Of a stretch of DNA of 27,527 nucleotides, positions 1-27,527 are shown in pieces. The position numbers were made by a program, and so were the translations under genes. The notes below the pieces were generated by a model. The model was not told the origin of the DNA, made no database searches, and was given only the letters and a program-made list of their open reading frames with translations. Position 1 is the first letter of the stretch. Each line of letters starts with the position of its first letter. The stretch spans positions 1 through 27,527 of IMG/VR virus record IMGVR_UViG_3300046002_001911; one strand, 5' to 3'. The stretch comes from a virus.

Positions 1-1
1 G

Positions 2-520
2 TTAACAGACACCAACACGGCTACCTATTCAGATTTAACAACTTACCCTAGTGTACATCATTTTGATAATTGGGAAAGTCCAAACTTCGATTTGAATTGG
101 GGTATGCCTATACTATTTGATTATCCAGCTACGTCCGTAACAAGTGACAATCTTTTTACTAGATATCATGAAAGGTTTGTTAAGGAAATGACTGGACGAG
201 ATAGTAAGATAGTAGAACTTTATGCAAAGATAAGCGTTAACGATATTAATAGCTTAGATTTTAGTAAATCTGTAATGTGGAACGGAGTACTTTATAGACT
301 TAATCAAATAACGGATTTTGATAGTAACGTATCAGAGTCTACAAAAATAGAATTAATAAAAATAATACAAGCAAACAACCCCGTAACGGGTACTATAACA
401 TGGACGGAATTACCAACCGTAGATATTGAGTTTTCTCCTTCAGATACGGGTACAGATGTGGGTGTTGGTTTTGGGGGTGTTGAGGACATATTAACTTACA
501 GTGATATATTTTTTGGATAA
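2..520 (+). CDS. C-terminal part of a tail-associated (tail-tip-like) protein, 5' truncated
   Basis: The reading frame is open from base 2, so the gene starts before the window and only its last 172 codons are visible. The sequence contains a segment like NGVLYRLNQI followed by STKIELIKI, which I associate with C-terminal domains of tail proteins in Bacteroidetes phages. This is recollection, not a search. No signal peptide or membrane segment is visible. The end is Gly-rich (FGGVEDI). The stop overlaps the next start (TAATG at 518-522), so the two are probably translated together. Position just before the tape measure fits a tail-tip or baseplate-like role. It could also be the end of a long fibre or host-recognition protein. 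Confidence 0.55.
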   Translation, partial: LTDTNTATYSDLTTYPSVHHFDNWESPNFDLNWGMPILFDYPATSVTSDNLFTRYHERFVKEMTGRDSKIVELYAKISVNDINSLDFSKSVMWNGVLYRLNQITDFDSNVSESTKIELIKIIQANNPVTGTITWTELPTVDIEFSPSDTGTDVGVGFGGVEDILTYSDIFFG

Positions 521-1014
521 TGGACATTAAAAGAAGACAAGTAATTAAAAGAAGTACAGGTGTTGCAACAGTTCCTGTAAGTGGTGACCATAGAAATGGC
601 GACTGGATTGTAACCGATATCTACGAAGGTGAGTTGATGCAAGACATTACCACGGGTTTATTATACACTCGTTTAGGCAATGATATACTAGACGCTAACG
701 GAAAGCCTTTAGTGAAAAATTACCGTGCTTTAATAAGTCAAGTAAGTACAACCGCGCCAAGTGTAATAGAGTTTGAAAACACTATAGGTGCAATTGTATG
801 GACTAGAATTTCAGCGGGTAAATATATGGGTACACTAGTAGGAGCTTTTACTATAAACAAAGTAGAGTGTTATTGTGGAACACCAATGGTTAACGATAGG
901 GTTTATAACTTTTATAGAAAGTCAGCAGATGCCGTTGAATTATACACTTATGAAGCTGGAGTTTTTACAGATGCAATTATAGATAATTTATCAATTAAAA
1001 TAACTATTAACTAA
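520..1014 (+). CDS. Hypothetical virion-type protein between tail genes
   Basis: A 164-residue protein that I cannot assign to a named family. The N-terminus is basic (MDIKRRQVIKRS); the rest is short beta-prone segments with many Thr, Val and Gly, as in small phage structural proteins. No membrane segment or catalytic motif is visible. The stretch FENTIGAIVWTRISAGKY followed by a short beta-rich end resembles small decoration or fibre-like proteins encoded beside tail genes in Bacteroidetes phages; this is inference. It is joined to both neighbours by TAATG stop/start overlaps (518-522 and 1012-1016), so it belongs to the tail operon. Confidence 0.6.
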   Translation: MDIKRRQVIKRSTGVATVPVSGDHRNGDWIVTDIYEGELMQDITTGLLYTRLGNDILDANGKPLVKNYRALISQVSTTAPSVIEFENTIGAIVWTRISAGKYMGTLVGAFTINKVECYCGTPMVNDRVYNFYRKSADAVELYTYEAGVFTDAIIDNLSIKITIN

Positions 1015-3365
1015 TGGCTGAAGAAATAGTATTTAAAACCACGGTCGACACTGGTAATAGTGTCTCTGCAATTAACGACGTAGACAAAGCGTTAAAGGAA
1101 GTTAATTCAACGGTAAAAAGTAATAGTGTTGATTCTAATAAAGCCTTTGATGATCTTAATGCGAAAGTTGATAGTGGCGAGTTATCAGTAAGGCAATTAA
1201 GTAAAGCTGTAAAGGAATACGCTACTATTGCCGTGCAAGCGGGTGAAGATAGCCCTATAGGTCAGGAAGCTATAAGAAGGGCTGGTGAACTTAAAGATAG
1301 ATTAGGCGACCTTCAAACACAGATAAACAATAACGCCAACGACGGGCGTAGTATGCAAACAGCTTTACAACTCGGTCAAGGTATTGCGGCAGGTTATGCA
1401 GTTGCTCAAGGTGCTTTAGCTTTGTTTGGTGATGAGAATAAAGACCTACAAAAAACACTTGTCAAACTGCAAGCAATACAAGCTGTACTAGCAGGACTTG
1501 AAGAAATACGTTCTATCTTAGAAAAGGAAAGTTTAGTAAGAACTGCAGCTCTTAAAGTTTGGAATGTAGTAAAGGTAGCTAGTGAGTACGCATATGCGAC
1601 TGCAATAGGAACAAGTACGGGAGCTTTAAAATTAGCTAGGCTTGCAATGCTTGCTTTACCTATAGTTGCTATTATTGCTGGTATTATAGCTATAGGTTCA
1701 GCTATGTCAGCGTTTGGGGACGAAACAGAATCAACTGAGGAAAAACAAAAGAGGTTAGATGATGCTTTAGAAGCTACAAATAAAACTTTAGAATCTCAAA
1801 AATTAGCCTATGAAAATGCAGCAACGGCATCAAAGTGGGCAAATGATAAACAATTAATAGACGCCTTAAATGCAGGGGCAAGTGAGAAGGAAATAAATGA
1901 TATAAAATTAAAAGGTTCAAAAAACAGATTAGCCATTTTAAAAGCTGAATACGAAAAAAACAAAGAAAATGCTTTGGTAATGTATTCCGACTTAAAAATT
2001 ACTCAAGCTCAAGTAGATGCTATAATGAAGTCGAAAAGTGACTCTTATAAAAAATATTCTACTGAATTAATGAATATGAATATGGCAGAAGCTCAATCCA
2101 GAAACGAATCAATAAGGGCAACTCGGAAATCACAAAATGAAGATAATAAAAAACAAGCTGAAGCTAGTATAGAACATAATAAAAAAGTTAAAGAAGCTGC
2201 AATAAAACATAAACAGGATTTAGCGAAGGTCGAAGAGGATAATAGAGTAGCCATGCATAATAGTGAGGTTGGATTCTTTGAAGCCACTATTTTAAGCAAC
2301 CAAGAATTAAGTAAAAAAGCTTTTAACGCTCAAAAAGGATTATTACTAGAAAATAAAGAGTTCGCGCTAGCTGACTTAAAAGCAACGGAAGGACAAAAAG
2401 AAGCTATTAAAGCAAAGTATAATGCTGACTTAATAAAATTAGAGAAAGAACATAATGATGCGTTAAAAGAAATTGTTTATAAAGATAAAAAAGCAATTTT
2501 AGAGGTTGCATTAAATGATGACACAAAAAATGTAGAAGCTAAAAAAGACTTACTATTACTAGAAAGAGATTTTTTACTATCAAATACTAAATTAACTGAA
2601 GCGGAAATTTTCGCTATAAAACAAAATTATATAAAAGAGGTTCAGGATATGGATTCCGAAGCTTATACAGCTTACCAAGAGGCTACAAACACGGCGCAAC
2701 AAAATGAAATTAATGGAGTAAATGAAAAATACGACGCATTAATTAAAACCGCTGAACAATACGGATTTGACACTATAGAACTTGAAAAGAAAAGACAAGA
2801 AGAGTTAAATAAGATAGAAGAAGCTGCAACGGTTAAAAAAATAGATAACGTTAAAAAGTATGCAGACGCTACAATGGCTTCTTTAAATGCTTTAAACGAT
2901 TTACAAAACCAATTAGACGCTAATAAATTAAAAAATCAAAACTTAACAGAAGCGCAAGTATTAGAGATTAAAAAGAAAGCGTTTAATAGAGACAAGGCTT
3001 TAAAGATTGCAAGTGTTTCTATAAATACAGCAGAAGCTATAAGTAAATCCGTTGCTGCAAGTCCATTAACATTTGGAGCGCCTTTCTCTGTATTCTCAGC
3101 GGTCACGGGAATAGCACAGATTGCAGCAATTGCAAGCACTAAGTTTGACGGAGGTGGTAGTAATATTACAGCCCCAACTACACCAGCAAATGAAAATCAA
3201 AGTTCTGGCGGTGGCGGTTTTGGTGTAGGTTCTACTAGTGAAGTGTCAAGTGTTGGACTTACAGATAATGCTACAGGAATAAAAGTAACCGTTGTAGACT
3301 CTGAAATCAAAGCCGTTATGGATGCTTCAGCTGCTGCTAGTGTATTGTCTACTTTCGGGGGTTAG
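1014..3365 (+). CDS. Tail tape measure protein
   Basis: At 783 residues this is the longest protein in the tail block and it has the layout of a tape measure protein, which sets tail length and is extruded into the host envelope. The N-terminal 110 residues are helical and polar. A strongly hydrophobic segment lies at about 205-233 (LALPIVAIIAGIIAIGSAMS). A long charged Lys/Glu/Ala-rich coiled-coil region follows from about 240 to 650. A second helical, Ala-rich hydrophobic region lies at about 660-705 (ASVSINTAEAISKSVAASP), then a Gly/Ser-rich tail. The start overlaps the previous stop by one base. It is short for a siphovirus tape measure, suggesting a short tail, on the usual scaling of about 0.15 nm per residue. 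Unusually, the head genes follow it rather than precede it. Confidence 0.85.
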   Translation: MAEEIVFKTTVDTGNSVSAINDVDKALKEVNSTVKSNSVDSNKAFDDLNAKVDSGELSVRQLSKAVKEYATIAVQAGEDSPIGQEAIRRAGELKDRLGDLQTQINNNANDGRSMQTALQLGQGIAAGYAVAQGALALFGDENKDLQKTLVKLQAIQAVLAGLEEIRSILEKESLVRTAALKVWNVVKVASEYAYATAIGTSTGALKLARLAMLALPIVAIIAGIIAIGSAMSAFGDETESTEEKQKRLDDALEATNKTLESQKLAYENAATASKWANDKQLIDALNAGASEKEINDIKLKGSKNRLAILKAEYEKNKENALVMYSDLKITQAQVDAIMKSKSDSYKKYSTELMNMNMAEAQSRNESIRATRKSQNEDNKKQAEASIEHNKKVKEAAIKHKQDLAKVEEDNRVAMHNSEVGFFEATILSNQELSKKAFNAQKGLLLENKEFALADLKATEGQKEAIKAKYNADLIKLEKEHNDALKEIVYKDKKAILEVALNDDTKNVEAKKDLLLLERDFLLSNTKLTEAEIFAIKQNYIKEVQDMDSEAYTAYQEATNTAQQNEINGVNEKYDALIKTAEQYGFDTIELEKKRQEELNKIEEAATVKKIDNVKKYADATMASLNALNDLQNQLDANKLKNQNLTEAQVLEIKKKAFNRDKALKIASVSINTAEAISKSVAASPLTFGAPFSVFSAVTGIAQIAAIASTKFDGGGSNITAPTTPANENQSSGGGGFGVGSTSEVSSVGLTDNATGIKVTVVDSEIKAVMDASAAASVLSTFGG

Positions 3366-3368
3366 TGT

Positions 3369-3396
3369 AAACACTATTTAGAATTAATCTAAATAA
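3369..3396 (+). repeat. 28-nt dispersed repeat, copy 1, with internal palindrome
   Basis: This segment matches 18957-18984 at 27 of 28 positions; the only difference is C3389 versus A18977. It begins 3 nt after the tape measure stop. It contains the dyad ATTTAGA-ATTAA-TCTAAAT (3376-3394). An 11-nt core, AGAATTAATCT, also occurs at 6071-6081. It sits just upstream of the candidate promoter at 3423. Confidence 0.7.
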
Positions 3397-3422
3397 AATG
3401 TAAATAATTCAATTTTAATTAA

Positions 3423-3430
3423 TAACTTTA
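3423..3430 (+). promoter_or_regulatory. Candidate -7 box TAACTTTA, 4 nt before the protease start codon
   Basis: TAACTTTA followed by tatt and ATG (3435). It resembles the Bacteroidetes -7 element TAnnTTTG but ends in A. No TTG lies at the usual -33 distance; GTAAAT is there instead (3400). The boxes at 9999 and 24512 are also TAnCTTTA with 4 nt to an ATG. If it is a promoter, the mRNA would be nearly leaderless. Confidence 0.4.
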
Positions 3431-3434
3431 TATT

Positions 3435-4511
3435 ATGTTACCAATTTATAAGCTTACAATTAATGACAATGATGAGACGGGCGTAGACTATAACGCGTTT
3501 GTTGACACGCCTGCACACTTAAAAGCCTTTATTGCTTTTGATAAATCAATGCCTTATAAGTTTAAAGAAGAACAAAGAATTGTAACGGGTGTTATGATGA
3601 GCGCAAATACTTTGATTTACAGAAATAGTCCAGATATTGGAGAACACCAAGTTTTCTTCGACGTTGCTACAATTAAACAAATAGTACTTAAGTTTTTTAA
3701 GAACAGTTTTGGGAACAATGTAAATAAAATGCACAATGAAAACGATAAAGTAAACGGTGCTATAATGCTAGAAAGTTTTTTTATTGATTCAAAGCGAGGT
3801 GTTAACGCCCCTATCGAATTTAGTAAACAAAATCTACAAGATGGGACTTGGATAGCTTCCTACAAAGTAGAGAATGACCAACTATGGGACGAAGTAAAAA
3901 GTGGAAAGTTTCAAGGTTTTAGTGTCGAAGGAATTTTTGATAGAATACAAGTAAATATAAAAACAAATAATAAACAAAAGATGAACAAAAAAGAAGTAAG
4001 TGGTAAGTCACTCTTTAATTTGATTTTTGGTAAAAGCAAGTTTGAAGAAGTGCCAGTTACAGAAGAAACAGTTTCATCATTTGCGGAGGTTACATCACTA
4101 GACGGCACGGTGCTGACTTATGAGGGTGAACTAGCAATTGATGCGCCTATCTTCGTAATTGATGAGAATGGCGACAAGTTGCCAGCCCCAGCATTAGATT
4201 ATCAATGTGAAATTGATGGTAAAGTATTAATTATTTCAGTTAATGAAAGCGGTTTAATTTCTGCTATTGAAGACGTTATCGTTGAAGAAGCTGAGATGAG
4301 CGCTGAGATTAAAGACTCAATCCTTGCAGAAGTTGCTGAAGTAATGAAAAGTACTTTAGAAGCTACGTTTGCTAAAATTGAAGAATTGACTTCAGAACTT
4401 AAAAAACTTAAAGAAGAGAAAGTGAGCAAGTTTCAAAATGAAGCTAAAACGGGAGTTAAAGAAGTTGCTAAAATGACAGCAAACGAAATCCTAAAAAATA
4501 TTAAAAACTAA
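3435..4511 (+). CDS. Prohead protease (XkdF-like) fused to a scaffold-like domain
   Basis: The first 175 residues resemble the phage XkdF-type putative serine protease. Visible marks are His100 in KMHNEND, Glu113 in MLESFF, a W..VK.G.F spacing, and Ser163 in GFSVEG with Glu165. I propose His100 and Ser163 as catalytic; I do not know the confirmed triad of this family. After about residue 180 comes an acidic region and then a Lys/Glu coiled coil (about 285-340), as expected for a scaffold that is cleaved or released during capsid maturation. The gene lies directly before the capsid protein, the usual place for protease and scaffold. An in-frame ATG at 3981, after an A-rich run, could start a separate scaffold protein. 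The first ATG is preceded by the TAACTTTA box. Confidence 0.8.
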   Translation: MLPIYKLTINDNDETGVDYNAFVDTPAHLKAFIAFDKSMPYKFKEEQRIVTGVMMSANTLIYRNSPDIGEHQVFFDVATIKQIVLKFFKNSFGNNVNKMHNENDKVNGAIMLESFFIDSKRGVNAPIEFSKQNLQDGTWIASYKVENDQLWDEVKSGKFQGFSVEGIFDRIQVNIKTNNKQKMNKKEVSGKSLFNLIFGKSKFEEVPVTEETVSSFAEVTSLDGTVLTYEGELAIDAPIFVIDENGDKLPAPALDYQCEIDGKVLIISVNESGLISAIEDVIVEEAEMSAEIKDSILAEVAEVMKSTLEATFAKIEELTSELKKLKEEKVSKFQNEAKTGVKEVAKMTANEILKNIKN

Positions 4512-4529
4512 ATTTAAAAATAAATAAAG

Positions 4530-5516
4530 ATGAATAAAATTGGAAAATTGGGTAAAGCCCTTAAAGAAAAATTTGATTACGATGTAGTTGGATTACCAGC
4601 ATGGACTGACAATACAATGCCTGTAGTAATTACAGACTTGATTAACAACTCTGATTTTTTAAGTTCTTTGACTTTAGAGTCAGATGTTAAAGGAACGAAA
4701 GAGATTGCTTTGTTAAATTCAGATGTAACGCTTCAAGCTAAAGTTGCTTGTACTCCTTCTCCTGATGGTTCTGTTATCTTTACAAAAGCTGACCTTACAA
4801 CTGTACCTTTGTACATGGGTATCGAGTTTTGTAATGAAGACCTTAATGGTAAAATGACTCAAATCTTAAACAAGTTAGGTTTGAAAATGCAAGACGGTCA
4901 ACTTCCTGCAGACCTTGAAACTGTTTTAGGTGCTTACCTTGGTAAATTGTTACAACGTAAAGCTCAGTTAGTAGTTGTTTCTGGTGACACTTCTTCAATC
5001 GACCCTGAACTAGTTTTGATGAATGGTTTACGTCACATCTTAGTTAACGATGCAGATGTATTGACTTACGATGCAGCAGATGCTACAATGACATCTACAA
5101 ACGCTTATACTCAATTTATCGGAGTACATGATAAAATACCTACTGAATTGTTTGATAACGAAATGACTATCAAATTATATACAGGACGTACTGAAGCTAG
5201 AAAATGTATCACAGCTTGGAATACTGCTAATCAATATGATCACGTAGTTGTTACTAATACTAAATCTAGTGTTTCTTTTATCCTTCCTGGAACAAACGTT
5301 GAAGTTGTTACTTTGCCAGAGTTAGATGGTAAATCTGAAATTTACGCTATTCCTTTAGATTTAACTTTCTTAGGTGTTGATTCTTTAGATGATATGAATT
5401 TTGAAGTTAAGTACGATGCTTATAACGATAAATTGAAAGCTGAAGCTTCATTTAGATTAGGTACTCAAATTGTTTGGGGTCAATACTTTGTTAGACTTCA
5501 TTTGTTAAACTCTTAA
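4530..5516 (+). CDS. Major capsid protein (HK97-fold type)
   Basis: A 328-residue soluble protein immediately after the protease/scaffold gene (18 bp gap), which is the standard place for the major capsid protein. It has a basic helical N-terminus (MNKIGKLGKALKEKFDYD), no membrane segment, and a C-terminus rich in beta strands (ASFRLGTQIVWGQYFVRLH), as in HK97-fold shells. There is no long cleavable N-terminal delta domain, which fits a separate scaffold in the upstream gene. The codon choice differs from neighbours, with more CTT, GCT, ACT and CGT and less ACG, as often seen in very highly expressed genes. The assignment rests on position, size and general resemblance. Confidence 0.8.
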   Translation: MNKIGKLGKALKEKFDYDVVGLPAWTDNTMPVVITDLINNSDFLSSLTLESDVKGTKEIALLNSDVTLQAKVACTPSPDGSVIFTKADLTTVPLYMGIEFCNEDLNGKMTQILNKLGLKMQDGQLPADLETVLGAYLGKLLQRKAQLVVVSGDTSSIDPELVLMNGLRHILVNDADVLTYDAADATMTSTNAYTQFIGVHDKIPTELFDNEMTIKLYTGRTEARKCITAWNTANQYDHVVVTNTKSSVSFILPGTNVEVVTLPELDGKSEIYAIPLDLTFLGVDSLDDMNFEVKYDAYNDKLKAEASFRLGTQIVWGQYFVRLHLLNS

Positions 5517-5528
5517 TATTACTGAATT

Positions 5529-6038
5529 ATGTGTGAAATCCTAGAAGGAAAGAACGCAGTATGTGATAGCGTAGGCGGTGTAAAAGCCATCTACGCTTGG
5601 AATACTGCAGACGCTACAATAACAAAGGCAAATGGTACTATTTCATCTTTATCTTTAGCAGCTGGTAAATATATCCACAAGTTTTTTGTTGAAATGGAGA
5701 CGTCTAAATTTACAGCCACGAAAATAGGTGATAGAAAAAATCAATCTGTAGCATACGAGCAAACAGGAACTATGATGTTGAGCGGTAATACTGCAACTGA
5801 TATTGTAAACCTTGAAGCTTTAGAAATCGCTAGAACTACTTTCGCTGTAGAATTGAACGATGGTACTTACGAAGTATTCTACGAAACTAACGGGGCGAGT
5901 GTTTCAGGTGTTAGAGATTCTGGACAAGCTTATGAAGATGCAAACGGTAACGTTTTAACTTTATCTGGTAAAGAAAAGAATAGACCTAATAAAATTGCTG
6001 CAGGATTAATTACAGCATTGTTAGACCCTGTTTCTTAA
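5529..6038 (+). CDS. Putative major tail tube protein
   Basis: A 169-residue soluble, beta-rich protein. The central section has the pattern FVEMETSKFTATKIGDRKN, then ELNDGTYEVFYETNGA, and a C-terminal LTLSGKEKNRP segment. I recognise this layout from proteins encoded after the capsid gene in Bacteroidetes siphoviruses, where a tail-tube role is plausible because tube proteins carry a late LTLSG-like strand. This is family-level inference without a search. It follows the capsid gene by 12 bp and ends just before a strong intrinsic terminator, so capsid and tube genes would share one abundant transcript. The codon use resembles the capsid gene, consistent with high expression. Confidence 0.55.
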   Translation: MCEILEGKNAVCDSVGGVKAIYAWNTADATITKANGTISSLSLAAGKYIHKFFVEMETSKFTATKIGDRKNQSVAYEQTGTMMLSGNTATDIVNLEALEIARTTFAVELNDGTYEVFYETNGASVSGVRDSGQAYEDANGNVLTLSGKEKNRPNKIAAGLITALLDPVS

Positions 6039-6058
6039 TTAGAAATAATAAATTAATT

Positions 6059-6097
6059 AAAACCTTATTGAGAATTAATCTTAATAAGGTTTTTTTT
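6059..6097 (+). terminator. Intrinsic terminator after capsid and tail-tube genes
   Basis: Perfect 11-bp stem AAAACCTTATT (6059-6069) with AATAAGGTTTT (6083-6093), continued inward by GAGA/TCTT around a 5-nt loop. It is followed by an unbroken T run to 6097. The inner part contains AGAATTAATCT, the 11-nt core of the dispersed 28-nt repeat. Confidence 0.85.
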
Positions 6098-6098
6098 G

Positions 6099-6106
6099 TA
6101 TCTTTG
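6099..6106 (+). promoter_or_regulatory. Candidate -7 box TATCTTTG, 4 nt before the start codon at 6111
   Basis: TATCTTTG fits the Bacteroidetes -7 consensus TAnnTTTG and is followed by aact and ATG. It starts two bases after the terminator T run, so transcription could restart here. No TTG is visible at the standard -33 distance. The transcript would start at or next to the A of ATG. Confidence 0.5.
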
Positions 6107-6110
6107 AACT

Positions 6111-6500
6111 ATGACAATTTTAATAACGAAATCTAGTTTAAACATTATAGCTTTGACATTGTCAGAACTTGAGGACCAAACACTAGATATTAATTGGCTT
6201 TTTAGGTTTACTAAAGACGAAGGTAGACAAGAAATATTTTGCTATTTAAATGATTTAAACGAGTCGACAGCACGTTATAATTTGTTTAATTTATTGGAGG
6301 GTGTAGATGCAACGTTTACAAAACTAGGAGATTATACCTATAGAGTTTATCAAATGCCTAACGGTGGTTCTTTAGATTATTCCTTAGGTATTCAATGCGA
6401 GATAGGTAAAGTAAGAGTAATAGATAATATTATAGTAGTGCCAGCAAGCTTTGAGCCTACATTAACATCAAATATTTATGGAGGAGAAACAAACAGCTAG
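6111..6500 (+). CDS. Hypothetical protein upstream of portal
   Basis: A 129-residue protein with alternating hydrophobic strands (ILITKSSLNIIALTLSEL, IFCYLNDL, YTYRVYQM). It looks like a small beta-sandwich; no membrane anchor or catalytic motif is visible. Small proteins of this style often precede the portal gene in Bacteroidetes phages, and I infer a virion or assembly role, but the function is not known to me. It is the first gene after a terminator and a -7 box. Its last 23 bases overlap the portal gene start at 6478. Confidence 0.6.
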   Translation: MTILITKSSLNIIALTLSELEDQTLDINWLFRFTKDEGRQEIFCYLNDLNESTARYNLFNLLEGVDATFTKLGDYTYRVYQMPNGGSLDYSLGIQCEIGKVRVIDNIIVVPASFEPTLTSNIYGGETNS

Positions 6501-8220
6501 AACGTTTAGTACATTTAGAGAGGTTGCAATCATTGACCCCGTTGAAACAGTAGCCAAAGAAGGGTGGGTAAAATGGGGAATCGACAACCTTTACCCTCAA
6601 TTTTTATGGTCTTTATATGTTAACAGTCCTATTCATGGAGGTATAATCAACTCTAAAAATACTTTTATTTCGGGTGCTGGTTTAAACTATGAAGGTACTG
6701 AGAATTGGGATGAGATTAATAAAAACGGACGTTCTAAATATACACTAGACGAACTTGTCGAAATGTACTCACTAGACCAGGAAGTTATTAACGGTTATTA
6801 TATTAAATGCGTTTATGATTCATTAAATCAAAAGTGGCAATTAGAACACTTAGATTTTGAGTTGATGCGACCTAATGAAAACGGAACTATATACTATTAT
6901 TCTGAAAATTGGGCAACGTCTAGACAAAATGATAAGACAAAATTCAAAGAATATACTAGCTTTTTTAACCGTACAAGTGAAACAAAAGAATGCGTTTTAT
7001 TTGTAAAGGCTAAATCTAGACAGTTTATACTAGAAACTAAAAAGCTAACTTCAGGATATTACCCTATTCCATTGTACAGCGGTGGTATTGATTCAATATT
7101 GACTGATATAGAGATTAATTTCTTTAGATTATCAGAGGTTGTTAACGGTTATAAGGGTGGGACATTGATATCTTTAAACAATGGTATACCAGAAAGCGAA
7201 GAACAAGCTGAAAAGATAGTATATGACCTTAAATTAAACGCTACAGATAAGCGTAAGCAAGGCGGTGTAAGCGTTACTTTCTCAGATGGTAAAGATAGAG
7301 AGCCTAGCATTGTGCAATTAAATGGAAATGACCTAGATAAGCGCTACGAAAGTACAGAGGTTGGACTTTCTAAAAAGATATTTATTGCACATTCTGTAAT
7401 TAACCCTAAAATGTTCGGTTATATTCAAGATTCTTCTTTATTTTCTAGTGACTTAGAAAATGACTTTAAACTATTCAATCGTACATACGTAAAGAAAAGA
7501 CAAAAGAATATATCAGACTCTTTGAACTATGTACTTTCAGAACTTAACGGAATGACGGGAGAAATTAGTTTTAACGAATACGAACTATTTGATAAAGTTA
7601 TTGAGCCAATTGTACCTGTAGCTTTAAAGTTATCAGCAGAAGACAATGAAACGCAAATACTAGATTTATTTGTAAGTTGTGGACGTTCTAAAAACGATGT
7701 TAAAATTATAAAATCTAGTGAATTTAAAAACCAAACAGAAGAGGAAATTATCGAAGGATTTTTTAAAGACAAATTTGCTGTTAACGATAATCAAAATACA
7801 ATCTTATCCATGCTATCAAATGGTGAGAGTTATGATGCAATTGTAAAAGTTTTAGATATGAAACCTATTGAAGTTTCAAAGATAATTGTAGGATTGCAAA
7901 ATAACGGTTATTTAGATGGTGGTAACGTTACCGACAAAGGACTTCAAGAGATTGTAAACCGTGAACAGATAAGTGTTGTTTATTCTTATGAGAAAAGACC
8001 CAACGCTCCCGACTTAGTTAAAGGGGGTAGTTCTAGACCATTTTGCAAAACGCTTATTGAAATGGATAAAGTTTACACAAGGAACGAAATAGATAATATC
8101 AGTTCAGCAGTTAAGCGTGACGTATGGAGTTATAGAGGTGGTTGGTATCATAACCCTAACACAGATATAAATACTCCTTCATGTAGACATTTTTGGAAAC
8201 AAAACGTAATCTTTAAATAA
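6478..8220 (+). CDS. Portal protein with winged-helix and Mu gpF-like C-terminal extension
   Basis: A 580-residue protein. The first part (about 1-430) has portal features: the early WVKWGIDNLYPQFLWSLYVNSPIHGGIINSK region (quoted as WVKWGIDNLYP and SPIHGGIINSK), an FFRLSEVVNGY helix near the middle and a VGLSKKIFIAH segment before the crown. The extension is unusual. About 441-495 looks like a winged helix (LSNGESYDAIVKVLDMKP, then NNGYLDGGNVTDKGLQEI). About 515-580 resembles the C-terminal domain of Mu gpF/SPP1 gp7 minor head proteins, with RPFCKTL (Cys523), then RGGWYHNP and PSCRHFW (Cys569, His571). So a portal may be joined to a minor-head domain. The start overlaps the previous gene by 23 bp. 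Confidence 0.75.
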   Translation: MEEKQTARTFSTFREVAIIDPVETVAKEGWVKWGIDNLYPQFLWSLYVNSPIHGGIINSKNTFISGAGLNYEGTENWDEINKNGRSKYTLDELVEMYSLDQEVINGYYIKCVYDSLNQKWQLEHLDFELMRPNENGTIYYYSENWATSRQNDKTKFKEYTSFFNRTSETKECVLFVKAKSRQFILETKKLTSGYYPIPLYSGGIDSILTDIEINFFRLSEVVNGYKGGTLISLNNGIPESEEQAEKIVYDLKLNATDKRKQGGVSVTFSDGKDREPSIVQLNGNDLDKRYESTEVGLSKKIFIAHSVINPKMFGYIQDSSLFSSDLENDFKLFNRTYVKKRQKNISDSLNYVLSELNGMTGEISFNEYELFDKVIEPIVPVALKLSAEDNETQILDLFVSCGRSKNDVKIIKSSEFKNQTEEEIIEGFFKDKFAVNDNQNTILSMLSNGESYDAIVKVLDMKPIEVSKIIVGLQNNGYLDGGNVTDKGLQEIVNREQISVVYSYEKRPNAPDLVKGGSSRPFCKTLIEMDKVYTRNEIDNISSAVKRDVWSYRGGWYHNPNTDINTPSCRHFWKQNVIFK

Positions 8221-8221
8221 A

Positions 8222-8764
8222 ATGAGTACAGCATTATTAATAAACGCATATAATCTTAAACAACTTTCTTTGATTCATGGAAATGTTGAGGACAGTATAT
8301 TAACACCTACTATTAAGATAGTACAAGACACAATGATAGAACCTATTATAGGGACTTCTTTGTACACTAGAATACTAGAAGGTATTGACCTAGATAATCT
8401 TAACACTGATGAGGTTATTTTAATGGATAAGTATATTATTCCCGTAGTTGCTATGGGTTGTAATTTAGAAGCCGTTGTAATGACTACATACCAAATTAGA
8501 AACAAGGCTACAGGAATAACAAACGACGAGTTTCTAAGGGGTGCAAGTGAAAGCGAAATAAATAGATTACAAGATTCATTTAGAAGTAAATTTGAACATT
8601 ATAGACAAAAGTTAATACAATATTTAAAATACAATTCTGTTATATATCCTGAATACTACCAATACTTTTCTAATCCTGACTCTTTTTATAGTTGTTTAAC
8701 GGATGGCGGTGAAGGAATTAAACCAGACTTAGGTAAAACTAGAAGTAATATTTATTTTAAATGA
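8222..8764 (+). CDS. Head-tail adaptor-like protein (DUF6712-like)
   Basis: A 180-residue, mostly helical protein. The pattern LKQLSLIHGNVEDSILTPTI followed by QDTMIEPIIGTSLYTRIL matches what I remember of the Bacteroidetes DUF6712 family, thought to be related to head-tail adaptors. It comes 1 bp after the portal stop and overlaps the next gene by 4 bp (ATGA), which is the usual site for connector proteins. The helical N-terminal half and a Tyr-rich C-terminus are visible; no enzyme motif is present. Role by inference: a ring between portal and tail. Confidence 0.65.
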   Translation: MSTALLINAYNLKQLSLIHGNVEDSILTPTIKIVQDTMIEPIIGTSLYTRILEGIDLDNLNTDEVILMDKYIIPVVAMGCNLEAVVMTTYQIRNKATGITNDEFLRGASESEINRLQDSFRSKFEHYRQKLIQYLKYNSVIYPEYYQYFSNPDSFYSCLTDGGEGIKPDLGKTRSNIYFK

Positions 8765-9390
8765 AGAAAACTTTAAATAATCTTAATACAGAACTACAAG
8801 CAATTGCAGACGCACACCTTCAGGTTAACACTTACTATTGGGGTGACTTTCTAAATGCTATAAACCAAGACAAGGCGGTTACTTACCCTTTAATGTGTTG
8901 CTTTGTTACGGGAAACAGTTTAGAAAAAGTTACTATTCCTGTTACTATTAATATAATTGTGGCGGACAAGTTTTTTAAGAATGGTCGACAAGGCAATTTA
9001 AACGATACTGAAAGTGATACTTTGCAAGTTGTTAGAGATGTTTACGAAGTTATTAGTAAAAGTCCTAGATGGCAAAACATTGGTAAGATAACAGGCGCAA
9101 CGGCAAGTAAATTTTTAGAAAAGGGTGCAGATGAAAGCGCTGGATGGATTTTAGCGATATCATTTACAATATACGACAATCAAAGTATTTGTAATTTACC
9201 TATGATGGGTTACGACTTTGAAACGTCTGCAAATATACAAATGTGTGAGGACGTTATTATAATAAACTCAGACGGTTCGTTTACGCATACGGCTGCAAGT
9301 GGTGACGTTTATACGCTTCCAGATACTACATACAATGTTTATGTTAATGGTAACTTAAATAGTACATTCACTATTCCAACATTAAGCTAA
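8761..9390 (+). CDS. Tail-terminator/neck-like protein with an extra C-terminal beta module
   Basis: Residues 1-150 show the mixed alpha/beta look of small neck or tail-terminator proteins: an N-terminal helix, then VTYPLMCCFVTG, VTIPVTINIIVADK, a helix DTLQVVRDVYEVISK, and ILAISFTIYDN. The last 50 residues form a separate module (VIIINSDGSFTHTAASGD, TLPDTTYNVYVNG) of a type I know from C-termini of many Bacteroidetes phage virion proteins. Thus it may be a terminator with a surface or adhesion tag. It overlaps the adaptor gene by 4 bp and the next gene by one base (TAATG). Function is inferred from position and fold-like pattern only. Confidence 0.55.
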   Translation: MKKTLNNLNTELQAIADAHLQVNTYYWGDFLNAINQDKAVTYPLMCCFVTGNSLEKVTIPVTINIIVADKFFKNGRQGNLNDTESDTLQVVRDVYEVISKSPRWQNIGKITGATASKFLEKGADESAGWILAISFTIYDNQSICNLPMMGYDFETSANIQMCEDVIIINSDGSFTHTAASGDVYTLPDTTYNVYVNGNLNSTFTIPTLS

Positions 9391-9980
9391 TGAAAAACTT
9401 TATAACCGACTTAGCATTTACAGAACAACTTACAACACTTGCAAGTAATGATACTATACTAGTAAGGCAAACTAGTCAAAGCAAAAAGAATACAGAAATA
9501 AGTGTGAGTAATTTCTTTGAGTCAAATATAACTCCACATATAGCCTTATTAGATACAACTATTCAAACTATTGCAGTTGCAAACACTCCCCAAGCAATTA
9601 CATTTAACACATTAGATTTTGCTGCTAAAATAACACAAACTTCTAGTTCTAGATTTACAGTTTTAGAAGGTGGGAATTTTATAGCTAATATTTCAGCACA
9701 AACAGAACTTTCTAGCGGGGCTAATAAATTACTAGATATTTGGATAAAAGTAAACGGAACTAATTTAGCTAACTCAAATAGTAAGATTAGGGTTGCAAAT
9801 GCTAACGACCAAAAAAGGCTAACTATTTCAATACCATTCACTTTAAACGCTAATGATTACGTTGAATTATGGATGAGTGGTAATGATGTACATTTACGAT
9901 TATTAGCAACGGGAGTAGAAACAACACCTGATAGACCCGCAACTCCAAGTATTTTTTTAACAATAGATAAATTACCGTAA
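9390..9980 (+). CDS. Jelly-roll (C1q/TNF-like) virion protein, possible fibre or receptor-binding protein
   Basis: A 196-residue protein. The N-terminal 50 residues look like a virion-binding leader (DTILVRQTSQSKKNTEISVSN). From about 60 to 196 there is a beta-sandwich pattern common in phage head fibres and tail spikes: LEGGNFIANISAQTEL, LLDIWIKVNGTNLANS, RLTISIPFTLNANDYVELWM and a final SIFLTIDKL strand. The GNFIA...LNANDYVELW series is typical of C1q/TNF-like jelly rolls. It sits next to the large fibre gene, so it may be a short fibre or a receptor-binding knob. No enzymatic motif is visible. Confidence 0.65.
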   Translation: MKNFITDLAFTEQLTTLASNDTILVRQTSQSKKNTEISVSNFFESNITPHIALLDTTIQTIAVANTPQAITFNTLDFAAKITQTSSSRFTVLEGGNFIANISAQTELSSGANKLLDIWIKVNGTNLANSNSKIRVANANDQKRLTISIPFTLNANDYVELWMSGNDVHLRLLATGVETTPDRPATPSIFLTIDKLP

Positions 9981-9998
9981 AAATTAAATAATTATTAA

Positions 9999-10006
9999 TA
10001 TCTTTA
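9999..10006 (+). promoter_or_regulatory. Candidate -7 box TATCTTTA, 4 nt before the fibre start codon
   Basis: TATCTTTA followed by tact and ATG at 10011. Same arrangement as 3423 and 24512 (TAnCTTTA, 4 nt, ATG). No TTG at the -33 distance; GTAAA occupies that place (9977), as near 3400. Confidence 0.4.
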
Positions 10007-10010
10007 TACT

Positions 10011-13000
10011 ATGGCGAATAACATTAATATAACATTTAGCAAGGCAGATATGGGTCTTGAAAATGTGGATAACACTTCCGACTTAAACAAACCAATATCT
10101 ACAGCTACACAAACGGCATTAGATGATAAGGTAGACAAAGAAGCTGGAAGCCGTTTAATAACTAGTGCTGAAGCTACATTGCTGGGTAATACTAGTGGAA
10201 CGAATACGGGCGACCAAGACCTTCAAAGCGTTGTAACTGCTGGCAATACTACAGCTTCAGATATTCAATTTGGGGACGGTGTTGGTGTGTATTTAAATAA
10301 TACTTCAAGACTTCGAGAGGGTACAATTGACTCAGGCGCTGGCGGTGGGGTTGCTCAAATTTGCGCTGTAGGTTACGAGTTGAAATGGGAAGCTGGTAGT
10401 CAGTATGTGATGGACGGAAACGGTCTTTTAATAAGAGAGGTTAACCATAAATTTACAAGCATTCCAGATGCAAATAATGACAATTCACAAGGCTTTTATA
10501 TTGGGTCACGTTGGATATTAGATAATGGGGATTTATACATTTGCACAGATTCAACAACCGCAACTGCTGTATGGGAATTACAAACTATTGACACCGTGCC
10601 AACTGATGGAAGTGTTAAAGCTGTAGAATCTAACGGGGTCTTTGACGCTTTAGCAGATAAAGTTGATAAGGTTGTAGGAGAAAGACTTATAACAAGTGCT
10701 GAAAGTACTTTACTAGGCAATACAAGTGGAGTAAATACGGGTGACCAAACAATTAGTGATGCTACAATATCATTAACTGATATTACTACAAATGACTTTT
10801 CTACTACTAAACATGGTTTTGTTCCTAAAGGTACTAACACAGGGAAATTTTTAAAAGATGACGGTACATGGTCAACTGTTTCTGCAGGGATTACTGGGTC
10901 TGGAACTATAAATACTCTTTCTAAATTTACTTCATCAGGTGCAATAGGTAATAGTTTAATTAAGGATGATGGTTCTAATATAGCAGTTAATGGGACAATA
11001 GCTTCAGCTTATAAACTTGGCGTATATAGTACAACTGCCGGAGAAAACTACACTATCTACGGTAACACTACTGTAAATGGCGCTGTAGGTGTTTCGGGTG
11101 TGAATCAAGGTGTAGGTGCATCTACTAATTTCGGAGCTTCAGGAACAGCGCAAAGTTCAACAAGTTTAAATGTAGGTGTTTACGGTCAGGCAAGTGGTGC
11201 AAGTACTGTAAATATAGGAGGTAAATTTGTTGGAAGTGGTGCAACTACAAACTATTCAGCACAATTACAAGACGGAACTGAAGGAGTAGGTAAAGTTCTT
11301 ACTTCTATGACAGCAGATGGTAAGGCACAATGGGCTACACCATCAGGAGCAAATATCCCACAAGCAAATAAAATCTACGTTGACTCAATAAACGGAGTTA
11401 ATTCAACAGGTAGAGGAAATATTAATAATCCTTATTTAACTCCTGAATACGCTTTAGCAGATATAACTAATACAGGAACGGTAACAGCTACAACAACAAG
11501 TACAAGTTCTACTTTAACGTCAGTAAGTTCAACAGCTAATATAGTGGTAGGACAATTTATTACAGGAACAGGAATACCTTATAACACAATAGTTGTAAGT
11601 AAAACGTCTAATACAATTGTATTAAGTAAAGCGTGTACAGCAAGTGCTACAATAACTGCAACTTGGTGGACTATTTATGAGGTTATATTAAATGGTAATT
11701 TTGTTGTAACAAGTAATATACATAAAACAGGATTCTATATTAATAGTAAAAGTTTAGGAGCTACAATATCTTATGGAAATTTAACTTTATTTACTTTTAC
11801 TGCAAATATTTTAATACCTTTTTATTTAAGCTTAGGGAAAACTTTTGGAACTCACGCAAATTCAGGATTAATTAATCCAGCAGGGTTCACAGCGATTGAA
11901 GGTTTTTTAGATTTAGGAAATTACTATTCAATATGTACTGGTTATAATTTAGGAAATATAGGAGGAGCTAGTTATTTAACATTTACAAATTTAAGTATCA
12001 ATACAGAGATGTTTGATTGTAGATTTGGTTATGTTTCTCTAATTGCAGTATCAGGTAATTTTACTTGGAATGGTAACGCTTATGGATTATTAGGAGGGTT
12101 AAGATATACTTCAGGGTATGTTGATATAAACACTAAGATAACAACTCCAGCAAGTATAGTAGCTTTAAACGGTACTGCTACGCGCGGCAATATAAACGGT
12201 ACTATTTTAGGAAGTTATACTCATGGTGGAGGTATTAATTTATATGCCAATATAGTAGGAACAACTGCAACTATTGATAGTGGAGATTATATAAAATCTG
12301 TAAATGTTTATGGTTCATTAACTGTAACAACAGTAACTTTAGGAGGTTCTCCTGTGATACTTGATGGAGATGTTACTGGAAATGTAATTTTTAATGGATT
12401 TCCTACTTCAAAGGGTAGTGTTGTAAACGGTTCAATAAATGGAACGGTTACAGTAAATAGCGGTAGTATCAAATTCAATGGAAATCAAGAAGGTACTGCA
12501 GTATCAAGATATATGACTGTTATTATTGGAGCAGGTACATTTATTAATAGTGGTCTTATAAGATTAACAGCGTTAACATATACAGGAGTTGGCAAGTTTA
12601 TAAATGATGGTACTATATTAACTTATGGGGCTACGGCTACTTCAGCACCTATCAAGTTAACAAATTCAGGACAATTCATAAATAATAAAGATTTAATTTT
12701 TGATAGTACAGTAGAGTACATGCCATTAATTGAAAAAACAGATGGAGTACTTGTAAACAATGGTAGAATGTCTAATCCTTGTAACATGTATGTTAAATAT
12801 GCTGCTAATACATCTGTTTCAAAAGAAGTTATTTTAGCTTACGCAATGTCTAATGGAAATACATACGGAAACTCTACAAGTGGAACAGGAGATATAAATA
12901 AGTTTGTTGTATCTTTGGCAAACACAAACACAGTGTTAACAATATTTGACGGCACAAATACAGTTATAATTTCTGTAGTAGGAGCAGGGAAATCAATTGC

Positions 13001-13235
13001 GGTTATTTCTGCTGAAATAGTAACATTAGTTAAAGCAAGTATTCTACTATTTCAAAATTGCTCTTATTCTTCAACATATGGTTTTGTAGTATTTATACCA
13101 CGAGCAGGATTTACGGCAACTTTTACAGTAACTACAAATATTGGTTCTATAGGAACTTATGCTGGTGGTGGTGGATTCGCAGGAACTTTATTAGGTGCAG
13201 GAACAGAATTATTAAGTTCATCATATAATTATTAA
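10011..13235 (+). CDS. Large tail fibre or spike protein
   Basis: A 1074-residue protein, the largest in the window. The N-terminus (MGLENVDNTSDLNKPIS at about residue 14) carries the short motif common at the base of phage fibres. A 31-residue unit, DKVDK..G.RLITSAE.TLLG, occurs at about residues 39-69 and 216-246 (DNA 10125-10217 and 10656-10748). From about 453 the pattern NKIYVDSINGVNSTGRGN followed by NPYLTPEYAL resembles the start of pectate-lyase-like beta-helices in depolymerising spikes. The rest is Thr/Asn/Gly-rich repeating beta turns up to a Gly-rich end (AGGGGFAGTLLGAGTE). I see no catalytic residues. It probably binds or degrades host surface glycans. Codon use changes after about 11.0 kb, suggesting a swapped distal part. 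Confidence 0.8.
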   Translation: MANNINITFSKADMGLENVDNTSDLNKPISTATQTALDDKVDKEAGSRLITSAEATLLGNTSGTNTGDQDLQSVVTAGNTTASDIQFGDGVGVYLNNTSRLREGTIDSGAGGGVAQICAVGYELKWEAGSQYVMDGNGLLIREVNHKFTSIPDANNDNSQGFYIGSRWILDNGDLYICTDSTTATAVWELQTIDTVPTDGSVKAVESNGVFDALADKVDKVVGERLITSAESTLLGNTSGVNTGDQTISDATISLTDITTNDFSTTKHGFVPKGTNTGKFLKDDGTWSTVSAGITGSGTINTLSKFTSSGAIGNSLIKDDGSNIAVNGTIASAYKLGVYSTTAGENYTIYGNTTVNGAVGVSGVNQGVGASTNFGASGTAQSSTSLNVGVYGQASGASTVNIGGKFVGSGATTNYSAQLQDGTEGVGKVLTSMTADGKAQWATPSGANIPQANKIYVDSINGVNSTGRGNINNPYLTPEYALADITNTGTVTATTTSTSSTLTSVSSTANIVVGQFITGTGIPYNTIVVSKTSNTIVLSKACTASATITATWWTIYEVILNGNFVVTSNIHKTGFYINSKSLGATISYGNLTLFTFTANILIPFYLSLGKTFGTHANSGLINPAGFTAIEGFLDLGNYYSICTGYNLGNIGGASYLTFTNLSINTEMFDCRFGYVSLIAVSGNFTWNGNAYGLLGGLRYTSGYVDINTKITTPASIVALNGTATRGNINGTILGSYTHGGGINLYANIVGTTATIDSGDYIKSVNVYGSLTVTTVTLGGSPVILDGDVTGNVIFNGFPTSKGSVVNGSINGTVTVNSGSIKFNGNQEGTAVSRYMTVIIGAGTFINSGLIRLTALTYTGVGKFINDGTILTYGATATSAPIKLTNSGQFINNKDLIFDSTVEYMPLIEKTDGVLVNNGRMSNPCNMYVKYAANTSVSKEVILAYAMSNGNTYGNSTSGTGDINKFVVSLANTNTVLTIFDGTNTVIISVVGAGKSIAVISAEIVTLVKASILLFQNCSYSSTYGFVVFIPRAGFTATFTVTTNIGSIGTYAGGGGFAGTLLGAGTELLSSSYNY
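10125..10217 (+). repeat. Internal fibre repeat, copy 1 (31 codons)
   Basis: Encodes a DKVDKEAGSRLITSAEATLL-type unit. Its partner at 10656-10748 encodes a near-identical unit of the same length, with many silent DNA differences. This suggests old duplication kept by selection on protein. Confidence 0.8.
10656..10748 (+). repeat. Internal fibre repeat, copy 2 (31 codons)
   Basis: Partner of 10125-10217. It keeps RLITSAE, TLLGNTSG and NTGDQ, with a few amino acid changes (EAGS to VVGE, TNT to VNT). Confidence 0.8.
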
Positions 13236-13238
13236 TTT

Positions 13239-13562
13239 ATGGAAAATTTTAAACAAATAGTATATAGACATTCAGATCAAGCTTTGATGATTATACCACA
13301 AAATGATAATATTCAAGTAGTGCCAAGATTTGTAAATGAATTAACAGAACAACAACAAGTGTCATTTAATGAACTTGAAACATTTTGTTTGACACAAAAA
13401 GACCCATTATTATACACAGTTTATACAACTGATGTAAATAGATTAGATATACAAGGTGAAGATAGTGAAGTTATATGCTTAAACGTGTCTGAAATGAGTA
13501 CTGAAGATAAGTTAATAGTAGACAATGTGGGTATTATATGTACAGAATTATTAAATAGTTAA
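13239..13562 (+). CDS. Hypothetical protein downstream of fibre
   Basis: A 107-residue acidic soluble protein with no family I recognise. It starts 3 bp after the fibre stop and shares the AT-richer codon style of the fibre's distal part, so it may have moved with that part. Its position suggests a fibre chaperone or small tail-fibre-associated protein; this is inference only. A helical stretch, FVNELTEQQQVSFNELE, and several beta segments are visible; there is no membrane anchor. Confidence 0.6.
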   Translation: MENFKQIVYRHSDQALMIIPQNDNIQVVPRFVNELTEQQQVSFNELETFCLTQKDPLLYTVYTTDVNRLDIQGEDSEVICLNVSEMSTEDKLIVDNVGIICTELLNS

Positions 13563-13567
13563 AAGAA

Positions 13568-13786
13568 ATGTTACAATTCGTAGAAATAACAAAAAAGTAT
13601 GGAGTGACAGGAGTGCTAGCTTGTTGGCTATGGATTACAAACTCACGCGTAGAAGTATTAGAGGGCAAATTAGAACATTGTTACGAGTTAAGAATGGAAA
13701 ACGGGAATTTAAAAGCTAATAGAATGTATAGTAAATCAATTAATTACGCAATATTACCAGACAAATTTAAAATAAAAAGAGCATGA
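13568..13786 (+). CDS. Small membrane-anchored protein of the lysis module
   Basis: A 72-residue protein with one short N-terminal hydrophobic segment at about 12-24 (GVTGVLACWLWITN). A charged, probably coiled stretch follows (SRVEVLEGKLEHCYELRMEN), then a basic C-terminus. The form, an N-terminal anchor with a helical exposed part, is common in small genes just before the holin in Bacteroidetes phages. It could be a spanin-like, antiholin or holin accessory protein. Its stop overlaps the holin start by 4 bp (ATGA), so the two are coupled. Function unproven. Confidence 0.6.
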   Translation: MLQFVEITKKYGVTGVLACWLWITNSRVEVLEGKLEHCYELRMENGNLKANRMYSKSINYAILPDKFKIKRA

Positions 13787-13980
13787 GAAATTTAAGAGAA
13801 GTAAAAAAGAGATGGAACGCGGAAACACCGATGTTTTTTAAGAAGTTAATCCACGTAGGAATAGTAATAGGTTTAGTTGGTGGTGCGTTAATTACGTTAC
13901 CTGCGACTGCTTCAGTAGGTGCGGTTCTAGTTACAATCGGAACGACTGCAGCAACGGTTTCAAAGTTTGCTAAAATATAA
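13783..13980 (+). CDS. Putative holin
   Basis: A 65-residue protein with a basic, amphipathic N-terminus (RNLREVKKRWNAETPMFFKK) and two hydrophobic segments, about 24-40 (HVGIVIGLVGGALITLP) and 43-59 (ASVGAVLVTIGTTAATVS). Size, two membrane segments and position directly before the endolysin gene fit a class II holin that opens the inner membrane for endolysin release. The pattern WNA.TP.FFKK before the first membrane segment is familiar from Bacteroidetes phage holins. It overlaps the upstream gene by 4 bp; the endolysin ATG follows its stop by 1 bp. Confidence 0.75.
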   Translation: MRNLREVKKRWNAETPMFFKKLIHVGIVIGLVGGALITLPATASVGAVLVTIGTTAATVSKFAKI

Positions 13981-13981
13981 T

Positions 13982-14437
13982 ATGATAACAACTGCTGAAT
14001 GTATTAAAAGATACGGGACGCCAAACGAGGGTGGAGTAGGTTATTTAGAAACTATTACTTTGCCTTATCCAATGGTTTATGATGGCAAGCCCGTTAAGAA
14101 AATGAGATGCCATAGGCTTGTTAAACAAAACTTTTTAGACGTGTTTAATGAGCTACTAAGTGTTTACACGTATCCTGAAATAGTACGTTTAGGTATAGAT
14201 AAGTTTGGAGGTTGTTTCAATTATAGAAAAATGCGAGGGGGTACAGAGTTTAGCCGTCATTCGTGGGGTATAGCAATTGATTTAGACCCTCAAAGAAACC
14301 AATTAAAAGAAACTAATAAGACTGCTAGATTTGCACGTCCTGAGTACGCTAAAATGATTGACATATTCTATAAACATGGATTTGTTTCTTTAGGTAGAGA
14401 AAAGAACTACGATTGGATGCACTTTGAGATAAAATAA
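13982..14437 (+). CDS. Endolysin, M15 family peptidase (D-Ala-D-Ala carboxypeptidase/L-Ala-D-Glu type)
   Basis: A 151-residue protein with the M15 zinc peptidase signature. His93 and Asp100 lie in SRHSWGIAIDLD, and Asp144 and His147 in DWMHFE near the C-terminus. Gly-rich GGCFNYRKMRGG just before the motif is usual for the family. It would cut peptide cross-links or stems of peptidoglycan during lysis. No signal peptide is visible, so the protein needs the adjacent holin. I chose ATG 13982 over a TTG at 13967, because the TTG start would overlap the holin gene and ATG 13982 directly follows its stop. A structured noncoding stretch follows. Confidence 0.88.
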   Translation: MITTAECIKRYGTPNEGGVGYLETITLPYPMVYDGKPVKKMRCHRLVKQNFLDVFNELLSVYTYPEIVRLGIDKFGGCFNYRKMRGGTEFSRHSWGIAIDLDPQRNQLKETNKTARFARPEYAKMIDIFYKHGFVSLGREKNYDWMHFEIK

Positions 14438-14578
14438 TTAATTAACTACGTGCCAGACACGCTTCCCGTAAGAACAGCGTCCGAAGTTTGGACTTCTAAG
14501 TAAGGGAAATGACGATGTCTATAACTTTACTACCCCCAGGAAAGTTTCTCTGATCAAGAACTACTGCCTGGGTTTTTT
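14438..14578 (+). ncRNA. Highly structured RNA or 3' UTR between the two endolysin genes, ending in a terminator
   Basis: GC-richer than its surroundings and without any open frame of use. A nested, almost continuous hairpin is visible: AGACA (14455-14459)/TGTCT (14516-14520), TTCCC (14463-14467)/GGGAA (14504-14508), TA/TA, AGAA (14471-14474)/TTCT (14494-14497) and GTCC (14479-14482)/GGAC (14490-14493) with a 7-nt loop. That is about 20 base pairs with small bulges. An alternative stem, CGTG/CACG (14449-14461), competes with the base. A strong terminator follows at 14535. I found no clear promoter just upstream, so it may be a processed 3' UTR RNA. I do not recognise a known family. Confidence 0.55.
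14535..14578 (+). terminator. Strong intrinsic terminator before the muramidase gene
   Basis: CCCAGG (14535-14540) pairs with CCTGGG (14567-14572), and inside it AGTT (14543-14546) pairs with AACT (14559-14562). Six Ts follow. The T run overlaps the TTTG of the next promoter (14576). Confidence 0.9.
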
Positions 14579-14606
14579 GTTTTATATAAAGTTATTTGTA
14601 TATTTG
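14576..14606 (+). promoter_or_regulatory. Consensus Bacteroidetes promoter for the muramidase gene
   Basis: TTTG (14576-14579), exactly 19 bp, TATATTTG (14599-14606). This matches the TTTG-N19-TAnnTTTG consensus perfectly. The expected start is near 14610, giving a leader of about 20 nt, A-rich before ATG 14630. The muramidase thus has its own promoter, separate from the upstream lysis genes. Confidence 0.8.
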
Positions 14607-14629
14607 TAAAAATTCAATTAAATTAAAAT

Positions 14630-15067
14630 ATGAAAACGAGCCAAAAAGGTATTGAATTAATAAAACAATTTGAAGGGTGCAAGCTGAAAAGTTATAAGTG
14701 TCCTGCTTCCGTTTGGACAATTGGCTACGGTAACACGTTCTACTTAGATGGTAGCAAGGTTCTAATGGGGCAAAAGATTAGCCAAGTAGAAGCGGATATG
14801 TTACTGTTAAAGTTATTACCTAAATACGAAGCTACAGTAATCAAAAATATAAAGGTTGCTTTAAATCAAAACCAATTTGATGCCCTTGTATCATTCTGTT
14901 GGAACTGTGGAAGCTCACAAGCTTTATTCAGATTAGTAAACCAAAAAGCAACGGATGAAGTTATTTATGATTGGTTAATAAACCATTATATCATGGGCGG
15001 TGGTAAAGTGCTTGCAGGATTAGTAAGACGTAGAAGGGTCGAAGCTGATTTGTTTATAAAGAAATAA
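14630..15067 (+). CDS. Endolysin, GH24 muramidase (T4/P22-lysozyme type)
   Basis: A 145-residue lysozyme that would cleave the glycan strand of peptidoglycan. The catalytic pattern of the family, E-x8-(D/C)-x5-T, is complete: Glu15 in QFEGCK, Cys24 and Thr30 in CPASVWTIGYG. The middle residue is Cys instead of the more usual Asp, as in a known subgroup. The conserved C-terminal half is present (NQNQFDALVSFCWNCG, then GLVRRRRVEADLF). No signal-arrest segment is visible at the N-terminus, so it would rely on the holin. It has its own promoter and, with the M15 peptidase, gives the phage two wall enzymes cutting different bonds. Confidence 0.92.
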   Translation: MKTSQKGIELIKQFEGCKLKSYKCPASVWTIGYGNTFYLDGSKVLMGQKISQVEADMLLLKLLPKYEATVIKNIKVALNQNQFDALVSFCWNCGSSQALFRLVNQKATDEVIYDWLINHYIMGGGKVLAGLVRRRRVEADLFIKK

Positions 15068-15079
15068 AGGTTATATTTG
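15049..15079 (+). promoter_or_regulatory. Consensus-like promoter overlapping the muramidase 3' end
   Basis: TTTG (15049-15052), 19 bp, TATATTTG (15072-15079). The -33 element is within the last codons of the muramidase gene. A transcript would start near 15083, at the first of two terminator-like hairpins. It may produce a short RNA or may be a chance match. Confidence 0.5.
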
Positions 15080-15080
15080 T

Positions 15081-15114
15081 ATGGGTTTTTCATAATTTCC
15101 CATGTGTTTTTTTT
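15081..15114 (+). terminator. Terminator after the muramidase gene
   Basis: ATGGG (15081-15085) pairs with CCCAT (15099-15103), extendable by two G-U pairs. A run of eight Ts follows (15107-15114). The stem is short but the T run is strong. Confidence 0.65.
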
Positions 15115-15128
15115 GGTTAGGTTAAATT

Positions 15129-15164
15129 GGGCCGAATAGCGAAAGTTGTTCGGCCTTCTTATTT
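15129..15164 (+). terminator. Second terminator-like hairpin with a GAAA tetraloop
   Basis: GGCCGAA (15130-15136) pairs with TTCGGCC (15149-15155). The stem continues inward through TAGC/GTTG to a GAAA loop (15141-15144), about 12 pairs including G-U. TTCTTATTT follows, a weak T tract. It separates lysis genes from the early operon. Confidence 0.7.
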
Positions 15165-15200
15165 AGATTCAATATAAATAGCAATTATTTTATAATAAAG

Positions 15201-15231
15201 TTTGTTATAGTCAATATTATAGTTATCTTTG
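15201..15231 (+). promoter_or_regulatory. Early-operon promoter, perfect Bacteroidetes consensus
   Basis: TTTG (15201-15204), 19 bp, TATCTTTG (15224-15231). It lies upstream of the run of early genes starting at 15272. An ATG starts 2 nt after the box (15234) and opens a 13-codon frame whose stop overlaps the start at 15272. Confidence 0.85.
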
Positions 15232-15271
15232 CTATGTCAATAAGACGTAACAATAATAAAAACACAAAATT

Positions 15272-15427
15272 ATGAAAGCAACACAAAACAAATTAGAAAA
15301 CATTTACATTGCACCCCCATTAGGAATATGTATTAAATGGTGGAAATCAAAAGGACAAGCCGAAGCTACAACGGGAAGCTTCAATTATGAATTATACTTA
15401 CAGTATTTAAAAGCAATAAACAAATAA
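15272..15427 (+). CDS. Small hypothetical protein, first gene of the early operon
   Basis: A 51-residue protein (begins MKATQNKLENIYIAPP, ends QYLKAINK). It contains a Trp-Trp pair in CIKWWKSKGQAEA and several aromatic residues near the C-terminus; no family is known to me. It follows the strong early promoter by about 40 nt, through an A-rich leader, and ends 2 bp before the next ATG. First-expressed small phage genes often act on host functions, but nothing in the sequence shows this here. Confidence 0.6.
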   Translation: MKATQNKLENIYIAPPLGICIKWWKSKGQAEATTGSFNYELYLQYLKAINK

Positions 15428-15429
15428 TT

Positions 15430-15699
15430 ATGAGAAACACAATTAAAACACTAGAAGAGTGCATAGCTGATTTAAAGAAATTAATTCCTAGTCATGCAAA
15501 AACAACATTTATCAATTATAAAGATATTGATTTAGAAGTAGAATTTCAAGATAGCTACGACAATAGATTCCCTGAAGACGGTCAATATGTTTATGTATTA
15601 AGAGTGTACGTTGCTGGCGTAGATATTACAGAATTATTCGAACAGGAATGGATGCAAAATGAATTAGTAGAAATTTACCTTAAAAACCAAGAGTTATGA
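15430..15699 (+). CDS. Hypothetical early protein
   Basis: An 89-residue acidic protein, basic and helical at the start (MRNTIKTLEECIADLKKLIP). Beta segments follow (YVYVLRVYVAGVDITELF) and then an acidic helical end. No motif I know. It sits 2 bp after the previous gene and overlaps the erf-like gene by 4 bp (ATGA), so it is translated in the same operon. Possibly a partner of the annealing protein, but this is only guilt by position. Confidence 0.65.
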   Translation: MRNTIKTLEECIADLKKLIPSHAKTTFINYKDIDLEVEFQDSYDNRFPEDGQYVYVLRVYVAGVDITELFEQEWMQNELVEIYLKNQEL

Positions 15700-16190
15700 A
15701 AATATACGCAAAAATACACGCAGCCAAGCAAGAGATAGGAGTAGTTAAAAAGAACGCTAAGAACCCACACTTTAAAAATACTTATGCTGATTTAAACGCA
15801 TTAATTGACGCAGTTGAACCGATACTATTAGAAAAGGGTTTAATACTCTTACAACCGATAAAAGATGGTAAAGTCTTCACGCAGATAATAGACATTGATA
15901 ACGGTGAAATGATTGAAAGTAATATAGATTTAAGCCCTAACTTAACTGCGCAGGCTCTTGGTTCGCAAATAACCTATTTTCGCAGGTACCAAATTTCGGC
16001 GATTTTATCGTTACAATCTGACGACGATGACGGTCAAAAAGCAAGCGCGCCGCAACGTAAACAAACTATTGACAACGCACGTTTTGAGAAAGCCTTAGAG
16101 ACTATTAAACAAGGTACTTACTCGATTCATTTGTTAAAATCTACTTTTGAATTAAGTGATTTACAGGAAAAAGCATTACTAATTTTATAA
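15696..16190 (+). CDS. erf: Erf-family single-strand DNA annealing protein
   Basis: A 164-residue protein with the hallmarks of Erf recombinases: KNPHFKNTYADLNALIDAVE (about 22-41), then EKGLILLQP, and the core ALGSQITYFRRYQISAILSL followed by an acidic SDDDDG (about 89-114). Erf proteins anneal complementary single strands in phage recombination and genome circularisation. The protein is shorter than the 200-odd residues common in the family, with only a small C-terminal helical part after the core, so the usual C-terminal domain may be reduced. It sits in the early operon, before replication genes, and starts inside the preceding stop. Confidence 0.88.
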   Translation: MKIYAKIHAAKQEIGVVKKNAKNPHFKNTYADLNALIDAVEPILLEKGLILLQPIKDGKVFTQIIDIDNGEMIESNIDLSPNLTAQALGSQITYFRRYQISAILSLQSDDDDGQKASAPQRKQTIDNARFEKALETIKQGTYSIHLLKSTFELSDLQEKALLIL

Positions 16191-16201
16191 ATAACTAAAA
16201 G

Positions 16202-16423
16202 ATGAGCGCAGCAGGAAGAGAATTTCTACACTTCAGAATGGAAGAGGAACAATATAGACAACTAGAAGACGAGCAAAGAAACGCTTTAAATATCTACAAA
16301 GTTGAAGTAGATGGTATAGACTACTCAAATGATGAGATTTGGGCCGCATTAAAAAAGAAGTCAACAAAGGCATACATTGACCTAAAAAATAGAGAATACG
16401 ACCTAAGACACGATGTAAGATGA
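16202..16423 (+). CDS. Hypothetical early protein
   Basis: A 73-residue, highly charged, helical protein (FRMEEEQYRQLEDEQRNAL). The centre has VEVDGIDYSNDEIWAALKKK and the end is basic. No recognised domain. It follows the erf gene by 11 bp and its stop overlaps the next start (ATGA at 16420-16423). Confidence 0.6.
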   Translation: MSAAGREFLHFRMEEEQYRQLEDEQRNALNIYKVEVDGIDYSNDEIWAALKKKSTKAYIDLKNREYDLRHDVR

Positions 16424-16545
16424 GAGAGTTCCAAGACGACAAAAATATAAAAGAAATGAAGTTCCTATTAAAATTATTCTTAACAATAATAGGATTAGTA
16501 GGAATAATGATAGGGTTAACAGTTTACGAAATACTTACAAAATGA
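16420..16545 (+). CDS. Small single-pass membrane protein
   Basis: A 41-residue protein. A charged N-terminus (MREFQDDKNIKEMK) is followed by one hydrophobic segment of about 22 residues (LLKLFLTIIGLVGIMIGLTV) and a short polar end. It is framed by ATGA overlaps with both neighbours (16420-16423 and 16542-16545), which supports this start over the in-frame ATG at codon 13. Small early membrane proteins in phages often alter the host envelope or exclude other phages; here that is only a possibility. Confidence 0.6.
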   Translation: MREFQDDKNIKEMKFLLKLFLTIIGLVGIMIGLTVYEILTK

Positions 16546-16715
16546 AAAGACAACTTAAAAAGAATATAATAGATTTTAGTGAAATAGACCTTACTAATAT
16601 CTTAATGATTACAGAAAATAACGGTTTAAAAGATGACGCTAACAGCCTTGTAAAATTAGCCTTTGAATTAATTAATAGATTAGTAGAAGCGGATTTAAAA
16701 ATATTGAAACCATGA
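16542..16715 (+). CDS. Small hypothetical helical protein
   Basis: A 57-residue protein (begins MKRQLKKNIIDFSEIDLTN) with a basic start and an amphipathic helical C-terminal half (SLVKLAFELINRLVEADLKI). No known family. ATGA overlaps on both sides make it a firm operon member in spite of its size. Confidence 0.6.
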   Translation: MKRQLKKNIIDFSEIDLTNILMITENNGLKDDANSLVKLAFELINRLVEADLKILKP

Positions 16716-16936
16716 AAACAGCAATACAACATTTGATACATTCATTTGAAAATGATAAGATGCAGTCAACGTATTCAAAGGAACAGATTTTAAATTTATT
16801 AAATTTTATGTTAGAACAAGAGAAGCAACAGATTATAGAAGCCCACGGAAATAAACTAAGGAAATCTAAGGGGGTAACTAATTACGAATATTGGTTAAGC
16901 GGTGAAGAGTATTACAAAGAAACCTTTAAACCATGA
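16712..16936 (+). CDS. Small phage protein, paralogue of the gene at 17672
   Basis: A 74-residue helical protein. It shares with the protein at 17672-17887 the block EKQQIIEA and the C-terminal pattern E.YY.ETFK, and a similar N-terminal part (KTA...). The family with MEKQQIIEA and a YYNETF end is widespread in Bacteroidetes phages; its function is unknown to me. Overlaps both neighbours by 4 bp. Two diverged copies less than 1 kb apart show a local duplication. Confidence 0.65.
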   Translation: MKTAIQHLIHSFENDKMQSTYSKEQILNLLNFMLEQEKQQIIEAHGNKLRKSKGVTNYEYWLSGEEYYKETFKP

Positions 16937-17238
16937 AAATGAAACCAAGAATTAAGATAGATTTAGAAGACGATATAAGCATTTTAAAAAGAAACGAAGA
17001 CTGGAGGTCTATTGATATAGTAATAAACGAATTTACACTAATAAAAAAAGAGATGACAGCTAAAGAGAAATCGGAACACCTGATAAGACAAATGACAGTA
17101 GACTTTAATATTGACTACGACCAGAGCATATTGTGCGCTTTGATATGTTGTGATGAGGTTTTAGAACACTTACAGCTTCACGACATCGTTATGATAGATT
17201 ATTGGGATAGGGTTAAATTAGAATTAGAGAAACTATGA
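16933..17238 (+). CDS. Hypothetical early protein
   Basis: A 101-residue acidic protein with mixed helices (IDIVINEFTLIKKEMTAKEK; the middle has QMTVDFNIDYDQSILCALIC, then HDIVMIDYWDRVKLELEKL). A Cys-Cys pair lies in ALICCDEV. No family is known to me. Two ATGs lie at codons 1 and 3; I keep the first because it overlaps the previous stop as ATGA. It overlaps the next gene by 4 bp. Confidence 0.6.
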   Translation: MKMKPRIKIDLEDDISILKRNEDWRSIDIVINEFTLIKKEMTAKEKSEHLIRQMTVDFNIDYDQSILCALICCDEVLEHLQLHDIVMIDYWDRVKLELEKL

Positions 17239-17495
17239 TAACAGAATATTGTTTAGTAGGGTGCAAAGAAACGCATCACCATAAAAATTGCAGCGAGTAT
17301 ACAACAGGAATAGACTACGTTAAGCCAAACTTCTTAGAAGCTAAGCAAGTTATTGCACGCGCTGGATACGCTAATTTGATAAGTACATTAAATATTTACA
17401 CAATTATAGAAACTTATAAGCAACAGTACAGAATCCAATGCGACAACGGTAAAGTGCATAATCTATCAAAGAAATTATTTTACAGTAAAATTTAA
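17235..17495 (+). CDS. Hypothetical Cys/His-containing protein
   Basis: An 86-residue protein. The start carries Cys6, Cys10, His14-16 and Cys19 (EYCLVGCKETHHHKNC), a cluster that could bind a metal such as zinc. The later part has an Ile/Tyr-rich helix (NIYTIIETYKQQYRIQCDNG) resembling small phage proteins that bind nucleic acid or host proteins. This is inference only. It starts within the preceding stop (ATGA) and ends 4 bp before the next gene. Confidence 0.6.
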   Translation: MITEYCLVGCKETHHHKNCSEYTTGIDYVKPNFLEAKQVIARAGYANLISTLNIYTIIETYKQQYRIQCDNGKVHNLSKKLFYSKI

Positions 17496-17499
17496 AGAC

Positions 17500-17679
17500 A
17501 TGGACAAAGAAATAGCATACATGAAATGGCTAAAACGGTTTAAACGTACTAGATTAATTCCATTAGATAGAAAACATAACGGGGGCATTCTAAGAAACAA
17601 ATACGAGCGTAAAGATAAGATAGCATTTAACAAGTGTTTAAATGGCTTAGAATGGTTTAAAAACAACGAATATGAATAA
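17500..17679 (+). CDS. Small basic hypothetical protein
   Basis: A 59-residue, strongly basic protein (begins MDKEIAYMKWLKRFKRTRLI, later ILRNKYERKDKIAFNKC). Positive charge suggests nucleic acid contact, but no fold is recognisable. It begins 4 bp after the previous stop, and its last 8 bp overlap the next gene, so the frame is supported by tight packing. Confidence 0.55.
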   Translation: MDKEIAYMKWLKRFKRTRLIPLDRKHNGGILRNKYERKDKIAFNKCLNGLEWFKNNEYE

Positions 17680-17887
17680 GACAGCAGTAGAATGGTTAGA
17701 AGAAAAGTGGCGTAACTACGATTTAAACCTAGGCAAGTCAGGATTTAATTTATTCCTTAAACAAGCAAAAGACATGGAAAAGCAACAGATAATTGAAGCC
17801 TTTGATACTGGTTTTAAAAAATGGAATGATGGAGTAGAAAATCATTTAAAATCAGAAGACTATTATAATGAAACATTTAAATCATGA
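17672..17887 (+). CDS. Small phage protein, paralogue of the gene at 16712
   Basis: A 71-residue helical protein, begins MNKTAVEWLEEKWRNYDL, with the block MEKQQIIEAFDTGFKKW and the end SEDYYNETFKS. This is the typical form of a very common, uncharacterised Bacteroidetes phage family. It resembles the protein at 16712 in the EKQQIIEA block and the C-terminus. It overlaps the upstream basic protein by 8 bp. The next 73 bp hold no convincing gene. Confidence 0.65.
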   Translation: MNKTAVEWLEEKWRNYDLNLGKSGFNLFLKQAKDMEKQQIIEAFDTGFKKWNDGVENHLKSEDYYNETFKS

Positions 17888-17960
17888 AATGTTATATTTT
17901 TATACAATAACCGAAAAAATTCCGATTATATACAAGAATACTACAATAAACTTTTAAAAC

Positions 17961-18257
17961 ATGAAACAGAAACTTACAGAACAAGAACAAAAATTGTTAT
18001 ACTTAAACGATAAAAAGTTTTACGATAGATTAATGGCTGAATCAATGGCAATGGCTCCTAGACTTAGAGATAACTATGAATTATTAAACAAAGTTTTTCC
18101 TAAATTTTATACAACGGACTTACTCAAAAAGTTAGATATGTTTTGCAATAGTTTATATTATTCTCAATCAGGTGAAAACTTAGCAGATGTGGCAGATGAA
18201 GAGATTTATAATGTAAAAAAGTTAGTAGAGTTTTTCGATAAAAGTTTTGAGTTATGA
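17961..18257 (+). CDS. Hypothetical early protein
   Basis: A 98-residue, mostly helical soluble protein (QKLTEQEQKLLYLNDKKFYD, later NVKKLVEFFDKSFEL). A Met-rich section, LMAESMAMAPRLRDNYE, is visible. No known family or motif. The start is the only ATG that makes sense after an A-rich leader. It overlaps the next gene by 4 bp (ATGA). Confidence 0.6.
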   Translation: MKQKLTEQEQKLLYLNDKKFYDRLMAESMAMAPRLRDNYELLNKVFPKFYTTDLLKKLDMFCNSLYYSQSGENLADVADEEIYNVKKLVEFFDKSFEL

Positions 18258-18562
18258 GTGGTGGAGCTTTCGAATATTCTCAATATAAAATTAGAGATAT
18301 TCACGAACATATCCAAAATGAATTGGATAAGCAAGGTCAAGAAAAACAAGTTGAATTTTGGAATAAAGAATACTTTGAGAAATACCCTGAGGCAAGATTT
18401 GAGGAAATTTATAGAGAAGACGTACAGCAAATATTTAAAGATGGTATTGAAGCGTTAAAGAAAGCTGAGGTATACGCTCAAAGGATTGATTGGTTTCTTT
18501 CAGGTGATGACGGAGAAGATAGTTTAGTTTCAAGACTGAAATCTGATTTAGAAAAGTTATAA
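18254..18562 (+). CDS. Conserved phage protein of unknown function (MSGG..Y type)
   Basis: A 102-residue protein of a type common in phages. The start MSGGAFEYSQYKIRDIHEHI and the end VYAQRIDWFLSGDDGEDSLV with a final helix are the marks I recognise. The function is not known to me. The middle is acidic and helical. It is the last gene of the early operon. Its stop codon lies within the first arm (18558-18563) of a large dyad that opens the noncoding region. Confidence 0.7.
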   Translation: MSGGAFEYSQYKIRDIHEHIQNELDKQGQEKQVEFWNKEYFEKYPEARFEEIYREDVQQIFKDGIEALKKAEVYAQRIDWFLSGDDGEDSLVSRLKSDLEKL

Positions 18563-18606
18563 CGACCGTATTAGCATCTGCGAAGTTGCGCTAATGAAGT
18601 GTTATA
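18558..18606 (+). repeat. Two-box dyad at the end of the early operon, attC-like in layout
   Basis: Outer arms TATAAC (18558-18563) and GTTATA (18601-18606). Unpaired spacers are 6 and 5 nt. Inner arms are ATTAGC (18570-18575) and GCTAAT (18590-18595), with a 14-nt loop. This two-stem layout with a central unpaired part and AAC/GTT at the outer boxes resembles integron attC sites. The full RYYYAAC/GTTRRRY consensus is not met and no integrase is present here. Confidence 0.6.
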
Positions 18607-18608
18607 GC

Positions 18609-18643
18609 GTGCCAAAATTAAAATTTATTTGTACTTTTGGCAC
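18609..18643 (+). repeat. Inverted repeat GTGCCAAAA/TTTTGGCAC
   Basis: Perfect 9-bp arms (18609-18617 and 18635-18643) with a 17-nt AT-rich loop. The arm sequence recurs in the dyad at 18742-18770, giving four copies of TTTGGCAC in alternating orientation in 162 bp. Confidence 0.8.
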
Positions 18644-18654
18644 ATACACATAGC

Positions 18655-18682
18655 TGCTTAATGCGTATTGTTCGGTTAAGCA
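18655..18682 (+). repeat. Inverted repeat TGCTTAA/TTAAGCA
   Basis: Perfect 7-bp arms (18655-18661 and 18676-18682) with a 14-nt loop, extended by AG/CT after one mismatch. Confidence 0.65.
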
Positions 18683-18686
18683 ACTG

Positions 18687-18736
18687 AATAGGGGGAGTAA
18701 AATAAACGCAATTATTTTGTCTAAGCTCCCCTTATT
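18687..18736 (+). repeat. Long hairpin with a G-run arm
   Basis: Arms AATAGGGGGAG (18687-18697) and CTCCCCTTATT (18726-18736) pair over 11 positions with one G-T. Inside, AAAATAA (18699-18705) pairs with TTATTTT (18712-18718) around the 6-nt loop acgcaa. A 6-nt bulge is at 18720-18725. There is no following T run, so it is not an ordinary terminator. Confidence 0.75.
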
Positions 18737-18741
18737 CTTAC

Positions 18742-18770
18742 TTTGGCACTATTATTCACTTAGTGCCAAA
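18742..18770 (+). repeat. Inverted repeat TTTGGCACTA/TAGTGCCAAA
   Basis: Perfect 10-bp arms (18742-18751 and 18761-18770) with a 9-nt loop. The arms carry the same TTTGGCAC word as the dyad at 18609-18643, in swapped order, so arms could pair across dyads as well. Confidence 0.8.
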
Positions 18771-18803
18771 ACACAAATACACTATAAACACAATCATTTG
18801 CCG

Positions 18804-18811
18804 TATATTTG
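18804..18811 (+). promoter_or_regulatory. Candidate -7 box TATATTTG, 3 nt before the lipoprotein start
   Basis: TATATTTG then tgc and ATG (18815). It fits TAnnTTTG; no TTG is visible at the usual -33 place. The transcript would be leaderless or nearly so. Confidence 0.45.
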
Positions 18812-18814
18812 TGC

Positions 18815-19009
18815 ATGAAATATTTACCAATCTTACTATTATTATCCTGTAATACCAGCGTTCACCAATACAACCTAGATAGTCAACGTAAAAGTATGCT
18901 GAAATATGACAAGCAAAGCATACGTAAACAGCAGAATATAAGAGATGGGAGAGGTAAAACACTATTTAGAATTAATATAAATAAGAGTAAAAAGATTATA
19001 ATTAGATAA
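18815..19009 (+). CDS. Small lipoprotein
   Basis: A 64-residue protein with a lipoprotein signal: MKYLPILLLLSCNTSVHQ, where a short basic start, a Leu-rich stretch and LLSC form a lipobox with Cys12. The mature protein is short and basic (RKSMLKYDKQSIRKQQNIRD) and would be anchored in the envelope. I use ATG 18815 rather than the upstream TTG (18809), since it gives the cleaner signal. The gene stands alone within the noncoding region, with its own -7 box and terminator. Phage and prophage lipoproteins may block receptors against other phages or alter the host; this is inference. Confidence 0.65.
   Translation: MKYLPILLLLSCNTSVHQYNLDSQRKSMLKYDKQSIRKQQNIRDGRGKTLFRININKSKKIIIR
18957..18984 (+). 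repeat. 28-nt dispersed repeat, copy 2
   Basis: Matches 3369-3396 at 27 of 28 positions. Here it lies within the 3' coding part of the lipoprotein gene, so it is read as codons, whereas copy 1 is intergenic. A weaker relative is at 15160-15180 (19 of 21 positions). Confidence 0.65.
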
Positions 19010-19038
19010 TCCTGCTATTAATTTAGTAGGATTTTTTG
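19008..19038 (+). terminator. Intrinsic terminator of the lipoprotein gene
   Basis: AATCCT (19008-19013) pairs with AGGATT (19028-19033); a G-T and then CTA/TAG continue the stem inside. A T run follows. The left arm overlaps the stop codon. Confidence 0.8.
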
Positions 19039-19055
19039 TTTTATGCCACATAAAT

Positions 19056-19390
19056 AGTAATCTTTTTTATTTTTTAGTAATCTTTTTGAAAGTAAAAGAT
19101 TCTTAGTGGTAGCAAGGGTTTACAAAAAAGCAGTAATCTTTCTAAAAAAAAAGATTCTTAGTGGTACCTAAGCGTAGAGGGCAATAGTAATCTTTTTTGG
19201 CTAAAATCGCTACCTTTTTATATATAATACCCAAAAAACCCGAAAAAAAAAAGTTGAAAAACACGAAAAAACATTACTATTCGTCTGTATCCTTAGGTAC
19301 CACTAAGAATCTTTTTAAAAAAAAAGATTACTATGAAACACAAAAAGATTTTTTCACCCTCTTAGCCTTAGGTACCACTAAGAATCTTTT
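19056..19390 (+). repeat. Mixed direct and inverted repeat array, candidate replication origin
   Basis: Two repeated words are interleaved. Word A, AGTAATCTTT, is at 19056, 19076, 19132 and 19186, and inverted at 19321-19332, with a one-mismatch inverted copy near 19266-19280. Word B is a 24-bp sequence containing GATTCTTAGTGGTACC. It is at 19149-19172, and its exact reverse complement is at 19292-19315 and 19367-19390. A shorter copy is at 19094-19111. Long A and T runs lie between. The array precedes the SF3 helicase gene, where phage origins often lie. No convincing gene is present. Confidence 0.75.
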
Positions 19391-19420
19391 TTTTTATAGG
19401 TAAAATAAATGATAAAATTA

Positions 19421-19450
19421 TTGTCAATTAAAATATTATACTTACTTTTG
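19421..19450 (+). promoter_or_regulatory. Promoter of the SF3 helicase gene, near consensus
   Basis: TTG (19421-19423), 19 bp, TACTTTTG (19443-19450), which fits TTG-N19-TAnnTTTG. The expected start is near 19455, giving a leader of about 95 nt before ATG 19551. Confidence 0.75.
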
Positions 19451-19454
19451 TAAA

Positions 19455-19533
19455 AGTTGAGCCATGCAGGGCTATAAAGATATTTAACGAGTTGGTGGAG
19501 GAACTGCATTTCTGAAGCCGCTCGTTTTTTTTT
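19455..19533 (+). ncRNA. Structured leader RNA, probable attenuator or small RNA
   Basis: Hairpin 1: AGCC (19460-19463)/GGCT (19470-19473) with the 6-nt loop ATGCAG. Hairpin 2 is the terminator at 19486, whose top is AGGAA/TTTCT with the loop CTGCA. The loop of hairpin 1 is the exact complement of CTGCAT (19504-19509), so the two can kiss. AACTGCAT (19502-19509) is also the complement of ATGCAGTT (19543-19550), which touches the start codon. A short frame, MQGYKDI, opens at 19464. The RNA could be a leader attenuator or a free small RNA of about 79 nt. Confidence 0.6.
19486..19533 (+). terminator. Intrinsic terminator within the SF3 helicase leader
   Basis: AACGAG (19486-19491) pairs with CTCGTT (19521-19526), then GG/CC (19494-19495 and 19518-19519) and AGGAA/TTTCT inside, around the loop CTGCA. 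Nine Ts end at 19533. It lies only 18 bp before the ATG and downstream of the promoter, so it would stop the gene's own transcript unless overcome. Confidence 0.75.
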
Positions 19534-19550
19534 AATTAATAAATGCAGTT

Positions 19551-20948
19551 ATGATTAACAATTTAATTAATCCAGAAGATAAATTCTGGAGTTCAAACCA
19601 AGATGGTAAAGTATCATTGAATAACTTTAAATTTAAAAGGTTTTTAGAGATGCATGATTTCTTTAAAAACAAACCTAACGAAAACAGCTCTTTTAATATA
19701 ATCAAAAAGAATGGTATTTTTTTAGAGATTCAAGATGAAACAGATATTAAAGATTTTGTTTTAACTTATGTATTAAAGAATAATTTAGGTGAAGATGTAT
19801 ATAATCTTCTTACTACTCGTTTAACAATATTTAAACGTGACTATTTAAGCATGATAGAAAGTAAAAAAATAGATATATTAAAAGATACTAAAGATATAGC
19901 TTATTTATTTTATAAAAATGGAGTAGTTGAAGTTAAAAAAGATAGTCAGGAGCTAAAAGATTATGCTAACTACGGTTTATCAATATGGAAAGACCAAATA
20001 ATAAATAGAAACTATATTGAAAGCGACCACCACGATAGCGAGTTTAGAACTTTTATATGGAAGATTTCAGGCGAGAATGTAGATAGATATAATACGTTTC
20101 AAAGTGTAATAGGTTACTTAGTACATTCTTATAAATCAAATGGTAATAATAAAGCTATTATTTTAAATGATGAAATGATAAGTGATGAGCCAAATGGAAG
20201 GAGCGGCAAGGGTTTATTTTGGAACGCTTTAAAGCACATGAAAAAAGTACAGTCTATTGATGGTAAACAATTTTCTTTTGCGGGTGATTTTCCATATCAA
20301 TCTGTAAAAACTGACTGCCAAGTATTAGTATTTGATGACGTTAAAAGGAATTTCTTATTTGAAAATTTATTTAGTGTAATTACAGAAGGTATAGAAATTA
20401 CCTACAAAGGTAAAGATACTATTAAATTACCTGTAGAAGATTCACCAAAGATTCTAATTACTACAAATTACACGATTAAAGGAACGGGAGGTTCTCACGA
20501 TGCTAGGAAGTTTGAAGTTGAATTAAGTACATTCTTTAATTCAGGACATACTCCGATTGATTTCTTTAAGCATTATCTTTTTAACGATTGGGACAAATTA
20601 GAATGGGCAAGGTTTGACTGCTACATTATTGAATGTATAAAAAAGTATCTTAATTTTGGATTAATGAATTATGAAAGCATATCTTTACCGTTCAAAAAAT
20701 TTGAATTAGAAATAACCAAAGGACTATTTGAAATAATACAAACTTTGAAAAGTAATGAGTGGATTGTCTTTGATGACTTTTATAATTTATATATTCAGAA
20801 CGTAGTTAAGAAGTGGGATGCGCAAACAAAAAATACAGTTACTAGGAACTTAAAAAAATATATTGCATTCTATAAATATAAATATGAAGAGATTGTAAAT
20901 AATGGTGTTAAAAAATTTAAAATAATTAGAGATGCAGCAACTAACTAA
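19551..20948 (+). CDS. SF3-type replicative helicase (D5/primase-helicase-like)
   Basis: A 465-residue protein with superfamily 3 helicase motifs. Walker A lies in EPNGRSGKG (Gly216 to Lys220), Walker B in VLVFDDVKRN (Asp262, Asp263), and a motif C/sensor in ILITTNYTIKG (Asn306), followed by the conserved GGSHDARKFEVELS with its Arg. Such helicases melt origins and drive phage or plasmid replication. Residues 1-190 show no recognisable primase motifs; a separate primase or a very diverged domain must be assumed. The C-terminal 130 residues are helical and may be a winged-helix DNA-binding part. It is the first gene after the repeat array, under a leader with a terminator, and overlaps the next gene by 17 bp. 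Confidence 0.85.
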   Translation: MINNLINPEDKFWSSNQDGKVSLNNFKFKRFLEMHDFFKNKPNENSSFNIIKKNGIFLEIQDETDIKDFVLTYVLKNNLGEDVYNLLTTRLTIFKRDYLSMIESKKIDILKDTKDIAYLFYKNGVVEVKKDSQELKDYANYGLSIWKDQIINRNYIESDHHDSEFRTFIWKISGENVDRYNTFQSVIGYLVHSYKSNGNNKAIILNDEMISDEPNGRSGKGLFWNALKHMKKVQSIDGKQFSFAGDFPYQSVKTDCQVLVFDDVKRNFLFENLFSVITEGIEITYKGKDTIKLPVEDSPKILITTNYTIKGTGGSHDARKFEVELSTFFNSGHTPIDFFKHYLFNDWDKLEWARFDCYIIECIKKYLNFGLMNYESISLPFKKFELEITKGLFEIIQTLKSNEWIVFDDFYNLYIQNVVKKWDAQTKNTVTRNLKKYIAFYKYKYEEIVNNGVKKFKIIRDAATN

Positions 20949-21294
20949 ACCAAAATGTATAATACTAAACACTCCTTTCATATCCATTAAAGAGGAATTA
21001 GCTAAACAGTATATTGAATTATCAGAACATGAAAAGATAAACGGTAATTTAAGAACTGAAATAGATATTAATACAGCATTCCATTACATAAAGAATTTAG
21101 CCTTTAGGACTGAAGCTACGCTATTAAAACAACAATCTAAAGACGTAGACACAAAGATTATAGAAAACACGTTAAAACGGCTTATGTTTATTCAATATCA
21201 GTTTAGCAAGTTAGACGTAGAAATTCAAACTTTGAAAAGACAAAATCAATTACTAGAAGAGAAGTTGAATTATTTTAAATCTCAATTCAAATGA
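20932..21294 (+). CDS. Hypothetical coiled-coil protein between two helicases
   Basis: A 120-residue protein with a long helical C-terminal half (IQTLKRQNQLLEEKLNYFK) that should form a coiled coil. The N-terminus has a short hydrophobic stretch (KPKCIILNTPFISIKEEL). No known family. It overlaps the SF3 helicase gene by 17 bp and the next helicase gene by 4 bp, so it likely works with them, for instance as a loader or clamp; this is only inference from position. Confidence 0.6.
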   Translation: MQQLTKPKCIILNTPFISIKEELAKQYIELSEHEKINGNLRTEIDINTAFHYIKNLAFRTEATLLKQQSKDVDTKIIENTLKRLMFIQYQFSKLDVEIQTLKRQNQLLEEKLNYFKSQFK

Positions 21295-22682
21295 TAGTTT
21301 TACGGGAGTATCAAAAAGAATATATTGATAAAATAAAGAAAAGTTTTAAAAACGGTAATAAAAAACTTATACTTTGTTCTGCTACGGGGTCAGGTAAAAC
21401 GATTATGTTTAGCTATATGACTTTGGAAGCTATTAATAAGGGTAAAAACGTATTAATATTAACTGATAGAAAGGAATTATTTACACAATCGACAAGCTCC
21501 CTTCATAAAATGGGGTTAGTTCCTTCCGAAATTAGACCGAGTAAAGAAGTAGATGAAAACAAATTGCACGTTGGAATGATACAAACCGTTTCAAGACGTT
21601 TAGACAAGCTAAAAGATTACTTTGATACCTTAGATTTGATAATAATAGATGAAGCTCACAAAACTATCTTTGATAAAGTATTCAATTATATAAACAAAAA
21701 CACTTTTGTAATAGGTGCAACTGCTACACCTCATCGAGAAAAGAATCAAGATAGCTTAAAATTATATTATTCTGATATTATTCAAGTTATTGATACTCCT
21801 GACTTAATAAAATTAGGGAACTTATCTACACCTGAAAGCTATGGAGTGCCGATTAATTTAAAAGGGGTAAAAACTAGAGGAGGTGATTACGATGAGAAAG
21901 CAATGGCTGATAAGTTTAGTGAAATTAAATTGTTTCATGGGGTTTTTGATAATTACCAACGATTAACGCCCAATAAGAAAGCTTTAGTATTTGCGCCAAA
22001 TGTAGAAAGTAGTAAGGAACTTGTAGAAAGTTTTAGCGACAAAGGTTTACCCTGTAAGCACGTTGACTGTTATATGAGTGATGAGGTTAGAAAATATACT
22101 TTAAAATGGTTTGCAGAAACACCCAATGCTATACTATCAAATTACGGCATATTAACAACGGGTTTTGATTGTCCTAGTATTGAAGTAGTGATACTTTACA
22201 GAGCAACTAAAAGTTTACCTTTATTCCTGCAAATGGTTGGACGTGGTTCTAGGGTTACTGAAAGTAAAAACACATTTACAATATTAGATTTTGGGAACAA
22301 TATTAAAACACATAACTATTGGGAAGCTGCCAGAGTATGGAGCTTAGATAAAAAAGAATATAAAGAAGATTCTGCACCGCTTAAAGAGTGTCCTTCATGT
22401 TACTTTATAAATTCCAATACAGCGAGTGAGTGCGCAAATTGTGGTTTTATATTTAAGAAAACAGAACAGGAACTAGAAGCAGAAATAATAGTTGAACTAC
22501 AGAAAATGAACAAATGGCAAAGTATAGATTTTTTAGTAGATGCAAGTTTTAAAGATTTAGAATTATATGCAACTGCAAAAGGGTATAGTAAGAACTGGGT
22601 TAAACATCAATTAAAAACAGAGAAAGATTTTTATGACTATGGAGAATACAAAGGATATAGAAAAGGGTGGGACAAGTACTGA
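21291..22682 (+). CDS. SF2 DEAD/DEAH-type helicase with a C-terminal zinc ribbon
   Basis: A 463-residue helicase. Visible motifs: LREYQKEYI near the start, motif I ATGSGKT (31-37), motif II DEAH (120-123), motif III GATATP (142-147) and motif VI QMVGRGSR (314-321). After the second RecA-like domain comes Cys367-x2-Cys370-x10-Cys381-x2-Cys384 (CPSC and CANC), a zinc ribbon. The layout is like RecG/UvsW/SSL2-related phage helicases that remodel branched or origin DNA. Its last 50 bp overlap the following nuclease gene. Likely acts in replication fork processing with the Erf and nuclease proteins. Confidence 0.9.
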   Translation: MIVLREYQKEYIDKIKKSFKNGNKKLILCSATGSGKTIMFSYMTLEAINKGKNVLILTDRKELFTQSTSSLHKMGLVPSEIRPSKEVDENKLHVGMIQTVSRRLDKLKDYFDTLDLIIIDEAHKTIFDKVFNYINKNTFVIGATATPHREKNQDSLKLYYSDIIQVIDTPDLIKLGNLSTPESYGVPINLKGVKTRGGDYDEKAMADKFSEIKLFHGVFDNYQRLTPNKKALVFAPNVESSKELVESFSDKGLPCKHVDCYMSDEVRKYTLKWFAETPNAILSNYGILTTGFDCPSIEVVILYRATKSLPLFLQMVGRGSRVTESKNTFTILDFGNNIKTHNYWEAARVWSLDKKEYKEDSAPLKECPSCYFINSNTASECANCGFIFKKTEQELEAEIIVELQKMNKWQSIDFLVDASFKDLELYATAKGYSKNWVKHQLKTEKDFYDYGEYKGYRKGWDKY

Positions 22683-23019
22683 AAATAAAATACAGCAGCA
22701 AATGTATTTATGGTTTGTAAATAATTACAGTTTAAAGGATAATATTAAAGGTATTTTTGCAAGTGTACCGAATGATTCAAAGGACGCTAAAGAGCAGATG
22801 AGAAAAAAAGCTACGGGAATGAAAGTAGGTCATGCAGATTTTAACGTATATTTGCCTAACGGTAAAGTATTGATGTTCGAAGTTAAGACACCAATAGGAA
22901 AACAAAGCGACCATCAAAAAAGATTTGAACTAGAAGTACAAGGATTAGGATTTGAATATTACATAGTAAGAAGTTTAGATGAGTTTAAAAATATAATAGA
23001 AACGATATGGCAGATATAA
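22633..23019 (+). CDS. VRR-NUC family nuclease
   Basis: A 128-residue PD-(D/E)xK nuclease of the VRR-NUC type. The active site is visible: Asp69 in GHADFNVYLP and Glu83-x-Lys85 in MFEVKTPIG, then SDHQKRFE and a helix near GLGFEYYIV. Such small phage enzymes are thought to cut branched DNA such as Holliday junctions. It overlaps the helicase gene by 50 bp (or 44 if translation starts at ATG 22639), a large overlap that supports co-expression. It may resolve recombination intermediates before packaging. Confidence 0.87.
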   Translation: MTMENTKDIEKGGTSTENKIQQQMYLWFVNNYSLKDNIKGIFASVPNDSKDAKEQMRKKATGMKVGHADFNVYLPNGKVLMFEVKTPIGKQSDHQKRFELEVQGLGFEYYIVRSLDEFKNIIETIWQI

Positions 23020-23210
23020 CGATGTGTAGCGGCAATAACTGCCCTAAAAAAGAAGAGTGCTACAGATTTACAGCCTACGCAAATGAATATAGACAAAGCT
23101 ACTTTTGTGAGCCGCCATTTAAGATAGTGGAAGATAAGTTCACGTGTGATATGTTTTGGGCTGACAGGAATGAGGGAATTATTAACCAATTAAAAGATAT
23201 AATGAAATGA
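23007..23210 (+). CDS. Small Cys-rich phage protein
   Basis: A 67-residue protein with five cysteines: Cys7, Cys12, Cys18, Cys34 and Cys47 (CSGNNCPKKEEC, then YFCEPPFK and CDMFW). The pattern resembles a small, common Bacteroidetes phage family with an NEYRQSYF core; a zinc or metal site is likely but the role is unknown. It overlaps the nuclease gene by 13 bp and the next gene by 4 bp. Confidence 0.65.
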   Translation: MADITMCSGNNCPKKEECYRFTAYANEYRQSYFCEPPFKIVEDKFTCDMFWADRNEGIINQLKDIMK

Positions 23211-23449
23211 ACGAGCTAGATGTATTAGTTGAGAGATTAAAGAAAATAGGTATTAATGTTGAATTAACAGGAAACATACCTTGGATTTATTTAAGGAGTG
23301 TAAACGGTAATCCGATTAAACGAGAGGACTATAAGAACGCGAATCACGGTCATTGCATTGGTTGGTATCCTTCGTTTAATTATGATACTTATCATATTAA
23401 TTGGCATGATATTAAGTATACCTTTGAATTAATTAGAAAATACAAATAA
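23207..23449 (+). CDS. Conserved phage protein of unknown function
   Basis: An 80-residue protein with the pattern LVERLKKIGINVELTGNIPW followed by IYLRSVNGN. This is a form I know from many Bacteroidetes phages without assigned function. The second half is rich in His, Tyr and Asn (HGHCIGWYPSFNYDTYHINW). Overlaps the previous gene by 4 bp; 1 bp precedes the next start. Confidence 0.65.
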   Translation: MNELDVLVERLKKIGINVELTGNIPWIYLRSVNGNPIKREDYKNANHGHCIGWYPSFNYDTYHINWHDIKYTFELIRKYK

Positions 23450-23450
23450 G

Positions 23451-23645
23451 ATGAGTACAACCTTCGGAGTAAAGATACCTAGTACAGGTGAAGTTGTACT
23501 AATAGCAAGGAGAATGAACGGTAATATAAACTTTACTAATCCAATAGCTGAACTTTTAGCAGACGAGATTAAAGTGATAGCAATGAATAACAGCCCTCAA
23601 GGGGTTTACACAATTAAAGATTTAAAAGATGGATATAACAAATGA
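23451..23645 (+). CDS. Small hypothetical protein
   Basis: A 64-residue, beta-rich protein (TTFGVKIPSTGEVVLIARRM), with a later helix (PIAELLADEIKVIAM) and a polar end. No family function known to me; similar proteins exist in phage early regions. Its last 17 bp overlap the methyltransferase gene. Confidence 0.6.
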   Translation: MSTTFGVKIPSTGEVVLIARRMNGNINFTNPIAELLADEIKVIAMNNSPQGVYTIKDLKDGYNK

Positions 23646-24255
23646 GTGTAATATGCAGTTAATGGCACGTTATCCTGATAATTATTTTGATTTAGCAATA
23701 GTAGACCCTCCTTATGGGATTTCTGTAAATATGAATGCTGGAAGAAAAAAAGACACTAAATCAAAAAAAAGAACGGTTAAAAAATGGGATAATGAAACTC
23801 CTACAAAAGAATATTTTAATGAATTATTTAGGGTTTCAAAAAATCAAATTATTTGCGGAGCTAATTATATGACCGAAAATTTACCAATTTCAATGGGTTG
23901 GATTTTCTGGGATAAATGTGTTGCAGAAGGATGCTCGTTTTCAGATGGTGAGTTAATTTGGACTTCGTTTAATCAAGCATTAAAAAAAGCCGTTATTCCT
24001 TATAGTGGTTTTATAGGTATGGAGGGCGAAAAGTTTCACCCAACAACAAAGCCTTCAAAACTTTACAAATGGATTTTAGATAAATACGCAAAGCAAGGAG
24101 ATAAAATTTTAGATACCCACTTAGGTAGTGGAAGTATTGCAATAGCGTGCCACGATTACGGATTTGACTTAACGGCGTGCGAGTTAGATAAGGAATATTA
24201 CGACAAAGCAATGCAGAGAATTAATAATCATATTTCACAACAAAAACTATTTTAA
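23629..24255 (+). CDS. DNA adenine/cytosine-N4 methyltransferase (DPPY type)
   Basis: A 208-residue methyltransferase. The catalytic motif is DPPYG (Asp26 to Gly30) near the start, and the AdoMet-binding motif is LDTHLGSGSIAIAC (Asp162 to Ser169) near the end, so motif IV comes before motif I, as in beta-class N6-A/N4-C enzymes. The usual middle part (FFWDK-like GWIFWDKC) is present. There is little room for a separate target domain. No restriction enzyme accompanies it, so it is probably an orphan enzyme protecting phage DNA from host nucleases or marking DNA. It overlaps the previous gene by 17 bp and precedes the next by 1 bp. Confidence 0.88.
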   Translation: MDITNECNMQLMARYPDNYFDLAIVDPPYGISVNMNAGRKKDTKSKKRTVKKWDNETPTKEYFNELFRVSKNQIICGANYMTENLPISMGWIFWDKCVAEGCSFSDGELIWTSFNQALKKAVIPYSGFIGMEGEKFHPTTKPSKLYKWILDKYAKQGDKILDTHLGSGSIAIACHDYGFDLTACELDKEYYDKAMQRINNHISQQKLF

Positions 24256-24256
24256 G

Positions 24257-24493
24257 ATGGGCAAAGTAATAATTGAGTTCGATTCAGTAGAAGAGCAAGA
24301 CGATATTAACATGGCTTTAAATGGCTATAAGTATAGCGTAATACTACACCAATTAGATAATGATTTAAGAAGCATAACTAAACATGGGGTATATAAGAAT
24401 ATAGAAGCCACTGAGCAGGAAATAGAACTAGCACAAGACTTAAGAGATAGTATCCACTCGTATTTATCAGAATATAACTTATCATTACTATAA
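24257..24493 (+). CDS. Conserved phage protein of unknown function
   Basis: A 78-residue acidic protein with the pattern IEFDSVEEQDDINMALNGYK, then LHQLDNDLRSITKHG. It is widespread in phages and has no known function. Mostly helical; no metal or membrane features. It starts 1 bp after the methyltransferase stop and is followed by a short gap with a -7 box. Confidence 0.7.
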   Translation: MGKVIIEFDSVEEQDDINMALNGYKYSVILHQLDNDLRSITKHGVYKNIEATEQEIELAQDLRDSIHSYLSEYNLSLL

Positions 24494-24511
24494 GTATTTA
24501 AAAAACTTAAT

Positions 24512-24519
24512 TACCTTTA
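24512..24519 (+). promoter_or_regulatory. Candidate -7 box TACCTTTA, 4 nt before the phosphoesterase start
   Basis: TACCTTTA followed by tcaa and ATG (24524). Same TAnCTTTA form as at 3423 and 9999. No clear TTG at the -33 place. It could start the packaging block. Confidence 0.4.
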
Positions 24520-24523
24520 TCAA

Positions 24524-25645
24524 ATGGTTGAAAACATAGAACGAATAATGGAGTTATTTAACTCTGGAATAGGGAAGACAAATGTGGCGAGAACAATATG
24601 TGAAGAGCAAGGAATAGAATTTGACCATAACCATAGACGAAGCGTAGGGAAGTTAATTAATCGTAGGCTAAATAATGGTATAAATCAGGAGTGCGAAGCC
24701 GTAGGAATAGACATAGATAAAGTAAAACACTATTGGTATAAAGGTGAACATTATTCTATCAATGTAAAGGGGGTCGAAAACGACTCCTTTAACTATCATG
24801 AATTTAAACAAGATTTTATAGATACAGTTGAAAAGATTAAACCTAACCACATTAAAATTGAACGTTCAGAACTCATCGAGGACTCGCACGCTTTACTTAT
24901 AGACCCCGCCGATATTCATATAAACAAACTTTGTTCTGCATTTGAAACGGGTGAAGAATATAACTCACAGATTGCAGTTCAAAGGGTTAAGCAAGGCGTC
25001 TATTCAATACTTAAAAAAAGTAAATATTTCAACATTGATAAGATTATTTTAATAGTTGGTAACGACGTTTTAAATACCGACAATGCTAAGAGCCAAACGA
25101 CAAAAGGCACACAACAGGATACGCATTTAAAATGGTTCGATGCTTTCATAATGGCGAAACAATTATACATTGATATTATAGAAACCTTGGTACAGATTGC
25201 AGATGTTGAAGTAATTTATAACGTATCTAATCATGACGAGATGAGCGGTTTTTTTCTAATGGATTCGCTTTATTCATGGTATAACACGCATGAAAATATA
25301 GAATTTAATAGAAGCCCATCACATAGAAAATATACAACCTACGGTAAAAACTTAATAGGAACTACGCACGGTGACGGGGCAAAGCAAAACGATTTACCAT
25401 TATTAATGTGCCATGAAGCTTCAAATTATTGGCACAATTGTAAACATAGATATTGGTTTACTCACCACGTTCACCACAAAACAAGCAAGGATATTATGAG
25501 CGTACAAATAGAGTCTTTACGTTCACCTAGCCCTGCTGATAGTTGGCACCATAAAAGCGGTTACCAACACTCACCTTTAGCAATTGAGGGTTTTATATTT
25601 CATAAGGAGTTTGGGCAAGTCGCACGTTTAACAACTTTATTTTAA
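24524..25645 (+). CDS. Calcineurin-like metallophosphoesterase with an N-terminal HTH-like domain
   Basis: A 373-residue protein with the full set of two-metal phosphoesterase ligands: DIH (Asp130, His132), GND (Gly179-Asp181), NHD (Asn236-Asp238), His282 in THGDG, and the HHVH block (His314, His315, His317). Before the enzyme, residues 1-45 (IERIMELFNSGIGKTNVARTI and the following SVGKLINR) look like a DNA-binding helix-turn-helix. Relatives occur in Bacteroidetes phages near the packaging genes. It may be a DNA-repair-type nuclease or a phosphatase acting on nucleotides. The start directly after a -7-like box is used. Confidence 0.85.
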   Translation: MVENIERIMELFNSGIGKTNVARTICEEQGIEFDHNHRRSVGKLINRRLNNGINQECEAVGIDIDKVKHYWYKGEHYSINVKGVENDSFNYHEFKQDFIDTVEKIKPNHIKIERSELIEDSHALLIDPADIHINKLCSAFETGEEYNSQIAVQRVKQGVYSILKKSKYFNIDKIILIVGNDVLNTDNAKSQTTKGTQQDTHLKWFDAFIMAKQLYIDIIETLVQIADVEVIYNVSNHDEMSGFFLMDSLYSWYNTHENIEFNRSPSHRKYTTYGKNLIGTTHGDGAKQNDLPLLMCHEASNYWHNCKHRYWFTHHVHHKTSKDIMSVQIESLRSPSPADSWHHKSGYQHSPLAIEGFIFHKEFGQVARLTTLF

Positions 25646-25650
25646 AAATT

Positions 25651-25755
25651 ATGGATATATTTGAAACTAAAATATTACTTTTACATTTTAACTATCATTG
25701 TAGAACGAAAAAAAACGTATCTTTGAACATGGTATTTACATATTATTTGAATTGA
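25651..25755 (+). CDS. Possible short upstream ORF coupled to the sigma-like gene
   Basis: A 34-codon frame (begins MDIFETKILLLHF, ends NMVFTYYLN) whose TGA stop shares its A with the ATG of the sigma-like gene (25753-25757). The frame also contains an in-frame ATG at 25729, 3 nt after a TATCTTTG box. It could be a real small protein, a coupling leader, or chance. Nothing else supports it as a protein. Confidence 0.3.
   Translation: MDIFETKILLLHFNYHCRTKKNVSLNMVFTYYLN
25698..25725 (+). promoter_or_regulatory. Promoter of the sigma-factor-like gene
   Basis: TTG (25698-25700), 17 bp, TATCTTTG (25718-25725), a good Bacteroidetes match. An ATG lies 3 nt later and opens an 8-codon frame ending at the start of the sigma-like gene. 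Confidence 0.65.
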
Positions 25756-26288
25756 TGAGTAATAAATTAATGATAGAGCTATCAAAATACCACTCCGAGT
25801 GGTGTAAGATTGTGCGGTCATTTGGTGTAAGCTCCGATACTTGCGAAGACGTAGTGCAGGATATGTATTTAAGACTTAACAAATTATCATCCTATGAAAA
25901 ACTGTTTAAAAACGGGGTGCTATCAAAGTCTTATGTTTGGATTACTTTAAGAAATTTACAGTTCCAACAATTTAAACAGGACAACTTAACGATTTCACTA
26001 AGCAACTATGATATACAAATAGATGAAAATTGTACATTAGATGAGGTTAAAGCGCGTTCTAATTTTAATGTAAAGATTAACAGAGAAGTAGGCAAGTGGA
26101 ATATGTACGACCAACTACTATTTTCTATCTACATGAACGATTCAATTTCAATGCGTGATATTTCAAAAGGTAGCGGAATAACTTTGAGAAGCATACAAAG
26201 GACGTTAGAGAATTGCTATCGTAGGTTAAGGCAAAATGTAGGTGAAGACTATCAAGATTTAATAAACAAAGATTACGAACTAATATAA
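25755..26288 (+). CDS. Sigma-70 family (ECF-like) sigma factor
   Basis: A 177-residue protein with two sigma regions. The N-terminal part has a region 2-like helix (SDTCEDVVQDMYLRL, about 27-41), and the C-terminal part a region 4-like helix-turn-helix (MRDISKGSGITLRSIQRTLE, about 133-152). The middle linker is long and poorly conserved. Such proteins are common near terminase genes of Bacteroidetes phages and could direct host RNA polymerase to late promoters. I use ATG 25755; a TTG at 25752 is also in frame but unlikely, because the ATG overlaps the preceding stop (TGATG). Confidence 0.75.
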   Translation: MSNKLMIELSKYHSEWCKIVRSFGVSSDTCEDVVQDMYLRLNKLSSYEKLFKNGVLSKSYVWITLRNLQFQQFKQDNLTISLSNYDIQIDENCTLDEVKARSNFNVKINREVGKWNMYDQLLFSIYMNDSISMRDISKGSGITLRSIQRTLENCYRRLRQNVGEDYQDLINKDYELI

Positions 26289-26294
26289 ATAATT

Positions 26295-26477
26295 ATGAAA
26301 TTTGAAAACATATTATCTTTAATAGATAAAGAATTAGAAAAAAGACATAATAAAACTATTGAATATTATGATTTATTTTGTAAAGTAGATGATGAGAATA
26401 AAAAATTAAAACAAGAAATAATAAATTTAAGAAATGACTTACAAGAATTAAGTAAAGAGCTTCTTAAAAATGATTAA
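26295..26477 (+). CDS. Small coiled-coil protein
   Basis: A 60-residue, strongly charged helical protein (LIDKELEKRHNKTIEYYD; later DDENKKLKQEIINLRNDLQE). It is likely a coiled coil. It follows the sigma-like gene by 6 bp. A partner or anti-sigma role is possible but unsupported. Confidence 0.55.
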   Translation: MKFENILSLIDKELEKRHNKTIEYYDLFCKVDDENKKLKQEIINLRNDLQELSKELLKND

Positions 26478-26521
26478 TATAACAGCTAAAAACATAAATA
26501 AACACTATAATAACTAATATA

Positions 26522-26887
26522 ATGGCAAAAAGAAGAGTAAGTAAAGGATTAGGTGATACAGTAGAGAAGATTTTACACGCAACAGGTATTGACAAAGTAT
26601 TTCACTTTATTGCAGGTGAAGATTGTAAATGCGAGGAGCGAAAAGAGAAACTTAATAAGTTATGGAAGTACAAAAAAATAGAATGTTTAATCGAATCAGA
26701 GCATGAATTCCTTACAGATTTTTTCAAGACGTTTAGAAACCAAGTTTCACCAGCTGAACAAGGATATCTACTTAAGATTTACAACCGCGTATTTAATGAT
26801 AAACAAATGGCTACAAGCTGTGGCGACTGTTGGAGAGATATTCTTAAGGATTTGAGATTGTTACACGCGGAATATAAACAAGATTAA
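26522..26887 (+). CDS. Conserved Bacteroidetes phage protein next to terminase
   Basis: A 121-residue protein with a recognisable start, GLGDTVEKILHATGIDKVFH, then EDCKCEERKEKLNKLW. Cysteines at 35, 37, 54, 99 and 102 (CKC, ECL, CGDC) may bind a metal. Members of this family sit beside terminase genes in many Bacteroidetes phages, so a role in packaging or in late gene control is likely, but I know of no proof. It is basic at the N-terminus and acidic later. Confidence 0.65.
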   Translation: MAKRRVSKGLGDTVEKILHATGIDKVFHFIAGEDCKCEERKEKLNKLWKYKKIECLIESEHEFLTDFFKTFRNQVSPAEQGYLLKIYNRVFNDKQMATSCGDCWRDILKDLRLLHAEYKQD

Positions 26888-26921
26888 AACATTAAATAAT
26901 TGAACTCAATTTATTTCAATT

Positions 26922-27218
26922 ATGGAAGATAAAAGAAAAAATAATGGCGGTCATTCAAATGGAGGTCGTAAAAGTAAAGCTGAAGAGCAGAATTTAATAG
27001 AGAAACTTTCTCCTATAATGCCTGAAGCGTTTAAGCAATTAGAGATAGCAATAGAAAGCGGTAAAGATTGGGCTATTAAAATGGCTTTTGAATACTATTT
27101 TGGTAAACCTAATCAAAAAATGGACGTTACAACTATGGGAGAAAAGATACAGAATATTATTAGTTTAGGAATAGGCATAAATCCCAATACAGATGAAGTA
27201 CAAAATATTGAAGACTAA
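26922..27218 (+). CDS. Putative terminase small subunit
   Basis: A 98-residue protein with a basic Gly/Arg/Lys-rich start (RKNNGGHSNGGRKSKAEEQN), then helices LIEKLSPIMPEAFKQLEIAI and DWAIKMAFEYYFGKPNQKMD. The GGRKSKAEE...YFGKP layout is the usual small terminase form in Bacteroidetes phages, binding DNA for packaging. It is placed right upstream of the large subunit. A 7-bp inverted repeat, AATTGAA (26898-26904)/TTCAATT (26915-26921), directly precedes the ATG. The last 26 bp overlap the next frame. Confidence 0.7.
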   Translation: MEDKRKNNGGHSNGGRKSKAEEQNLIEKLSPIMPEAFKQLEIAIESGKDWAIKMAFEYYFGKPNQKMDVTTMGEKIQNIISLGIGINPNTDEVQNIED

Positions 27219-27390
27219 AGGAAGTGTAATTACATTCAGGGTAAAAAGTGAATGTGAATACAACGGTTTAAAATTAGATGTAGATGTGAGTGGAACAGAC
27301 CCGCACAAATTTCTAGATGATTACGTTTGCAGTGGGAAACTTCGTGAAGAGATGAACGCATGGTTTGAAACATTACCTAAAAAAGATTGA
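27193..27390 (+). CDS. Small hypothetical protein between terminase subunits
   Basis: A 65-residue protein (begins MKYKILKTKGSVITFRVKSE), beta-rich, with an acidic end (REEMNAWFETLPKKD). It overlaps the small-terminase gene by 26 bp and the large-terminase start by 4 bp (TTGA). No known family. The overlaps suggest real coding in the packaging block. Confidence 0.55.
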   Translation: MKYKILKTKGSVITFRVKSECEYNGLKLDVDVSGTDPHKFLDDYVCSGKLREEMNAWFETLPKKD

Positions 27391-27527
27391 GATTATTAGT
27401 AAAGCAGGAACACGCAACCTATTATCTAAACGATAGGACAACTGAAGAAGTTTTATACGGTGGAGCTGCTGGTGGTGGCAAGTCGGCTTTCGGTTGCCTT
27501 TGGCTTATATCTATGTGCCAAAAGCCT
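27387..27527 (+). CDS. terL: Terminase large subunit, N-terminal fragment
   Basis: The first 47 codons of a TerL ATPase, cut by the window end. The Walker A motif GGAAGGGKS (about residues 25-33) is preceded by YLNDRTTEEVLY. Large terminases drive DNA into the capsid with ATP and cut the concatemer. The start is TTG at 27387-27389. The frame is closed by a stop at 27378-27380 and contains no ATG before the Walker A motif, so TTG is the best choice, or translation is coupled from the previous gene. The rest lies outside. Confidence 0.85.
   Translation, partial: MRLLVKQEHATYYLNDRTTEEVLYGGAAGGGKSAFGCLWLISMCQKP

Follow-up and report, generated by a model that had tools for sequence, protein, structure and literature searches.

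A repeat array upstream of an SF3/D5-like helicase gene is a probable iteron-type replication origin with respelled words in related phages

We analysed a 27.5-kb virus contig (the window, meaning this whole stretch of DNA), in which a repeat array upstream of a gene for an SF3/D5-like helicase is probably the phage replication origin, read by the product of that next gene as the initiator. An earlier note on the window had proposed an origin or initiator-binding site at this place. Comparison with related sequences favours this reading because the position and geometry of the array are conserved, its words change in concert within each genome, and the word tracks the C-terminal domain of the helicase.

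Structure of the repeat array

The positions given earlier for three exact copies of a 24-mer, two of them inverted and the other direct, a fourth copy that is shorter, and at least five copies of a second word (AGTAATCTTT, word X) were all verified, and the small CTTAG/CTAAG dyad described for the 24-mer (AAAAGATTCTTAGTGGTACCTAAG) is present. The true extent of the array in the window is approximately 19053–19396, with the following elements.

19056–19065, + strand: word X, exact AGTAATCTTT, left arm copy 1
19076–19085, + strand: word X, exact, left arm copy 2, 20 bp past copy 1 (a spacing kept in relatives)
19094–19117, + strand: shorter fourth copy of the 24-mer, matching over its first 18 bases (half of word X plus a second element, CTTAGTGGTA), then GCAAGG
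19132–19141, + strand: word X, exact, left arm copy 3
19149–19172, + strand: 24-mer, exact, direct
19186–19195, + strand: word X, exact; left member of a converging pair, flanking the AT-rich core
19196–19268, no strand assigned: core between the converging words, 73% AT, with TATATATAATA and A-tracts; proposed melting site
19269–19278, − strand: inverted word X carrying a single mismatch; right-hand partner in the converging pair, the two starts lying 83 bp apart
19292–19315, − strand: 24-mer, exact, inverted copy 1
19323–19332, − strand: word X, exact, inverted
19367–19390, − strand: 24-mer, exact, inverted copy 2

Words thus stand in both orientations around an AT-rich core, which is not the most AT-rich stretch of the window, on the upstream side of the adjoining helicase gene. 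Because the 24-mer and AGTAATCTTT have one half in common (AATCTTT/AAAGATT), several copies alternatively fit a reading as AGTAATCTTT...AAAGATTCTTAGTGGTA half-dyads. The 400-bp array stretch gave an 8-mer pair score of 160, compared with 23 for the best unrelated stretch in the window; 1000 dinucleotide shuffles averaged 9 and never exceeded 44. Cores of the 24-mer were absent elsewhere in the 27.5-kb window with two mismatches allowed, and AGTAATCTTT had one exact match outside the array, inverted, at 21612. A terminator-like hairpin (19008–19033) lies upstream of the array and promoter-like sequence follows it, placing the array between transcription units. The GC-skew check proposed earlier showed no switch at the array, where transcription bias could mask one.

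Two other classes of repeat were rejected. A CRISPR array is ruled out by the irregular spacing, the two orientations and the short words. Stoperator-like repressor operators would be expected at many dispersed positions in the genome; apart from the AGTAATCTTT at 21612, no word lies outside the array, and this confinement also holds in most relatives.

Arrays in related phages

Relatives were gathered by scans with the helicase, the 120-aa protein encoded beside it and alignments of both, which gave approximately 40 contigs of the window's helicase clade and more distant primase-fused cousins. No direct DNA similarity to named phages was found, a search of host and prophage sequences (peptide patterns, one genome per species) gave no relative, and the named relatives in phages and plasmids are distant only. 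An array in the position corresponding to that of the window, with the words respelled, occurs in approximately 30 related phage contigs; the earlier note had suggested looking for the same words before the helicase in related phages. In 30 of the 34 loci with at least 300 bp of upstream sequence, the array before the helicase beat all 200 shuffles, a slightly lenient test in that the observed score is the best of several positions. Among the four other loci, L074 has a weak array visible by eye, the contig ends close by in L077 and L092, and L065 has its array approximately 4 kb further upstream, beyond other genes. We therefore found no relative that has the helicase and lacks comparable repeats where the upstream sequence suffices, the finding that the earlier note had named as contrary to its proposal. 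Several genes intervene between array and helicase in L075, and the array of L009 is placed downstream of the leader RNA described below. Loss of the primase domain was rejected as the cause of the array: several primase-fused cousins also have word arrays just before the gene.

All word copies inside each genome were altered in concert. The window and L001 use AGTAATCTTT; L002–L004 use AGTGAACTTT or AGTGGACTTT (the latter in L004 and also in L087); L057, L058, L061, L062 and L064 have CGTAAAAA(A)GTT-type words; and L068, L082, L088 and L090 combine GTAGAAAGTT with CGTATTAAGTT. Further words are AGTGCAAAG (L093), TAGGAAAAAG (L096 and L101), AAATAAGTT (L098) and AAGTCAACAT (L099). The second element (CTTAGTGGTACC in the window, CTGAGTGATACC in L083, CTGAGTGTTTAC in L087 and L096, CTTAGTCGTAGC in L079) varies less than the word, and in many genomes its left-hand copies are direct and its right-hand copies inverted.

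The layout was retained across these spellings. Of 14 genomes with distinct words, 11 have converging words at a distance of 70–84 bp (random mean 3.2, p = 0.001) and nine have a first direct pair at 19–22 bp (random mean 1.7, p = 0.001), the retained spacings being 71–84 and 20–21 bp, respectively; both p-values are descriptive, the words having been picked by eye from reading the arrays. The AT content between the converging words ranges from 72 to 89% across genomes.

Fold and domains of the helicase

The gene that follows the array and the domain of interest within it are located as follows.

19551–20948, + strand: SF3/D5-like helicase, 465 aa, without the primase domain of the wider family; putative initiator
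20727–20945, + strand: C-terminal domain of the helicase, residues 393–465; predicted winged helix, proposed word reader

The structural model of the helicase (pLDDT 78, pTM 0.70, with poor central loops) has the SF3/D5 fold. Among solved structures it is most similar to the primase-helicase of SaPI5 (331 residues at 5.1 Å with VIA Z 16.1; Foldseek E 6e-10), and other D5-like helicases rank closely; poxvirus D5/E5 and ASFV PrimPol are also among the best matches, and the papillomavirus E1 hexamer gave a VIA Z of 8.3. A profile search of PDB sequences with the helicase returned nothing at E ≤ 1. The earlier wording of an undescribed initiator was too strong, since this fold is that of known self-loading initiators (SaPI5 Rep, D5).

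The C-terminal domain was predicted as a winged helix both in context and alone (two models; pLDDT approximately 82–90, 82 alone). Many of its PDB neighbours are winged-helix proteins, all of them weak matches (no Foldseek E below 0.001, Z ≤ 8), and the predicted recognition helix would be KNTVTRNLKKYIAF (residues 427–440).

Primase-like domains occur only in the more distant fused relatives, which carry BT4734-like_N and PriCT_1; the 465-aa window protein begins directly with the helicase portion. The other window ORFs tested, from a contig that may be incomplete, yielded no recognisable primase either. Given these two absences, the host probably carries out the priming.

The word follows the helicase C-terminal domain

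Where genomes are mosaic, word type is linked solely to the C-terminal approximately 70–130 residues of the helicase; the remainder of that protein, the 120-residue neighbour and the virion genes show no such link. Among 12 relatives, identity to the window's C-terminal domain was 61–98% where the words were of the AGTnnnCTTT kind and 42–44% where they were of the CGTAAAAAGTT or GTAGAAAGTT kind, without overlap between the two groups, whereas the N-domain and core identities did overlap between word groups.

Two natural recombinants separate the domains. The N-domain of L067 is 97% identical to that of L058, which has CGTAAAAA words, yet its C-terminal domain is of the window type and its words (AGTCATCTTT, AAAGATATT) are near the window's. 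The core of L057 is 95% identical to that of L004 (AGTGGACTTT words), yet its C-terminal domain is of the other type and its words are CGTAAAAAAGT. At the level of whole records, most virion genes of L057 are 93–100% identical to the window's, yet the C-terminal domain and words differ; conversely, L001 has the helicase and words in common with the window, but not the virion genes.

Partial Mantel analyses over 31 genomes located the association towards the C-terminal end, with a higher signal for residues 331–392, just ahead of the C-terminal domain (7-mers, r = 0.34, p = 0.0005; 6-mers, 0.26, p = 0.0085), than for residues 393–460 (7-mers, r = 0.13, p = 0.02; 6-mers, 0.18, p = 0.002). No positive independent association was obtained for the N-domain or the SF3 core. 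The link between domain and word is loose at fine scale, because L062 (CGTAAAAAGTT) and L088 (GTAGAAAGTT) have nearly the same C-terminal domain and words that differ in their middle letters.

These results support the C-terminal domain (residues 393–465) as the proposed reader of the word. Both the helicase and its 120-residue neighbour had been named earlier as candidates; the data favour the former, and the latter was rejected, being 96% identical to its counterpart in a genome with completely different words. The SF2 helicase and the VRR nuclease were rejected as well, as neither tracks the words, and the same holds for the sigma-like protein and the virion genes. Other genes common to the window and L057 or L058 are 90–100% identical while the words differ.

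Promoter and leader RNA between array and helicase

Two further features occupy the interval between the array and the helicase gene.

19421–19450, + strand: promoter-like sequence (TTG, 19-bp spacer, TACTTTTG), read directly from the sequence
19455–19548, + strand: leader RNA with interleaved stems A-B-A'-B', from a stem search and covariation in relatives

The promoter-like sequence is presumably of the Bacteroidota type. A stricter Bacteroidota promoter pattern of our own, which is too specific, gave no match, and a sigma-70 promoter scan gave no site.

The leader RNA has its stems at 19464 (A, ATGCAG), 19487 (B, ACGAG), 19504 (A', CTGCAT) and 19521 (B', CTCGT), followed by a T-run. It was present in 24 of 25 loci tested, L089 being the exception (coordinates include L002 3346–3440, L057 4329–4420, L087 4876–4970 and L033 4938–5038). 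In 18 of the 24, the leader beat all 100 shuffles; the other six, the window included, were beaten by one or two, and the signal is weaker in the window itself than among its relatives. In an alignment of 12 sequences, 12 of 20 pairs had changed on both sides, 87% of cells paired compared with 72% in shuffles, and the covariation score was 0.45 compared with 0.19. Minimum-energy folding, a method that cannot show pseudoknots, was unremarkable. The covariation suggests an A-B-A'-B' pseudoknot with a terminator-like second stem. Furthermore, a third copy of A just before a start codon in several genomes means that A' could switch partners; the window has a second ATGCAG at 19543. Rfam searches gave no match for the window stretch at E ≤ 1 or for nine relatives at the gathering threshold, and the analysis thus brought to light a covarying leader RNA without a match in any Rfam family searched.

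Gene neighbourhood

Mosaicism is strong in these phages. In a comparison with the L057 and L001 records (L115–L116, L119–L120), the virion genes of the window are 93–100% identical to those of L057 and largely unrelated to those of L001, and most genes from the helicase rightwards are 85–100% identical between the window and L001. In many relatives a short lipoprotein-like ORF (MKYLPILLLLSC...; window 18809–19009) lies ahead of the array, with 92% identity in L001, L057 and L058 although the words differ. A tRNA gene lies directly upstream of the array in L004 (5401–5461), with a similar stretch at approximately 5400 in L003.

Several relatives encode small, stand-alone helix-turn-helix proteins resembling DnaA domain IV (PF08299; L087 4051–4458, L083 427–819, L084 at G011:C1:23630-23791), and L093 (618–1013) and L096 (3928–4323) have weaker candidates. 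These genes sit near and upstream of the array (immediately so in L083, L084 and L087), a location in keeping with an origin, and the window has none. Between array and helicase, L058 (4312–4599) and L061 (4312–4602) have an ORF of 95–96 aa that looks like a separate copy of the helicase N-terminal domain (in L058, 27% identity at E 4e-4). A sigma-70-ECF-like protein, possibly a phage sigma factor, is encoded at 25752–26288 of the window (TIGR02937, E 2.5e-7, below the curated cut-off). Other strongly repetitive DNA unrelated to the origin words comprises approximately 30 copies of CAGTTCGCTT in L101 (from 6201), GGTTATGGT-type repeats in L061 (from 501) and pentapeptide-repeat-like DNA in L095 (from 51).

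Discussion

The array is best explained as working like SaPI Rep/ori or phage P4 alpha, by analogy with which it would be an iteron-type origin read by the C-terminal domain of the helicase. Copies of the C-terminal winged helix would bind the words on both arms flanking the AT-rich core, and the converging orientation of the words would set two hexamers head to head over it. The core would then melt, and the helicase would load itself and unwind bidirectionally. The more conserved second element (TTCT[TG]AGTGnTACC-like) may position this assembly or bind another protein.

An alternative that we consider unlikely is that the array is mainly an operator, through which the helicase or another protein controls the promoter at its right edge, with replication starting elsewhere. 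Promoter-like sequence and leader RNA do lie directly to the right of the array, and phage repressors also co-evolve with their sites. However, the array stretches back approximately 370 bp upstream from the promoter, and its AT-rich core and converging words are conserved; it is separated from the helicase by several genes in L075, lies downstream of the leader RNA in L009, and no repressor gene tracks the word, the other genes common with L057 and L058 being highly conserved across different words. The array may have an operator role alongside its role as an origin.

There is also a small chance that the array is an origin whose changing word is read by a protein other than the helicase, from host or phage, which recruits the helicase. 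The stand-alone DnaA-domain-IV-like protein encoded just upstream of the array in some relatives speaks for this, as does the second, more conserved element, which may bind such a factor. Yet this protein is missing from the window and most relatives, the word is tracked neither by the 120-aa neighbour nor by the SF2 helicase, the VRR nuclease, the sigma-like protein or the virion genes, and a host factor would not account for words that follow the helicase C-terminal domain. A site for partition, packaging or site-specific recombination is very improbable: such sites can also comprise direct and inverted repeats, but the ORFs tested included no recognisable partition protein or integrase, and the array travels with the helicase and not with the virion genes.

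Taking the array as an origin read by the helicase, a wider and decidedly tentative proposal, on balance doubtful, is that the array, the pseudoknot-terminator leader RNA and the primase-less helicase together make up a replication cassette that Bacteroidota phages can exchange as one unit. The geometry of the origin would stay fixed while its word evolved fast, so that every phage had a replication specificity of its own, and the leader RNA would help to control replication, either as a primer or by attenuating the initiator.

How initiator and origin change specificity jointly is an old question with few natural examples. The kind of origin is itself known; what is new is a probable member with unusually clear natural specificity variants. 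The family supplies about a dozen word variants on one geometry, a probable natural initiator–origin series of altered specificity in which the recombinants L067 and L057 point to the reading domain. Arrays of this sort could also help to find the origins of Bacteroidota phages that otherwise have no annotation. A literature search on iteron origins of Flavobacterium phages found no paper.

Among known systems, SaPI Rep (SaPI5 Rep, PriRep1) and SCCmec Cch2 are AAA+ helicases of the same fold as the window helicase. Their C-terminal DNA-binding domain recognises an iteron origin of short repeats beside the gene, the isolated Cch2 domain binds the origin, and two hexamers have been proposed there (PMC7581432); the window's C-terminal domain is proposed to act likewise. 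The SaPI origin lies downstream of the gene, whereas the window array lies upstream, and the window helicase, with no sequence-level match among PDB chains, is not a SaPI Rep by sequence. Unlike SaPI Rep, the window has no recognised primase domain or gene, and it has an extra conserved second element and a pseudoknot leader RNA; its hosts are probably Bacteroidota, unlike those of the SaPI and SCCmec systems. In P4 alpha, a C-terminal winged helix of the initiator helicase binds the origin repeats (PMC4234260). P4 alpha has its own TOPRIM primase domain, which the window helicase does not, and the words and layout of the P4 origin are unlike those of the window array. The RepA_N-type origin of the Vibrio phage satellite PLE resembles the array in having repeats with inverted sub-repeats around a poly-A tract, which are bound by its initiator (PMC7145576). 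The PLE initiator belongs to another protein family and is not a predicted helicase or primase, unlike the window helicase. Papillomavirus E1 and SV40 large T share the SF3 helicase core with the window protein, and their origins have binding sites around a melting core. E1 and large T recognise their origins through a domain on the N-terminal side of the helicase (PMC7581432), whereas in the window helicase it is the C-terminal domain that is indicated as the reader.

Follow-up and report, generated by a model that had tools for sequence, protein, structure and literature searches.

The control of genes through short complementary RNA words has precedents in the CI RNA of phage P4, the C4 RNA and plasmid antisense control. 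C4 (RF01695), from P1- and P7-like phages, is a small phage RNA that is complementary to a downstream translation start region. In the plasmid systems ColE1 RNA I/II and CopA/CopT, complementary loops of 6–8 nt serve as the specificity words of a replication system. Hairpins of the T4 type, located ahead of phage homing endonuclease genes, block translation. The P4 CI RNA derives from the leader of the replication operon and acts by premature termination; its pairing with two flanking sequences, seqA on the upstream and seqC on the downstream side, terminates the replication operon (PMC4825925).

The locus analysed here lies in a 27.5-kb virus record of a Bacteroidota-type phage (27,527 nucleotides, the whole of which we call the window) that carries head, tail, lysis, Erf-type annealing, helicase, methyltransferase and exonuclease genes. 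As in P4, an antisense word (B) is flanked up- and downstream by complementary words (A and C) on the leader of a phage replication operon. We think, with a probability of roughly 0.55, that this leader is a self-limiting regulatory RNA that ends early, with B acting as antisense to both A and C. The same architecture with different words in related phages points to a widespread and undescribed RNA switch for early phage genes. At the level of sequence the RNA architecture is well supported by the promoter, the A-B-C arrangement, A–B covariation and the own-code C, and together with comparative statistics the sequences place it at the starts of replication genes and mobile-endonuclease genes. 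For its activity we infer termination in vivo, release of a small RNA, action in trans and negative feedback.

The leader and its operon

The leader occupies positions 19421–19553, at the start of the replication operon of the window, and each segment described in an earlier note on this DNA was found again at the same coordinates. The promoter that the note had called near-consensus is present (19421–19450, plus strand), but its class is the Bacteroidota type. Promoters of this type (sigma-ABfr) have a TAnnTTTG -7 element and an upstream TTG at a spacing of about 19 bp; the window has TTG at 19421–19423, a 19-bp spacer and TACTTTTG at 19443–19450, that is, TTG-N19-TACTTTTG. The assignment is based on the sequence and on the TANNTTTG consensus and spacing described for Flavobacterium johnsoniae (PMC6847099), and the promoter is kept in the relatives L001–L003 and L005 and throughout the family. 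A sigma-70 reading was discarded, as the site is absent from the list of a sigma-70 scan and fits TTG-N19-TAnnTTTG instead. With the spacing to the transcript start taken from the same study, transcription is predicted to begin at about 19455, and the predicted RNA of about 79 nt would end at the terminator hairpin P2.

The first hairpin, AGCC[AUGCAG]GGCU, is predicted by folding at 19460–19473 (plus strand) and presents segment A in its loop, at 19464–19469; its position and the role of its loop are constant across the family. An AU-rich linker, AUAAAGAUAUUU (19474–19485, plus strand), is the counterpart of the AAGAAAUUAUU of the family (alignments A2, A3 and A4) and is possibly a cleavage or spacer segment. 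It is followed on the same strand by P2 (19486–19526; AACGAGU/GCUCGUU with inner stems) and a T9 run at 19525–19533, near the end of which the 3′ end of the RNA is predicted (near 19533). The innermost stem, GGAA[CUGCAU]UUCU (19500–19513), carries segment B, CUGCAU, as the apical loop (19504–19509, plus strand). Both of these loops, ATGCAG in the first hairpin and CTGCA(T) in the terminator, had been claimed in the note and are confirmed. By sequence and fold P2 is a stable hairpin (-14.2 kcal/mol) followed by a U-run, as in an intrinsic terminator, and is predicted to terminate; it is missing from the output of a simple short-loop terminator scan. Compensatory changes occur in P2 of L003, and P2 covaries in the second-type relatives described below. 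The folding stability of the whole region is ordinary (z = -0.57), and folding energy was discarded as evidence for the leader.

Segment C, AAAUGCAGUU (19541–19550, plus strand), is a copy of A that abuts the start codon of the helicase gene. The word itself, AUGCAGUU, adjoins that codon, with ATGCAGTT at 19543–19550 and the ATG at 19551. B can pair with A over 6 nt. With its flanks it can pair with C over 10 nt, AACUGCAUUU (19502–19511) with AAAUGCAGUU (19541–19550), so that the complementarity claimed earlier is present but longer than the 8 nt then given. In the 27.5 kb of the window AACTGCAT occurs once and ATGCAGTT three times. Translation in Flavobacterium starts without Shine–Dalgarno sequences and is tuned by structure near the start codon (PMC6847099). 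A three-codon frame, ATG CAG TTA TGA, lies at 19543–19554 with its stop overlapping the helicase start; it is not general in the family.

The first gene of the operon and presumed target of control encodes an SF3-type helicase (phrog_28855; 19551–20948, plus strand), assigned by its motifs GRSGKG, VFDDV and ITTN; it has no Pfam match and no PDB sequence match. The rest of the operon (20932–23019, plus strand) encodes a 120-aa protein, a DEAD-type helicase and a nuclease-like protein. Upstream of the promoter there is a long AT-rich stretch with inverted and direct repeats (19053–19396; AGTAATCTTTTT / GATTCTTAGTGGTACC), a possible origin or operator; the corresponding regions of relatives bear different repeat sequences. 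Further upstream, a small lipoprotein-like ORF (18809–19009; MKYLPILLLLSC..) is conserved ahead of the element in many relatives.

Private words in related phages

Loci encoding relatives of the helicase were gathered using the protein of the window and an alignment of seven relatives. The close relatives L001 and L003 have the A, B and C words of the window unchanged. In L002, L004 and L005, whose helicases are 90%, 80% and 73% identical, the layout is the same and the element is different: a hairpin GGUAAG[CCUUGGAA]CUUCC, a terminator ACCCAUUUG..CAAAUGGGU and the complement of the first loop in the terminator loop. The window and L002 are 79% identical over the region, yet their elements differ, and that of L002 lacks the third segment; the set of three segments described earlier is therefore not universal. 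Judging from the sequences, codes are exchanged between close relatives. Scans with second-type patterns located more phages, with the words GCCTGGAA, GCCGGAA, GCGTGGAA and GCCTGAGAA and the exact complement in each terminator loop. In L006–L054 the helicase part is mostly the end of a larger protein, so that the stretch immediately ahead of the matched domain belongs to the coding sequence; elements, where found, lie further upstream.

Other searches gave little. The window-type pattern GTGGAGGNACTGCATT matched 114 stretches, nearly all of them by chance, with only the two known relatives real, and two matches of a pattern search of genome contigs, in unlikely hosts, were taken as chance. Neither the region of the window nor the element of one relative has DNA similarity to known phages, and the one match of a pooled element query, 30 bp in Croceibacter phage P2559Y, does not show the architecture.

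With relatives and phages found by the constant motifs alone, the family comprises 62 non-redundant elements and 32 independent codes. The unbiased test of A–B pairing is carried by searches with motifs only. When only the promoter, the AAGA-linker and a U-tailed hairpin were required, with no demand for complementarity, A–B runs reached 6 nt or more in 35 of 38 non-redundant elements; when each code was represented once, own A and B matched over at least 6 nt in 19 of 21, against 7.6% of swapped pairs. An independent set, fetched solely via the linker and the AGTAG..CGAA motif around the loop, contained 22 promoter-bearing elements with 13 unique loops, and all 13 had A–B matches of 6–7 nt (0 of 20,000 permutations). 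Folds predicted across the family leave A and B mostly unpaired in loops, the median stability of P2 is -19.5 kcal/mol and the tails are U-rich.

A structure-blind MAFFT alignment of 18 second-type sequences agrees with this picture: the A–B helix is 100% paired with two-sided changes in four of its five pairs, and in P2 five pairs have changed on both sides. The covariation of the whole structure, 0.279 against 0.129 when shuffled (0 of 500) and no more than 0.095 when the partners were slid, is supportive but not independent, because the structure was derived from the same sequences, many of which were found by complementarity.

Word C is real but optional, being missing from about two thirds of the codes in the first set. 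Of the 32 codes, 10 have an own C that matches A over at least 6 nt, compared with 1.7% of swapped pairs (0 of 20,000 permutations); in the independent set this is so for 8 of the 13 unique loops, compared with 12% of swapped pairs (again 0 of 20,000). Examples are AGTACAG-T-ATG (L203), GATACAG-T-ATG (L263), CATCCAC-ATG (L259), GTTGCAG-ATG (L037), GGGCAT (L249) and TTAGCACGGC-ATG (L211); codes that match only via G-U pairs, such as ACGGTCAA with ACGGTTAA in L207, were left uncounted. The recurrence of own A–B and own B–C matches across unrelated codes is the decisive evidence, and it upholds the proposal in the earlier note of a competing-pairing leader with kissing loops and a terminator. The segments vary together in relatives, where independent variation would have spoken against that proposal.

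Two further sequence features deserve mention. In L026–L041, L203, L263 and L335–L387 the B loop is surrounded by a constant AGUAG..CGAA, which we take to resemble a loop-E/sarcin-ricin internal loop (AGUA/GAA) that presumably presents B rigidly. A different leader precedes some NUMOD4 genes on the contigs of L193 and L195 (G005 near 2910, G006 near 16439), with a loop word GUGUUUA or GCGUUUA and UAAACAC or UAAACGC before the ATG, i.e. a B–C pair with no obvious A loop.

The distribution was scanned in 38 whole or nearly whole phage contigs and the window. Accepted elements score 34–52 and the best control on reversed sequence 37.2; the weakest, including the window type (34.4), score below this maximum and so rest on conservation and C. 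Most phages have one element and some have two or three with different words, as in G007 with GCCTGAGAA, GTAGTGC and GTGGTAG; among the phages of the set no word is repeated within a phage. The link to an SF3 helicase made in the note proved too narrow. Genes directly downstream include, among those for replication, the helicase type of the window, BT4734-like/PriCT_1 primases, DUF3987 proteins and DEAD/SNF2 helicases, and in addition DNA methyltransferases, NUMOD4/HNH homing endonucleases and, by sequence only, a GIY-YIG-like gene; an element stands right before 12 of 18 inspected NUMOD4 genes. Several descriptor matches were rejected by eye: the L203/L248 element read in inverted orientation, repeats of GGGAAA in L261 and L262, and single matches in P2559Y, P12002L and G026. 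The GGGAAA/TTTCCC repeats, on the minus strand at L261:863-987 and L262:505-630, form hairpins accompanied by a promoter-like motif, a distinct structured element beside the leader.

Three cultured phages are likely members. Flavobacterium phage FCL-2 (record 37475) has the code CATCCAC, and Polaribacter phage P12002L (record 34477, minus strand) has GGTCGTAG before a gene annotated as primosomal protein; both show the family layout and score 38.4–38.8, slightly over the control maximum. Polaribacter phage Leef_1 (record 24538) has A as TGCAACAT, C as ATGCAACATCC on the start codon and a more divergent P2. The annotated start of gp29 in Leef_1 (L334:24538-24991, NC_062750) seems to lie inside the promoter; the true start is likely ATGCAACATCC at about 24710, overlapping C. 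No element was found in Flavobacterium phage 6H.

Readings of the leader

The self-limiting RNA would work as follows. From the Bacteroidota promoter, a structured RNA of about 79 nt would be made that stops at its own intrinsic terminator, P2, and only read-through transcripts would reach the replication operon. The antisense word would be the terminator loop B, which could pair either with the loop of the 5′ hairpin (A) or with the copy of this loop word at the start codon (C). On a lone nascent transcript A would hold B, so that C is accessible and translation of the first gene proceeds. With growing amounts of terminated RNA, B would act in trans on A of nascent transcripts and shift them towards termination and, where C exists, would act on the start codon and block initiation. 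The operon would thereby receive an early burst and then shut itself off. Blocking of the start codon cannot be the general mechanism, since C is missing from about two thirds of codes.

The main argument for action in trans is that no word is repeated within a phage and that the window and L002 carry different elements in regions 79% identical. Action of B between molecules would require a word private to each element, and this would explain why codes differ within one phage and are replaced between close relatives. This is also what tells against the strongest competitor, a purely cis timing attenuator. There, A and C would compete for B solely within one transcript and so determine how much transcription reads through and how much of the mRNA can be translated; once terminated, the RNA would do nothing more, and codes would be free to drift. 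The objection is that pairing inside one molecule does not call for private words. Such an attenuator is a serious possibility, albeit a rather unlikely one. It accommodates a near-universal A–B match with an optional C, and the element lies directly upstream of its presumed target gene. Furthermore, B matches other start codons of the same phages in 3 of 52 cases against 5.2%, which is not above chance, so that regulation looks local. Some observations weigh on the self-limiting RNA itself. A and B are on one small RNA, and B may be locked in cis, although it may escape if the weak kissing of 6–7 bp opens or the linker is cut. The A–B match of the window is only 6 nt, with all three words invariant in its closest relatives, and, as the pairing requires no particular sequence, some of the code diversity could reflect neutral drift. 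In second-type elements termination may be partial, as several U-tracts are short (UUUUGUCAUUU).

Immunity of the P4 CI or P1/P7 C4 kind, where a resident phage blocks the replication genes of an incomer with the same code, we consider improbable. The A-B-C order equals seqA-cI-seqC of P4 (PMC4825925), hypervariable codes would suit immunity groups, and in Leef_1, a phage with annotated integrase genes, A-B-C lies a short way ahead of the anti-repressor gene. Yet elements also precede homing endonucleases, Rfam gives no C4 match, and a tyrosine integrase was found in none of 36 contigs including the window, so that lysogenic immunity is not indicated, although these contigs are fragmentary and the absence is weak evidence. 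It is very improbable that the element is DNA (an origin hairpin or recombination site) merely resembling RNA control: an AT-rich inverted-repeat region lies just upstream (19053–19396) and close relatives carry different elements, but RNA is favoured by the strand-specific promoter, the U-tail on one strand, the invariant layout from promoter to hairpin and the position of C at the start codon. Least credible is a small RNA aimed in trans at host mRNAs, for although the prediction is of a discrete RNA of 79 nt that exposes a loop, codes vary between close phage relatives and frequently match the gene that follows their own element.

A wider form of the self-limiting reading is held more tentatively, at somewhat less than an even chance: that replication operons and homing endonucleases of Bacteroidota phages widely share RNA modules with privately coded kissing loops. 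Each module would auto-repress only the genes bearing its own word, so that phages and mobile endonucleases would fall into RNA-defined compatibility groups, which acquire new codes when modules are exchanged. In that case the early genes of many phages in a major bacterial phylum would be timed by a small RNA that is not listed in Rfam, and its specificity could be read from the sequence as a word of 6–10 nt in two or three places. Compatibility groups would be directly testable, and there would be a mechanism for an early burst and shut-off without protein repressors. Dozens of natural loop-loop regulators would be candidates for orthogonal use in Bacteroidota genetics, and one portable cassette would connect phage replication control with homing endonuclease genes.

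Comparison with described systems

Searches of Rfam 15 (riboswitches, leaders and sRNAs) gave no match at the gathering score, and relaxed searches gave only sub-threshold, chance-like matches. C4 (RF01695) has no match in the window at gathering and none at a relaxed E-value in 19380–19600 or in the Leef_1 element. No description of the element was found in the open-access literature; subscription papers and preprints lay outside this search, and an earlier description is possible.

The flanked word of P4 has its counterpart, A-B-C, in the window and 10 of the 32 codes; the others have A-B alone. Unlike in P4, B lies inside a promoter-proximal intrinsic terminator, A is a hairpin loop, and C, missing in many cases, sits directly at the start codon; the host phylum, promoter and sequence also differ, no lysogeny genes were seen and the words are hypervariable. 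The predicted RNA resembles C4 in being a small phage RNA whose complement lies where translation of a downstream gene starts, but the genes in question are those of replication and homing endonucleases rather than ant. With ColE1 and CopA it shares complementary loops as specificity words in a replication system, whereas here A, B and C are all on the same strand of one RNA behind one promoter, with no convergent antisense transcript. As with the T4-type hairpins, RNA structure would control the expression of a free-standing endonuclease; here, in contrast, it comes as a portable promoter-plus-terminator cassette with A and B words that replication genes use too. As far as tested, the new feature is the combination of a promoter-proximal terminator, private A and B words, an optional C and use by homing endonucleases.
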